From positions 1 through 48,097 of the IMG/VR virus record IMGVR_UViG_3300030106_005189: DNA of 48,097 nucleotides, one strand, 5' to 3'. How positions within the stretch are numbered: position 1 is the stretch's first letter; each line of letters begins with the position of its first letter. The DNA comes from a virus. Below, one piece after another: positions 1 to 48,097 of the stretch. Position numbers and translations under genes: made by a program. The notes under the pieces are model-generated. The model saw only the letters and a list, made by a program, of their open reading frames with translations, ran no database searches and had not been told where the DNA came from.

Positions 1-490
1 CATAAAAATCAATCAACTTTACCTGAAGTGCAGCCGTAGTATTTTTGGAACTCGAATCAATTTCAACACCTGATATACCCGTAGTGGTGCTACCAGATCC
101 GAAAACTAGATTACAGTTTTCATTTAAATTTGCAGCTACTAGATTTGTTCCGCCTGCTGAGTCTTGCTGACAGATAAATAACTGATGAGGATCATCAGCT
201 ACAAATGCTATCGCATCAGATGCGGCCGTTCCGTTAGGGAACGTATTATTAAATCTAGGCTTTGATGTACTTGGGTCTGTATAGAAACAACCCATAAATA
301 CTCCTCTTATAGCGTCGCCTGCTGTTGCTACAACGACTGTTCCGTCGTTTGCTTGTTTAACTGGATCGCCAGTAAAAATTCCGCTTGCGCCACTTGCAAT
401 AGAGTATTTAGTAGTACCAGTAGTTCCGCCTGGGGCAGAACCAACTTTAGCTATTGGTCTTAAACCAAATGCTTGGTCTATGTTAGCCAT
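1..490 (-). CDS. Capsid or head decoration protein (3' end missing)
   Basis: 163 residues are visible before the left edge cuts the gene. The protein starts MANIDQAFGLRPIAKVG, and is rich in Gly, Ser, Thr and Ala, as expected of a beta-rich shell protein. It begins at an ATG with AGGAG upstream and follows the scaffold (1001-1915) and a conserved unknown (529-999). Scaffold followed by capsid is the usual phage order. I recall this MANID...FRPI type from marine phage contigs as a structural protein of about 200 residues, so perhaps 30-50 residues are missing. Major capsid and decoration protein cannot be told apart here. Confidence 0.6.
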   Translation of the reverse strand, partial: MANIDQAFGLRPIAKVGSAPGGTTGTTKYSIASGASGIFTGDPVKQANDGTVVVATAGDAIRGVFMGCFYTDPSTSKPRFNNTFPNGTAASDAIAFVADDPHQLFICQQDSAGGTNLVAANLNENCNLVFGSGSTTTGISGVEIDSSSKNTTAALQVKLIDFY

Positions 491-528
491 AGTAGTCTCC
501 TAAATTATTTCAGAGACATTGATCTCAC

Positions 529-999
529 TTATTGAGACTTCTTGCCCCCAAAAGTTACTCTGCTCTGTCTCTCTTGAGAGATAGGCATGCTTGGGTGCTC
601 TTCTTTATGGAGATCATTTTCAATTGCCTTTGTCTTTGTATCAGTAAGATTACGGAAATATTCATCCCGATCCTCTTTAACCTCGATAGGACAACGCATT
701 AAAATTAATCCGCCTATACCTATGACGCCTTTGTACTTACCGTCGTTGACAGATGGAAGATCCATTCTATCAGGATACTCGTCTGCTCTCACAAATTCAT
801 AACCACTTCGGAGACGGCCAATAATATTTTTTTCATCAGCCATTCCTCTGTACTCAGCTCGCACCCACCTATGATGGAAACCATCAGGTGGTTCTGGCGC
901 TTCTAAGTTAGAAGGGGGTACCCAACCCCTTGGTCTAGAGACTTTTTCACGTGTCTCTGATTTGCGTGAGGGTAGTGATTTTATACCTTTTGTAGTCAT
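529..999 (-). CDS. Conserved unknown between scaffold and capsid genes
   Basis: 156 residues, hydrophilic, with a basic N-terminus (MTTKGIKSLPSRKSETREK) and a Pro/Trp/Arg-rich stretch at residues 24-50 (RGWVPPSN...PPDGFHHRWVRAEYRG). A short hydrophobic segment near residues 91-103 (GVIGIGGLILMRC) is too short for a sure membrane span. It starts one base after the scaffold stop and is followed by the capsid candidate. Position suggests a minor head component or assembly factor. I recognise no catalytic motif. Confidence 0.75.
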   Translation of the reverse strand: MTTKGIKSLPSRKSETREKVSRPRGWVPPSNLEAPEPPDGFHHRWVRAEYRGMADEKNIIGRLRSGYEFVRADEYPDRMDLPSVNDGKYKGVIGIGGLILMRCPIEVKEDRDEYFRNLTDTKTKAIENDLHKEEHPSMPISQERQSRVTFGGKKSQ

Positions 1000-1000
1000 G

Positions 1001-1915
1001 TTACGCCTCCTTCACGTGTTTTGCGTAGTCTTCAAGTGACACACCTAGCTTTTTAGCTATAGCAACTTGTGAAGGTGTGAGTCTCACAGTGCGGCGCCCA
1101 GATTTAACCGATCTATTTGCAGAAGCAACAGCCTGAGCGGGTCTGTCCTTCTTGTTGGTATCCTCAAACTTATGAGGAAACTCTTCTCGTATACGTTTAT
1201 CTAATTCTTTATAATACTCATCTGACTTCCCGTCAAATCCTTCTTCTTGTAAAAGTTTTTTATGAATTGATAGTGCAGTATACGTCATTGCTTCGTTTGC
1301 ACCAAACCAGGAGTTTTTTTCTGCCCAAGCCTCTGCTTTTGGATCAGGTTTAGCATTTTCTATTGGTTGTTGTGGTGTTTTAGGTGCATCTTTTTGCTGT
1401 TTCAAAGCTCTTTCTCTTTGTGCTTTTGAAGCGTTAGCTCTTTCTTCTTCAATAGCAAGTCTAGCTATAGCTTGTTGAGCTTCAACTTGTTTTTTAGCAT
1501 TACCTGAATTTATTGCATCCTGTAAAACAGCCTGTGCCTTTTCCATCTCAGATGTTACTCGTTTAGAATATTCGTCCAAATATCCATCATCAACATCTTT
1601 TACTTTTGATTTAAGATCGGCATTTTCTTTATTAACAGCCTCTGCAAATCTTATTGCTTCTTTTTCTCTACGCTCTGCTTCTCTTATTTTAAAAGTAAGT
1701 TTATCAATTCTTTTTTGTACGTTTGCACCATACTCATCAACTTCTTTTTTATTGTCAAAGCCTTCTTCTTCAACTTTTGTTTCTTCAGTTTGTTCCTCTA
1801 CTTTGACATCATCTTTTTTTTCATCCTTTAATTCTACATCAACAGGATCACCAGATGTGTCTATGGGAACCATTTTGTCTTGCTCAGACGCTACTTGTTG
1901 CATACTTTTCTCCAT
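1001..1915 (-). CDS. Capsid scaffolding protein
   Basis: 304 residues, highly charged and predicted largely helical. The N-terminus is acidic (residues 15-60, Glu/Asp/Lys-rich), followed by long coiled-coil-like heptads (about 70-185), a Pro/Gln linker and a basic C-terminus with RSVKSGRRTVRLTPSQ. An acidic helical body with a basic capsid-binding tail is the usual plan of phage scaffold or assembly proteins, and position just before the capsid genes agrees. The ATG at 1915 directly follows the co-chaperonin stop (1917). A longer form from 1957 would run into that gene and was not chosen. Confidence 0.8.
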   Translation of the reverse strand: MEKSMQQVASEQDKMVPIDTSGDPVDVELKDEKKDDVKVEEQTEETKVEEEGFDNKKEVDEYGANVQKRIDKLTFKIREAERREKEAIRFAEAVNKENADLKSKVKDVDDGYLDEYSKRVTSEMEKAQAVLQDAINSGNAKKQVEAQQAIARLAIEEERANASKAQRERALKQQKDAPKTPQQPIENAKPDPKAEAWAEKNSWFGANEAMTYTALSIHKKLLQEEGFDGKSDEYYKELDKRIREEFPHKFEDTNKKDRPAQAVASANRSVKSGRRTVRLTPSQVAIAKKLGVSLEDYAKHVKEA

Positions 1916-1916
1916 G

Positions 1917-2333
1917 TTATAGTAAGTTCCTTGGTAAAATATCTCGAGGATCATCAACAGTTGCTATGATTTCATCCTCATTTACAATTCTTAGTTCTCC
2001 GTCTTCAATCTTAATTCTAGAACCAGCATATGATGTAATTAATACCCAATCACCCTCTTTGCACCAGGGTTTACCATCTGGATATCTTGTTTTATCTTTG
2101 TATGCCATGGGACCAACTTTTAAAACTTTGCAAATATTTGTAGTCATCTGTGATTCAGAAACTGTCTCATCAGTTAAATACAAACCGCTTTTTGTTTTAT
2201 TGTTTAATTTTAATGGAAACAAAACTATTCTCCAACCCGTGGGGGTTGGTATTTTTTCTAACTCTTTTTTTTCTTTCTCAGCTTTCTTATTATCCCAAAT
2301 ATGTTTTGGTACGATAAGTTTTGGTTTAGTCAT
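1917..2333 (-). CDS. groES: GroES-like co-chaperonin
   Basis: 138 residues. Residues 30-128 match the GroES plan: PTGWRIVLFPL (first strands), a polar mobile loop at about 44-64 with SGLYLT where GroES has GGIVL, KVLKVGP (70-75), KEGDWVLITSYAGSRIKI (92-109) and NEDEIIATVDD at the end. Viral GroES homologues such as T4 gp31 cap host GroEL and help fold the capsid protein. The gene lies directly before the scaffold and overlaps the upstream 65-residue gene by 8 bases, which fits such a role. An N-terminal charged extension of about 28 residues is unusual for GroES. Confidence 0.82.
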   Translation of the reverse strand: MTKPKLIVPKHIWDNKKAEKEKKELEKIPTPTGWRIVLFPLKLNNKTKSGLYLTDETVSESQMTTNICKVLKVGPMAYKDKTRYPDGKPWCKEGDWVLITSYAGSRIKIEDGELRIVNEDEIIATVDDPRDILPRNLL

Positions 2334-2523
2334 CTTCTAGCTCCGTTTTCTTTAGCAGGTCCGTGAGTTCCTGTATTTCTTGTTTAAGTGCTGCGTTTTT
2401 ACCAGTCAAATATTTATAATCTGACCAGTCTTTACACAATCCGCTAGTTATAGACTCTTCTACTTGTTTTTGTCTAGCAATTAATTGTTTTTTGTATTCA
2501 GTAAAAAAATTTTCTAACCGCAT
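2326..2523 (-). CDS. Small coiled-coil protein
   Basis: 65 residues, charged and almost wholly helical, with heptad-like leucines in the C-terminal half (KNAALKQEIQELTDLLKK) and an acidic end (ELEDD). It overlaps the lysozyme upstream by 10 bases and the co-chaperonin downstream by 8, so it is probably translated by coupling. I recall similar small proteins in marine phage late operons, but no function is known to me. Confidence 0.75.
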   Translation of the reverse strand: MRLENFFTEYKKQLIARQKQVEESITSGLCKDWSDYKYLTGKNAALKQEIQELTDLLKKTELEDD

Positions 2524-2954
2524 GATTTCATAAGATCAGCTAATTTTTTACAACGATTTGGAGTTTGTTTATTCCATTTGGAGTCAAGCATCTCATAACT
2601 TGCACCGATAAAATTGGCTTCCTGTAAGCATTTCCACATGTTACGAAAATTTTGGACGCCATATTGGCCCAGCTGGAAACACATCTCCGCTAAAACATGT
2701 TGAGCTGTTTCTGGTAAATCATCAATATTATTTTGAGTCATTAATTGTTTAGCTTGAGCTATTGCTCTGCTTAAATCTTTGTCAAATACCGATTGTAATT
2801 CCTCTTCCGTATATTCTTTATCTGGAACAAAATTATCACCTACAACAACTTTATGGCCCCAGCCTATGGTGTCAAACCCCTCGGTATCTTGATAAATTTT
2901 ATTTCTGAACCCTTCACTTAATTTTACTGATTTTGATAATGCTTCGTAACTCAT
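2514..2954 (-). CDS. T4-type lysozyme (endolysin, GH24)
   Basis: 146 residues. The catalytic region SEGFRNKIYQDTEGFDTIGW is very close to T4 lysozyme ([20 protein letters not shown]), placing the triad at Glu14, Asp23 and Thr29. It cleaves the MurNAc-GlcNAc bond of peptidoglycan at the end of infection. No signal peptide is visible, so it should need the holin (3061-3453) to reach the wall. The start overlaps the stop of a 37-residue basic ORF (ATGA). Length is near the family's usual 145-165 residues. Confidence 0.95.
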   Translation of the reverse strand: MSYEALSKSVKLSEGFRNKIYQDTEGFDTIGWGHKVVVGDNFVPDKEYTEEELQSVFDKDLSRAIAQAKQLMTQNNIDDLPETAQHVLAEMCFQLGQYGVQNFRNMWKCLQEANFIGASYEMLDSKWNKQTPNRCKKLADLMKSCG

Positions 2955-3064
2955 TTACCCTTTATTACTTTCTGTAAAGTTTTTGCTTGTCTTGCATGTG
3001 TATTAGATGCTTTCTTTAATGCTTTCACAACTTTTTTAACTTTTTTTACTTTATTCTTTTTCAC
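2951..3064 (-). CDS. Lysine-rich microprotein between holin and lysozyme
   Basis: 37 residues with about one third Lys and a GTG start. The GTG overlaps the holin stop (GTGA) and its TGA overlaps the lysozyme start (ATGA), so the three genes are joined with no spacer. There is no acidic residue. It could be a real small protein or mainly a device to couple lysozyme translation to holin translation. The frame was read by hand and closes exactly. Function is unknown. Confidence 0.6.
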   Translation of the reverse strand: MKKNKVKKVKKVVKALKKASNTHARQAKTLQKVIKGK

Positions 3065-3453
3065 TTCTTTTTAAACAATCCTATTGCACTAGATCCCGCC
3101 TTGATGCCAAAGCTAGCAGATATCGCAATATACAACAAATTATGATAATATGACGGCAGGTCCTGCAGGGCAAGGAAGCCACGATGTACATGTTCTTGTA
3201 AAGGCGTAAATACTAAAACGGCTGGAAGTAGTAGAACAATTAATGCCACCTCATCTTTCCAGCTGCCTTTCATTTGGTCAACGGCACTTTGTTCCCATGC
3301 AACCTTTCCAGCAATTTGATCTTCTTTAAGTTTTTGCGTTGCTTTAATTGTTGTAAGTTTTAATTCTTGTTTTGCTTTTTTTGTTTCTACAAAACCCTTG
3401 ACGCCATCAGCGACGACGCCAAGTAAGGGCTTTGCTAATAATTGCCAAACCAT
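3061..3453 (-). CDS. Holin, 3TM gene-transfer-agent type
   Basis: 130 residues. An amphipathic N-terminal part, a Lys/Gln-rich helix (about 20-55), then two hydrophobic segments at about 68-84 (VALIVLLLPAVLVFTPL) and 104-120 (HNLLYIAISASFGIKAG), ending in KKK. The pattern GSWKDE, a hydrophobic segment, then LxxLPxxYxxLL and ASFGI resembles the GTA_holin_3TM family as I remember it. It would form lesions in the inner membrane so that the adjacent lysozyme can escape. Position directly before the lysozyme supports this. Confidence 0.8.
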   Translation of the reverse strand: MVWQLLAKPLLGVVADGVKGFVETKKAKQELKLTTIKATQKLKEDQIAGKVAWEQSAVDQMKGSWKDEVALIVLLLPAVLVFTPLQEHVHRGFLALQDLPSYYHNLLYIAISASFGIKAGSSAIGLFKKK

Positions 3454-3457
3454 TAAT

Positions 3458-3577
3458 TTAGATTGCTCCTATAATTATAATTACGATTAAAGCTACGATA
3501 CCAGCTTTAATCCAGTCTTTCATACTCCAGTCTGACCATTCTTTTAAATGATCCCATAAGTCTGATAAAAGTTTCAT
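3458..3577 (-). CDS. 39-residue single-span membrane protein
   Basis: MKLLSDLWDHLKEWSDWSMK begins a Trp-rich amphipathic helix, followed by a strongly hydrophobic span IKAGIVALIVIIIIGAI that ends the protein. A strong AAAGGAGG site lies just ahead of the ATG. The gene sits directly upstream of the holin, so it may be a second holin, an antiholin or a lysis regulator. I recall near-identical small proteins in marine phages, but no experimental role. Confidence 0.75.
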   Translation of the reverse strand: MKLLSDLWDHLKEWSDWSMKDWIKAGIVALIVIIIIGAI

Positions 3578-3609
3578 AGAAACCTCCTTTGTTTAAGTTG
3601 CGAAGTATA

Positions 3610-3795
3610 CTACTTTACACCCTTGAATGGAACTTTTTTAATTTGCATTTTGCTAGTTTGACCTTGTGGTCCTGATCCTTTGTTTTGTTTTACAACAAAA
3701 GGTGAAAAAACTATCGCTGCATCGGAAGCAACTTTAGTTGTAGGAAAAGGATTTTTAAAAGGCACCTTAGACATTTTTGCATTTTTAAATTTCAT
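3610..3795 (-). CDS. Small basic unknown
   Basis: 61 residues with many Lys and few acidic residues. It contains a repeated KVPFK motif (residues 10-14 and about 54-58) and a hydrophobic centre AAIVFSPFVV. Its ATG overlaps the stop of the 58-residue gene upstream (ATGA). It could bind DNA or another virion protein. No family is recognised. Confidence 0.6.
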   Translation of the reverse strand: MKFKNAKMSKVPFKNPFPTTKVASDAAIVFSPFVVKQNKGSGPQGQTSKMQIKKVPFKGVK

Positions 3796-3968
3796 ACTTT
3801 TACCCTTCTTTTAATCGCACCACCTCTTTTTAGTCCTTTAGCCTTAAGAGCAGCTGTAGCTTTTGCTAACCCGCCACCTTTCATAAAACCCATTTTATTT
3901 CTCACAGCTTTAGGAAGCTTAGGTAGTCCTTTGTTATTTTTTGGTACTGGTTTTAATCTTTTTTTCAT
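3792..3968 (-). CDS. Very basic Gly/Lys-rich small protein
   Basis: 58 residues without a single Asp or Glu. The core reads GFMKGGGLAKATAALKAKGL followed by KRGGAIKRRVKV. Such proteins recur in marine phage late operons and may bind nucleic acid or act in the virion. That is inference. The stop overlaps the start of the next gene by ATGA. It was read by hand, as it is short. Confidence 0.6.
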   Translation of the reverse strand: MKKRLKPVPKNNKGLPKLPKAVRNKMGFMKGGGLAKATAALKAKGLKRGGAIKRRVKV

Positions 3969-3969
3969 A

Positions 3970-4182
3970 TCAGTGAATAGTTACGTTATCAGACATATCT
4001 TTTAACGTTTGTTCTGCTAGTTGTAAAGCCTGATAATCTTCCATGGTAATTTTCAAAAGATCCTTTGCTACAATGGCCATTGCCTCAAACATAATAAAAT
4101 TCTCATCTAATGAGAGATTTTTATCAATAATAAGATCTCTAAGCTCTATAATAAATCTATTAAGTTGTTCTTCGTTTGTCAC
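3970..4182 (-). CDS. Small acidic helical unknown
   Basis: 70 residues, predicted helical and mildly acidic (MTNEEQLNRFIIELRDLIID). It overlaps the upstream basic 68-residue gene by 23 bases and ends just before the start of the 58-residue gene. No motif was recognised. Being acidic between two very basic proteins, it might pair with one of them, which is a guess from charge alone. Confidence 0.6.
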   Translation of the reverse strand: MTNEEQLNRFIIELRDLIIDKNLSLDENFIMFEAMAIVAKDLLKITMEDYQALQLAEQTLKDMSDNVTIH

Positions 4183-4366
4183 GTTTACCTGCCTTTTGTA
4201 GCGCTATAGCAACAGAAAGCCTTTGTTTAGCCTTCTTTTTACTAATACCTTTCTTAGAAGCTAGAGTATTGATTGCCTTTTGTCTACTCTTACTTGCTTT
4301 AGCTCTGTTTAATTCGCTAATATTAGCAGATATCGTTCTTTGACTAGTTCCTTTTTTGAGCGGCAT
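4160..4366 (-). CDS. Basic small protein downstream of portal
   Basis: 68 residues starting MPLKKGTSQRTISANISELN, with about one quarter Lys or Arg and a tail AGKRDKRRTT. It overlaps the portal stop by 23 bases. Small MPLKKGxSxxTISANIS proteins are familiar to me from marine phages, where they lie near head genes. The function is unknown, and DNA binding is plausible from charge. Confidence 0.7.
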   Translation of the reverse strand: MPLKKGTSQRTISANISELNRAKASKSRQKAINTLASKKGISKKKAKQRLSVAIALQKAGKRDKRRTT

Positions 4367-6686
4367 CTAATTTTTGTAAGTTTATATTCGCACGTAATTG
4401 TGCAATATCTTCTTGTGATTGAATTCTAGCTTGATCTGTTTTTTCTTTTTGTGCTAATTTTTGTTGTTCTAAGTTTAATTTTGAGAAATCAAATTGGGCA
4501 TCAGACTGATCCTTCATTGCTCTCATTTGTAATTCTTTTTCTTTTAGTGCAATAACAGGATCTGGTTTACCAGCACCAGACATTTGAGCTTGCATCTGTT
4601 GAACCTCAGCTAAGAACTGTGCTTCAAGGGCCGCTATCTGACCAACTTTTAATTCATCAACATTCTGAGCTTGTTGACCCATTTGTTGTTCAGCTTGTGC
4701 TATTTGAACTTCAACTGCTTCTCTTGCTTTTAATGAAATGTGTTGCATTAAATGTTTATTTAAATCTATGGCCAAAGCTGGTTGCGCTTGCACAATTGGT
4801 GATAATCCAAATAATAAATGAGCTTGAATATGAGCATCATGATTTTGCCCTTCGTATGCCTCAATCTTGTCTAAATCTAATAAACGTTGGTGTTCCATTG
4901 TAGGGCTCATTGGTTCTGGTTTATCCAGTTTCATAATCTTATCAATATCGGCAACACCTAAAGCCTCATACATTCTTCTGTAAGCTTCTTTGATATTATG
5001 TAATTGAGGTGCACTTGTAGCTAACTGCAATTGCGTTTGAGCTAATTGAATTCTTTGAGCCATACTAAACATGTTAGGATCTGCTACGGGGATCACGTCA
5101 ATTGTATCATCGAAATCATCTGACTTAATCATTCTATTTCCACCAATAACTGCATAAGGATATTCAGGTGGTAAATATGTCTTAATTACGTCAGCCAATA
5201 ATCTAAATTCTTTTTTCATGGAGTAGTAAATTCTTTTGTGAATACTGCTCATGATACGGGAACCACGTTCCAATAACGCTATGGTTGTTCCAACGGGTGC
5301 CCCTTGGTTTGCATCACCAACTTGCATATCAGCTATTTGTGCAAATCGTTGGCCTGCTTGCACCACAAACCCTAGAAGAGCGAATAATGTTTGTGATGGT
5401 TCTTTGTATGGTAATGGCATCAATCCATCACGGATTGCGCCCCCTGGTGCGTCGACATCTCTAAACTCTCCTGGTTGTAGAGGTGAGTCATCATCCCTGA
5501 TCCGTAGACCACGGGCCTTGAACCCTGCTGGGAGATTTGATAATGTTCCAGAATCAAGTAACTGTCTAAGAGCTTGAGTAGCAGATCTTGATAATCCACC
5601 AATCAAATGCACTAAACCAAATCCATAAAATCCTAAACCTTGCAAAAATTTAAAGTGAACAAAATATTCTTGCTTCGTGTAATTAGAATCACCTTCTTGA
5701 AAATTTCTTCTAATAGATAAAACTTTTCTTGTGCCTTCATCAATTGTAACGATGTAAGGTATTTTAATTCCTGAGTTTTCTTCACCATTTTTATCTTCAT
5801 AGCCAATTAAATCTAGATTAACGTGAAACTCTAAGAGAGACATCATCATGCCTTCACCTGTAGATTCAACACCCTCAAGTCTATCTATTTTATCTTTAAC
5901 ATCATAAGAACTATACGTTGTTGTATCATCGTATGGTTGTAAATCTATATCCCTATAGAAACCTGAAACTTGTTTCTTTCTAACTTCGTTTTCACTCATT
6001 TGTACTCGATGAGTAATTCTTTCACAACTCTCAAGGTCTGTTGCAGAATAGGGTACTACAAGATCCTCGGCTGGTATAAATTTAGAGACTGCTCTGCCAA
6101 GTTGTGCATCATAATAAACTTTTTTAAATGTTGATCCAGATAATGGTAAATAGAAAAGCATTTGATCCAACTCTGGAGTGTATTCTTGCATCACGTTAGT
6201 GATTTGATAATTCATAAAATCTTTTACTCTTTGAGACTGCATATATTTATCTTGTGTCTCTTCTCCAACAACATGAGTTCGCACTGGGCCACTTGCTGGC
6301 ATTAATTCTTTATAAGCTGTTGAGCTAAACTGTGTGACAGCTTCAGCTAATAAAGGGTGTGATACATTACTGGCCCCTTGAAAAGGCTCACTTCTCTCCG
6401 TGTACTTAAATCCTAATAAGTCTAACCCTTGAGAATATGTTTTTTCCCATTCTTCTCTAGATGCTTTATCACTATCATATTCACCCATAAGATCAGACGA
6501 AATGTTTTGTAATTCATTTTCTTCTATTGTTTCAGCTAGATTTGCTGCAAACTCAACTGGTGGTTCATCAGAAACAGTGACCTCTTCTGAAACAATTTCA
6601 ATTTCTACAGGTTCTTCGTTTTCAATAGCGTCTTCTATGGCTTCTCCAACGACTGCATCTATTTTTTTATCGATATTATCAACCAT
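4344..6686 (-). CDS. Portal protein
   Basis: 780 residues. An acidic N-terminal tail (about 1-60) precedes a portal-like body with SEPFQGASNVSHPLLAEAVTQ, a pattern typical of podovirus portals. The central part (about 340-470) includes FLQGLGFYGFGLVHLIGGLSR. The last 150 residues are Gln/Ala-rich coiled coil (VEVQIAQAEQQMGQQAQN), like the barrel of long P22-type portals. The portal is the dodecameric channel for DNA entry. Its size and its place downstream of the large terminase fit. The intervening 779-residue gene is unusual. Confidence 0.88.
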   Translation of the reverse strand: MVDNIDKKIDAVVGEAIEDAIENEEPVEIEIVSEEVTVSDEPPVEFAANLAETIEENELQNISSDLMGEYDSDKASREEWEKTYSQGLDLLGFKYTERSEPFQGASNVSHPLLAEAVTQFSSTAYKELMPASGPVRTHVVGEETQDKYMQSQRVKDFMNYQITNVMQEYTPELDQMLFYLPLSGSTFKKVYYDAQLGRAVSKFIPAEDLVVPYSATDLESCERITHRVQMSENEVRKKQVSGFYRDIDLQPYDDTTTYSSYDVKDKIDRLEGVESTGEGMMMSLLEFHVNLDLIGYEDKNGEENSGIKIPYIVTIDEGTRKVLSIRRNFQEGDSNYTKQEYFVHFKFLQGLGFYGFGLVHLIGGLSRSATQALRQLLDSGTLSNLPAGFKARGLRIRDDDSPLQPGEFRDVDAPGGAIRDGLMPLPYKEPSQTLFALLGFVVQAGQRFAQIADMQVGDANQGAPVGTTIALLERGSRIMSSIHKRIYYSMKKEFRLLADVIKTYLPPEYPYAVIGGNRMIKSDDFDDTIDVIPVADPNMFSMAQRIQLAQTQLQLATSAPQLHNIKEAYRRMYEALGVADIDKIMKLDKPEPMSPTMEHQRLLDLDKIEAYEGQNHDAHIQAHLLFGLSPIVQAQPALAIDLNKHLMQHISLKAREAVEVQIAQAEQQMGQQAQNVDELKVGQIAALEAQFLAEVQQMQAQMSGAGKPDPVIALKEKELQMRAMKDQSDAQFDFSKLNLEQQKLAQKEKTDQARIQSQEDIAQLRANINLQKLDAAQKRN

Positions 6687-6692
6687 AATTTT

Positions 6693-9032
6693 TTATAGAT
6701 TATATACGTCAATTAATCTACCAAAATAAAACTTTGGTGACTCCACAAGTCCGCCCTTTGCCTTTTTGATTGGGGGATTTAAACTTTTGAGGAGGTTGAT
6801 GACTTTGCTCGTCTCGAGGAGTTTTCCATATCCTTGGTCTGTTTCTTTGTCGATTTGTTTGATAAGTTTAACGATGTTGTTGAAATAACCGATATCGAAG
6901 ATGGTAGCCCCGTCAGATTCTGAAACTCTTTTAGTGATACTTTTCTTAGTGCCATTATTAATCTTTCTAAAATCATTACTTGTTATTGAATCACCTGTCC
7001 AATAAACATCATCAATATACACCAAATCTGTATCATCACCTAGAACTTTTGTAAAAGCTTTATCCACGGTTTCTGGATTTGGTGGTTTGTTATCAAAAGT
7101 TTTAAAACTAGCTACAAATCCACCCGCTGTATTGACGACTTGAAAATCTATTCCAAGTTCTTTTCTTATATTCTCAATATCTGATTTTGTATAGTTACCC
7201 CTATAAAAAACCTGTGATGTTTTATTGCGTCCCTCTATTGGAGTTATGGATTGCTGAAAATTAAAAGTAGACATGTTCTCTTGATTCAAATTTGATCCAA
7301 GTAAAGATATGACTTGTAACCTTTGTGTTTCTGATAATTCTACAAATTTATTACCGACCTTTACAGTTAGTGGCACTATCGCATTAAAAGATGTTTTTCC
7401 ATCAACTGTCCCAATGCCTATCTCCATCCTACTAACCTCTGCCTTTTGGCCAAGGACCAGGGATATAGTTTGCTCTATTATAGACGGTTGTTTACCTTTT
7501 CTAGAAATAAGTTTGCTAAGATTACTTCGATGTATATTGCTTATTTGATTCATTAAAACATTATCATTTGGAAAATTATTAATTAAAGTCTCTACAACTT
7601 TACCATTTTTGGTATCAAAATTTCCTATATCAATGGTTGCTTTTAAAGACTCTTTGTAAGGAACAATCGTAGTTTGTAGTTTTTCTACAAAACCTTGATC
7701 TAATATTTCTATTGGATCTAATTTATTATTTCTAAACTTAAAACCTTTTTCTTGCAGCTCGGATATTAGTTCATTACCCATGTCTTCATAATTTGAAGAC
7801 CCTCCTCTACTGTTTGACCACATCATTGCTTGTAACTGATATGGTTGAAGTTCCTCTCCTTTAGGTAATTGTCTATTTATTTCAAAAGTCATTCTGTTAA
7901 GTGAGTTTGTTATTAAAGCATATAATTCTGGATTTGATGCTAATGTCGTTGGATCTATTCCAAATATTCTAGCCATTTGTAAATCATTCACCGTGTTTGG
8001 AGCACGGTCCGAGAGACCTGTAAAATATTTAAATGTATCTACGTAATTACCAAACTTAGGCGTATTAACGATATTATCTGGGCTTTTTAAAAAAACATCT
8101 AACGATTGATACTGACGAAAACCCATACGGATGGGTCTGTTGTTTTTGTAATCAGAAAATACCCCAATGGCTATTTTTAAATTTTGCTTAGGATCAACGC
8201 CTCCAGAAGTAATAGATAATATATCAAAAAATTTATCTTTATCTTCATCTGAAAAACCCTCTAAAAAATTATCGACCCATTGAGCTCCTTTTTCATACCA
8301 ATACTTTGATGCCTCTTTTTCTTGTAACGCTTTATTCACAAATTCAGCCGTTGGCATAGTAAAACCAAACTTATCAGTTAAAGCTTTAACATCTATGTTT
8401 GTTTTAGAATCAATTTCTTCTATGGCGTCTAATCCAATGTTATTTAAGGTATTGTTATTAAATTTATATTCTATTGGCTTGGCTTCTATGTTTGAATAGT
8501 CTATTTTTCTTAAATCTTTGTCTCCATAAATTTTTACAGGATTTAGTGTTTCAATGTACTGTTTTGAATTTTTATCTTTTGCTAAAAAATCTTCAGCTTT
8601 CTTAAATTGTTTTTGAGCTGCTCTTTGGAGCATTTCTTCTACAAATGTTTCAAAAGGATCTTTACCAGGTGGTTTAGGCCCTTCTCCATCATCATCTGGA
8701 TCAGGATCTTCATCACCTCTAGTCATTTCAGTGGTAGGCATTTTTTCAAGATCCTCTTCTTTTACATCAATAATATCATCATCATCTTTTTTTGTTTCAA
8801 GGATCGTGGATGCTACAACAGGTTCTGGTCTGTAAAAACTTTCTCCATAAGTTCTAAAATTTTTAATTCTATTTAATTCTGATTCAGGTAATAAATCTTC
8901 TAGTGGTATGATATCAGATTCACCAAAGCCTGATAGATCTATACCTTGACCCGCAAAAAGATCGACAACAGCTGGTACAGTAACACCAAGTCTAGTTGCA
9001 AGTTGTGCTAGTGATACAGCTTGTACTACCAT
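6693..9032 (-). CDS. Large unknown protein between terminase and portal
   Basis: 779 residues. The N-terminus (SLAQLATRLGVTVPAVVDLF) looks like a small helical domain, followed by an acidic low-complexity linker at about 78-120 (DDDDIIDV...DPDPDDDGEGPKPP) and then a long soluble body. The C-terminus KKAKGGLVESPKFYFGRL resembles ends of other virion proteins here. The ATG directly follows the terminase stop. It may be an internal or ejected virion protein, but no enzyme motif was recognised. Most phages have no such gene here. Confidence 0.75.
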   Translation of the reverse strand: MVVQAVSLAQLATRLGVTVPAVVDLFAGQGIDLSGFGESDIIPLEDLLPESELNRIKNFRTYGESFYRPEPVVASTILETKKDDDDIIDVKEEDLEKMPTTEMTRGDEDPDPDDDGEGPKPPGKDPFETFVEEMLQRAAQKQFKKAEDFLAKDKNSKQYIETLNPVKIYGDKDLRKIDYSNIEAKPIEYKFNNNTLNNIGLDAIEEIDSKTNIDVKALTDKFGFTMPTAEFVNKALQEKEASKYWYEKGAQWVDNFLEGFSDEDKDKFFDILSITSGGVDPKQNLKIAIGVFSDYKNNRPIRMGFRQYQSLDVFLKSPDNIVNTPKFGNYVDTFKYFTGLSDRAPNTVNDLQMARIFGIDPTTLASNPELYALITNSLNRMTFEINRQLPKGEELQPYQLQAMMWSNSRGGSSNYEDMGNELISELQEKGFKFRNNKLDPIEILDQGFVEKLQTTIVPYKESLKATIDIGNFDTKNGKVVETLINNFPNDNVLMNQISNIHRSNLSKLISRKGKQPSIIEQTISLVLGQKAEVSRMEIGIGTVDGKTSFNAIVPLTVKVGNKFVELSETQRLQVISLLGSNLNQENMSTFNFQQSITPIEGRNKTSQVFYRGNYTKSDIENIRKELGIDFQVVNTAGGFVASFKTFDNKPPNPETVDKAFTKVLGDDTDLVYIDDVYWTGDSITSNDFRKINNGTKKSITKRVSESDGATIFDIGYFNNIVKLIKQIDKETDQGYGKLLETSKVINLLKSLNPPIKKAKGGLVESPKFYFGRLIDVYNL

Positions 9033-10487
9033 TTAATAATAAACATATTTCTTTTTCTCACGTGGTTGATCCTCATAATCATCATTTAGTGATATGAAAT
9101 TACCCTGACGATATCTCATCAGGGCTTGTGTCATTGTATCAACTAAATCATCATACTCACCATAAGGAAAAGCTGCACATTCTTCAATCATTTCTTCTGC
9201 AAAGTGTTTTTCAGGAGCCCATACAACACCACTTTCAAAAAGTGGGGCAACAGCGTTTACACGTGAAATTTTGTCATTACCTTTTGATGGGCTAAAACTT
9301 ACAACAGGAATTCCAACTTGTCTAAGTTCTTGAATGAGTGGTTGACCACTTGCTTTTGCTTCAACAATAATCGTTTCTGGTTCCCAATATTTATATTGTT
9401 CAAGGGCAACTTTTTTTAATTCAGGAAACTCCCAGCGATCTTTAATGCAATCTAAAAGTATAATATTATCTTTATTAAACTCACTACGAAAAACACCCCA
9501 AGTGCTAATCGCACTAAAATCTGCAGTATCTTTTTTGCTAAATGCTGTGTCATAACTTTGAATTACATGTTGAAGAGGGGGAACCTGTTCTTTTTTCCAG
9601 ATTTTCCACCATTCTCTTTTTACAATCGCACCTATTTCAGAAGTCGGTTGTTGTTGATATTGAGCTTCCCAAGACATAACAGGTAAGTTGGCCTTAATTT
9701 TTTCTAATTCCTCTAGTTTCCAATATTCTGGCCATATTGGTTTTCCTGATGGTAATATCGCTGGAAACTCTATAACCTCCCATTCGTCTGCATTATTTTC
9801 TCCAGCTAATTTTATTAATCTTCCAGTAAGATCTCTTTCTGACCATCTAGTCATAACAATGACAATGGCTCCTCCAGGTTGTAATCTTTGTCTTGGGCCT
9901 GATAGATACCAGTTGTAAGCATTTTCAAAAGCAGTATCATTAATATTTTGCTCTGAATGAGGATCATCAATAATTAATAGATCCGCACCTCGACCTGTTA
10001 TTGCTCCTCCAGTACCAGCACCAAAGTATTCTCCTTCATGATTTGTTTCCCAACGACCCGATGCTTTTGAATCTTGCTTTAAACTTACATTTTTAAAAAT
10101 TTTTCTATACTCGATGTCATTCATCAAGTTTCTCATCTTTCTACCAAACCTGTATGAAAGTTCAGCAGTGTGAGTTGCCTGTATTATTTTTGTTTTTGGC
10201 TTGTTGCCCATTAACCAAGCAGGAAACAAATAAGATGCAAACTCTGACTTAGTGTGTCTTGGAGGCATGTTAACAATTAATCGCTTTGTTTTGCCTTGAG
10301 CGATCTCCTCAAACTTTTTTGCCATGATCCTATGATGATATCCATCGATAAAATCTGGCCAAACCATTTTAACAAAATGTAAGAAATCATTTTTTGCCTT
10401 TAATTGATCGTCATGCATCGCAATTGCTAACATCAACCGCAGCTCTTCATCCGAATACTTTGAAAATTTATTATTTTTGGTTTCCAT
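9033..10487 (-). CDS. terL: Terminase large subunit
   Basis: 484 residues. The ATPase has Walker A MPPRHTKS (74-81) and Walker B LLIIDDPH (170-177), with VMTRWSERDLTGRL following (211-224). The C-terminal RNase H-like nuclease shows Asp313 (QSYDTAFSKK), Glu377 (IIVEAKASG) and Asp447/Asp450 (EYDDLVDTMTQAL). It drives DNA into the prohead and cuts concatemers, working with the small subunit (11412-11930) and portal. Length is normal and both active sites are complete. Confidence 0.95.
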   Translation of the reverse strand: METKNNKFSKYSDEELRLMLAIAMHDDQLKAKNDFLHFVKMVWPDFIDGYHHRIMAKKFEEIAQGKTKRLIVNMPPRHTKSEFASYLFPAWLMGNKPKTKIIQATHTAELSYRFGRKMRNLMNDIEYRKIFKNVSLKQDSKASGRWETNHEGEYFGAGTGGAITGRGADLLIIDDPHSEQNINDTAFENAYNWYLSGPRQRLQPGGAIVIVMTRWSERDLTGRLIKLAGENNADEWEVIEFPAILPSGKPIWPEYWKLEELEKIKANLPVMSWEAQYQQQPTSEIGAIVKREWWKIWKKEQVPPLQHVIQSYDTAFSKKDTADFSAISTWGVFRSEFNKDNIILLDCIKDRWEFPELKKVALEQYKYWEPETIIVEAKASGQPLIQELRQVGIPVVSFSPSKGNDKISRVNAVAPLFESGVVWAPEKHFAEEMIEECAAFPYGEYDDLVDTMTQALMRYRQGNFISLNDDYEDQPREKKKYVYY

Positions 10488-10748
10488 TGGGACTCCTAAG
10501 CCGTTTTATACTAAAAAAAGGGGGTATACCCTAGAAAAAACTTTCCATATGAAAAATTCTTGGCTGAAAATTTAAAACATGCGCAAGGTCAAGTCGCGCG
10601 TGACACCATGGGCCATTTAGGGGGTGCCAGGAATCGCAGAATCCTGCCATTTTTTTTATTTTTTACAGGTACCCTAGGCTTTTTTATAATTTATCCTGGT
10701 TTTCTGCCATTGTTTCACGTTACTTACAATAATAAAAATTATCGTAAG
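10488..10748. other. 261-bp intergenic region upstream of terL
   Basis: No convincing gene is present. It holds a perfect 10-bp palindrome GGGTATACCC (10522-10531), the 8-mer TACCCTAG twice (10527-10534 and 10670-10677), and an imperfect inverted repeat with 10-base arms GCCAGGAATC / GAATCCTGCC (10626-10648, 8 of 10 positions pairing). A GC-rich patch lies near 10578-10630, unlike the AT-rich surroundings. It could hold packaging, replication or promoter signals for terL. The function is inferred only from position and structure. Confidence 0.6.
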
Positions 10749-10749
10749 T
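10722..10749. repeat. Imperfect inverted repeat at the nuclease gene end
   Basis: Arms ACTTAC-A-ATAAT and ATTAT-C-GTAAGT around an AAAA loop give 11 pairs with one mismatch. It lies at the end of the minus-strand nuclease gene but has no T-run on either side. A protein-binding site or RNA structure is therefore more likely than a simple terminator. Confidence 0.5.
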
Positions 10750-11165
10750 TATAATTGGCGCATTTCCTTCGTTTTTTTGTGCCTTTTTACCCAATATTCT
10801 TGGATCTTGGCCCATCCAACTGCCAATATTGGTACGTTTTGCATGTTTTTTTGCAGATTTCCCACGTTTTTGGCTTCATACAACAATTCCCTCGCTCCAT
10901 GAAGGGGCTTCGCAAGTTCATCGTACACTAACACATATGCACATTGATCAGATTGCTCTGATATTCTTTTGGACATAGCAATTTGATGAGGACTAAATTT
11001 AATCCTCCTCGATCTTGCGATCTTTGTTTCTACAAAAAGTGTATCCATTTGTGGTGCGATACCAATCATGTCTGGGAAGCCTAATACAGTTGTAGTTTCA
11101 ATTCTGTACCAATGATAAATTGTCATATGTTTCCTTATTAATTTGACAAAGTTAGACTCTTTCAT
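10749..11165 (-). CDS. PD-(D/E)XK nuclease-like protein (VRR-NUC-like)
   Basis: 138 residues. The core GFPDMIGIAPQ (29-39) then TLFVETKIA (42-50) gives the PD...ExK signature (Asp32, Glu46, Lys48), followed by FSPHQIAMSKRI, where VRR-NUC proteins often have a xxxQ helix. Such nucleases can resolve branched DNA or nick substrates during replication or packaging. The gene lies between the two terminase subunits, which favours clearing branched DNA before packaging. That role is inferred. Confidence 0.75.
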   Translation of the reverse strand: MKESNFVKLIRKHMTIYHWYRIETTTVLGFPDMIGIAPQMDTLFVETKIARSRRIKFSPHQIAMSKRISEQSDQCAYVLVYDELAKPLHGARELLYEAKNVGNLQKNMQNVPILAVGWAKIQEYWVKRHKKTKEMRQL

Positions 11166-11173
11166 GCTACAGT
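11143..11173 (+). promoter_or_regulatory. Possible sigma70 promoter for the 67-residue gene
   Basis: A consensus TTGACA (11143-11148) is followed after 19 bases by TACAGT (11168-11173), with an extended TG just before it. It overlaps the start of the minus-strand nuclease gene and points at the lone plus-strand gene at 11212. The spacing is longer than the ideal 17, so confidence is moderate. Confidence 0.5.
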
Positions 11174-11211
11174 AAATTTATGGATCAAAACAAAATTACA
11201 GGGTTACACTT

Positions 11212-11415
11212 ATGAAAGTATTTTTACTTGTTATAAGTCTGTGGGGTTTCAATGGTGAAGGCTGGGTATACACTGGTAATCAATTAGTATTACAAGAAAA
11301 GTTTAGTGAGTTAAGTGAATGCGAACAGTTAGGACGTAAGTTTTTAAAGTTTGATATGAACAAATATTTTACATTCAAAGTACAATGCATCGAAGACATT
11401 CGTAAAGACATTTAG
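11212..11415 (+). CDS. Small possibly exported protein opposite the terminase operon
   Basis: 67 residues. The N-terminus MKVFLLVISLWGFNG is a short hydrophobic segment, perhaps a weak signal or anchor. The body holds two Cys (in SECEQL and KVQCIED) that could form a disulfide outside the cytoplasm. It is the only plus-strand gene within the packaging region, has its own promoter-like sequence and meets terS tail to tail with a 4-base overlap. I recall similar small proteins in marine phages. The function is unknown, and a moron or host-interaction gene is possible. Confidence 0.7.
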   Translation: MKVFLLVISLWGFNGEGWVYTGNQLVLQEKFSELSECEQLGRKFLKFDMNKYFTFKVQCIEDIRKDI

Positions 11416-11930
11416 TCTTCAATCATCTTAGCTTCTTGTTTATCTGGTGTAACATCAATGACATCTTCTTCACCTCTAATGCCAACACCTTTTCGCTGTA
11501 ACTCATCTAGCTTTGCAACAAGTTGATCTCTAGATAAGTTTTCAATTGCACTCTCCATTCTTATTGTTGGATCATATAAACCAGATGCTTTACCTCTCAT
11601 GCCTTCAGCATTGATGGCAGCTGAGTAATGTTTTTCCTCCTCTGCTCTTTTGCCAAGTTCATCTAATCTAGCTAAATGTTTATCCATGTTGACAGCGTAT
11701 TTATCCTGTAATTCTTTTTTTAAATCATAAATAGCCTCTGCTACCAATGGATATTTATTTGGGTCTGTAAGTTCATAAGCAGTCTTCCTAGCAATCTTCT
11801 CTGAGTAACCTGCTTTTCTTGCAGACTCTGAAGCAGATTGTTTACCAGTTAATGTATGATAACAATATTCATGTACAAATCTTAACTGATTAGGTGTCAT
11901 CTTTCTTGCTTTTCTTCCATCTATTTTCAT
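11412..11930 (-). CDS. terS: Terminase small subunit
   Basis: 172 residues. The N-terminal helix-turn-helix region RKMTPNQLRFVHEYCY...ASESARKAGYSEKIARKTAY is the DNA-recognition plan of Terminase_2-type small subunits (T-x-x-Q-x-x-F-V-x-E-Y then A-x-x-AGY). A charged helical middle for oligomerisation (about 60-110) and an acidic C-terminus follow. It selects phage DNA for packaging and feeds the large subunit. The ATG has AGGAG upstream. It is the first gene of the minus-strand late block. Confidence 0.88.
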   Translation of the reverse strand: MKIDGRKARKMTPNQLRFVHEYCYHTLTGKQSASESARKAGYSEKIARKTAYELTDPNKYPLVAEAIYDLKKELQDKYAVNMDKHLARLDELGKRAEEEKHYSAAINAEGMRGKASGLYDPTIRMESAIENLSRDQLVAKLDELQRKGVGIRGEEDVIDVTPDKQEAKMIED

Positions 11931-12236
11931 TTTTTTGCTCCTATAAGCATAATTTCACACACATTTTATAACAAAACTTATAACTAATTTCTACTCACGT
12001 TAAAATAAAATTCAATAAAACTGCCATTTTTATATTTTAAAACACACATCCTCACACTTACCTCACACTACTAATGTGAGGAAATAATCCAGGAATACTC
12101 TACTAAATTTGCTATCCTCACACTACCACACTTGTTTTGACATACTTTACAAAATGCCATGATGGCCGAGCCAAATTATGCTTATAAGTGTGCCATGGAT
12201 CGTGGATCAAAATAAATAATACAAATTATTTTAATA
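11931..12236. promoter_or_regulatory. Divergent control region between late and early genes
   Basis: 306 bases without a supported gene, separating terS (minus) from the early genes (plus). It is very AT-rich on the terS side. The centre holds a cluster of CCTCACACT repeats (12050-12126). A consensus TTGACA (12137-12142) faces the early genes, though no good -10 follows at 16-18 bases. Two GATC sites lie at 12198-12208. This is the natural place for the early/late switch, by inference from position. Confidence 0.6.
12050..12126. repeat. Operator-like repeat cluster CCTCACACT
   Basis: CCTCACACT occurs as direct copies at 12050, 12061 and 12116. The copy at 12061 is also one arm of an inverted repeat, CCTCACA (12061-12067) with TGTGAGG (12075-12081). 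Repeated and palindromic sites in a divergent promoter region are typical of repressor or activator binding. No cognate regulator gene was identified. Confidence 0.6.
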
Positions 12237-12569
12237 ATGTTACACGTAACATGCCTCATGGATCACAAACATAAAAAGGGTTTTACTGCCCACATTCACG
12301 CTATTCAATATTTAACTAAACTAGGTTATTGGGTCTTTGATAATATTTCAAAGTTAGGCCCATGCGATCTTATTGGATTAAATGAAAAAGGAGAAATATT
12401 ATTAGTCGATGTAAAGTCGACAAGTAAAAGAAAGACAGGTAACTTTGCAGGATATTTTATTAAACGCTCACCAACGAAACTACAAAAAAAATTAAAAATA
12501 CGCATATTAATGGTCTCAGACGATGGATCCTGCACCCTCGAAAAACCCCAGAAATTAGCCATAAAATAG
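12237..12569 (+). CDS. Small PD-(D/E)XK endonuclease-like protein
   Basis: 110 residues from the first ATG. LGPCDLIGLNEKGEILLVDVK (about residues 40-60) has the Asp...Asp-x-Lys spacing of PD-(D/E)XK nucleases, and KGFTAHIHAIQYLTKLGYWV before it is the usual first helix. Neither this start nor the ATG at 12258 has a clear Shine-Dalgarno. The later start leaves the domain complete and may be the true one. As the first early gene it might act in host DNA breakdown or recombination, which is inference. Confidence 0.7.
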   Translation: MLHVTCLMDHKHKKGFTAHIHAIQYLTKLGYWVFDNISKLGPCDLIGLNEKGEILLVDVKSTSKRKTGNFAGYFIKRSPTKLQKKLKIRILMVSDDGSCTLEKPQKLAIK

Positions 12570-12597
12570 AAAAGTATTGCGACCTATGTAATATAAT
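12567..12597 (+). promoter_or_regulatory. Repeated early promoter-like element, copy 1
   Basis: TAGAAAAGTATTGC at 12567 and TATGTAATATAAT at 12585-12597, ending in a perfect -10 TATAAT. The first part recurs at 15255 and the second at 28315, each just ahead of a gene group with a strong ribosome site. No standard -35 sits 17 bases upstream, so a phage-specific or activator-dependent promoter is possible. Confidence 0.5.
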
Positions 12598-12638
12598 GTA
12601 TTAATTTATTATATTTATTAAAATAAAGGAGAAAGAAA

Positions 12639-12836
12639 ATGATTAATAAATTAGTAAAAATTTACAACAACTGGGGCGACAGACCAGAAAATAAAAACTT
12701 ACAACCTCTAACTAGTGCTGACGAAATGCTAATGCATGAATCTGCAACAATGAGTCAATGTGAATGGTTAGAAAGATTCATAGACGTTTGGAACAGAGCT
12801 CAAGAAAGAGACTACAAAAATAATGGAGGTAAATAA
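12639..12836 (+). CDS. Small early protein, unknown
   Basis: 65 residues, hydrophilic, with Trp at several positions (NNWGDRPENKN, QCEWLERFIDVWNRA). A strong AAAGGAGAAAGAAA site precedes the ATG. First gene after a promoter-like element, so probably expressed early. No domain was recognised. It overlaps the next microprotein by one base (TAATG). Confidence 0.7.
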   Translation: MINKLVKIYNNWGDRPENKNLQPLTSADEMLMHESATMSQCEWLERFIDVWNRAQERDYKNNGGK

Positions 12837-12913
12837 TGTTATTTGCTTTATTTTTATCAATCGTAGCAACTGCACTAGTTTTTGGTGTAGCAATATTATT
12901 AGTTAATTTTTAA
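12836..12913 (+). CDS. 25-residue membrane microprotein
   Basis: MLFALFLSIVATALVFGVAI followed by LLVNF, a single hydrophobic span. GGAGG (12825-12829) lies 6 bases before the ATG, and the start overlaps the previous stop (TAATG). Good ribosome site and full hydrophobicity argue for a real inner-membrane peptide. The function is unknown. Confidence 0.6.
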   Translation: MLFALFLSIVATALVFGVAILLVNF

Positions 12914-12924
12914 GGAGAAAGAAG

Positions 12925-13041
12925 ATGAAAGTTATTAAATGGATTATCAACGATTTAAAATTAGCGAGCAAAGAAGATTGGTTTTATGTTGCTCTAGGAA
13001 TTCCAGTAAGTGTATTCGCTTACATTCACTGGTTTATATAA
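12925..13041 (+). CDS. 38-residue membrane-associated microprotein
   Basis: A polar helix MKVIKWIINDLKLASKEDWF is followed by YVALGIPVSVFAYIHWFI, which could span or dip into the membrane. GGAGAAAGAAG precedes the ATG. It is the second tiny membrane protein in a row in the early operon. Such peptides may alter the host envelope or block superinfection, which is inference. Confidence 0.55.
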   Translation: MKVIKWIINDLKLASKEDWFYVALGIPVSVFAYIHWFI

Positions 13042-13053
13042 AGGAGAAATAAG

Positions 13054-13347
13054 ATGACAAGAATTTATACAGAAGCAGAAATATTTGAAGCAGTTTGCTA
13101 TGCTGTTGGAGATGATGGCAACAAAGCAAGTCAAACAATAAGATTGCTGAACAGTAATAGAAAAGCATATGGAAAAGTCGAGAACGATGAATATGCAAAA
13201 TGCAGACAGGATTTTAACAAAGTTATTACTGAGATAGATACATACGAGAAAAAATCTGTGTCTTACAGATATGGCTACCCAAAAAATCTTGAAGAAAGAA
13301 ACGCAGAAAAGTTTAATTTTGAGGAGGACAACAATGGAAAAAAATAA
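13054..13347 (+). CDS. Early protein, unknown
   Basis: 97 residues, charged and predicted helical (MTRIYTEAEIFEAVCYAVGD). The C-terminal part is Asn/Glu/Lys-rich. AAAGGAGAAATAAG precedes the ATG. It overlaps the next gene by 14 bases. No family was recognised. Confidence 0.7.
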   Translation: MTRIYTEAEIFEAVCYAVGDDGNKASQTIRLLNSNRKAYGKVENDEYAKCRQDFNKVITEIDTYEKKSVSYRYGYPKNLEERNAEKFNFEEDNNGKK

Positions 13348-13651
13348 ATTTGCTAATAAGCACGGATATTCTGACTGTGAGCCATATGAGGTGGTTGAGG
13401 TTATCAACGACAAAAAAATGGTTATCAGAGAGATGGACTGCACTCAATTGCCATGGAAAAAAGATTGGCATGAAGGTGGTTTTGCTGGTCACATTAGTAA
13501 CCAGCATGAACAAAAATGGAAAATAGAAAGCAATGACAAAAACCATAAGTTTTTTATTCGCAAGCACAAGAATGGTGCTTGGAAAGATGCTGGTGGTAAT
13601 AAGTACCAACTAGATAGTGAACCCGTAAAATTTTACGATTTTAATTTTTAG
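13334..13651 (+). CDS. Early protein, unknown, Lys/Trp/His-rich
   Basis: 105 residues. The ATG at 13334 is chosen because GAGGAGGACAAC lies just ahead of it. A longer form from 13271 lacks such a site. The protein has KDWHEGGFAGHISNQHEQKW and RKHKNGAWKDAGGNKY, suggesting a small beta-rich fold. No catalytic motif was recognised. Confidence 0.7.
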   Translation: MEKNKFANKHGYSDCEPYEVVEVINDKKMVIREMDCTQLPWKKDWHEGGFAGHISNQHEQKWKIESNDKNHKFFIRKHKNGAWKDAGGNKYQLDSEPVKFYDFNF

Positions 13652-13661
13652 GAGGATTACA

Positions 13662-14027
13662 ATGACAGACAGACAAAAAAGAGGATCTAAAATTACTAAC
13701 CTTTTAGATTTAGAGGTTGAGAATATTAACGATCTTAGTGATGTAAAAAAGTTAGCTGATTGGTTTTTAGAAAAAAATATAAACTATCACCCAGAAGATG
13801 ACTTAAATTATTATGAAACAAATGATGGTCAAAAATTATTTACAAAAATAATTGGAGATCGATTAAATCATTTATGGTTACAAGCTTTTCATAATTGTAA
13901 TCAAAAGGATGTTTGGTCTATAATTTTAAGAAGACATAATGTTTTAGTTAGCAATAAGGGTATAGATTACGATGTAGAGCTAACTGAGAATGAAAAAAGA
14001 GTAATGAAGGAGTTAAACAATGGCTAA
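13662..14027 (+). CDS. Early protein, unknown
   Basis: 121 residues, acidic overall, with the segment LADWFLEKNINYHPEDDLNY and a helical C-terminus ending ENEKRVMKELNNG. AGGAGGATTACA precedes the ATG. It overlaps the next gene by 8 bases, so the two are probably translated together. No domain was recognised. Confidence 0.7.
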   Translation: MTDRQKRGSKITNLLDLEVENINDLSDVKKLADWFLEKNINYHPEDDLNYYETNDGQKLFTKIIGDRLNHLWLQAFHNCNQKDVWSIILRRHNVLVSNKGIDYDVELTENEKRVMKELNNG

Positions 14028-14334
14028 AAAATTAAAAAGACAAGCAATAGTTCATGAATTTGACAGACCTCTTTGGAGAAACATCAGAGACTTAAAAGAT
14101 GATGACTACATTTTTGTTAATGTTCTAAGAATGATAGGTAAAAGTAATGTTTTTGTCACTTTAAGAATAGAAAATAAAAAAAGAACTATTGATGAACTAC
14201 AAAAAGATATTGGTAAAAAATTAAGAATTAGACCTAATAATATTTTGTTTCAAAATAATGGTGGTCCTTTCGCTCCGTTTAATTATTTAATTCAAATTGG
14301 TGCTTTAGATTTTGAGGAGGTTTATAATGGATAG
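14020..14334 (+). CDS. Early protein, unknown
   Basis: 104 residues, Lys/Arg-rich, with a likely alpha/beta fold (DDDYIFVNVLRMIGKSNVFV). The section IDELQKDIGKKLRIRPNNIL slightly recalls ubiquitin-like or HTH folds, but not enough to name. Its 3' end overlaps the next gene by 8 bases, and that gene's ribosome site lies inside this one. Confidence 0.65.
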   Translation: MAKKLKRQAIVHEFDRPLWRNIRDLKDDDYIFVNVLRMIGKSNVFVTLRIENKKRTIDELQKDIGKKLRIRPNNILFQNNGGPFAPFNYLIQIGALDFEEVYNG

Positions 14335-15247
14335 TGAAGACAGAAAAAGAATAAGAGATAATAAGATATTTTTTAAAAAGTTCTTGGTAGATATTATCTA
14401 CCAAGAGAACAAACCTAAAAAAAATTATGATGCCATTGATCATGAGGATTATGTTGATCCTTTATCGAGAGATACGAATTCTATTAATACTGACACAGAA
14501 AAATTGTCTGGAGGTGAAAACTATTTTAATGACTCAGCACATACAAAAATATTACCTTTAAACTTTGGAGAGGCAATAGATGGCGATGCTGTTGATCCAG
14601 ACGAATTTTATGGAAATGTTGACGAACCAGCGTCAGAAGATTTGATTAGACACATTAATATCACTGGGACAGAGACTGAGCTTTACGAACCAGCGTTGAA
14701 GCATCCAGAAATAAAAAATTTCTTTTCTGAATCGTTTACCGTTGGACAAGCGAAAGTTTTAAATATTATTTTAAGATCTTTAGAGCTCAAAAATTTTAAG
14801 TTAGCCAATCAATTAGATGAAGCTAGAAAAACAATAAAAGATTTTAGAGAGTCTGAAAAAAATAAAACAATAGAGGATCGATTAGATCAAGCAGAAGACT
14901 TAGTTAAAAAGTTTATTCATAATAAGTTGGATGATTGTTGGTTTAGAATCAGAGCAAAAAAAGTTCGAAAAAGTCATACGCTTGGATATACCGACCAGGT
15001 GCATGATCCATTAAAAGTTTCTTGGACAAATAATCCAGAGGGTGAAAAAAAATTAAAAGATAAATATTTTAAAATTAGAAAACAGTTAAACGATTATATT
15101 TTAAATTTTCATTTAGCTTTTAAAAGTGTTTTAGATCATCCTAGACGAGAAAAAGACCAAGATAGATATAGTTTAGATGGTGAAAAAAAGGACGAAATAT
15201 TAAAAAAAACCAGTTTCAAAAAGGTCGAAAAAACGGCAGAAAACTAG
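14327..15247 (+). CDS. Early helical protein, unknown
   Basis: 306 residues. The ATG at 14327 follows GAGGAGGTTTATA; an upstream ATG at 14312 has no such site. The N-terminal half is acidic and probably loose (about 30-120). The middle (about 145-200) is heptad-rich coiled coil (LANQLDEARKTIKDFRESEK), and the end is basic. It may be a scaffold or binding protein of the early complex. It is last before a new promoter-like element. Confidence 0.7.
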   Translation: MDSEDRKRIRDNKIFFKKFLVDIIYQENKPKKNYDAIDHEDYVDPLSRDTNSINTDTEKLSGGENYFNDSAHTKILPLNFGEAIDGDAVDPDEFYGNVDEPASEDLIRHINITGTETELYEPALKHPEIKNFFSESFTVGQAKVLNIILRSLELKNFKLANQLDEARKTIKDFRESEKNKTIEDRLDQAEDLVKKFIHNKLDDCWFRIRAKKVRKSHTLGYTDQVHDPLKVSWTNNPEGEKKLKDKYFKIRKQLNDYILNFHLAFKSVLDHPRREKDQDRYSLDGEKKDEILKKTSFKKVEKTAEN

Positions 15248-15254
15248 GGTAAAT

Positions 15255-15292
15255 TAGAAAAGTATTGCAACTATGTAATAAATCATTACATA
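15255..15292 (+). promoter_or_regulatory. Repeated early promoter-like element, copy 2, with inverted repeat
   Basis: TAGAAAAGTATTGC (15255) repeats the sequence at 12567. It runs into a perfect 8-base inverted repeat, TATGTAAT (15272-15279) and ATTACATA (15285-15292). An AT-rich stretch and AAAGGAGAAAGAAA then lead to the ATG at 15320. The palindrome suggests regulator binding at this copy. Confidence 0.5.
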
Positions 15293-15319
15293 TTGTAATA
15301 TAAATAAAGGAGAAAGAAA

Positions 15320-15844
15320 ATGAAGACTACAATGAAAAAACTAAAAAAAGAACTTTTAAGATTTGTTGAGAATGACAATTTTAAAGATCTCTTTGTTGAG
15401 AAAACTCACAAACTTTTAACTAACACAGATGAAAGAGGTATTTTAGAAATTTCTTTAAAAACCTTAAAAGAAAAAGATCATCCTTTTGATCCAGATCGTT
15501 TTGATTTTGAGCAAGTTGGTAACTATGATGGTAAGTGGTATTACAAAGGCACTAAAAAAGAGGTGTCAGATAAACACTTACACGGTTGGTTAGGTGAGTT
15601 CGAGTATAAAGATTTATCTTCTGATGAATCAGATAAACATTGGAACACTAATACAGTGTTTAGAGTTTGGCTTTCAGAAAATAAAGAAAATATTATGATT
15701 CAAGTAAATGGAACTTATGAACTTTATGATAGACACTCTGAGTTTTATCATGCCCCTTTTGAAGACAGATTAAATAAATTTTTAACTGCTTCTGGTTTCA
15801 CTTGGGATCACTTTGATACAGCACACATTTCGGTTGAGGTTTAA
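15320..15844 (+). CDS. Early protein, unknown, possible alpha/beta fold
   Basis: 174 residues. A helical N-terminus (LKKELLRFVENDNFKDLFVE) precedes a mixed region with DPDRFDFEQVGNYDGKWYYK and FRVWLSENKENIMIQVNGTY. The ribosome site is strong. It abuts the SprT-like gene. No family was recognised. Confidence 0.7.
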   Translation: MKTTMKKLKKELLRFVENDNFKDLFVEKTHKLLTNTDERGILEISLKTLKEKDHPFDPDRFDFEQVGNYDGKWYYKGTKKEVSDKHLHGWLGEFEYKDLSSDESDKHWNTNTVFRVWLSENKENIMIQVNGTYELYDRHSEFYHAPFEDRLNKFLTASGFTWDHFDTAHISVEV

Positions 15845-15845
15845 T

Positions 15846-16358
15846 ATGCCAAAAAGAAAAAACAAAAAATTAAAAGTCTCGGTATCATTATCGAGACTTG
15901 CTCACGCAGGTTTTGGTGACTGCACATATTACAAAGATCAGTTTGGTAAGATGGTTCAACTTTATCTTACCAGACTTGGTATCTCTACAAGATTACAAAA
16001 TACTTTATCAATTAAAGTTCATGTTAGAAAATCAACTATGAAAAGAAATACTTTAGGATCTTGCACGATCCCACTCAATGGATCGAAAGCATCTAAAGAA
16101 TTTAAAATTACATTACGACACGGACAACCTTTTTTTAATCAGTTACAAACTCTTGCCCATGAACTTTGTCACGTAGCACAACAAGTTACAGGCAGATTAC
16201 AGTTAAGAGTTTGGTCATCAGATAACCAGACCCATGTTAGATGGGAGGGTAAAGAGTTAGGTGTTTATCTCAAAGACGTAAGTTATGATGATGCACCTTG
16301 GGAGCATGAGGCTCAAAAATTTGCTGAAGAGCAGTACAAAAGAATATTTAACAAGTAA
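15846..16358 (+). CDS. SprT-like zinc metallopeptidase
   Basis: 170 residues from the ATG at 15846. The motif LAHELCHVAQQ gives HExxH (105-109), with downstream PWEHEAQKFAEEQ supplying a likely third ligand (Glu153 or Glu155). SprT/Spartan-like proteases cut proteins crosslinked to DNA. A phage version might clear replication blocks or act on host proteins. No C-terminal zinc ribbon is present, so it is the core domain only. The basic N-terminus (MPKRKNKKLK) fits DNA association. Confidence 0.8.
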   Translation: MPKRKNKKLKVSVSLSRLAHAGFGDCTYYKDQFGKMVQLYLTRLGISTRLQNTLSIKVHVRKSTMKRNTLGSCTIPLNGSKASKEFKITLRHGQPFFNQLQTLAHELCHVAQQVTGRLQLRVWSSDNQTHVRWEGKELGVYLKDVSYDDAPWEHEAQKFAEEQYKRIFNK

Positions 16359-16369
16359 GGAGAAATAAA

Positions 16370-16639
16370 ATGATTAAATATCAAAAAGGTAACAAAAAAT
16401 TTATAAAAAACCAATATGTAACTGGGGTTCAACGATTGAATAATTCAGTCAATGGCAATCCTAAGTATAAGTTTCTGTTTGAAGGTGGTGGTGTAGCAAC
16501 TACTCCTTCTGATGCAGGATGGGTGTATGCTTTTAGTCAGCATACATTTTTTCAACAGTGGGTAGATATTAGCTACCACGTTACAAAATCAGGAAAATCA
16601 ATTCTTGATTCAATCTCTTTAAATAAGGAGGATTCATGA
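16370..16639 (+). CDS. Early protein, unknown
   Basis: 89 residues, basic at the N-terminus (MIKYQKGNKKFIKNQYV), then Gly/aromatic-rich (FLFEGGGVATTPSDAGWVYA). AAGGAGAAATAAA precedes the ATG. It overlaps the ParB-like gene by 4 bases (ATGA), so the two may work together. No domain was recognised. Confidence 0.65.
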   Translation: MIKYQKGNKKFIKNQYVTGVQRLNNSVNGNPKYKFLFEGGGVATTPSDAGWVYAFSQHTFFQQWVDISYHVTKSGKSILDSISLNKEDS

Positions 16640-17406
16640 GAATCGATAGAACTATCAAACAAACCTATGACTATGATAAGTTTCATAAGATCAAAGGCAA
16701 TAGGGACGTAAATTCTACTCAAGTGAAACAACTTATAAAATCAATTGAGGAAGGGTGGGTTCCTAATCCAGCTCATGTCAATGAGAAGAATGGTCTAGTT
16801 GATGGTCAACATAGACTTGAAGCATGTAGACAATTAAAGATACCTTTTCTTTATTTTGTGATCCATGGGGCAGGCATCAATGAGGTTACTAGAATTAACA
16901 GGTACAGACGTAACTGGGGATTTACCGAATGGATGAACCGTTATGCAGATACTGGCCATTTTGAATATAAAGCCTATAAATCTTTTTTCGAAAAGTGGGG
17001 TTTTGATCATTGGAGTACAATATTTTTACTCTGCAAAACAAAAGGTTACAGTGGTCGTAAACAACTAAGAGAGATTTTCATGAATGGAGATCTTAAACTT
17101 TCGACTATTGAGCAAGGTAAAAAACGTGCAAAAATGATTTTACAGGTTGGCGAATATTATCCAAACTATAAAAGACGTGCATTAGTTCAAGCCATGATTA
17201 GAGTTTTTAATGATCATCGTTTTAACTTTAGGACTTTTATACATAGATTATCTCTTAACAGAGATGCCATGTATGATTGCACAACTGTTGGTCAATATCT
17301 TCATCGTATTGATGCAATCTATAACAAAGGTGCTTTGAAAAAGGATCGAGTTAAGTTTGCACAAAGATGGGAGGATGAAGACCCAATCTTCAGCGAGGTA
17401 GCATGA
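16636..17406 (+). CDS. ParB/Srx-like domain protein
   Basis: 256 residues. Residues 25-75 follow the ParB N-terminal plan: STQVKQLIKSIEEGW, then GLVDGQHRLEACRQLKIP with the nucleotide-pocket motif DGQHR (56-60). The C-terminal 170 residues are basic and helical and may bind DNA. ParB domains can hydrolyse CTP, and related phage proteins include nucleases and regulators. No ParA partner is present, so partition is unlikely. A DNA-binding or nuclease role is possible. Confidence 0.72.
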   Translation: MRIDRTIKQTYDYDKFHKIKGNRDVNSTQVKQLIKSIEEGWVPNPAHVNEKNGLVDGQHRLEACRQLKIPFLYFVIHGAGINEVTRINRYRRNWGFTEWMNRYADTGHFEYKAYKSFFEKWGFDHWSTIFLLCKTKGYSGRKQLREIFMNGDLKLSTIEQGKKRAKMILQVGEYYPNYKRRALVQAMIRVFNDHRFNFRTFIHRLSLNRDAMYDCTTVGQYLHRIDAIYNKGALKKDRVKFAQRWEDEDPIFSEVA

Positions 17407-17600
17407 TTAGGTCCATATTTAATTTATTCTGGAAACCTAAAAAAATTGATTTGATTAAATATCATGTTTTAGATAATCAATATCGAGGTGTAATAGGTTG
17501 GTCAGAAAACAGTGAAGAGACTATATATCCATCAACTGGCGTTTATACAACGCCAGTTAGAGGAGAGGATAATTGGAACAGACAAGGAGAAATAAAATGA
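17403..17600 (+). CDS. Small early protein, unknown
   Basis: 65 residues (MIRSIFNLFWKPKKIDLIKY). Its start overlaps the ParB-like stop (ATGA). Near its 3' end the gene contains a perfect 10-base inverted repeat (17534-17558), so part of this region may be kept for structure. It overlaps the next gene by 4 bases. The function is unknown. Confidence 0.55.
   Translation: MIRSIFNLFWKPKKIDLIKYHVLDNQYRGVIGWSENSEETIYPSTGVYTTPVRGEDNWNRQGEIK
17534..17558 (+). repeat. Perfect 10-base inverted repeat inside coding sequence
   Basis: AACTGGCGTT and AACGCCAGTT flank TATAC. It is GC-richer than its surroundings and ends 38 bases before the ATG of the next gene (17597). With no T-run it is not a standard terminator. 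An mRNA hairpin or an operator is possible. Confidence 0.6.
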
Positions 17601-17788
17601 CACTAAATACAACAACTAGAAAGATGGCTATGCAATCGCAAACACATGTGCCACAACAAATAACGATAAATACTAGGAAGCTATTAGATAAAGTTATTAA
17701 GAAAACTAAACTATCAAGACCAAAGCAGTTAGAACTTTTGGTTGAAGAATATTATAAAAATTTGATTCCTAATCAGAAAAAAACTTAG
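17597..17788 (+). CDS. Small basic protein, possible ribbon-helix-helix-like
   Basis: 63 residues from the ATG at 17597, which has AAGGAGAAATAAA upstream. The sequence HVPQQITINTRKLLDKVIKK followed by TKLSRPKQLELLVEEYY could form a strand and two helices as in ribbon-helix-helix regulators. This is only pattern-level. It meets the minus-strand gene tail to tail with a 20-base overlap. Confidence 0.6.
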   Translation: MTLNTTTRKMAMQSQTHVPQQITINTRKLLDKVIKKTKLSRPKQLELLVEEYYKNLIPNQKKT

Positions 17789-17966
17789 GATCATCATCAC
17801 GCACAGGTGCTAAGATTCTTCTTAGTGCCTGTAAACCTTCGGCAATCGTTTTGGACCACTCTTCTTTGGAGTACGACCTGTCAAGATTCGAATCCAAAAA
17901 TTCAACAGCAACATTACCACACGCTTTACATTCATGTACTTTCCTTACGGGACTATTTGGTAACAT
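17769..17966 (-). CDS. Small CxxC protein, unknown
   Basis: 65 residues. ECKACGN (13-19) gives one CxxC pair, enough for half a zinc site, so dimerisation or a disulfide is possible. A helical part follows (KEEWSKTIAEGLQALRRILA). GGAGGTAAC precedes the ATG, and a good promoter lies upstream at 17988-18015, so it seems separately expressed. Confidence 0.65.
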   Translation of the reverse strand: MLPNSPVRKVHECKACGNVAVEFLDSNLDRSYSKEEWSKTIAEGLQALRRILAPVRDDDPKFFSD

Positions 17967-17987
17967 GTTACCTCCTTCCGCTTGCGA

Positions 17988-18015
17988 ATTATACTCTTTT
18001 AGACCTTATTTGCAA
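17988..18015 (-). promoter_or_regulatory. Sigma70-type promoter for the CxxC gene
   Basis: On the minus strand TTGCAA (18015-18010) and a perfect TATAAT (17993-17988) are separated by 16 bases, with the ATG 22 bases downstream at 17966 after GGAGG. This is the best bacterial-type promoter I see in the window. Confidence 0.65.
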
Positions 18016-18021
18016 TAAAAT

Positions 18022-18064
18022 GTGGGGCAGGAGGAAATATAAGTGAATATATAGATTGCCCCAC
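18022..18064. repeat. Inverted repeat GTGGGGCA / TGCCCCAC
   Basis: Perfect 8-base GC-rich arms (18022-18029, 18057-18064) are separated by 27 AT-rich bases. On the minus strand the second arm is followed by ATTTTATT, so it may weakly terminate the transcript from the zinc-ribbon gene before the promoter at 17988-18015. The long loop is unusual for a terminator. Confidence 0.5.
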
Positions 18065-18066
18065 GG

Positions 18067-18303
18067 CTAAGAACTATCATAAATTTTATAATTTTTAAAG
18101 GACGAGCCGTCAAGAGGTGGCCCATAATAGAAGGCATTTGTTGTATTATCCACACCTTCGGCCCATGTTTGATGATAATGTTTTTTAGGATCTAATTTAC
18201 CAGTTGATTTACATACCTTACATTGTTCAATTGACTCATTAGCCTCCCAGTTAAGTCTAATAAAACCATTACCTTTGCAATTAAAACATATCATATTAAC
18301 CAC
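18067..18303 (-). CDS. Small zinc-ribbon protein
   Basis: 78 residues. CFNCKGNGFI (6-15) and CKVCKSTGKL (28-37) form two CxxC pairs, each followed by a Gly, as in the DnaJ-type zinc repeat. The C-terminal half (QTWAEGVDNTTNAFYYGPPL) is polar. It overlaps the end of the helicase by 13 bases and may act with it, for example in protein or nucleic-acid contacts. That link is inferred from overlap. Confidence 0.7.
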   Translation of the reverse strand: MVNMICFNCKGNGFIRLNWEANESIEQCKVCKSTGKLDPKKHYHQTWAEGVDNTTNAFYYGPPLDGSSFKNYKIYDSS

Positions 18304-19754
18304 TTTCTTAAATCCTCAGCTAAAACTTTTGTAGCTAAATCTATTTTATTACGAAGAGATAAAATAATTTTTTCATCAACAGTTCCTCTTGCAACTAGAT
18401 CAATGTACGTAACTTTATTATCTGTTCCTATTCTATGATTTCTAGCCTCAGCCTGCTCTCTAATTTCGAGATCATAATTGTTACTGTAAAACACGGCTAA
18501 ACTTGCTTTTGTTAAAGTTAAACCTCTCCCACCTGTCGTAGGATTACCAACAAAGTATTTTACCTTTTCATCGTTTTGAAAGAGCTCAATACTTTTTTGT
18601 CTATCTTTTTCTGGAGTATCTCCATAAAAATCTACCGTGGATCGTGGGCCGTATTTTCTTTCTAATGCATCACATATCTCTTCAATATCATGTCGGTAGG
18701 TTGCCCAAATGATAGCTTTACCACCATGCTCTTCTAGAATAGCCAATAACTCTTTGATACGATTATTTGTCAAAGAGACGACCCTACCATCATCTGTTGA
18801 CATATGACCACAAACAATCTGGTGCAATCTAATCAGTTGGGCAAGCACTGACGTAGTTGTCAGTGATCCTTTTTGTATTTCCACTAATGCCGTTTTTTTC
18901 ATCTGCACATAAGCATCGAGTTGCTCCGTGGTTAGTGGTACAAATCTCTTCATCCACATTTGATCTGGTAAATCCAATGCATCTTTTTTCAAAACTCTGT
19001 AAGAAAAATATTTTAACTTGTAATGTAACTCTTCTAAATTTTTATACTCTACGACCTCGTTAAATGATCTACCTCCATATGATCTTCTTACCATTACACA
19101 GTATCTATTTTTAAAAGTATAAATTGAACTAAAACCTAATAAGTCTGGATTAAGAAAAAAACATTGTGAAAATAAATCCTCTGGAGATTTAGTAATTGGT
19201 GATCCTGTCATTATAACTCTAAACCGAGCTGCCAGACCAAGTTTTGTTACTGCTTTAGTTCTTTGTGCACTAACATTTTTTATGGTTGTACTTTCATCTA
19301 TTGTCATAAGAGCTTGCCTGGTCATTAAAAATCTACGTGCAAAATCTTTTCCACGAGACGTGGCAAATGCATCTATATTCATTATTAAAATATTTAAATG
19401 AACTTTAGCTGGTTCAGTTATAAATAAACTTTGTAATTCTTCTTCATGCTTTTTAGTTTTTTTACCTGTCCATAAAACAACATTTTTTTCTACATGATCT
19501 GGACAATGTGTTTCTATTTCATTGATCCAAGTGCCTTTAACACCATTAGGACAAACAACTAACAAGCCATTAATATATCCGTTATCGTATAAGTAAGCAG
19601 ATGAATCTATTAACACCTTGGTTTTTCCACAACCCATCTCCATTAATAAAGCAAACTCTCTATTGCCTTTTATAAAATGATTAAGCATGGCGCCCATTGC
19701 AGCCAATTGGTGACTAAAGGGTTTAGTCTTGAAACTATATTGTAAATTCTGCAT
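18291..19754 (-). CDS. SNF2-type SF2 helicase/translocase
   Basis: 487 residues from the ATG at 19754. Motif I MEMGCGKTK (38-46), VVCPNGVKGTW, motif II-like MTIDEST (DEST), then MTGSPI. The second half has WATYRHDIEEI, GNPTTGGRGLTLTKA and motif VI EQAEARNHRIG. These SNF2-like proteins move along double-stranded DNA. A phage version could aid replication, recombination or removal of bound proteins. A start at 19796 would add 14 residues but lacks a ribosome site. It is divergent from the Dam gene. Confidence 0.88.
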   Translation of the reverse strand: MQNLQYSFKTKPFSHQLAAMGAMLNHFIKGNREFALLMEMGCGKTKVLIDSSAYLYDNGYINGLLVVCPNGVKGTWINEIETHCPDHVEKNVVLWTGKKTKKHEEELQSLFITEPAKVHLNILIMNIDAFATSRGKDFARRFLMTRQALMTIDESTTIKNVSAQRTKAVTKLGLAARFRVIMTGSPITKSPEDLFSQCFFLNPDLLGFSSIYTFKNRYCVMVRRSYGGRSFNEVVEYKNLEELHYKLKYFSYRVLKKDALDLPDQMWMKRFVPLTTEQLDAYVQMKKTALVEIQKGSLTTTSVLAQLIRLHQIVCGHMSTDDGRVVSLTNNRIKELLAILEEHGGKAIIWATYRHDIEEICDALERKYGPRSTVDFYGDTPEKDRQKSIELFQNDEKVKYFVGNPTTGGRGLTLTKASLAVFYSNNYDLEIREQAEARNHRIGTDNKVTYIDLVARGTVDEKIILSLRNKIDLATKVLAEDLRKWLI

Positions 19755-19841
19755 ACTTTCTTTATTATTATTTCTACATACAAAAAAAGTTTGCATGTGG
19801 CAATAATTTATATATAGGGATTATTAGGAAGAAGATTGAAT

Positions 19842-20300
19842 ATGGTAAAAGTAGTTAAAGATCCTAATAAAAATAAGTTTAAAACAGGCAATCCTAAAGA
19901 TGGAAAACATTATTGGTTAACTCCACCAGATTTATATAACAAGTTAAACAAAGAATTTAATTTTGATTTTGATCCTTGTCCTTATCCATTACCAAAAGAT
20001 TTTGATGGTCTTACGTGTGAGTGGGGAAAATCTAGTTATGTAAATCCTCCGTTTGGATCAATAATACATGAAGGAAGAAAGAAAGGAGCAACAGCTTGGG
20101 TAAGAAAAGCTTTAGCAGAGTATGAAAAAGGCAAGGATGTAGTATTTGTTTTTCCTGTAGATAAATGGATACTAATGATGTTAGAAGCTGGTGCAGAGGT
20201 TAGAAATTTAAAAGATGTTAAATGGTTAGCAACAGAAGATAACAGTCAAGGGAAAGGATTAGGTAGGCACATAGCCTGCTTTATTTTAAAAAATGGGTAA
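19842..20300 (+). CDS. dam: Phage DNA N6-adenine methyltransferase
   Basis: 152 residues. YWLTPPDLYNKLNKEFNFDF begins the phage-type Dam family pattern, continued by DPCPYP (44-49) and the catalytic NPPF (68-71) in SSYVNPPFG. It uses S-adenosylmethionine to methylate adenine, usually in GATC for this family, here unproven. Possible uses are protection from host restriction or marking phage DNA. A weak GGAAGAAG lies upstream of the ATG; a TTG at 19836 is possible. GATC sites lie in the control region upstream of the early genes. Confidence 0.88.
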   Translation: MVKVVKDPNKNKFKTGNPKDGKHYWLTPPDLYNKLNKEFNFDFDPCPYPLPKDFDGLTCEWGKSSYVNPPFGSIIHEGRKKGATAWVRKALAEYEKGKDVVFVFPVDKWILMMLEAGAEVRNLKDVKWLATEDNSQGKGLGRHIACFILKNG

Positions 20301-20625
20301 AGTTTACGTAATACAAGAGAATTCAAAGTTTAATATTATCTCAGCGAAAAGATATGGTGAGTTAGTTCCAGTATTTGAAGAGGGTAAACAAATAATGTTA
20401 TCCCCAGCACCTGCAATAAAAAAACTAAATTACATTTTAAAAGATTTTAATGATGATGATTATTTATTATTAATTGGTGATCCTGCAATGATTGGATTAG
20501 CTTGCACTATTGCTTCAAAAGTTAATATGGGTAGATATAAAATTTTGAAATATGATCGTAGAACTTATGAGTATTACGATATAGCAATTGATATACATGA
20601 AAGGAATAAGAAAGATGAGCAATGA
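20293..20625 (+). CDS. Conserved unknown downstream of Dam
   Basis: 110 residues starting MGKVYVIQENSKFNIISAKR. It alternates strands and helices, with FNDDDYLLLIGDPAMIGLAC in the middle. I recall this as a common small protein in marine phage replication modules, without known function. It overlaps Dam by 8 bases and the next gene by 11, so it belongs to the same operon. Confidence 0.7.
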   Translation: MGKVYVIQENSKFNIISAKRYGELVPVFEEGKQIMLSPAPAIKKLNYILKDFNDDDYLLLIGDPAMIGLACTIASKVNMGRYKILKYDRRTYEYYDIAIDIHERNKKDEQ

Positions 20626-21181
20626 TAAAGTTGATTTTGAAAAATTAATTGATCCTACACCTGGTCAAGGAGTAGAGGTTTCAGAGGTAAGTGATGTATC
20701 TGAAGCATGTAATAATTATTTAGATTGTGAAAGTAGGATTTTAGAAACAGAACATAAATTAAAAGAATTAAAAGCCGAGTTAGAGCAACATAATAATACT
20801 GTTGTTACTCTGATGGAATCTAGAGGAGTGCAAGAGATTAAACTAACTAACGGTGATGCAGTTTCCTATAAACCATTTTATTCTGCTTCGATTACAAAAG
20901 CTAATCAAGAAAAAGCATTTCAATGGTTAAGGGATAATGGTCATGGGGATTTGATAAAGAATGCGGTCTCCGTGAATTTTGGCAAAGGGGAAGATGAAAA
21001 AGCTGTTGAGTTAATCGGTAACTTAGAAGGCCAAGGCATGTACCCAGATCAAAAGATGAAGGTTGAACCTTCGACTTTACGAGCGTTTGTATCATCCGAA
21101 ATAGAAGCGGGTCGTGATGTACCCATAGATACGTTTTCAATATATATGGGCAACAAAGTTAAAATAAGAAAGGGCAAATAA
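20615..21181 (+). CDS. Unknown with coiled coil, upstream of SSB candidate
   Basis: 188 residues from the ATG at 20615 (GGAATAAGAAAG upstream). A coiled coil at about 25-60 (ILETEHKLKELKAELEQHNN) is followed by a globular part with SITKANQEKAFQWLRDNGHG and a basic end KVKIRKGK. It may be a recombination or replication accessory protein acting with the next gene, from which it is separated by two bases. No family is named with certainty. Confidence 0.7.
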   Translation: MSNDKVDFEKLIDPTPGQGVEVSEVSDVSEACNNYLDCESRILETEHKLKELKAELEQHNNTVVTLMESRGVQEIKLTNGDAVSYKPFYSASITKANQEKAFQWLRDNGHGDLIKNAVSVNFGKGEDEKAVELIGNLEGQGMYPDQKMKVEPSTLRAFVSSEIEAGRDVPIDTFSIYMGNKVKIRKGK

Positions 21182-21183
21182 CT

Positions 21184-22011
21184 ATGAATGAAGTAACAAG
21201 AAAAAAGAAAAATGAGGTAAGCACAAAGGTGGTTGATTTTACAAATCCCGAATTTGCTGGTGCAGGTTTGGAAAATGTAGGATCAGGTGAGCTAGCAATA
21301 CCGTTCCTAAAAATAGCTAGTGCACAATCCCCAGAAATGAAAAAAAATAATCCTAAGTTCATCGAAGGTATGCAACAAGGGAATATTTTCAATTCTGTTA
21401 CCAGAGATTATTATGATAGCATAAAAGTAATTCCATGTTTCTTTAGGGTTCGAGGTATTGAATGGATGCCACTAGGCGAAGGCACAGGTGCTCCAGTCAA
21501 AATTTGGAAACCAGAAGAGATACCACCACTCGAAAGAGGGATTGATGGGGAGGATCATTACATGATTGATGGTAAACCTTCAGAGAGCTACATTGAGAGA
21601 ACTGCTGAGTATTTTGTTCTTATGGTAAAGGAGGATGGTTCGCTTGAAAAAGCAACTATTACTATGAAGAAGACTCAGTTTAAAAAGTCTCGATATTGGA
21701 ATACCACTATGGCTAATCAAAAGATTGAGTCAAAAGATGGTAAAATGCTTACTCTTCCTTCGTTTGCAAATGTCTACACTATGCAAGGTGTGCAGGAAGC
21801 AAACAGTAAAAACGATTGGTGGGGTTGGAAGATAGATTTATTTAAATCTGTTAACGACTTTCCTAAAGCTGATTATTATGTTCAAGAGGCGATGAACTTT
21901 ATGAAGCTTGTTAAATCTGGTGATATTGATCCAGCACCCGAGGTTAAGGATGGTGATAAAGAGACGGTAATAAATCCTACCCAAGACGATATAGTTTTGG
22001 GATCTTCCTAA
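21184..22011 (+). CDS. Candidate single-stranded DNA-binding protein
   Basis: 275 residues. The N-terminal tail is basic (MNEVTRKKKNEVSTK). The body has FLKIASAQSPEMKKNNPKFI, then VIPCFFRVRGIEWMP, suggesting a beta-barrel. The last 30 residues are acidic and loose. Position between accessory genes and the primase and the general plan suit an SSB, and I recall similar proteins so annotated. The terminal IPF tip of bacterial SSB is absent here; the primase carries one instead. Confidence 0.5.
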   Translation: MNEVTRKKKNEVSTKVVDFTNPEFAGAGLENVGSGELAIPFLKIASAQSPEMKKNNPKFIEGMQQGNIFNSVTRDYYDSIKVIPCFFRVRGIEWMPLGEGTGAPVKIWKPEEIPPLERGIDGEDHYMIDGKPSESYIERTAEYFVLMVKEDGSLEKATITMKKTQFKKSRYWNTTMANQKIESKDGKMLTLPSFANVYTMQGVQEANSKNDWWGWKIDLFKSVNDFPKADYYVQEAMNFMKLVKSGDIDPAPEVKDGDKETVINPTQDDIVLGSS

Positions 22012-22017
22012 ACTTAA

Positions 22018-22043
22018 GGGGGCGCCTTATCGCCCCCTTTTTT
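22018..22043 (+). terminator. Rho-independent terminator
   Basis: GGGGGCG (22018-22024), loop CCTTAT, CGCCCCC (22031-22037), then a T-run. A perfect 7-base GC stem with U-tract is a textbook terminator. It lies between the SSB candidate and the primase, so it should reduce transcription of primase and polymerase relative to SSB. Confidence 0.92.
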
Positions 22044-22059
22044 ATTTTACTGGATCAAA

Positions 22060-23661
22060 ATGGACGTTGCTAAATTTAAAAATATTTTCACAGGCTTAAA
22101 TAGAGCTAGAGGCCTTTTTACATTTGAAGAAGAAGACGTAAGCAACGGTAAAAGTGTAGGCTTATATAGAACAATAAAAGAGGAGCCTTTATTAAAACAC
22201 TATCAATCACACCTTGAAGGTAAGTATCCATCACTTGGCATTGTGCCTATTAGAGATGACAACACAGCAACATTTGGTTGTATTGATATTGATGAATACC
22301 CACTTGATCATAAAAAAATTATCACAGATATTAGAAAAAAAGATTTACCTTTAATAGTTTGTCAATCTAAGTCTCTAGGGGCGCACATTTATTTGTTTTC
22401 TAAAGAACCTCAACCGTGTGTTACATGGGACAAGACACTTAGATCAATTGCATCTGTTTTAGGTTTTTCTGGAAAAGAAATATTTCCAAAACAAAAAAAA
22501 CTTAATGGTAAAGATGATGTGGGATCATGGATTAATTTACCTTACTTTGGTGAGATGAGATATGCATTTTTAGATTCTGGAGAGGGTGCATCATTAGAAG
22601 AATTTTTTGCAATGTATGATCAATACGTTTGTGATGACATTGAAAAAATATCAATTCAAAAGAAAATTATTAAAACTAAAAAATCAAAATTTAAATTTGA
22701 CATGGCACCTCCTTGCTTAAAAATTATGGAGGGCAAAGGCTATCCTCAAGGCACTAGAAACAATGGTATATTTAATGTTGGTGTATTTTATAGAAAAGCT
22801 TTTCCAAATGATTGGGAGGATTTATTACAAAAATTTATAACAAAATATATGCCAGAGATGAAACCAGAAGAAGTTATCAGAGAGAAAAAACAAATCGCTT
22901 TAAACAATGATGAAGGAGAGATAAAATATTTTTATCGATGTAATGATGTGCCAATAAAAAATCATTGTAATAAAGAATTATGTGCAACAACTAGATACGG
23001 AATAAAAAAAGAAGAGGTATTTGCAGACTATCCAGTAGTCACTGAGCTGCACATACTAGATAGTCAACCCCCTGTTTATTATGTGTATGCAGATGTAAAT
23101 GGTAAAAGGTTAAAAACTAGAGTTGATGATGAGGATCATCTTTTATATGCAAAACCTTTTAGAAAAGTTTTTAATAGAACTCATTTAATAAATTTTCCAA
23201 AAGTTTCTGAAAAAGATTGGGATGCTCTTATTGATCATTTGTATAAAAATAAAATAATTATTGAGGCACCAGAAGATGCATCGACATATGCAGAGTTTAT
23301 GGATTACCTAAATGAGTTTTGTGCTACCAATGGACGTGGATCAAAGAGCATGGACGAATTATCATTAGACAGAGCCTTTATTGATGAGGAAAAAGAAAAA
23401 ATATATTTTAAATTAGAAACATTTCAAAAATGGTTACAGAATACTAAAAATTATAAAAAGAAACGAAGCACGCTAGTAAGTTTCTTACGTGATGAAGCAA
23501 AAGCAGAATCTACTTTTGTACAGGTAAACAAGAAAAGTCAACGGTGCTGGGAATTAGATTTTAAATTAGACGACACCACAATAGAAAAACCAGATCTTAA
23601 AATGAATACAAAAGATAAAGACGTATTAGGATCTACAGATGAAGAGGAGATACCATTTTAA
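22060..23661 (+). CDS. Archaeo-eukaryotic-type primase (TOTE-like)
   Basis: 533 residues. TFGCIDIDEYPLD gives the catalytic DxD (Asp76, Asp78) and CQSKSLGAHIYLF gives the SxxxxxH pocket (103-109), as in AEP primases of the TOTE/PrimPol type. A Cys cluster at about 307-322 (RCNDVPIKNHCNKELC) may bind zinc. The last residues are DEEEIPF, like the SSB tip. It makes primers for the family A polymerase. There is no clear ribosome site at the ATG, which lies 20 bases after the terminator. Confidence 0.82.
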   Translation: MDVAKFKNIFTGLNRARGLFTFEEEDVSNGKSVGLYRTIKEEPLLKHYQSHLEGKYPSLGIVPIRDDNTATFGCIDIDEYPLDHKKIITDIRKKDLPLIVCQSKSLGAHIYLFSKEPQPCVTWDKTLRSIASVLGFSGKEIFPKQKKLNGKDDVGSWINLPYFGEMRYAFLDSGEGASLEEFFAMYDQYVCDDIEKISIQKKIIKTKKSKFKFDMAPPCLKIMEGKGYPQGTRNNGIFNVGVFYRKAFPNDWEDLLQKFITKYMPEMKPEEVIREKKQIALNNDEGEIKYFYRCNDVPIKNHCNKELCATTRYGIKKEEVFADYPVVTELHILDSQPPVYYVYADVNGKRLKTRVDDEDHLLYAKPFRKVFNRTHLINFPKVSEKDWDALIDHLYKNKIIIEAPEDASTYAEFMDYLNEFCATNGRGSKSMDELSLDRAFIDEEKEKIYFKLETFQKWLQNTKNYKKKRSTLVSFLRDEAKAESTFVQVNKKSQRCWELDFKLDDTTIEKPDLKMNTKDKDVLGSTDEEEIPF

Positions 23662-24758
23662 GACATTTAGATTTATTTAGTGGCATAGGTGGTTTTAGTT
23701 TAGGACTTGAAGCTACTGGTGGTTTTGAGACTGTTGCTTTCTGTGATATAGATAAATATTCACGACAAGTTTTACAGAAGCACTGGCCCCATGTTAAACA
23801 ATACGAAGATATAAAGGAGTTGACTTATGAAAGACTTAAAGCAGATGGACTTCTTCCCATCGACATCATCACAGGAGGATACCCTTGCCAACCTTTCTCC
23901 CTCGCAGGTAGAAAAAAAGGTGAAGAAGATCCAAGACACCTCTGGCCAGAGTATTTTAGACTTATCAAAGAACTCAGACCAACTTGGGTTATTGGAGAAA
24001 ATGTTAGTGGACACATTAAACTTGGTCTCGACACCGTACTTGAGAACTTGGAGAGCGAAGGTTACTCCACAAGGACGTTTAGTATTTCAGCTTCGAGCGT
24101 CGGTGCAAACCACCAAAGAGAAAGAGTCTGGATCTTGGCCCACACCAAACGCAAGAGATTGGAAAGATTCAATGAACAAAGTTCCTCCTTCAGTGGGAAA
24201 AACAAGGGGACACAGCTTGGGAATGAAAGTAGCACAGAGACTATGGAGAACTCCAGACAACATGGCGGGGGGATCGAACTTACCAGGAATAAAGAAAGCA
24301 TTGGACGAGGGTCATCTAAAGAGACCGAGTGGTCAACAAATACAGATAAGACTAGAGGATCAAGTGAAAGAACCAAGACTATGGCCAACACCAAGGGCCT
24401 CACAGGCGATGAACGAGAATTTAGAAACAGTCGAGAAGAGAGTAATGAAAAAAGGATTTCTAGGGGCAAAATTAGAGGAAAAAATAGCGATCTGGCCGAC
24501 TCCAGCAGCTCACGAAGGCAGGTTGGGTTATCAAAGGAGAGACACAGGGAAGAAGGGCACGCAGAAAAGTTTGACAACGAAAGTAATAGACAAAGAGGGT
24601 GGCAGAGAGAAGACAACTGGGCAATTGAACCCAACGTGGGTAGAGTGGCTCATGGGATACCCAATAGGGTGGACAGACTTAAATGTCTCGGAAACAGCCT
24701 TGTTCCACAAATCCCCTACTACATCGGATCAGTAATTTTAAGGACTATAAATGATTAA
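23655..24758 (+). CDS. dcm: C5-cytosine DNA methyltransferase, ATT start, dual-coded
   Basis: 367 residues. Motif I LDLFSGIGGFSLGLE, motif IV GGYPCQPFSLAG (catalytic Cys), motif VI GENVSGH, motif VIII NHQRERVW and motifs IX-X RVDRLKCLGNSLVPQIPYYIG are all present. The frame opens after a TGA at 23640 and has no ATG, GTG or TTG before motif I. An ATT at 23655, 5 bases after GGAG, is the best start. Residues between motifs VIII and IX are Ser/Arg/Glu-rich with LAHT, MENS, MANT and LADS repeats. A second protein is read from the same bases in the +1 frame. Confidence 0.88.
   Translation: MLRHLDLFSGIGGFSLGLEATGGFETVAFCDIDKYSRQVLQKHWPHVKQYEDIKELTYERLKADGLLPIDIITGGYPCQPFSLAGRKKGEEDPRHLWPEYFRLIKELRPTWVIGENVSGHIKLGLDTVLENLESEGYSTRTFSISASSVGANHQRERVWILAHTKRKRLERFNEQSSSFSGKNKGTQLGNESSTETMENSRQHGGGIELTRNKESIGRGSSKETEWSTNTDKTRGSSERTKTMANTKGLTGDEREFRNSREESNEKRISRGKIRGKNSDLADSSSSRRQVGLSKERHREEGHAEKFDNESNRQRGWQREDNWAIEPNVGRVAHGIPNRVDRLKCLGNSLVPQIPYYIGSVILRTIND
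23827..24735 (+). CDS. Overlapping WPTP-repeat protein encoded inside the methyltransferase gene
   Basis: 302 residues in the +1 frame of the methyltransferase. The ATG at 23827 has AAAGGAG 7 bases upstream, which is of no use to the methyltransferase frame there. WPTPNARDWKD, WRTPDNMAGG, WPTPRASQAM and WPTPAAHEG are followed by LNPTWVEWLMGYPIGWTDL. I recall WPTP...LNPxWVEWLMGxPxGWT proteins as a family found next to phage cytosine methyltransferases, often annotated as methyltransferase-associated. The function is unknown. A target-recognition or partner subunit is conceivable. Ribosome site plus family motifs argue for real translation. Confidence 0.72.
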   Translation: MKDLKQMDFFPSTSSQEDTLANLSPSQVEKKVKKIQDTSGQSILDLSKNSDQLGLLEKMLVDTLNLVSTPYLRTWRAKVTPQGRLVFQLRASVQTTKEKESGSWPTPNARDWKDSMNKVPPSVGKTRGHSLGMKVAQRLWRTPDNMAGGSNLPGIKKALDEGHLKRPSGQQIQIRLEDQVKEPRLWPTPRASQAMNENLETVEKRVMKKGFLGAKLEEKIAIWPTPAAHEGRLGYQRRDTGKKGTQKSLTTKVIDKEGGREKTTGQLNPTWVEWLMGYPIGWTDLNVSETALFHKSPTTSDQ

Positions 24759-26271
24759 TATAATTTTAGGGCCACCAGGCACTGGTAAAACAACCAAACT
24801 GTTGGAGATATGTAAACAGAAAAAAGCTGATGGCGTTGCTTGGGATAAAATTGGTTTTTTTTCATTTTCACAAAAAGCTGCATATGAAGCTAAAGATAGA
24901 GCGAGAGAAAAATTTCAAGCAAGCAGAGAGGATTTAATACATTTTAGAACGTTACATAGTTTTGCTTATAGGAACTTAGCAATAGATGATAATAATCTTT
25001 TTAAGAAAAAAAATTGGAAAGAGTTGTCTTCACTTGTTGGATGGGATCTTAACTTTGATGAAAGCGATGAAAGCATATACACAAATACAAATCACAAGTT
25101 TGTAAATTTAATTAATTTAGCAAGGTTAAAAAATACAGATTTATTAGAAGAGTGGCGAAGATGTGAAGATAGATCAATGTCATGGGATCGATTACAATAT
25201 TTAGATGACATAATATCTGGATTCAAAATAGAAAACAGTCTTTACGATTACACTGATATGATAGTGCAATATACAAAAGATCCAATTATAAATAATTTTG
25301 ATGTCTTATTTATCGATGAAGCTCAAGACATGCCTACAATTCAATATGAAATGATAGATAAATTAATTCAAAACAGTAAAGAAACTTATATTGCTGGTGA
25401 TGATGATCAAGCAATATTTAGATGGATGGGTGCAGATGTTGATAGATTTATAGATTTAAAAGGGTCAGTGCAAGTTTTAGATAAGTCATTTAGATGCCCA
25501 CAAAGAATATTTAGATTAGCTAACACTATTATTTCTAAGGTAACAAACAGAAGGCAAAAAACGTGGTCTCCTAAATCAGATGAAGGTAAAGTAAAAAGAG
25601 TTACACATTTACGACATATAGATTTATCTGAGGGTAATTGGTTATTACTTGGTCGCACAAAAAAAATAAGAAACGAAATGATAGAGGGTCACTTAAAAAG
25701 TTTAGGCATGTGGTATGGTAGAGGAGAGCACAGACCAATATCAAGAACTGTTTTAAATGCTATTTACGCTTGGAATAGATTACAAGACAATCAAACAATA
25801 AGCTATGCAGATGTTCAATATATTTATAATCAAATTGTTGCTAAAGGTAGATTAAAAAGAGGAGCAAAAACTTTTACTGATGAAGATAAAGAAAAAATTT
25901 ATACTTTAGATACTCTTAAAAAAGATCATGGATTATTAGTCGACGGACAATGGTATGAAGTAATGAACAAAATATCAGAGTATGATGTTGCATACATTAG
26001 AAGATTATTAGATTTAGGTGAGGACTTGCAGAAAGAACCAAGAATTAAAACATCAACAATACATCAAGCTAAAGGAGGTGAGTGTGATAACGTTATAGTT
26101 TTAACTGACATAGGTAAGATAGTTTATAAATCTTACATGAAAAATCCAGATGATGAGCATCGGGTATTCTACGTTGCTGTAACTAGAGCAAAAGAAAATT
26201 TATATATAGTTGATCCACAAACAACAAATTTTTATTCTATGTATGCTGATATGGGATATGAAGAAATATAA
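24751..26271 (+). CDS. SF1 DNA helicase (UvrD/PcrA-like)
   Basis: 506 residues. Walker A GPPGTGKTT (7-15), Q-like FFSFSQKAA, Ia RTLHSFAYRNL, Walker B FIDEAQD (187-193), motif III GDDDQAIFRW (216-225), IV LDKSFRCP, V TIHQAKGGECDNVIV and VI FYVAVTRAKENLYIV. All ATPase motifs are complete. It is likely the replicative or repair helicase, as no DnaB-type gene was seen. It is shorter than UvrD (about 720), with reduced accessory domains. The start overlaps the methyltransferase by 8 bases. Confidence 0.92.
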   Translation: MINIILGPPGTGKTTKLLEICKQKKADGVAWDKIGFFSFSQKAAYEAKDRAREKFQASREDLIHFRTLHSFAYRNLAIDDNNLFKKKNWKELSSLVGWDLNFDESDESIYTNTNHKFVNLINLARLKNTDLLEEWRRCEDRSMSWDRLQYLDDIISGFKIENSLYDYTDMIVQYTKDPIINNFDVLFIDEAQDMPTIQYEMIDKLIQNSKETYIAGDDDQAIFRWMGADVDRFIDLKGSVQVLDKSFRCPQRIFRLANTIISKVTNRRQKTWSPKSDEGKVKRVTHLRHIDLSEGNWLLLGRTKKIRNEMIEGHLKSLGMWYGRGEHRPISRTVLNAIYAWNRLQDNQTISYADVQYIYNQIVAKGRLKRGAKTFTDEDKEKIYTLDTLKKDHGLLVDGQWYEVMNKISEYDVAYIRRLLDLGEDLQKEPRIKTSTIHQAKGGECDNVIVLTDIGKIVYKSYMKNPDDEHRVFYVAVTRAKENLYIVDPQTTNFYSMYADMGYEEI

Positions 26272-26407
26272 CAAAAAAGAAATTTATGACTTTGAGGATA
26301 AACTTGATAAAGCGGCGGCAAAGCACTTAGTGAGATTAGGTGTCGAAAAGGACTGGAAAGACTGCTATCGTAGAATGAAATTAAGAAGAAAAAAACAAAG
26401 GAAGTAA
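26258..26407 (+). CDS. Small basic protein between helicase and polymerase
   Basis: 49 residues, MKKYNKKEIYDFEDKLDKAA followed by a basic helical end (RRMKLRRKKQRK). It overlaps the helicase by 14 bases and abuts the polymerase start. The tail suggests nucleic-acid binding. It could be an accessory of either neighbour. There is no strong ribosome site, so coupling is likely. Confidence 0.6.
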   Translation: MKKYNKKEIYDFEDKLDKAAAKHLVRLGVEKDWKDCYRRMKLRRKKQRK

Positions 26408-28270
26408 ATGCAAACAAATTTTTTTTCGCCACAATCAGAGTGGCTTCCTCCGAAAAATTTTCCTGATCTTAGTGATGCAAAAGAAATTGCTTTTGATTTA
26501 GAAACAAAAGATACACAATTAAAAACAAGAGGACCAGGATGGATGACAAACAATGGTCACATTATTGGTGTTGCAGTGGCCGTGGACGGTTGGAAGGGAT
26601 ACTACCCTATTCGTCATGAAAACGGTTTTAATTTTGATCCTGGTCGTGTTTTAAAATGGACAGCAAAAACATTAAGCACTAATGCAATAAAAATAGCTCA
26701 CAACGCAGTTTATGACTTAGGTTGGTTACATGCAGAAGGTATTAAAGTAAATGGTCCCATTGTAGATACAATGTCTATGGCTACAATCTTAAATGAAAAT
26801 AAATTTAGTTATGCATTAAATTCTGTAGGCAAAGATTTACTTAATGAAATTAAAGATGAATCTAAATTAAAACAAGCCGCCATTGATTTTGGAGTGGATC
26901 CAAAAAATGAGATGTATAAATTACCAGCTATTTTCGTAGGAGATTATGCAGAGCAAGACGCAGACTTAACTTTAAGGTTGTATAAAACTATGAGAGTGAT
27001 GATTGATAAAGAAAGTTTATCATCAGTATATAAACTAGAAATGCAAATACTACCTATCGTATTTGAAATGATGAAGAGAGGAGTAAGAGTAGATGTTGAA
27101 CAAGCACACCGTTATAAGAAAACTTTTAAGAATTCAGAGAAGAAGATACTTGATAGCATATTTAAAGACACGAATATTGCAGTTGACATTTGGGCTGCAG
27201 ATTCAGTTGCAAAAGTTTTTGACAAACTTAAAATAGAATACCCACGAACAGAGAAAACGGAGAAACCTAGTTTTACAAAAGACTTTTTATCAAAGCACGA
27301 ACATCCAATAGCTCAAAAAATTGTTCAAGCCAGAGAGTTTAATAAATTACAAACGACATTTTTAGATACAATTTTTAAACATGAAAAAAATAATAGAATT
27401 CATGCAAGCATACATCAATTACGTGATGGTGTTTCGGGGACCGTGAGTGGTAGGTTTAGTTACAGTAACCCAAACTTACAACAGTTGCCATCTAGGAACC
27501 CAGAGATAAAGAAAAAAATTCGTGGTTTATTTTTACCAGAAGAAGGATCGGTATGGGGATCATTTGATTACAGTCAACAAGAACCTAGACTTGCCACACA
27601 CTACGCTTTTAACCTAGGTTGTGATGGGGCAGAAGACGTCGTAAACATATACAACAAAGATCCTAATGCAGACTTTCATGATATAGTTTCTAAAATTGCA
27701 AACATCAGTAGAACTAATGCTAAAACAATTAACCTTGGGTTGTTATATGGTATGGGTGTAAAAAAATTAGCTGAAGAATTAAAGTTTGATAAAGATTTAG
27801 TAAAAGAATTCTTAGCTAAGTTTCATAAACAAATCCCTTTTATAAAAGATTTATCAAACAGAGTTTCGCAATATGCAAACTCAACGGGATATGTTGCAAC
27901 ATTAAAAGGACGTAAATGTCGTTTTGAATTATGGGAACCAACATCTTTTGGCGTGTTTAAAGCTTTACCTTATGATCAAGCAAAAGAAAAATACGGTAGA
28001 CATCACGCATTACAAAGAGCAGGAACTTATAAAGCATTAAATAGATTAATACAGGGATCAGCTGCCGATCAAACAAAACAGGCAATGGTAGATTTATACA
28101 ACGAGGGCATGGTTCCATTAGTGCAAATTCACGATGAGTTAACTTTGAGTATAGATGATAGTAAAGAAACAAAAAATAAAATTATTGATATCATGACTAA
28201 TTGTGTAAAATTAGCAGTGCCAAGTAAAGTTGATTGTGAAACAGGAAAATCTTGGGGTGATGCAACTTAA
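26408..28270 (+). CDS. polA: Family A DNA polymerase with 3'-5' exonuclease
   Basis: 620 residues. Exo I FDLET (Asp30, Glu32), exo II NAVYD (Asp103), exo III YAEQD (Asp184). Polymerase motif A FDYSQQEPR (Asp387), motif B RTNAKTINLGLLYG (Arg435, Lys439, Tyr447) and motif C QIHDEL (His575, Asp576, Glu577). There is no 5'-3' exonuclease domain. It is the replicative polymerase. The residue matching E. coli Phe762 is Leu443, a change known in marine viral PolA and linked to slower, more accurate synthesis and perhaps temperate growth. Confidence 0.95.
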   Translation: MQTNFFSPQSEWLPPKNFPDLSDAKEIAFDLETKDTQLKTRGPGWMTNNGHIIGVAVAVDGWKGYYPIRHENGFNFDPGRVLKWTAKTLSTNAIKIAHNAVYDLGWLHAEGIKVNGPIVDTMSMATILNENKFSYALNSVGKDLLNEIKDESKLKQAAIDFGVDPKNEMYKLPAIFVGDYAEQDADLTLRLYKTMRVMIDKESLSSVYKLEMQILPIVFEMMKRGVRVDVEQAHRYKKTFKNSEKKILDSIFKDTNIAVDIWAADSVAKVFDKLKIEYPRTEKTEKPSFTKDFLSKHEHPIAQKIVQAREFNKLQTTFLDTIFKHEKNNRIHASIHQLRDGVSGTVSGRFSYSNPNLQQLPSRNPEIKKKIRGLFLPEEGSVWGSFDYSQQEPRLATHYAFNLGCDGAEDVVNIYNKDPNADFHDIVSKIANISRTNAKTINLGLLYGMGVKKLAEELKFDKDLVKEFLAKFHKQIPFIKDLSNRVSQYANSTGYVATLKGRKCRFELWEPTSFGVFKALPYDQAKEKYGRHHALQRAGTYKALNRLIQGSAADQTKQAMVDLYNEGMVPLVQIHDELTLSIDDSKETKNKIIDIMTNCVKLAVPSKVDCETGKSWGDAT

Positions 28271-28314
28271 ATTTTTGGCTGTTTTCTGGGGTAAAATAGA
28301 TATATGTTGATTAG

Positions 28315-28327
28315 TATGTAATATAAT
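28315..28327 (+). promoter_or_regulatory. Promoter-like element TATGTAATATAAT, copy 3
   Basis: The 13-mer is identical to 12585-12597, includes a consensus TATAAT, and is followed by another TATGTAATA. It lies 33 bases before the ATG of the next small gene. It may start a separate transcript for 28360-29496. Confidence 0.5.
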
Positions 28328-28359
28328 ATAATATGTAATAATAATAGAAAGGATACAGA

Positions 28360-28665
28360 ATGAAGAAAGAATATCTGTTAGAAAAAATTGGACCAGAATT
28401 TTTCTCTGCCATTTTTACAAAAGCAAATGGTGAGAAGAGAACTATTCTTGGTAAGCTACATGTTAAAGATCAAAAGTTTTTTGCTGGTGGTGAATTACTT
28501 GGTGACAGAAGTCATTTGTTAGAATGCATTGATGTTAACATATTAAAAAAAGTTGATGATCCAAAACGAGCTTGGAGATCAATACAATTAAATAACTTGA
28601 TTAGCCTTAAAGTTAAAGGTGAAGAACTAGTTAAGAAAGGAGAAAGCAATGCCGTGGCAGCCTAA
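28360..28665 (+). CDS. Unknown protein after polymerase
   Basis: 101 residues. A KANGEKRTILGKLHVKDQKF stretch suggests a small beta domain, followed by a helical end. GAAAGGATACAGA precedes the ATG. It overlaps the next gene by 17 bases. No motif was recognised. Confidence 0.7.
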   Translation: MKKEYLLEKIGPEFFSAIFTKANGEKRTILGKLHVKDQKFFAGGELLGDRSHLLECIDVNILKKVDDPKRAWRSIQLNNLISLKVKGEELVKKGESNAVAA

Positions 28666-28831
28666 AGATTTTGAATTTATAGTAAACTATAATGTTGCAG
28701 AACAAACTAATGAGGCAACTCAATTAGAATTTGATTTTGCACCTCAACCAGTTAAAACACCTTTTGACTCTTATGTATTAGATGGTCAAGAGGAGCAAGA
28801 AGAAGAGGAGGATCAAGATAATGGAAACTGA
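28649..28831 (+). CDS. Small acidic protein
   Basis: 60 residues with an acidic tail (DGQEEQEEEEDQDNGN). The middle QLEFDFAPQ slightly resembles clamp-binding peptides (Q-x-x-[LF]-x-F), but this is weak. AAGGAGAAAGCA precedes the ATG. Its acidic nature could mimic DNA or bind a basic partner. The function is unknown. Confidence 0.65.
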   Translation: MPWQPKDFEFIVNYNVAEQTNEATQLEFDFAPQPVKTPFDSYVLDGQEEQEEEEDQDNGN

Positions 28832-29003
28832 ACACAAAGAAGAATTGTTAAATTTAAAATTAAAAATAAACAATTACAAAGATGCGTTAAAAAAACCAGC
28901 TTGGAAATATACTTTTGGTAAAGAGGATAGCCACGATATTGCTAAAAGAATTATTAAACAATCTGAAGAAAGAATAAAGGAGATAAAAAGCTATTATGAG
29001 TAA
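28821..29003 (+). CDS. Small coiled-coil protein
   Basis: 60 residues from the ATG at 28821, after GAGGAGGATCAAG. METEHKEELLNLKLKINNYK and RIIKQSEERIKEIKSYY suggest a helical hairpin. It overlaps neighbours on both sides by 8-11 bases. No known family. Confidence 0.65.
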   Translation: METEHKEELLNLKLKINNYKDALKKPAWKYTFGKEDSHDIAKRIIKQSEERIKEIKSYYE

Positions 29004-29496
29004 ATCTTGGATGAATGAATACGATACCGAGCTTGGCATTTATAAATATAAAGGCAAGAAGGTTATTTGTAAAACTGAAGAAGAGAGAAAGAAGAAGGCT
29101 GAACAATACCCAACAACAGGTGATGAAGATTTAAGTAAGCCTCCTTCAAAATACTTTTATGTATTAACATGTGATACAGAGGAGTCTGTTGATGCTGAAA
29201 TAAAAAGAAATAAGGATGTTAAAAAGTCTTTTATCATTGACAAAAAAGCAAGTCTTTCTCCAAAACAAGAAAAGAAAAAACGTCAACAAGATTTGATGAA
29301 TTTTCTATCTACACTTGTTAACACAGGTTTAAAGAAAAAACCGTTGATAGCAAAATTTAGAGAGCAGTTTCCTAAGTTAAGCTCATCACAGATTTGTCGT
29401 TTTATTAATAATCAATTTAAACTAAAAGTAATTGAGATCGATAAAAAATATAAAACTAAACCAATAGTTGTGAAAGGCAAGTATTGGAGAACCTAA
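28996..29496 (+). CDS. Basic protein with possible helix-turn-helix end
   Basis: 166 residues. After a mixed N-terminal half, a basic linker (ASLSPKQEKKKRQQD) leads to KPLIAKFREQFPKLSSSQIC followed by RFINNQFKLKVIEIDKKY, which could be a winged or simple helix-turn-helix. It is the last gene of the replication block and could regulate the switch to late genes. That role is inferred. It meets a minus-strand gene with a 4-base overlap. Confidence 0.65.
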   Translation: MSKSWMNEYDTELGIYKYKGKKVICKTEEERKKKAEQYPTTGDEDLSKPPSKYFYVLTCDTEESVDAEIKRNKDVKKSFIIDKKASLSPKQEKKKRQQDLMNFLSTLVNTGLKKKPLIAKFREQFPKLSSSQICRFINNQFKLKVIEIDKKYKTKPIVVKGKYWRT

Positions 29497-29714
29497 TTCG
29501 CCTCTTTGTCTTCAACGAGGTAGGATATCTTGGCATCAAGACGTACCAACTGCTCCTTTATTTCTGGTATGTCTTGAAACAAGATTTGTTCAAGGCGATC
29601 CATCTTTGTTTCAAGAGCTGACACTTTTTGTGACATCATACCATATACTGATCCAGCAGAAATTAAAATCATACTGATCCAAACTACGTTTCTTAAATTA
29701 AAATCTTTGTCCAT
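29493..29714 (-). CDS. Membrane-anchored coiled-coil protein
   Basis: 73 residues. One hydrophobic span at about 8-26 (NVVWISMILISAGSVYGMM), then a coiled coil (KVSALETKMDRLEQILFQDI). The layout fits a small inner-membrane anchor, perhaps a spanin-like or ejection-linked protein. It is the last gene of the large virion block, with its start overlapping the previous stop by one base. No lipobox is seen. Confidence 0.65.
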   Translation of the reverse strand: MDKDFNLRNVVWISMILISAGSVYGMMSQKVSALETKMDRLEQILFQDIPEIKEQLVRLDAKISYLVEDKEAN

Positions 29715-31021
29715 TATAATACCCCTGGAAAATTACCTTTTAAGTCAATACCTTCAATACCTGGTTTTATTTCTGGACTCAAACCATAAGTATTACTAGG
29801 TGGTGGTAGGTTTCTAACAAATGATCCATATTGCAATGCCTCTGTGGTAGACAAAGCACCACTATCTAATAAGTTTTGATAAATTTCACCAATTCTATCA
29901 GGCACACCCGCAACATTTCCTCTTATTGCTCTTTCAAAAAATTCTTTTTGTTGAGCTATACTTGCATTACCTAATAAAGGGGCCGTGGACCCTGTTTGAT
30001 TTAAATTGTTAGACGTATTTAAAACAGGTGCAATACCCTCCATAGATACATCAATGTTTGGTGGCGTCTTACTTTGTTGTATTATCTGGTCTGTTAAATC
30101 TCCTTGAAATCCTATCTCACCTTTTCTAAATGGTAATTGAAACAAAGAAGTTATTTCAGGACTACTACTAATCATAGGAGTGCCGATACCAATATTCTGT
30201 TGAGTTCCAGGAAAACCACTAAATAATTTTATTGCTGATAATTGATCTATCTGATTTTTTAAGGCATTATCTTTTTTTATGTCTTTAATGTTTGTTGGCG
30301 CACTCCTAAACGAAGCAAAACGAAAAGCATTCTCGGCTAACTCTGCTAACGTTGGTTGAGCTTGCTTTGTTGTTGTAATACCAGAGCTTGGTAAAAGACC
30401 AGGAAAAAATCTATTTAAAAATCCACCAGTCTTTTCTTTTGCGGCAGATGCAAGATTTTGCAAAGTTCCTATGCCTGGTGCAAGTCTGCTAACATTACGT
30501 ATTGTTCTACCAGAGGCAAAAGGAAACAAACTTTCCATCATGCCTGGATTAGCTTCAAAAGCTTTACCCATAAATTCTGCGTAATCAGCAGAAGATAATC
30601 CCTCTCTAAGTTTTGGTTTACCTGTGCTTACAGTGCCAATACCAAAAGCATTTAATATTGAGCTTTTTGTTCCCTCTTTTGGTTCTCTGCCTGTGAATAA
30701 TGATCTGTCTACATTCTTTCCTATCTTAAGTGCATCTAATACCTCTGCTCTTCTTCTATTTTGTATTCTTCTATTTTGTGCTGCTTCAAATGTTGCTTTA
30801 GGTGTTGAAAGTGCCAAAAACTTAGCTCTATTATCATCTACACCTTTGAATTGTTCTTCTATATCTTTAATCTTTTTAATCTGATCTTGTACGATTTGTG
30901 TGTCAGTTTTCGTTCTTTGAGGGTTTTGGTCTAAACGTGATTCACTATCTATACCACCACGTATTCTACCACTACGATCAGTTGTTTGTACAACTCTATC
31001 ACCTATTTTAATAGTGGACAT
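29714..31021 (-). CDS. Virion or ejection protein candidate
   Basis: 435 residues. A charged helical N-terminal part (about 25-70, QIVQDQIKKIKDIEEQFKGV) precedes long Gly/Leu/Asn-rich loose regions. No enzyme motif. It lies in a run of five large genes joined by one-base overlaps (TAATG), typical of internal or tail-associated virion proteins in podoviruses. The call rests on context. Confidence 0.6.
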   Translation of the reverse strand: MSTIKIGDRVVQTTDRSGRIRGGIDSESRLDQNPQRTKTDTQIVQDQIKKIKDIEEQFKGVDDNRAKFLALSTPKATFEAAQNRRIQNRRRAEVLDALKIGKNVDRSLFTGREPKEGTKSSILNAFGIGTVSTGKPKLREGLSSADYAEFMGKAFEANPGMMESLFPFASGRTIRNVSRLAPGIGTLQNLASAAKEKTGGFLNRFFPGLLPSSGITTTKQAQPTLAELAENAFRFASFRSAPTNIKDIKKDNALKNQIDQLSAIKLFSGFPGTQQNIGIGTPMISSSPEITSLFQLPFRKGEIGFQGDLTDQIIQQSKTPPNIDVSMEGIAPVLNTSNNLNQTGSTAPLLGNASIAQQKEFFERAIRGNVAGVPDRIGEIYQNLLDSGALSTTEALQYGSFVRNLPPPSNTYGLSPEIKPGIEGIDLKGNFPGVL

Positions 31022-33639
31022 TACGCCACCATTTGTTGTGGTTTATTCATTAGAGTAGCTATACCGCCTTCATTAGCAAATAGTGGTAAACCAACACTTG
31101 ATAACCTTTGAACTAATGCTGGATCAAGTTGAGCACTTGATATTGGTGGCACAACGTTTGCCATGTTCATATTAATATTAGGACTAGGAATATTAAAACT
31201 TACATTATCTGGCTCTGGTTTTTCTTCTATTTCTATTGGCACGTCAATTTGTAGTTCTTCTCCTTCATCTTCTCTTAAACTTTCTAACTCCTCTGTTTCA
31301 AGATCTAATTCATTAGTTACCTCAAATTTATTTTTTTTATCTTGTAACTCTAAAATTAAATCATTTATTGCATCAAGTTCTACTTCATCTAAAACACCAG
31401 ATAAGTCTTCTTGCACTTTTTGAAACATAGACAAAGTTTCTCCGATTTCTTCAGGTGCTTCATCATGGTGTAAATTAAAAATTTCTCTTATAAGATCTAT
31501 TTTTGTACTAAATTTTAATTGTCTGCCTGGTTCATAAATTTGTGATACATTTTTAGCTAATTTTGGATTTGCAAAAACTTTTCCAACCCCATATCTTAAG
31601 GCCATTAAAGTTAACAAACCCTTAAACCCTTTAGTAAAAATACCATCATCCTCACTAAAAGTTTGTGTGCCCATGTAACTGGCACCAGCACCTCCTAAAA
31701 AACTACCAAGTATATTTTGTGCTCCAGTCAATTGAAATCTTCTCTGTAAAAACGCTGAAGGGTTTCCAATCTTTATTGATTCTATAAAGGCACCACTAGT
31801 AATAATATCTACGACTTCTTGTTTGTTGATACCTAATGATTTAAAAAATGCATCAACAAATTCATCTTTGCCTCTAATATCAAATCCTAATTCTTTTGCT
31901 AGTATTGCAGGTTCAAAGTCTAACCCCTTTGCAAACTGCGCTGTATTTTGTGATGTGTCAGCAACAGATCTTGCAATTGCATTAGATAAATACTCATTAG
32001 CAAATATTCTGAAAGAGTCTTTTCCCATTATCTTCTCAAGATCTCTTAAGACCTCTGGTGATTTTACCCTCATTAAAGATGTAAGTATTTGATCTCTAGC
32101 TTTTTTATCTTGAATAAAACCAGGTTTAAAAATATTTTTTACATAAGTTCCAAATATATTTCCAGCTGGACTTTCATACAATAGTTTAAAGGCTCTCGTA
32201 AATTCGTTTGCGTTTTTGTGGTTTTGTAAAATACCAGCTAACATATCTTCGGGTATTAAATCTTTAATTAAATTTTTATCTAAGTTTAAAAGTAATTCAT
32301 CATTAGCTACCCTAAATTGAGTTAAAACCTTAGCAAATTCACTTCTAAATGTTCCTTGATTTTCAACTAAATCTCTAAACAACCCACTTATATCATCATT
32401 AAAATTTCTAATCGTATCATAGCTTACTTTGTTACCTTGGTTTTGCATTGTAATTTGATATCTTCTTAATGTTTCAATAAAATCTTTCATGCCTGGTCCC
32501 ATTGCTCTAGACAGACCTTGATTTTCAAAAAAACCACTTTTTACTAATGATTCATACGAGTTAATTATGCCTTGATCATTTGTAGGTATATTTTTAAATT
32601 GTCTTAAAATATCTCCATTAATAAATTTTGTGAAAAATGACTGCACATCATCTGTTCTAAAAACATTTCTGTTTGGCAACATTGCATGTGATTTGTAGGC
32701 CCTATCCCAAAGTCTGGCCATGTTTCTACTCATTATATCAAAACGTTTATTTACTGATTTAAAAATATCTATTCCAGAAGTAGAAAACAAAGAGATGGGA
32801 GCAAATTTTTCTTTTAATGCTTGAAATTTTTCGTTTAATATTTGTCTTTGTTTGCCAATTGTTTTTCGTACTGTTGTTCCAATAAATGGCAAAGGAGATA
32901 ACGCTCTTGTTCCACCAGCATATTTTGCGATTTGACCAAAATTAAGTTGTATACCTAATCTTTCAGCTGCTTCATAAGCCGCTTTTACAGACGGATCTTT
33001 TAAATTTGTAAGTAGCCTAAAACCACCTGCCAAAAGTTCTGGAATACCTAATCCAAGTGCTTCATAAAACATTGCTTCTTTTGCATCCGCATCAATGGTA
33101 TTTAAGAATTGAAGCATGTCTGGATCACCAGTAAGAATAAAATTAGCAATATCAAAAGCGGCTCTACCACCAACGTCTCCAAAAACACCACCAAAATAAG
33201 TTTTACCTCCAGCTATAGCTAGTTTTCTTGGGTCTATTAAACTAGCTCTTTTATAAAGTTTTGCTAAATTTGCCTCCTCTTTTAAATTAAACATGTCTTT
33301 AAAACCACCTGCAGATAAAGCCATGGACCCTATAATTCCAGCAGTTGTTCTATCAATACCCAATTTTTCTAAAGGAGAAAGTTCTTTTTTATCTACAAAT
33401 CCAAAATCGTCTAATAAATTGATTGCATTCTTTTTTTCTTCAGAAATCATTGCTTCGTCAAGCAAAGGTATATTAAAACCATACTGGTCTTCTAATTCAC
33501 GTAAAGCTTCTTCACCTGTATCTTTTACAGTATCTAATCGCTCAACTAATTTTAAAATTCTTCGAGCTTCGTCTTTATTTGGTGCGTCTCCCTCTATTTG
33601 TATTGTAAATGGCAGACCCTCTATAAAAATCTCGCCCAT
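31021..33639 (-). CDS. Large internal virion (ejection) protein candidate
   Basis: 872 residues. Largely helical. Mid-protein Gly/Ala-rich segments (AGIIGSMALSAGGF; ILGSFLGGAGASYMG) could enter membranes. An acidic region lies near 770-830. It ends NEGGIATLMNKPQQMVA, a style of C-terminus I recall in marine phage virion proteins. Size and position suit an ejected protein that helps DNA cross the envelope. No lytic transglycosylase motif was found. Confidence 0.65.
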   Translation of the reverse strand: MGEIFIEGLPFTIQIEGDAPNKDEARRILKLVERLDTVKDTGEEALRELEDQYGFNIPLLDEAMISEEKKNAINLLDDFGFVDKKELSPLEKLGIDRTTAGIIGSMALSAGGFKDMFNLKEEANLAKLYKRASLIDPRKLAIAGGKTYFGGVFGDVGGRAAFDIANFILTGDPDMLQFLNTIDADAKEAMFYEALGLGIPELLAGGFRLLTNLKDPSVKAAYEAAERLGIQLNFGQIAKYAGGTRALSPLPFIGTTVRKTIGKQRQILNEKFQALKEKFAPISLFSTSGIDIFKSVNKRFDIMSRNMARLWDRAYKSHAMLPNRNVFRTDDVQSFFTKFINGDILRQFKNIPTNDQGIINSYESLVKSGFFENQGLSRAMGPGMKDFIETLRRYQITMQNQGNKVSYDTIRNFNDDISGLFRDLVENQGTFRSEFAKVLTQFRVANDELLLNLDKNLIKDLIPEDMLAGILQNHKNANEFTRAFKLLYESPAGNIFGTYVKNIFKPGFIQDKKARDQILTSLMRVKSPEVLRDLEKIMGKDSFRIFANEYLSNAIARSVADTSQNTAQFAKGLDFEPAILAKELGFDIRGKDEFVDAFFKSLGINKQEVVDIITSGAFIESIKIGNPSAFLQRRFQLTGAQNILGSFLGGAGASYMGTQTFSEDDGIFTKGFKGLLTLMALRYGVGKVFANPKLAKNVSQIYEPGRQLKFSTKIDLIREIFNLHHDEAPEEIGETLSMFQKVQEDLSGVLDEVELDAINDLILELQDKKNKFEVTNELDLETEELESLREDEGEELQIDVPIEIEEKPEPDNVSFNIPSPNINMNMANVVPPISSAQLDPALVQRLSSVGLPLFANEGGIATLMNKPQQMVA

Positions 33640-36161
33640 TATTCACCCAATATTGCTTCTAGTTCATCTAATGTGTATTTACTTTTTTTGTCTTTATATG
33701 TGTTTGGGTTAAGATCTTTTATAGAATTGTTTAGTATGTCTATTGATTTACCAAAATCTGCAAAAGCTGTTTCATCTTTAAAATTACCAGAAAGCACTGC
33801 AAATACTTTAATTCTATCAGTCAAATAATCTGTCAACGCATCAATTTTTCCAAAAGCAAAATCAGATCCATACAAACCTGTTATATCTGTTCTTTCCTCT
33901 GCTCTTTTTCTAACACCTTCAGGTGTGCCACGTTTACCTCTTAAAGACATAATGTCTGCAACTGCATCAGATAACTCTGCAACTTTTGATTTTAGCTCTC
34001 TAATTTGTGGTTTTGTAAACATACCAATTCCTTTTGGAACACCCTCTGCATCATCTGGAAAAAATTTATCACCAAATATATTATCTATGTCATTAGCCAA
34101 GGTTGCTAGTTTTGTTAAACTTTCTTGAGCTAAACCTGTGTAACCAACTAAAGATGGATCAGCAGCTATAAGCTGTTTTAACTCTAATAAATCTTTTAGG
34201 GAATCAAATGTTGAAGAATATAAAGAATTAAAAAATGATCTGTCAGACTCTGATTGTGCAGGAAACAATTGACCCTCAGCTAAGGCATCTTCTGCAGCTT
34301 TTAGTATTTTTTCATAATTAGGTTGTGCAGTTTCTCCATCTTCATTAGAGCCTGCCTGTCTAAATACAGGCCCTCCTTGAGCACGAAAGACGTCCACTCC
34401 TGATCTATCTGGATTTACCTCAAAAGAATTAGATATAATTGTATACTCTCCTGAATCTAACAATTCTTGTATTTTAGCCTGATTAGAGTTTCTAATATCT
34501 ACAACTGTAGTTAAATCAACTGAACCATCCTCTTTTAATTTTGCTAATTTTGTAAAGGTTGATCCAGCTCCAACAGTCGTGTAATTTTCTTTGTCAGCAT
34601 CACTAAGATCATTAAATTCTCTGTCAGATAAAAAGACTACTGTATTAGTTTCTGTGTTGTAATAAGCCTCTTGATCTGCCTGTGTGGGTATATTTATCGA
34701 TAATTTATTATCTTTATCAACAAATATATTTGTGCCCTCTGGATAAGCACCTATTTGATTTTCACTTAATAGTGATGATACAGCGTTTGGTATCTCTACA
34801 CCAGATCCTACAACAAATGTAGTGCCTTTAGTATCTTTTCTTTTTGCTTGTTCTTTTTTTATTGCTAAGTCAAGTTGTTGAGCAAAAGCTTTATCTTTAG
34901 AAGCCTCACCAAGTGCTGCTTGTTTAATAGCTAAATCTCTTGCCTCTACTTTATCTCCAATTTTTTGTTGACCTTGTAAACCTAATAAAATTGCTTCTTG
35001 TGGGGTCATGCCAGCCGCTAAACCAAAACCACTTCTTGAGATGTTAAAAAACGTATCAGCAGCTGTTCTATCTGGGTCTCTTCCTAAAATAGCTTGCATA
35101 ACTGGTAAGTTTTTTTGAAAACCTGTAGCTAGAGATGGTATGTTTGCACCTTGATTTTGATTTAATAATATCTGCAAGAATAAATCATTTAATGAATCAT
35201 TATTAGTTGATGTTTCTCCCTCGGGTTTGTTTGTTCCTTGATTTCGGTAGACAGGACCACCCATTGCAAACGCCTGTGGAGTAGCACCAATACCTTCTTG
35301 TCTTACCTCTGGAGTATCTAACATTTGAATTACTGGTTGAACTAATGTTAAAACACTATCTGGTGTATCATTAGCATCTTTTTCACCAACAATTTCTGCT
35401 AGCTCATCTCTTCTTTGATCTTCAGACTTGTTATCTCCTCTTATAGTATTCATTAACTGTTCATAATCTTCAGCTTTATCAAACTCTTCTTTTTTTTCTG
35501 ATCCAGCATCAACAATTGTTTTTGCGTCCTCTTCAAAACCTTGCATAATTCCAACATTTTCTGGATTTTGTTGTGGCATCATTTGTGCTTGTTGAGCTAT
35601 CTCACCTTGCATAGGTGATCCCATTTGTCTAAATCTCATTTCGTCTAATTTTTTAAGACCATTTATACCCTCACCTGTTATAGGTGATCCCATGGCTCTG
35701 TTAGCTTCTTGTGTTTTTAATATATCAGCTCTAAATAATTCTATTGCTTGCTGACCTTCTGGAGATAATAAGAATTTATTAGGGTCTCCCACAAACAATT
35801 CAGCACCCTCTGGTAAATAGTTACGGAGTATTCTTTGAAAACCTTCTTCTTTTAAATCATAAGTGCCACCATATTCACCAAAATCATACACTGTTGAATC
35901 ATCACTGACAGGTTTGTTAGTTTTAAAAAGATCTCCTACTGCTTTAGATGTGCCTCTTAAATTACTAGCAAGATTTTCAAAAAAACTTTCTATTGCGCCA
36001 GATTGATTTCTTTCATCTATTAACTGTTGTCTTCTATCTAAAAATCTTCTTTGTTCATCAGCTGAAATTCTATCTCTTACCTCTCCCAACTGATCAGAAC
36101 CTATTGCTCTTCTTACAACTGGCATATTTTTATTAAACATCGCTCTATTTAAAACACTCAT
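33639..36161 (-). CDS. Large virion protein candidate with GGPV(Y/F)R motifs
   Basis: 840 residues. Two copies of a GGPV(Y/F)R motif followed by Gly/Asn/Glu-rich tails (GGPVYRNQGTNKPEGE and GGPVFRQAGSNEDGE), and two MGSPxxGE segments (MGSPITGEGI, MGSPMQGEIA). The rest is helical and charged. Such motifs recur in marine phage structural genes as I recall. It overlaps its neighbours by one base. The role is probably internal or tail-associated. Confidence 0.6.
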   Translation of the reverse strand: MSVLNRAMFNKNMPVVRRAIGSDQLGEVRDRISADEQRRFLDRRQQLIDERNQSGAIESFFENLASNLRGTSKAVGDLFKTNKPVSDDSTVYDFGEYGGTYDLKEEGFQRILRNYLPEGAELFVGDPNKFLLSPEGQQAIELFRADILKTQEANRAMGSPITGEGINGLKKLDEMRFRQMGSPMQGEIAQQAQMMPQQNPENVGIMQGFEEDAKTIVDAGSEKKEEFDKAEDYEQLMNTIRGDNKSEDQRRDELAEIVGEKDANDTPDSVLTLVQPVIQMLDTPEVRQEGIGATPQAFAMGGPVYRNQGTNKPEGETSTNNDSLNDLFLQILLNQNQGANIPSLATGFQKNLPVMQAILGRDPDRTAADTFFNISRSGFGLAAGMTPQEAILLGLQGQQKIGDKVEARDLAIKQAALGEASKDKAFAQQLDLAIKKEQAKRKDTKGTTFVVGSGVEIPNAVSSLLSENQIGAYPEGTNIFVDKDNKLSINIPTQADQEAYYNTETNTVVFLSDREFNDLSDADKENYTTVGAGSTFTKLAKLKEDGSVDLTTVVDIRNSNQAKIQELLDSGEYTIISNSFEVNPDRSGVDVFRAQGGPVFRQAGSNEDGETAQPNYEKILKAAEDALAEGQLFPAQSESDRSFFNSLYSSTFDSLKDLLELKQLIAADPSLVGYTGLAQESLTKLATLANDIDNIFGDKFFPDDAEGVPKGIGMFTKPQIRELKSKVAELSDAVADIMSLRGKRGTPEGVRKRAEERTDITGLYGSDFAFGKIDALTDYLTDRIKVFAVLSGNFKDETAFADFGKSIDILNNSIKDLNPNTYKDKKSKYTLDELEAILGE

Positions 36162-37084
36162 TATACTACTCCTGACCTTCTAAGACCTGCAATACCAGAT
36201 AAAGCACCTATACCAACTCCAATAGCTTGTTGTAAAGGTGAAACTCCTGGACTTGTTGCAGGAACTAATGTTTGTTGAGTTGTTGGTGCTCCTGCTAATA
36301 CATCACCATAGAAACCTAATCTTTGGAAAGGTTCATAAATATTTTGTAAAATATTTTGTCTTGCAATATCTTGACCCGCTTGAGCTTGCTGTCTTTGTAA
36401 TCCACCTATTCCAAGAAGTTGACTAATATCTGCACCTCTTTGTGATTGTTGTTGAGCAGCTAATCCAGAGAGAGGGGATGCAAATCCTGCTTGTTGAGCA
36501 CCTAATCCAGCAATACCTAAAGCAGATAATCTTTGTAGTTCTTGATTTCTTGCAAACGCAGCTTGGGCGTTTTCAAATGCTTGTTGATTTAATCCTGCTA
36601 TGGCTCTTGCTTTAGCATCTTGTAAACCCTCACCAAGTAATGCTTCTTGAACAGCTTGTCTTGATCCACCAAATGCACCTCTTGATTGAGCTAAATCACT
36701 TAGTTGTGTTTGTGATTGAGCAGCTTGCTCATCTAATTGTTTTAAAGTTTGGTCAATAACAGCTTGTTGAAAATTACTTTGAAAAGGCGCAAAACTTGCA
36801 GATGTTGGAGTTTGAGCCAAAGCAGTTAACAAAGGTATTGTTCCTGCAGTGGTGCCTTGTCCTGCTAAAATAGCTTGTTGTGCTTGATTTAATAATGGCT
36901 CATATGCACCAATACCAAGACCAGCTAAGTTAAACGCTCGTGTTTCGGGGGCCTGAAATCCTGCAAGGGTATAATCTGGTAACGTTATTGGTTGTTCTGT
37001 AAGTGCTTTTGCACTATCAATTAAACCTAAACGACGAGCTTCTAGATCTGGTGCCTCTCTCGTTATTTGTGTTTGCGTTACCAT
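36161..37084 (-). CDS. Gln/Ala-rich virion protein candidate
   Basis: 307 residues with very high Gln, Ala and Leu content. Long helices (TLKQLDEQAAQSQTQLSDLA, then SRGAFGGSRQAVQEALLGE) alternate with Gly-rich ends. Composition recalls internal core proteins of podoviruses. It is second in the operon, joined by one-base overlaps. No catalytic motif was found. Confidence 0.6.
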   Translation of the reverse strand: MVTQTQITREAPDLEARRLGLIDSAKALTEQPITLPDYTLAGFQAPETRAFNLAGLGIGAYEPLLNQAQQAILAGQGTTAGTIPLLTALAQTPTSASFAPFQSNFQQAVIDQTLKQLDEQAAQSQTQLSDLAQSRGAFGGSRQAVQEALLGEGLQDAKARAIAGLNQQAFENAQAAFARNQELQRLSALGIAGLGAQQAGFASPLSGLAAQQQSQRGADISQLLGIGGLQRQQAQAGQDIARQNILQNIYEPFQRLGFYGDVLAGAPTTQQTLVPATSPGVSPLQQAIGVGIGALSGIAGLRRSGVV

Positions 37085-38148
37085 TATGCTACTCCTCGTG
37101 ATTGTTCAGACAGTGTACCACCTTTTTCTAAATTTTTCATCATTTGATACATTCTCTTAGCACCTTCTCTTCTACTACCGCCACCTGCATTACGAACAGC
37201 TTTAGCAGTAAATACAAATTCACCATCACTTAACATAGCTGGTATGTCATCAGATGTACCAGTGCCTGGTCCATTAATCTCGCCTGTTTTTCTTGGAAAC
37301 TCTTGAGTACCACCGTTTGCTAATCTCATAATACCACCTTGAGCTGCTGTTGTTGGTCTAATAAAATCTGTAGGTAAATCTTCTCTTGGTACACCAAAAT
37401 CATCTTGTAATGTATCAAAATAAATTGGTCTTGTGTTCAGACCCGCTACTTGGAACTCTTCTGGGTTCATATAATAAAATGGATTTAATGCATTAGGATC
37501 TTCTGGAACAAATCCTTCTTGCTCAGCCAAAGCTGCTTGATAAGTTAAAAGAGGCGAAATAGCGGCTCCTGCTGTTAATACTGTACCTAAGTTACCTCCA
37601 AGTATTGGTTTTTTATTTTGACCTGTTAGAATTTTTAATTTTTCTAATTGTATTAATTCTTTTCCTAATGCTGAATCTAGCTCTCCAGCATCTATTGCGT
37701 TTTGATAATTAATTATTTTTTGTTCTGCATTTGAAAGTTTTGGTGTGCTACTACCACCACCAATTAATCTTTGTAAAATATTTGCTGGATCATCAGTAGC
37801 AGTTGTTAGTGCTCTATCTGATGCCGAACCTAACAAACCACCTATGTCTGTTCCTGGTATACCTCTTCCTGCATAACGACCGATAGGAGCAAAACTACCC
37901 GCTAATGAACCAATACCATAACCTAGCGCTGCAGTGCCAAGAGCTTCTCCTGGTTTTTGACCTGCAATTAATCCACCGATACCAGCTCCAATACCAGCAC
38001 CTGCAGATCCACCTATTAAAAAGCCGATACCACCACCTACGATGGGAGCTACTTTTTTTACAGTATCTTTTACTTTTTTAAATACTTTACCGACAAAACC
38101 ACCAATACCGTATTGAGGAATAGTCTGTAAAAATTGTTCATCAATCAT
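37084..38148 (-). CDS. Virion protein candidate with Gly-rich hydrophobic region
   Basis: 354 residues. Residues 35-66 are a Gly-rich hydrophobic stretch (PIVGGGIGFLIGGSAGAGIG then AGIGGLIAG) able to insert into membranes. Near the C-terminus SDDIPAMLSDGEFVFTAKAV then RNAGGG is a motif I recall in many phage structural proteins. It is the first gene of the block and probably ejected or tail-linked. It is divergent from the oxygenase gene at 38294. Confidence 0.65.
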   Translation of the reverse strand: MIDEQFLQTIPQYGIGGFVGKVFKKVKDTVKKVAPIVGGGIGFLIGGSAGAGIGAGIGGLIAGQKPGEALGTAALGYGIGSLAGSFAPIGRYAGRGIPGTDIGGLLGSASDRALTTATDDPANILQRLIGGGSSTPKLSNAEQKIINYQNAIDAGELDSALGKELIQLEKLKILTGQNKKPILGGNLGTVLTAGAAISPLLTYQAALAEQEGFVPEDPNALNPFYYMNPEEFQVAGLNTRPIYFDTLQDDFGVPREDLPTDFIRPTTAAQGGIMRLANGGTQEFPRKTGEINGPGTGTSDDIPAMLSDGEFVFTAKAVRNAGGGSRREGAKRMYQMMKNLEKGGTLSEQSRGVA

Positions 38149-38293
38149 GCATAATCCTTTTAGTTAGCAACTTTATGTTTTGTTGGAAAGCAAGCTTGGA
38201 TGGACTTGAAGAAATTACCAATTTATTTCTATATTTATAGGCAAATTATTGCTATATGACAATAGATAAATCATAAGTTAGAAAGGAATAAAA

Positions 38294-38971
38294 ATGTCAG
38301 AACAGCTCAAGCACGAATTTCAAGCATTTAGGCCCTTCGGTCCTACTATTTTCAAAGGTTCCTTACCAAAGTCGTTAATAAAATTGTTAGATGATAAAGC
38401 AACAGAAATTATGGAGAATAAAAAAATGTCAAAAGACTGGGATCATTCTATGCATCTTGCTGGAAATGTAAAACAAGAAGTTAGATATCCTCCAGCATGG
38501 ATGATATCAACTGAGTTTGCGCCCATGAGTAATTCTTTGAATATGATAATACACAAATATTTAGAACACCCGCCAATGGTAAACACTATATCTCCAGATA
38601 AAGTTGAAAAAGTATTAATAACAAGTATGTGGGTCGTATCACAGTGGTCAGGTGATTTTAATCCATCACATGTTCATGACGGTGATTTATCTGGTGTGAT
38701 ATATTTAAGAATACCACCAAGTTTAAAAGAAGAATATGCAAAAGAGGATCATTTTCCTTGTGTAGGGGATATTCAATGGCAGTGTGGGCAAGCTGCAACT
38801 TTTAACGGTCATACTTTTCAAGCAACGCCTAAAGTAGGAGATATCTATCTTTTTCCTTCTTGGCTGTCTCATATGGTTTATCCATTTAGAACACAAGACG
38901 AGGAAAGAAGATCTGTGTCTTTTAATGTTCAAGTGAAAAGAAAAAAAGATAAGGATGAGCAACAAATCTAA
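38294..38971 (+). CDS. 2OG-Fe(II) oxygenase-like protein 1
   Basis: 225 residues. NPSHVHDGDLSGVIYLRIP (123-141) and GDIYLFPSWLSHMVYPF (182-198), then RRSVSFNV (205-212), give the double-stranded beta-helix plan with His126/His128 (or Asp129), His193 and an Arg for 2-oxoglutarate. It would hydroxylate a substrate using Fe(II), O2 and 2OG. The substrate is unknown. GAAAGGAATAAAA precedes the ATG. Similar proteins are frequent in marine phages. Confidence 0.8.
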   Translation: MSEQLKHEFQAFRPFGPTIFKGSLPKSLIKLLDDKATEIMENKKMSKDWDHSMHLAGNVKQEVRYPPAWMISTEFAPMSNSLNMIIHKYLEHPPMVNTISPDKVEKVLITSMWVVSQWSGDFNPSHVHDGDLSGVIYLRIPPSLKEEYAKEDHFPCVGDIQWQCGQAATFNGHTFQATPKVGDIYLFPSWLSHMVYPFRTQDEERRSVSFNVQVKRKKDKDEQQI

Positions 38972-39236
38972 TACACCTTTTCCTATGGTAAGGATCACGT
39001 GGCATGATGCTAAAGATACAGAAACAGGTTGGTTGCACATAAAAGATATTGTTTCTGCCTCGTTGGCCGTGTGCCAAGAAGTGGGATACATGGTTGTAAA
39101 CAATGATGACAAAATTGTAATTATGCGTTCTTGGTGTATAGACAAAGACGACAATCATGGCGGTGGTGCGATCGCAATACCTCGTGGTTGGGTTAGAAAA
39201 ATAGAATATTTAAGAGTAGAATATGCAACACAATAG
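38955..39236 (+). CDS. Conserved unknown between oxygenase genes
   Basis: 93 residues. A small beta-rich protein with MVRITWHDAKDTETGWLHIK and the conserved-looking GGGAIAIPRGWVRKIEYL. It overlaps both flanking oxygenase genes by 14-17 bases, so it is co-translated. I recall it from marine phage tail regions without a known role. Confidence 0.7.
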   Translation: MSNKSNTPFPMVRITWHDAKDTETGWLHIKDIVSASLAVCQEVGYMVVNNDDKIVIMRSWCIDKDDNHGGGAIAIPRGWVRKIEYLRVEYATQ

Positions 39237-39732
39237 TAACACTGAATTTGTTATGTACGTAGATAATTTTTTATCAATAGAAACTTTAGAATCACTACAA
39301 GAAACTTTCTTAAATATTAATTACGGAGAGGTAAAAAACCCAGAGGGTCAAGTATATGGTTACAGACACACTTTTCCTCAAAGTTTTCATACAGATCCTT
39401 TACTAAAATTAATAAAAGATTATTTTTTTCCTAATAGAAACTTAAAGCCTATTTCTGTCAGTGCTCACAAAAGACAGAATGATAAAGAGCCTTTGTTTCA
39501 TGTGGATGTAGAAAAAGATAATGTCGCAAATTTTCTATTATTTGTAAAAGGTGAGCCTTTACTTAACAATGGCACTGGTTTTATGACTGGTGAGTCACTG
39601 TCATCACATATAGGTTTCATAGAAAACAGGGCTTTGTTTTTTAATGGTAGTAAAATACCACATTCAGATTTACAATCTTTTGGAGACAGTTCAGAGAGAT
39701 ATACACTTAATATTTTTTATAAAGATGAATAA
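39223..39732 (+). CDS. 2OG-Fe(II) oxygenase-like protein 2
   Basis: 169 residues. FHVDVEKDNVANFLLFVKG (92-110) gives HxD (His93, Asp95). FFNGSKIPHSD (139-149) gives the distal His147, and ERYTLNIFY (158-166) the 2OG-binding Arg159. This is the complete non-haem iron set of prolyl-hydroxylase-like enzymes. It overlaps the glycosyltransferase gene by 8 bases, suggesting a shared pathway. The substrate is unknown. Confidence 0.78.
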   Translation: MQHNSNTEFVMYVDNFLSIETLESLQETFLNINYGEVKNPEGQVYGYRHTFPQSFHTDPLLKLIKDYFFPNRNLKPISVSAHKRQNDKEPLFHVDVEKDNVANFLLFVKGEPLLNNGTGFMTGESLSSHIGFIENRALFFNGSKIPHSDLQSFGDSSERYTLNIFYKDE

Positions 39733-40507
39733 AGTTTTTATTGGTACTCCTTGTTATGGTGGATTAATTACTAGTGATTATTTTAAAAGCTGTATGCAAC
39801 TTGTTGCCTTAGCTGCTAGCAAAAAGATAGAGTTACAATTTGGCACTGTAGGTAATGAATCACTTATAACTAGAGCAAGAAATACTTTAGTTCAACTTTT
39901 TATGGATGGCGACTATACACACCTTTTGTTTGTTGACGCTGATTTAGCTTTTAATCCAGAATCAGTCATAAGAATGCTAGATTATGATAAAGATATAGTT
40001 ACTGGTATTTACCCTAGAAAAACAATAGATTGGATAAAAGTAAAAAAAAGACTTAAAGATAAACCAGATATTTCAGAAGATGAACTTTTGGCTGCCTCTC
40101 TTCAATATAATTTAAATGTAAAGGATCCTAATAACATATTACTTGAAAAAGGTTTTATAGAGGTTTTAGATGGTCCTACTGGTTTTATGATGATCAAAAG
40201 AGAGGTATTTGAACGTATGGCTGAAGTCTATCCAAACTTAAAATTTAAGCCAGATCAACATATTAATCAATCTCATGACAAAGAGTTTGATTATCATAAG
40301 ACATCCGATTGGAATTACGCTTTTTTTGACACTATGATTGAGCCAGAAACACGACGATATTTGTCTGAAGATTACGCTTTTTGTCGTTTATGGCAAAATA
40401 TGGGTGGTAAAATATACGCTGATATTCTATCTGGTATGACACATTACGGAAATTATGCGTTTAAAGGTAATGTTGGAACTCAATTCTTGCCTCAAAACAA
40501 TAAGTAA
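39725..40507 (+). CDS. Glycosyltransferase, GT-A-like
   Basis: 260 residues from the ATG at 39725. It starts MNKVFIGTPCYGG, with NESLITRARNTLVQLF (44-59), the metal-binding DxD in LLFVDADLAFNP (Asp71, Asp73) and a late His (MTHYGNYAFKG). These are features of nucleotide-sugar GT-A enzymes found in phages. It could add sugar to a virion protein or DNA base. The overlap with an oxygenase suggests hydroxylation followed by glycosylation, which is inference. Confidence 0.8.
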   Translation: MNKVFIGTPCYGGLITSDYFKSCMQLVALAASKKIELQFGTVGNESLITRARNTLVQLFMDGDYTHLLFVDADLAFNPESVIRMLDYDKDIVTGIYPRKTIDWIKVKKRLKDKPDISEDELLAASLQYNLNVKDPNNILLEKGFIEVLDGPTGFMMIKREVFERMAEVYPNLKFKPDQHINQSHDKEFDYHKTSDWNYAFFDTMIEPETRRYLSEDYAFCRLWQNMGGKIYADILSGMTHYGNYAFKGNVGTQFLPQNNK

Positions 40508-40521
40508 TTTATTATAAAATT

Positions 40522-42366
40522 ATGCAATTAGTAGACCTTAAGTTTCGCCCAGGCGTAGATAAACAAGACACAGCTTATTCTGCTGGAGATGAGCGTAAAT
40601 ACATTGACTCTGATTTTGTTAGATTTCACTACGGAAAACCAGAGAGATGGGGTGGTTGGACAAATTTACCTAATCCTAATAAAACTATAGTTGGTGTCGT
40701 AAGAGATACTCACTCATGGGTAGGTTTAGATGGTTTACGATATTTAGCATTAGGAACAAACAGAAAATTATATATTTACAACGAGGGAGCAGTATATGAC
40801 ATAACTCCTATACGTGAAACTCAAGCGTTAACTAATCCATTTACAACCAACGGAACTACTACCGTGTCTGTAGCAGACAGCAGTCATAATGCAAAGTTAG
40901 GAGACTTTGTTACTTTTGACTCTTTTTCATCAATAGACGGCTTGGACATGAATCAAGAATTTGAAATTACATCTATAACTGATGCAAATAATTATACAGT
41001 TACACACACTAGCACAGCATCAGGATCAACATCTGGTGGTGGCGGCTCAGGTAATGCAAAATATCAAATTAATGTAGGACCAGCAACGTCTACGTACGGA
41101 CTTGGATGGGGCACAGACACTTGGAGTAGTGGCACGTGGGGCACGGCTAGCTCTTCATCTGATGTCGTTATAGTGGGAAGAAACTGGTCACTAGATAATT
41201 TTGGTGAAGATTTAATTGCTACTGTTTTAGATGGTGGCACATTTATTTGGGACACCTCTTCAGGAACAGGCACAAGAGCTACAGCTTTATCTAATGCTCC
41301 AACTGCATCAAGATTTAGTCTTGTTTCTACTGACACTAGACATCTATTAATATTTGGCACAGAAACTACAATAGGTAGCACAGGCACTCAAGATGACTTA
41401 TTTTTTAGATTTTCAGATAGAGAGGATGCTACTGATTTTACACCTGTAGCAACGAATGAAGCAGGATCTTTACGTATATCAGATGGCTCAAGAATTGTAG
41501 GCGCTGTAAAATCAGCAGGACAAATACTTGTTTGGACTGACACTTCACTACATGGCATACAGTTTGTCGGAACACCTTTTACTTTTGGTCTAAGACAACT
41601 GGGTGCGAACGCTGGACTTATAGCTCAACACGCAGCCATAGAAGTTAACGGCATAGCTTATTGGATGTCTGATGATGCATTTTATCTTTATGATGGTGTC
41701 GTTAAAAAAATGCCTTGTTCAGTTCAAGATTTTGTTTTTGATGATATTAGTTACACAAACAAAAACGATATAGCTGTAGGACTAAATACAGCATATAATG
41801 AAATAATTTGGTATTACCCCTCAGCTAACGCATCTCAAATAGATAGAGCAGTGGCATACAATTATTTAGAAGGCACTTGGTATACTTTAAGTTTGGGACG
41901 TACTACTTGGCTTGGTGCTTATGTTTATGAAAAACCAATAGCTACCGAATATAATGCTAGCGCTACAGCTAATGTATCTACCATACTAGGATTGACTGCA
42001 GGTGCTTCTTTTATTTATGAACATGAATCTGGTAATAACCAGGCAGACGGCACAGCGATTACAGCCTTTTTAGAAACAGGTTCTGTAGAGATTGCCGATG
42101 GTGATCAGCTGATGTCAATTAGTAAATTAGTACCAGATTTTGATAATTTAACAAATACGATGACTGCAAGATTAACACTAGAGCAATATCCTCAGTCTTC
42201 TGCTAATGTTACATCAAACGCAAGCATAACCAGCACTACGGAAAAAGTAAGTGTTAGAGGAAGAGGTAGAGCAGTAAAAATTAGATATACAACCAATACA
42301 GTAGATGATACACCATGGAGATTAGGGTCGCAAAAATTAGAAATAAGACCAGACGGTAGAAGATAA
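40522..42366 (+). CDS. Tail hub or tail-tube-like structural protein
   Basis: 614 residues, beta-rich. The N-terminus LKFRPGVDKQDTAYSAGDER and RFHYGKPERWGGW is one I recall from marine podovirus tail proteins. A Ser/Gly spacer (about 164-178) is followed by GWGTDTWSSGTWGT (195-208), and repeated blade-like segments suggest a beta-propeller. It probably joins the portal to the distal tail, like P22 gp10 or T7 gp12. It is followed by two small co-translated partners. Confidence 0.7.
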   Translation: MQLVDLKFRPGVDKQDTAYSAGDERKYIDSDFVRFHYGKPERWGGWTNLPNPNKTIVGVVRDTHSWVGLDGLRYLALGTNRKLYIYNEGAVYDITPIRETQALTNPFTTNGTTTVSVADSSHNAKLGDFVTFDSFSSIDGLDMNQEFEITSITDANNYTVTHTSTASGSTSGGGGSGNAKYQINVGPATSTYGLGWGTDTWSSGTWGTASSSSDVVIVGRNWSLDNFGEDLIATVLDGGTFIWDTSSGTGTRATALSNAPTASRFSLVSTDTRHLLIFGTETTIGSTGTQDDLFFRFSDREDATDFTPVATNEAGSLRISDGSRIVGAVKSAGQILVWTDTSLHGIQFVGTPFTFGLRQLGANAGLIAQHAAIEVNGIAYWMSDDAFYLYDGVVKKMPCSVQDFVFDDISYTNKNDIAVGLNTAYNEIIWYYPSANASQIDRAVAYNYLEGTWYTLSLGRTTWLGAYVYEKPIATEYNASATANVSTILGLTAGASFIYEHESGNNQADGTAITAFLETGSVEIADGDQLMSISKLVPDFDNLTNTMTARLTLEQYPQSSANVTSNASITSTTEKVSVRGRGRAVKIRYTTNTVDDTPWRLGSQKLEIRPDGRR

Positions 42367-42533
42367 TGGCTAAAATTACAATCACTAGATTACCTAACGC
42401 TACACCAGAATATGACGCTGGTCAGTTTGACCAAATGATTAGATTACTTGATCAGATAATACTTTTATTAAATACAAACTATCAACAAGATTTAAGAGAA
42501 GAAGCAGAGTCGGAGGGTTTTTTCCTTGGCTAA
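42366..42533 (+). CDS. Small helical structural partner
   Basis: 55 residues (MAKITITRLPNATPEYDAGQ then a leucine-rich helix). The start overlaps the tail protein stop (TAATG). I recall it as a conserved small gene after this tail protein in marine phages. It may be a minor tail or trimeric coiled-coil component. Confidence 0.7.
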   Translation: MAKITITRLPNATPEYDAGQFDQMIRLLDQIILLLNTNYQQDLREEAESEGFFLG

Positions 42534-42888
42534 TACATTTAAAAGTGCAATGGTTGATATGACATCTACAGATTTAACAACAATACTAACAGTGCCTACA
42601 GCTAACCCTGGTGCTACACCACCTGTGCCACCTACTACTGACGTTGTAAAATCTATTTTAATTTGTAATGATTCAGGAAGCACAACACTAGTAGACCTAG
42701 AAGTTGTTAGGTCTTCAGCTACCTTCGAATTGTTTAAACAAAAAAGTGTGGCAACTAACACCACAACAGAATTACTATCTCAGCCTCTTGTTTTGCAAGA
42801 GTCTGATGTATTAAAAGCGCAGGCCAACGCTGCTAACCAAGTTCACATAATTGTAAGTTTTATGGAGGTTACAAAAGGTCAACTTTAG
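42526..42888 (+). CDS. Small structural protein, TTG start
   Basis: 120 residues read from TTG at 42526, with GGAGG (42512-42516) 9 bases upstream. No ATG gives the conserved-looking N-terminus ANTFKSAMVDMTS. The body is Thr/Val/Ser-rich with strand alternation, typical of decoration or minor tail proteins. It overlaps the previous gene by 8 bases. Confidence 0.65.
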   Translation: MANTFKSAMVDMTSTDLTTILTVPTANPGATPPVPPTTDVVKSILICNDSGSTTLVDLEVVRSSATFELFKQKSVATNTTTELLSQPLVLQESDVLKAQANAANQVHIIVSFMEVTKGQL

Positions 42889-42898
42889 AAAGGGTGAA

Positions 42899-42997
42899 AT
42901 GAAAAAATTAATTTTAAAATTTGTTTGGTTGTATATTAAATATGGTGTGCACCCAAAAACAAGAAAGAATACAATTACTAAAATTAGAAAGGATTAA
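42899..42997 (+). CDS. 32-residue basic microprotein
   Basis: MKKLILKFVWLYIKYGVHPK then TRKNTITKIRKD. AGGGTGAA precedes the ATG, and the frame ends one base before the next ATG. It is strongly basic with a short hydrophobic face. It may be real or only a coupling leader for the oxygenase. Confidence 0.45.
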   Translation: MKKLILKFVWLYIKYGVHPKTRKNTITKIRKD

Positions 42998-42998
42998 A

Positions 42999-43577
42999 AT
43001 GAAATTACAAGGTATATTTATTACTCCAATATTAACCACGCAGGTTAAGGATGATTATAATTTGGTAGAAAAATTATATGATTTAAAAAAAAGAGATTCA
43101 GTGGGAGATCCAAAATCGAATGTCAAAGGTTGGCACAGCAAAGATGATTTGTACGCGCATGAAGATTTTAAAGAAATAACTCAAGATATAATTTTTCATT
43201 CACAGGAGTGTTTTGATGCTTTGAATGTAGAGAGAAAATACGGGCCTGAGATGACAGGATTGTGGGGTATGATAAATCCACCAGGTGCTAGAAACACAGT
43301 TCACACACATCCTCTTAATTATTTATCTGGAGTTTTATATTTAAAAGTACCTAAAAATAGCGGAAACATAGTGTTTATTGAACCAAGGCCACAAGCGGAG
43401 GTGTTTGAACCACCTAGAAATCCAGATTTATCAGTGCATCTTGCGCATAGCGTGCAGTGGGAGCCAAAAGAGAAAGAGTTGATTTTTTTTCCTTCTTGGT
43501 TACAACATGAAGTACAAGAAAATAATTCTAATGAGGACAGGGTTATTATGAGTTTTAATTTAAGATGGAGTATATAA
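42999..43577 (+). CDS. 2OG-Fe(II) oxygenase-like protein 3
   Basis: 192 residues from the ATG at 42999 (AGAAAGGATTAAA). NTVHTHPLNYLSGVLYLKVP (99-118) with His102 and His104, LIFFPSWLQHEV (161-172) with His170, and DRVIMSFNLRW with Arg181. It closely follows the TIGR02466-type pattern (HxHxxxxLSGxxY...FPSWLxH). It is more similar to oxygenase 1 than to oxygenase 2. The substrate is unknown. Confidence 0.82.
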   Translation: MKLQGIFITPILTTQVKDDYNLVEKLYDLKKRDSVGDPKSNVKGWHSKDDLYAHEDFKEITQDIIFHSQECFDALNVERKYGPEMTGLWGMINPPGARNTVHTHPLNYLSGVLYLKVPKNSGNIVFIEPRPQAEVFEPPRNPDLSVHLAHSVQWEPKEKELIFFPSWLQHEVQENNSNEDRVIMSFNLRWSI

Positions 43578-43831
43578 TGCCGATAGTAAAAAACGCAGAA
43601 CAAATAGGAACAGTTACTTTAGAAGATGGTAGAGTAGTTCCTAAATATAATGTTAAGACAGAAACAACGATTACAAATATAGATACTGGTCAAGAATATG
43701 AATCAGAAGAAGCTATGCAAGCTGACATAGATGATCCAAACACTTCTACAACCGCAGAAAAAATTAAGCGAGATGTAAAAGTATTTGCTCCATCATTAAA
43801 AGATATGTTGGGTCAGACCCCTAAGTCTTAA
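43577..43831 (+). CDS. Small unknown at end of plus-strand tail island
   Basis: 84 residues (MPIVKNAEQIGTVTLEDGRV), acidic centre and polar C-terminus. It starts on the last base of the oxygenase 3 stop and meets the minus-strand gene with a 4-base overlap. No motif was recognised. Confidence 0.65.
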   Translation: MPIVKNAEQIGTVTLEDGRVVPKYNVKTETTITNIDTGQEYESEEAMQADIDDPNTSTTAEKIKRDVKVFAPSLKDMLGQTPKS

Positions 43832-43983
43832 GACTTTTTACAATCACAATCATCACAACAATGTTGTGTGGAGTCCTTTAGATGTCTTTGTACATCTCTC
43901 TCCATAGCTAATAGTCTTTCGTGATATTTGCTCACCTTATCTGCAAGGTAGGCGATAGCTTTATTTATGTCTTCATTATCCAT
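43828..43983 (-). CDS. Small Cys-rich-tailed protein
   Basis: 51 residues from the ATG at 43983 (AGGAGATAAAT upstream). A helix (INKAIAYLADKVSKYHERLL) ends in HCCDDCDCKK, four Cys within seven residues, suited to metal binding or disulfides. No family is recognised. It is the last gene of the minus-strand tail fibre block. Confidence 0.65.
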   Translation of the reverse strand: MDNEDINKAIAYLADKVSKYHERLLAMERDVQRHLKDSTQHCCDDCDCKKS

Positions 43984-44095
43984 ATTTATCTCCTGTTGAT
44001 TGTTAATTTTGGTGAGAACCAAATGTAAACATGTTTTGTTTGAAATCAACAGAACTTTTTAAAATTGTTTTCTTGACAAATAAGTAGAGAGGTAT

Positions 44096-44395
44096 CTACT
44101 CGTCAGCTACAGTGCCGTGATCACCATTTACTAAAGCTGCATATAAATCTCTACCATGCTTTTCTGGATCATTTGGATTTGCAATAAAAGTTTGAAATGG
44201 TTGAGAAGTATCTCCTAAGTGTGACCATTGACAATCTACGTGTATCAATTTAATTTTATCACCATTTTCATCAACAGCATCTTCCCATATTGTTGCACCT
44301 GATTCGTCTTTTACCTCGTTACCACTTTCATCACGTTTAGTTTTTTGAAGAGTAAACCATTTTGGATTTTTGCATGCTAATAAAGTTATACTCAT
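44096..44395 (-). CDS. Possible tail fibre assembly or accessory protein
   Basis: 99 residues (MSITLLACKNPKWFTLQKTK). Lys/Glu/Asp-rich with a C-terminal RDLYAALVNGDHGTVADE that recalls ends of tail fibre assembly proteins. It follows the fibre genes directly, the usual place of such chaperones. The call is mainly contextual. Confidence 0.45.
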   Translation of the reverse strand: MSITLLACKNPKWFTLQKTKRDESGNEVKDESGATIWEDAVDENGDKIKLIHVDCQWSHLGDTSQPFQTFIANPNDPEKHGRDLYAALVNGDHGTVADE

Positions 44396-44396
44396 T

Positions 44397-44783
44397 TTAC
44401 GAACTCCTTAAACAAACAGTTGTTGATGACTCATTAGAACCTGAAGCAGCTAAACCAACCATTAGCCAAGTTCCAGATGGAGTTGTTCCAGCACCAGTAC
44501 CATATTGAGATTTTATAACACCACCAGCCGAAGCATATTCAAGAGAGCCACTAGCATTACTTCCTGCAGTTGTTGGAGCGCCTGCACCACCGACTCTAAT
44601 TAATGCATAACTACCTACAGCACCTAAACTAAGACCAGCAGTTCCTGACCCTATAGCAGATGCATCTGGAGCTGGTAAATTTGTTAAATCTGCACCTGAA
44701 ATTTCAGGTAAATTTCCCGAAAGTTTCGTTGCGTCTAAATTTGCACCAGTTGTTACTGTTGTGCCTGCTACAATTAAAGCCAT
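44397..44783 (-). CDS. Small tail fibre-like protein
   Basis: 128 residues, Gly/Ala/Ser/Thr-rich (MALIVAGTTVTTGANLDATK, then LSGNLPEISGADLTNLPAP). The LPxISGADLTNLPA pattern is typical of phage fibre shafts. It begins at the stop of the larger fibre gene (one-base overlap). It may be the distal receptor-binding piece. Confidence 0.65.
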   Translation of the reverse strand: MALIVAGTTVTTGANLDATKLSGNLPEISGADLTNLPAPDASAIGSGTAGLSLGAVGSYALIRVGGAGAPTTAGSNASGSLEYASAGGVIKSQYGTGAGTTPSGTWLMVGLAASGSNESSTTVCLRSS

Positions 44784-45997
44784 TATGCAATCTCCTCTAA
44801 TTTAAATTTATATTTTTTACCATTTAATCTATTCAAAATAAAGAGATTTTCATCGCCCTCTTGAATAGTCCAATGACCTGAAGTTCCATCAACTTCATTA
44901 TTTCTTGTTCTGGTGTTATTTAAATTTAAGTCACCAGTATATATATCTCTCCACTGAGCAGTAGAAGAACCTAAATCATGTGTATCATCAGCTGCTGGTA
45001 AAACAGCACCGCCAAAAACAGCACCTGAATTAAATGTTGCTGTGCCTGCCTCACTACCATCTATAGTTAAAAATGTAGTATCCGCAGTGTTATCTGTTCC
45101 TTTAAATATAATATCAGTGTCGTTACCTTGAGCGTCAATTGTAATATTACCAGATGTAGTTGTAACATTAACTGCGGAGTCTCCCGCTGTTATGTCATCA
45201 AATGCTACTGAAGTTGAAACTGTTGCAAAAGATAAAGTTCCTGATCCATCTGTTCTTAAAAACTGTCCTGATGTACCATCAGCTGATGGTAATGTCATAG
45301 AGGTAGTACCAAAACCAATTGCATCCATACGAACTGTGCCGTCAAAGAATGCATCCTTAAACTCTAAAGATGATGTTCCAAGATCAATATCATTTGTTGT
45401 TGAAGGTGATAAAGCACCATCTGATAATGTTAATTGATTTGCGTTAGCAACTTTAAATGTAATAACGTCATCAGAAGCCGCTGAAATAGTAGTATCTGCA
45501 TCCGCATCTAAAGTTAATGTTTGTCCATTAAGATCGACTGGAGCAGTAACTGTTCCTGGTCCAGCAAAAACATCATACCAGTTTGTTCCATCAGTAGCGA
45601 CTAGTCTAGTAGCGCCGTTTTCAATTGTTAAAGTGTTACCAGAGGAACCAAGTCTTGCTGTCATAGCATAAGGACCTGAAGATCCAGAATCTGTTGTTGC
45701 GTTTGTAATTAAATAAATTTTTTGTGTAGCTGGAAACTGAGCTATTCTTACAGCTCCGTGTGCTCCAGTTAATCTTATGTGTGCGTTTCTAGCTTGGTTG
45801 TTTGCTTGAGATTGTGGTCCGTCGGCGTTTGTTAAAGTTGTAACTGCATTATCACCACAAGCTACATCAACAACACCAGCAATAGAAAACTCTAAAGATT
45901 GAGAAAAGTTATTGTTTGTAATAGTTCCCCAAGTTCCTGAATTTTCACCAGTGCCTTGTAACTCTATTCTCAAACTTGTCGAATATGTCGAACTCAT
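44783..45997 (-). CDS. Tail fibre protein
   Basis: 404 residues. The N-terminus SLRIELQGTGENSGTWGTIT is a well-known start of phage fibre proteins that attach to the virion. The middle has beta-repeat segments (LNGQTLTLDADADTTISAAS, DIDLGTSSLEFKDAFFDGTV, HDLGSSTAQWRDIYTGDLN). The C-terminus is basic and Asn-rich. It probably contacts the host surface. Confidence 0.85.
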   Translation of the reverse strand: MSSTYSTSLRIELQGTGENSGTWGTITNNNFSQSLEFSIAGVVDVACGDNAVTTLTNADGPQSQANNQARNAHIRLTGAHGAVRIAQFPATQKIYLITNATTDSGSSGPYAMTARLGSSGNTLTIENGATRLVATDGTNWYDVFAGPGTVTAPVDLNGQTLTLDADADTTISAASDDVITFKVANANQLTLSDGALSPSTTNDIDLGTSSLEFKDAFFDGTVRMDAIGFGTTSMTLPSADGTSGQFLRTDGSGTLSFATVSTSVAFDDITAGDSAVNVTTTSGNITIDAQGNDTDIIFKGTDNTADTTFLTIDGSEAGTATFNSGAVFGGAVLPAADDTHDLGSSTAQWRDIYTGDLNLNNTRTRNNEVDGTSGHWTIQEGDENLFILNRLNGKKYKFKLEEIA

Positions 45998-46041
45998 AAT
46001 ATCTCCTATATAAAGTTAAAAATTAAAGTTTGTCAAAACTT

Positions 46042-47526
46042 TTATGCAGCTTTGTGAACCTCTGTCCAACTAATATCGCTGTTTGAGTCATCTACTTCTG
46101 ACCAGAAGGTGCCTTGTAGAGTACCAGTTGAACTTGTAACAGAATTACCAGTAAGTGTCAAAGTAGAAGTTCCAGTAGCTGTTAAAGTTCCAAGAGTTCC
46201 TGCTAATGAAACTCCTGAAAAGGCATACTCTGAGGATTGACTTTCATCACCTAAAGATGATGTTAAGGCATTTCCTGATATTGTTGGAGCAACACTACCT
46301 ACAAAACTTATTTGACCAATTGAACTTGTAAGTCCAGTGGCTGTAAAAGCGTTTGCATCAGCGGCAGGAGTATTTGCTTGCCCACCCATAGCAGAGTGAA
46401 CACTACAATAATAATATAATGTTGGAGCTTCTGAAGCTACTTCTATCTGAGTATAAGCACCTGCATTACCTGGTGTTCCGTTGGTTGTTACGCCAGTTGT
46501 ATATTCAGACCCACCTCCATGCGTACCATTTGGTGTCTCACTGAAGCGCAATGGATGCCCATCGTTTGAGTTGTCTGACTGATCAAATCTATAAACATTA
46601 CCCTCTGCTAGTTCTAATGTAGGTTGTGGAACACCATCTATCTCATAAATATTACCTGTGTCCGAAGCGTTTCTAATTACTTTAACAACTTTAGTTACCA
46701 ACCCACCAACACCTACAACATTAACATCAGTGGAGGCTACCTCAGTGCCTAAAGACGCTGTGTTGGATACGCCAGTTGGTGTAACAATCGCATTACCCAC
46801 TGCAGTTATTGTGCCTCTAGAAGCAGTAAGCGCATTACCTGAAGGGAAAGCTGTTTTACCTATTTGTACAGATGTTGTTCCAATTGATATATCTAGTTCA
46901 GGTTCACTAGCAGCTACAACAGTTAGTTGTGAGTCTCCAGTAATAGAAAAAGTTCCAATAGATGACGTTATGGCTAAAGACCCAGCCTCAGCCATTGATC
47001 CGATTTGACCTCTTGTAGCAGTTAAACCTACACCCGTAGGAGTGATATTTACATCTGCTGTTGCTACAGATGTACCTACTGAAGAAGTTAAAGCATTACC
47101 TGTAAATGCATATTCTGACTCTAGTATGTTCCAAAGGTTATCACTCCATCCAATAAGTGTCCCTGTGCTTTGATTTGCACCACGACCCCAACCAGATTGA
47201 GCGACACCAGTAGCTGATTCATCACCTTGCTGTGCTTGTAAACCTATTCCTGTAGCTGTGACAGCTGAAGATCCTGTAACTGTTTCTGTTCCTAATGAAG
47301 CGGCAATATTATTGCCTGATGCTGTAACCTCTGCAACACCTGTTCCTACTGCAGTCCCAAGAGACGCAGTTGTGCCTATCCCCGAAAGGGTAATATTACA
47401 ATCACCTGTAGGTGAAAGCGATCCTGGAGATGAAGAGAGGCCATTCCCTGTAGCACTTACAGGCGCAAAGCTATTCCATGCGCCTGAGTTCCAAGTCTGT
47501 CGGCCCCATCCTTGAAGAGAGGCCAT
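46042..47526 (-). CDS. Repeat-rich virion protein with inserted cupredoxin-like domain
   Basis: 494 residues. Flanks are about a dozen short beta repeats of the style TGxxLxxSxGTxxxTG (about 25-270 and 390-470). Between them, residues 278-386 form a distinct domain with VYRFDQSDNSNDGHPLRF (His324) and LYYYCSVHSAMGG (Cys374, His377, Met380), the ligand set and spacing of type 1 copper proteins. N-terminal GWGRQTWNSGAWNS and a later GWGRGANQSTG may be attachment modules. It is likely a tail or head fibre. Copper binding is inferred. Confidence 0.75.
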   Translation of the reverse strand: MASLQGWGRQTWNSGAWNSFAPVSATGNGLSSSPGSLSPTGDCNITLSGIGTTASLGTAVGTGVAEVTASGNNIAASLGTETVTGSSAVTATGIGLQAQQGDESATGVAQSGWGRGANQSTGTLIGWSDNLWNILESEYAFTGNALTSSVGTSVATADVNITPTGVGLTATRGQIGSMAEAGSLAITSSIGTFSITGDSQLTVVAASEPELDISIGTTSVQIGKTAFPSGNALTASRGTITAVGNAIVTPTGVSNTASLGTEVASTDVNVVGVGGLVTKVVKVIRNASDTGNIYEIDGVPQPTLELAEGNVYRFDQSDNSNDGHPLRFSETPNGTHGGGSEYTTGVTTNGTPGNAGAYTQIEVASEAPTLYYYCSVHSAMGGQANTPAADANAFTATGLTSSIGQISFVGSVAPTISGNALTSSLGDESQSSEYAFSGVSLAGTLGTLTATGTSTLTLTGNSVTSSTGTLQGTFWSEVDDSNSDISWTEVHKAA

Positions 47527-47536
47527 TTTCTATCTC

Positions 47537-47983
47537 CTATGCTATTCTCAATATTGCGGCAGTTGCCTCAGCAGCTGGGAACGTAATTGTAAACGTACCA
47601 GAAGTTGAAGTTTTAACAGCACCAAAATCAAGAACACAAACAGCTGCGTTAGTAGTTAAACCAGATACAGTAGAGCTGTTATAGATAACAGCGGCTTGTG
47701 CAGAAATTGTTGCACTCGTAAATGATATATCAGAAAAATCACAAACAGCTGCATCGCCAGATAAAGTTGGTGTTACAGATGTTAATGCTCCTCCACCTTC
47801 CGCATAAGTGCCAGATGCACCTACTTCGTCAGTTTGTTGGAAAGCAGTTGTTGATTTACTTAAAGTTGCTTCGTTGTCATATAGCGCTAGTTTAAATGTA
47901 TTCCCCGTCGTTGCCGTAAAATTGTGTAGGCCTTTCAGGATCTCCACTTTGAAACTGTTAGCTACAGCTTGTGTAATTGCCAT
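47537..47983 (-). CDS. Structural protein, minor head or tail
   Basis: 148 residues. MAITQAVANSFKVEILKGLH starts a Thr/Ala/Ser-rich beta protein with NTFKLALYDNEATLSKSTTA. I recall it as a common virion protein in marine phages, sometimes compared with tail or head-closure proteins. It has GGAGATTATT upstream and follows the partial gene at the right edge. Confidence 0.7.
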   Translation of the reverse strand: MAITQAVANSFKVEILKGLHNFTATTGNTFKLALYDNEATLSKSTTAFQQTDEVGASGTYAEGGGALTSVTPTLSGDAAVCDFSDISFTSATISAQAAVIYNSSTVSGLTTNAAVCVLDFGAVKTSTSGTFTITFPAAEATAAILRIA

Positions 47984-47992
47984 AATAATCTC

Positions 47993-48097
47993 CTATGGGT
48001 TCCTAGACTCGAGAGGGATACGAATAACGCCATCTCGAAATTCGTCTCTACGGTCACGCCCCATCTCATATGTGGCTAGATCCGATACAGACTTGTT
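47993..48097 (-). CDS. C-terminal end of a head/tail protein (5' end missing)
   Basis: 34 codons and a stop are visible (NKSVSDLATYEMGRDRRDEF then RDGVIRIPLESRNP). Charged and Arg-rich. Position just before structural genes, and on the capsid side if the genome is circular, suggests a head-tail adaptor or capsid-linked protein. It is too short to identify. Confidence 0.5.
   Translation of the reverse strand, partial: NKSVSDLATYEMGRDRRDEFRDGVIRIPLESRNP

Follow-up and report, generated by a model that had tools for sequence, protein, structure and literature searches.

We describe a locus of a viral genome that very probably encodes a two-subunit C5-methyltransferase, with a catalytic subunit alpha and a recognition subunit beta written into one DNA stretch in two reading frames. 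The window, meaning the whole stretch of 48,097 nucleotides that was analysed, is nearly the whole of the 50.6-kb virus record IMGVR_UViG_3300030106_005189. In it a 302-residue ORF in the +1 frame (beta, 23827–24735, plus strand) is nested completely within the 367-residue ORF of a C5-methyltransferase (alpha, 23655–24758, plus strand). Both frames are real and conserved, and the domains of the enzyme are divided between alpha and beta. C5 methylases close on the DNA with two domains, a large one (motifs I–VIII and X) and a small one (variable region and motif IX) (PMC3404938), and it is highly likely that alpha and beta are the counterparts of these two domains.

Results

The methylase frame is open from 23643 to 24758 and offers no in-frame ATG, GTG or TTG for alpha before 23820. 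Judged from the sequence, alpha probably starts with the AUU codon at 23655, so that its 5' end overlaps the stop of a primase-like gene, and a GAGGAG, its likely ribosome-binding site (23644–23649, plus strand), lies 5 bases upstream of this codon. The combination of GAGGAG and ATT recurs in several homologues, the ATT context being found in L082, L002, L086, L087, L114, L117 and L145. Beta possesses its own ATG with the ribosome-binding site AAAGGAG (23813–23819, plus strand) 7 bases before it, and this start and its Shine–Dalgarno (SD) sequence are conserved, with an SD-like motif in 62 of 67 distinct sequences upstream of beta. A weak alpha start next to a strong beta start might set the ratio of the subunits. 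An earlier, sequence-only reading of this DNA had given the same coordinates and length for the +1 ORF, the same ATG, AAAGGAG and spacing, the WPTP repeats and the C-terminal strings of both proteins, all of which we could reproduce. The primase-like protein directly upstream of alpha (22060–23661) matches the archaeo-eukaryotic primase domain of TOTE systems (PF22548, 4.3e-10), and a gene for a UvrD-type helicase is located downstream of the locus. A further protein at 19836–20300 carries the signature WLTPPDLY...YVNPPFG, which resembles phage N6-adenine methyltransferases, and we take it to be a second methylase of this phage.

Alpha matches PF00145 at 1.8e-46 and PHROG_363 (‘DNA methyltransferase’) at 1.6e-78 and possesses motifs I, IV (PCQ), VI (ENV), VIII (QRxR) and X, as expected for a C5-cytosine DNA methyltransferase of family PF00145. 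Its catalytic part with motifs I–VIII (PCQPFS, ENV, QRERVW) is encoded at 23655–24149 (plus strand). Residues 2–172 match M.HhaI, the matches to PDB entries end at about residue 172, and AlphaFold predicts the large domain (residues 1–178) mostly with confidence. Motif IX and the target recognition region of an ordinary C5 methyltransferase are missing from the alpha chain, and no motif IX of the LTPREC type was found in it. In an alignment of 53 alpha sequences motifs I–VIII and X are conserved and the region between them varies in length and shows no conserved residue. In the window this region is a linker (residues 179–333, 24189–24653, plus strand) that is predicted to be disordered, mostly with pLDDT <50 at residues 197–333, that shares its DNA with the modules of beta and in which frame-0 position 1 is the fastest site. 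It is followed by the motif X segment RVDRLKCLGNSLVPQIPYYIG (24666–24752, plus strand), which is conserved in the alpha alignment and has predicted helices at residues 338–346 and 352–366, the C-terminal motif X helix being modelled with confidence from about residue 351. The claim made earlier that the methylase contains all key C5 motifs thus holds for motifs I–VIII and X but not for motif IX, as alpha has no canonical one and the motif IX-like sequence LNPTWVEWLMGYP lies in the +1 frame.

Beta belongs to PHROG_1008 (3e-36), a family that is likewise labelled ‘DNA methyltransferase’, and searches of Pfam and NCBIfam gave no match for it. The protein begins with a constant N-terminal part (residues 1–103, 23827–24135, plus strand), recognizable from the alignment and the substitution rates, in which both frames are constrained. 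Modules starting with WPTP or a variant of it follow, and the architecture ends with the near-invariant LNPxWVEWLMGYPxGWTDL. The four PTP modules of the window, all on the plus strand, are module 1 (WPTPNARDWKDS..., 36 aa, 24136–24243), from a family that is also seen outside alpha in other loci, and modules 2 (WRTPDNMAGGSN..., 46 aa, 24244–24381), 3 (WPTPRASQAMNE..., 37 aa, 24382–24492) and 4 (WPTPAAHEGRLG..., 44 aa, 24493–24624), whose families are present in 43, 20 and 8 loci, respectively. We collected 377 modules from 105 distinct betas, which have a median length of 41 aa (IQR 36–46) and fall into 53 families that take differing ordinal positions and form 70 arrangements. In L018, L011 and L064, and also in L005 and its relatives, beta extends past the alpha stop with additional PTP modules, up to several of them, and in these extensions the methylase frame contains many stops. 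From the varied positions and arrangements and from the additions past the alpha stop we conclude that modules are exchanged and added and that those inside alpha have to stay open in two frames. The PTP modules are probably target-recognition domains.

The last segment of beta, LNPTWVEWLMGYPIGWTDL (24625–24681, plus strand), is near-invariant in 67 betas and its counterpart comes immediately before motif X in fused enzymes. An hhalign comparison of beta with six canonical C5 methylases placed LNPTWVEWLMGYP on LTPREC.RLQGF in a weak match (E 0.016, probability 2.8%), and as the direct profile match is weak, we assign this segment to motif IX mainly from its position and from the fused forms. 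The structure model of beta is of low confidence (mean pLDDT 65); a search with this model against solved structures (Foldseek, VIA-align) gave no match, and the beta profile gave only a chance match among PDB sequences.

The relatives of beta link it to the half of C5 methylases that holds target recognition and motif IX, and by profile comparison we could show its homology to the C-terminal part of single-chain enzymes. Such single chains, which match PF00145 in their N-terminal and PHROG_1008 in their C-terminal portion, are present in actinobacteriophages (Madiba gp71, OldBen gp68, Fitzgerald gp4 and prophi91-4 gp24), where PTP modules are followed by EWMMGWPxGW or a variant and then by the motif X sequence GNGV, and the profile of window-type betas matches their C-terminal halves. 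In the mycobacteriophage CloudWang3 the enzyme is divided between the overlapping genes gp91 (motifs I–VIII) and gp90 (modules, IX and X), the latter matching PHROG_1008 at 5.8e-86. Two overlapping ‘DNA methylase’ genes in the record L282 (1447–2443) and in some 400 further mycobacteriophage records resemble an alpha/beta split C5 methylase. Among bacterial loci, L210 has an alpha that stops right after motif VIII and a beta with both IX and X, and in L214 the full beta is a separate downstream gene and the copy within alpha is truncated. The sequence-only reading had suggested a search against stand-alone homologues, and L214, one of the bacterial loci found with the beta profile, carries such a gene.

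Using the beta profile we scanned a genome collection and confirmed 347 stretches. The best 80 of these 347 represent many phyla; in 79 of them beta overlaps alpha, always in the +1 register seen in the window, and the remaining one (L214) has beta as a separate gene. The 79 include L210 with its alpha ending after motif VIII. The pair is also carried by E. coli prophages, as 66 of 5,426 genomes match a phage copy of the methylase, and both frames are open in each of the two E. coli records examined.

If beta were genuine and nested but acted independently of the methylase, for example in anti-restriction or regulation, its lack of a Pfam or NCBIfam family and of a confident fold would be easily understood. 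However, alpha is accompanied by beta in essentially every examined locus, in single-chain C5 methylases the relatives of beta make up the C-terminal half, beta appears to supply exactly what alpha is without, and in L210 motif X is located on beta too, and we therefore consider an independent function very unlikely.

The selection acting on the two frames was analyzed in several ways. When the frame-0 protein of the window was held constant and its codons were shuffled, the +1 frame contained a mean of 5.6 stops, compared with 0 observed, and none of 300 permutations reached 0. About 160 homologous loci have an open +1 frame, and an excess of openness over the same null was also found in most of 82 homologues, nearly all of which had been retrieved via frame-0 similarity alone; where some of these still show +1 stops, the cause appears to be alignments extending beyond the stop of the +1 protein itself. 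In the opposite direction, 74 distinct loci picked by beta (+1) similarity alone have 0 alpha-frame stops in the 18,437 codons that precede motif IX, compared with 1,637 in the third frame, and this rules out alpha as a decayed frame. When the beta protein was held constant instead, about 703 alpha-frame stops were expected over the final part of the overlap in 111 loci, and 0 were found. The bacterial loci L175, L198 and L217 have one alpha-frame stop each. Modules were also compared by location, with stops in 0 of 336 inside alpha and in 21 of 21 outside it; this comparison is circular in part, since the stop of alpha itself defines what counts as ‘inside’, and the count in the 74 loci is its fair version. 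An antisense ORF of 190 aa (24062–24634) was also considered and rejected, as its stop counts in homologues are close to the null means and give no sign of selection.

As the fastest-changing base should be the third codon position of the selected frame, we took 39 disjoint pairs of homologues and determined their divergence separately for frame-0 positions 1/2/3. This set uses each sequence once, although deeper shared ancestry remains, whereas the counts of an all-pairs version are non-independent. The divergence is.082/.044/.259 before the overlap (sign test 7e-12),.082/.026/.109 over the initial 300 bases of the overlap,.215/.078/.078 in mid-overlap (1e-7),.147/.034/.091 close to the C-terminus of the +1 protein and.055/.040/.219 beyond the beta stop (1e-7), and the sign tests across the 39 pairs are significant for every region. 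The methylase frame thus dominates on either side of the overlap. Within the overlap, the first third is under constraint in both frames, and the middle and the end are dominated by the +1 frame. The +1 ORF is a real protein. The sequence-only reading had postulated two conserved proteins and proposed a synonymous-site test of homologues; the test on the 39 pairs and the absence of stops in either frame bear this out, and we found neither homologues with a broken +1 frame beside a kept methylase nor an undiminished synonymous variation in the overlap. Its picture of dual constraint has to be corrected in one respect, as both frames are conserved but in mid-overlap the +1 protein is more constrained than the methylase.

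These data also bear on the possibility that a single chain is made by programmed frameshifting, starting in alpha, shifting to +1 after motif VIII to translate motif IX and the recognition region that precedes it, and possibly returning to frame 0 for motif X. The resulting order of I–VIII, target recognition domain (TRD), IX and X would be that of single-chain enzymes, and fused single chains do exist. But beta has its own conserved SD and start about 300 bases before the PTP modules, in a part where both frames are constrained, the alpha frame is stop-free through the modules, which a shift would not need, and beta is a separate gene in L214; we hence give frameshifting slightly less credit still than an independent function. 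That alpha alone is functional and the +1 ORF a by-product of codon usage or composition, as long accidental ORFs sometimes occur in compositionally biased genes, is practically negligible, since such coding noise is refuted by the codon permutations and the shift of the third-position signal to the +1 frame, and beta has homology outside alpha and un-nested as well as fused homologues.

Discussion

The reading that we prefer is a two-subunit enzyme. Alpha (frame 0) would form the large domain, with motifs I–VIII leading through an unstructured linker of about 155 residues to motif X, and beta (+1 frame, own start) would form the small domain, with its constant N-terminal part, four PTP modules and the motif IX-like segment, the four modules most likely recognizing the DNA target. 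Between motifs VIII and X the DNA would carry information mainly for beta, and alpha would only have to avoid stops. Alpha requires a bridge from VIII to X, and very probably the recognition DNA of beta, read out of frame, provides this bridge. With both proteins expressed, as we assume, beta would dock on alpha and complete the DNA-binding cleft, and the complex would methylate the phage DNA, probably to evade host restriction. Splitting a C5 methylase between motif VIII and the TRD, while leaving the C-terminal helix on the large domain, yields parts close to its two native domains (PMC5944983). The earlier idea of a two-protein unit of specificity plus catalysis is supported by the dual-frame selection, the lack of stops in each frame when the other protein is held constant, the un-nested beta of L214, the shortened alpha of L210 and the fused single chains.

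The principle of a C5 methylase made of two polypeptides is already known, because M.EcoHK31I and M.AquI are natural examples. The small polypeptide of M.EcoHK31I is encoded in an alternative frame inside the large gene. Here too a second conserved polypeptide is nested in another frame. M.EcoHK31I (YGGCCR) has motifs I–VIII and X on its large and IX on its small polypeptide (PMC3404938), and the window shares this division into two polypeptides, with X clear in alpha and IX assigned to beta by position in fused homologues. In contrast, the predicted TRD of M.EcoHK31I is on the large polypeptide, whereas here the middle of alpha is unconstrained and predicted to be disordered and the recognition-like modules are in beta. 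M.AquI consists of a catalytic polypeptide with I–VIII and a second polypeptide with the distal TRD and IX (PMC3404938). Its division into a catalytic chain and a chain with recognition and motif IX is the same, but its motif X is on the small subunit, while the window keeps X in alpha; only the relatives L210 and CloudWang3 gp91/gp90 have IX and X on the small subunit as in M.AquI. The locus differs from these systems in that target recognition appears to reside in beta. Further differences are that beta is an array of shuffled modules, that fused, separate and AquI-like relatives link the forms, and that the arrangement is common.

The multispecific C5 methylases of Bacillus phages reportedly consist, in the account of Trautner and co-workers from 1996, of a constant portion and, behind it, a tandem array of recognition domains of about 38–54 residues each. 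Beta likewise has a constant N-terminal part and tandem modules with a median of 41 residues, and in the size and layout of these putative recognition modules it resembles M.SPRI and M.phi3TI; unlike beta, these enzymes are single chains in one frame. There is perhaps an even chance that beta is an evolvable cassette of swappable PTP modules of about 41 residues, which phages swap or add in order to change or multiply their methylation specificities. Insertions inside alpha would then stay open in both frames, and one region would encode a multispecific recognition subunit in one frame and, in the second, the catalytic subunit's tether.

Existing annotation reflects the pair only in part. PHROG_363 and PHROG_1008 are the families of alpha and beta, and their labels are silent on the nesting and on the role of beta. 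For the E. coli record 40EC the RefSeq annotation covers alpha only, and in the Ec1117 prophage (L292, 1444–2655) it gives two partial alpha pseudogenes, yet an alpha of 404 aa and a nested beta of 343 aa are open. In Paenibacillus larvae phages (e.g. Bloom gp56/gp57) both nested CDS carry the deposited name ‘DNA cytosine methyltransferase’; we did not find a two-subunit interpretation in a paper covering 48 such phages, and our literature searches found no description of the nested alpha/beta family.

Conclusion

The nested arrangement turns up repeatedly, in marine phages, in E. coli prophages and across many bacterial phyla. Few cases have been documented of long same-strand overlaps in which one gene lies wholly within another and selection can be measured on both frames. 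The pair explains a large class of ‘DNA cytosine methyltransferases’ that have a low-complexity middle and no motif IX. Annotation often leaves out half of the enzyme, and cloning of alpha only could yield false negatives when methylomes are assigned. If the modules are recognition domains, the beta sequences would offer a route to predict and engineer C5 specificity.

Follow-up and report, generated by a model that had tools for sequence, protein, structure and literature searches.

The repeated MANT/LADS-type tetrapeptides of a viral C5-cytosine methyltransferase look like the by-product of a second protein read from the same DNA one base later. This +1 protein (hereafter beta) is encoded by a gene nested within that of the methyltransferase (hereafter alpha), and probably carries the target-recognition region and motif IX of the enzyme, whereas alpha carries motifs I-VIII and X. 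The pair is best read as a naturally split C5 methyltransferase whose two chains share DNA, and about two thirds of a sample of viral C5 methyltransferases appear to be built the same way. This reading is held with considerable confidence, although in the absence of biochemical data or a model of the complex the heterodimer, the reading of DNA by the repeats, the target sequences and a role in protecting phage DNA from host restriction remain inferences.

The repeats and the +1 open reading frame

The window analysed here is a 48,097-nucleotide stretch of viral DNA (IMG/VR record IMGVR_UViG_3300030106_005189), and the features of the locus are collected in Table 1. At 24135 (ttg gcc cac acc), 24243 (atg gag aac tcc), 24381 (atg gcc aac acc) and 24492 (ctg gcc gac tcc) alpha reads LAHT, MENS, MANT and LADS, and the same bases one position on read WPTP, WRTP, WPTP and WPTP. 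The shared DNA is TGGCCNACNCC-like. These readings, and the proposal that such repeats are kept by selection on the other frame, formed the original prediction; the readings are exact and the proposal is supported, although the identity of the +1 protein was not recognized at that stage.

The +1 frame is open for 303 codons. When the synonymous codons of alpha were shuffled, the median longest +1 run was 91 and the maximum 259, and 0 of 20,000 shuffles reached 303; the +2 frame has 30. Alpha itself has no ATG, GTG or TTG before motif I. However, a Shine-Dalgarno-like stretch followed by ACC ATT is conserved in close relatives (the related loci L001, L083 and L081; L numbers denote loci fetched for comparison), so alpha may start at AUU, which is rare.

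Table 1. Coordinates of features at the nested methyltransferase locus of the window.
Position	Strand	Feature	Support
23655..24758	+	alpha, C5-cytosine methyltransferase catalytic chain, motifs I-VIII and X; may start at AUU (23655)	Pfam PF00145 E 1.8e-46; phrog_363 E 1.6e-78; AF2 large domain mostly pLDDT 75-97; start inferred from conserved ACC ATT
23645..23649	+	AGGAG Shine-Dalgarno for alpha, 5 nt before AUU	Sequence; similar A/G-rich stretch before ACC ATT in L001, L083 and L081
23813..23819	+	AAAGGAG Shine-Dalgarno for beta, 7 nt before its ATG, inside alpha codons	Sequence
23827..24735	+	beta, nested +1 gene (302 aa), WPTP modules and motif IX	ORF; phrog_1008 E 3e-36; selection in the +1 frame
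23667..23700	+	alpha motif I (LDLFSGIGGF), alpha-only DNA	Invariant columns in 93 alphas
23877..23900	+	alpha motif IV (GGYPCQPFS), overlaps beta N-terminus	Invariant columns G74, P76, C77, Q78 and S81
24111..24131	+	alpha motif VIII (HQRERVW)	Invariant columns
24135..24626	+	alpha spacer between motifs VIII and X with the LAHT/MENS/MANT/LADS shadows; same DNA codes the beta WPTP modules	AF2 pLDDT mostly 35-55 and no secondary structure in alpha; near-neutral in alpha frame, conserved in beta frame
24136..24147	+	beta module 1 start, WPTP	Sequence
24244..24255	+	beta module 2 start, WRTP	Sequence
24382..24393	+	beta module 3 start, WPTP	Sequence
24493..24504	+	beta module 4 start, WPTP	Sequence
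24625..24681	+	beta motif IX, LNPTWVEWLMGYPIGWTDL	Nearly invariant in 133 betas; mutually exclusive with in-frame LTPREC-type motif IX in a sample not chosen by it; in one chain with motif X in L211, L331, L376, L403 and L446
24687..24707	+	alpha motif X (LGNSLVP)	Invariant columns G345, N346 and P350
19836-20300, 22060-23661, 18291-19796		Neighbours, including a Dam-family methyltransferase, a TOTE-type primase domain protein and an SNF2-related helicase	

Selection on the two frames

All 162 related loci examined, fetched with the +1 protein, with the methyltransferase, or from phage records, have the methyltransferase in frame 0 and the WPTP protein in +1. The start of beta is conserved, with a Shine-Dalgarno-like pentamer before 98 of 148 beta ATGs compared with 224 of 2,332 other ATGs inside alpha. 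By alpha codon position, substitutions per site are.070/.038/.220 in alpha-only DNA,.242/.112/.099 in the spacer and.087/.058/.230 after beta ends. Rates per mutational opportunity were obtained from 45 close sequence pairs. In the spacer between motifs VIII and IX, alpha-changing/beta-silent changes run at 0.73 of doubly silent ones (omega alpha, 95% CI 0.51-1.20) and at 0.92 of the alpha-only synonymous rate, whereas alpha-silent/beta-changing ones run at only 0.065 of doubly silent ones (omega beta, 0.040-0.104). The spacer therefore evolves almost neutrally at the amino-acid level in the alpha frame while the +1 frame is strongly conserved, so the repeats are conserved for beta. In the IV-VIII region both frames are constrained, alpha more so. 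No stops were seen in the alpha spacer where 52.5 were expected, although this is partly ascertainment because most loci were chosen with complete frames. In the set chosen only by the beta motif IX signature, the alpha frame is broken near the spacer in only a few loci (L171, L200, L211, L218 and L273).

The coupling between the two sets of repeats is general and far beyond chance. Among alphas with at least two [LMVIF]A[NDHY][TSAP] tetrapeptides after motif VIII, the +1 frame is open across them in 121 of 121 of the nested set and in 31 of 31 of a sample drawn by motif IV alone, and 340 of 351 and 94 of 100 tetrapeptides, respectively, read [WLFY]xTP in +1. The condition set to refute the original prediction, namely many such enzymes with stop codons in +1 near the repeats, was thus not fulfilled. 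Eighteen methyltransferases with canonical in-frame motif IX have one such tetrapeptide and no WPTP. In 17 relatives beta runs past the alpha stop, and there 28 WPTPs persist although the alpha frame has 167 stops in 1,996 codons.

Evidence that beta carries motif IX

Alpha contains the catalytic motifs I, IV (PCQ), VI (ENV), VIII and X, but motif IX is absent from its frame. C5 methyltransferases carry motif IX with the recognition region in the small domain (PMC3404938). Beta matches PHROG 1008 in two stretches (best 13-144; a search of its own genome covers profile positions 39-166 and 155-287), and its nearly invariant end, LNPxWVEWLMGxPxGWTDL, is read here as motif IX. Most of the 133 betas in which this was observed were fetched with this signature or a close one. 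Sampling viral contigs by motif IV DNA only gave 120 loci, and of the 106 not cut at the contig edge 66 have the IX signature in +1 and none in frame, 18 have canonical LTPREC-type IX in frame with neither IX nor WPTP in +1, and 22 score neither, most of them with WPTP in +1. This classification rests on motif IX because a full-length beta HMM proved unsuitable; the beta N-terminus overlaps alpha IV-VIII and so matches the +1 shadow of ordinary methyltransferases. Motif IX is short, and its homology consequently rests on position, exclusivity and the fused forms.

Rearranged relatives place beta-family sequence in one chain with other methyltransferase motifs. L403 matches phrog_363 (29-371) and phrog_1008 (243-372, E 3e-32) in one ORF, and L211 matches phrog_1008 at 283-326 (E 1.6e-10) inside a PF00145 match, although L211, L218, L403 and L426 could be frameshifted variants or assembly errors. 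In L331, L376 and L446 alpha stops just after motif VIII and the +1 chain carries the recognition region, IX and then X. L200 (767-1688, reverse strand of the locus as fetched) has alpha I-VIII, beta and motif X as separate ORFs, and L335 (around 3552) has a free-standing beta beside an alpha whose nested beta looks decayed.

AF2 gives a confident large domain for alpha, which Foldseek aligns to M.HaeIII and M.HhaI over about 170 residues, and a disordered VIII-X spacer. The AF2 model of beta alone is poor (pLDDT 64, pTM 0.34) and Foldseek found no match to a solved structure with E <= 0.001. A beta profile searched against solved structures gave only apolipoprotein chance hits (E 0.33 or worse). 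The poor model and its lack of a match might be expected of a chain that folds with its partner, but are not evidence for it.

Taken together, alpha is best seen as the catalytic Rossmann domain plus motif X, with a mostly unconstrained tether between VIII and X that has to stay open, and beta as the chain supplying motif IX and a target-recognition region built of exchangeable WPTP modules. The two chains should assemble into one active enzyme.

Modular composition and distribution

One hundred and fifty betas contain 404 WPTP modules with a median length of 41 aa and 0-7 modules per protein. Module 2 of the window has close copies as first, second or only module elsewhere, and among close module pairs (60% identity or more) 786 are at different index and 605 at the same. 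This is module exchange; that each module sets a target is inferred. In L063 a WRTPTAID... domain ending in a helix-turn-helix-like stretch (ELSEKSGIEYTTVEHWF) is fused to the beta C-terminus, while in others it is free-standing (downstream of beta in L010 and L114).

The nested layout, with the methyltransferase in -1 relative to the IX signature, is present in 117 of 120 viral loci fetched by that signature (leaving out the two copies of the window's own genome), in 78 of 80 loci in bacterial or archaeal genome records, many of them MAGs, and in named phages including N15, K1G, Paenibacillus larvae and Rhodobacter phages. One Roseovarius MAG chromosome (OX638333.1, L299-L303) has five places with the same match statistics for the nested methyltransferase, and L222 has two nested methyltransferases in tandem, the second with a damaged motif X. 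Annotation is uneven in the nine records examined: both genes are annotated in Bloom and K1G, one gene at the methyltransferase in Erwinia phage 59, N15, RcMcDreamy, C72C1, R9.1 and plasmid pRM11060-1, and the beta frame only in Salmonella phage W5_chr3 (PP996006.1, 36061-36990), where it is labelled ‘Mte8-like’.

A tree of alpha I-VIII places nested forms together with 2 changes between nested and contiguous layouts. However, part of those columns are dual-coding, and on alpha-only columns (55 columns, 4 changes) one clade is not rejected (p-AU 0.107), so a single origin is likely but not shown. A tentative extension, somewhat less likely than not, is that one large clade of phage C5 methyltransferases, probably of single origin, moved its recognition domain and motif IX into a nested +1 gene that is often unannotated, letting phages swap recognition modules without touching the catalytic chain and giving one enzyme several specificities.

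If the split-enzyme reading is right, many phage ‘DNA cytosine methyltransferase’ entries describe half an enzyme. Cloning alpha alone could give inactive protein, and specificity prediction from the annotated chain would read a frame-shifted shadow, whereas specificity could be followed by sequencing the WPTP modules. It would also be one of the more widespread cases of long same-strand gene overlap in phages, with both proteins in one enzyme, and offers a clear system for how overlapping genes divide selection.

Alternative explanations

Could a single polypeptide instead be made by two programmed frameshifts, with ribosomes slipping to +1 for the recognition region and IX and back again for X? 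This would give the canonical motif order in one chain, and the single-chain forms L403 and L211 exist. It nevertheless appears unlikely, as beta has its own Shine-Dalgarno and ATG about 100 codons before the first module, its N-terminal part is under selection (the IV-VIII alpha-synonymous/beta-nonsynonymous rate is 0.445 of the alpha-only synonymous rate), the alpha frame is kept open through the spacer in nearly all loci, and a free-standing beta exists in L335. It is similarly improbable that beta is a separate overlapping phage protein, for example an anti-restriction factor, with no part in the methyltransferase. Beta has no Pfam or solved-structure match, but loci with beta lack canonical motif IX in alpha and vice versa, beta-family sequence occurs inside single-chain methyltransferases, and in L331, L376 and L446 beta carries motif X.

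That the repeats belong to alpha as odd recognition-domain repeats, with the +1 frame a by-product of codon usage, might be suggested by the clear identity of alpha as a C5 methyltransferase and the normal location of the recognition region between VIII and IX. This is contradicted by the substitution data, by the persistence of modules where alpha has stops and by the codon shuffles, and is very improbable. Within the split-enzyme reading it remains quite possible, though not favored, that the WPTP modules are structural repeats of beta and do not each define a target, given the lack of specificity data and the poor beta model; the variation in module number and the near-identical modules at different positions are as expected of exchangeable recognition units.

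Comparison with known systems

Among phage proteins, K1G ORF30 (‘Mte8-like’) is annotated as nested in ORF31 (‘C-specific methylase’) and matches PHROG 1008, as does beta. These are labels only, and in the records and papers examined no text gives its role as a motif-IX/recognition chain. Nor was a nested recognition/motif-IX gene in phage C5 methyltransferases described in the literature searched, although most subscription papers lay outside that search and a prior description cannot be excluded. The ShiLan element of actinophage methylases (PMC11855218) is likewise a stretch that is open in the methylase frame but whose real product is in another frame; however, it is a homing HNH endonuclease insertion and not a part of the enzyme.

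M.AquI (CYCGRG) is a split C5 methyltransferase of two polypeptides in which both IX and X are in the small chain (PMC3404938). The minority layout of L331, L376 and L446 resembles it in having motif X in the second chain, while in the window X stays in alpha and beta is nested. The arrangement in the window is that of M.EcoHK31I (YGGCCR), in which the large chain has motifs I-VIII and X and the small chain has motif IX (PMC3404938, citing Lee, Kam and Shaw 1995); the small chain of M.EcoHK31I may also be read from an alternative frame inside the large one. The split itself is therefore already known. What differs is where the recognition region lies and its modular make-up: the predicted TRD of M.EcoHK31I is assigned to the larger subunit (PMC3404938), whereas here the large-chain spacer is near-neutral and predicted disordered, and the recognition region is placed in beta, often as several exchangeable modules.
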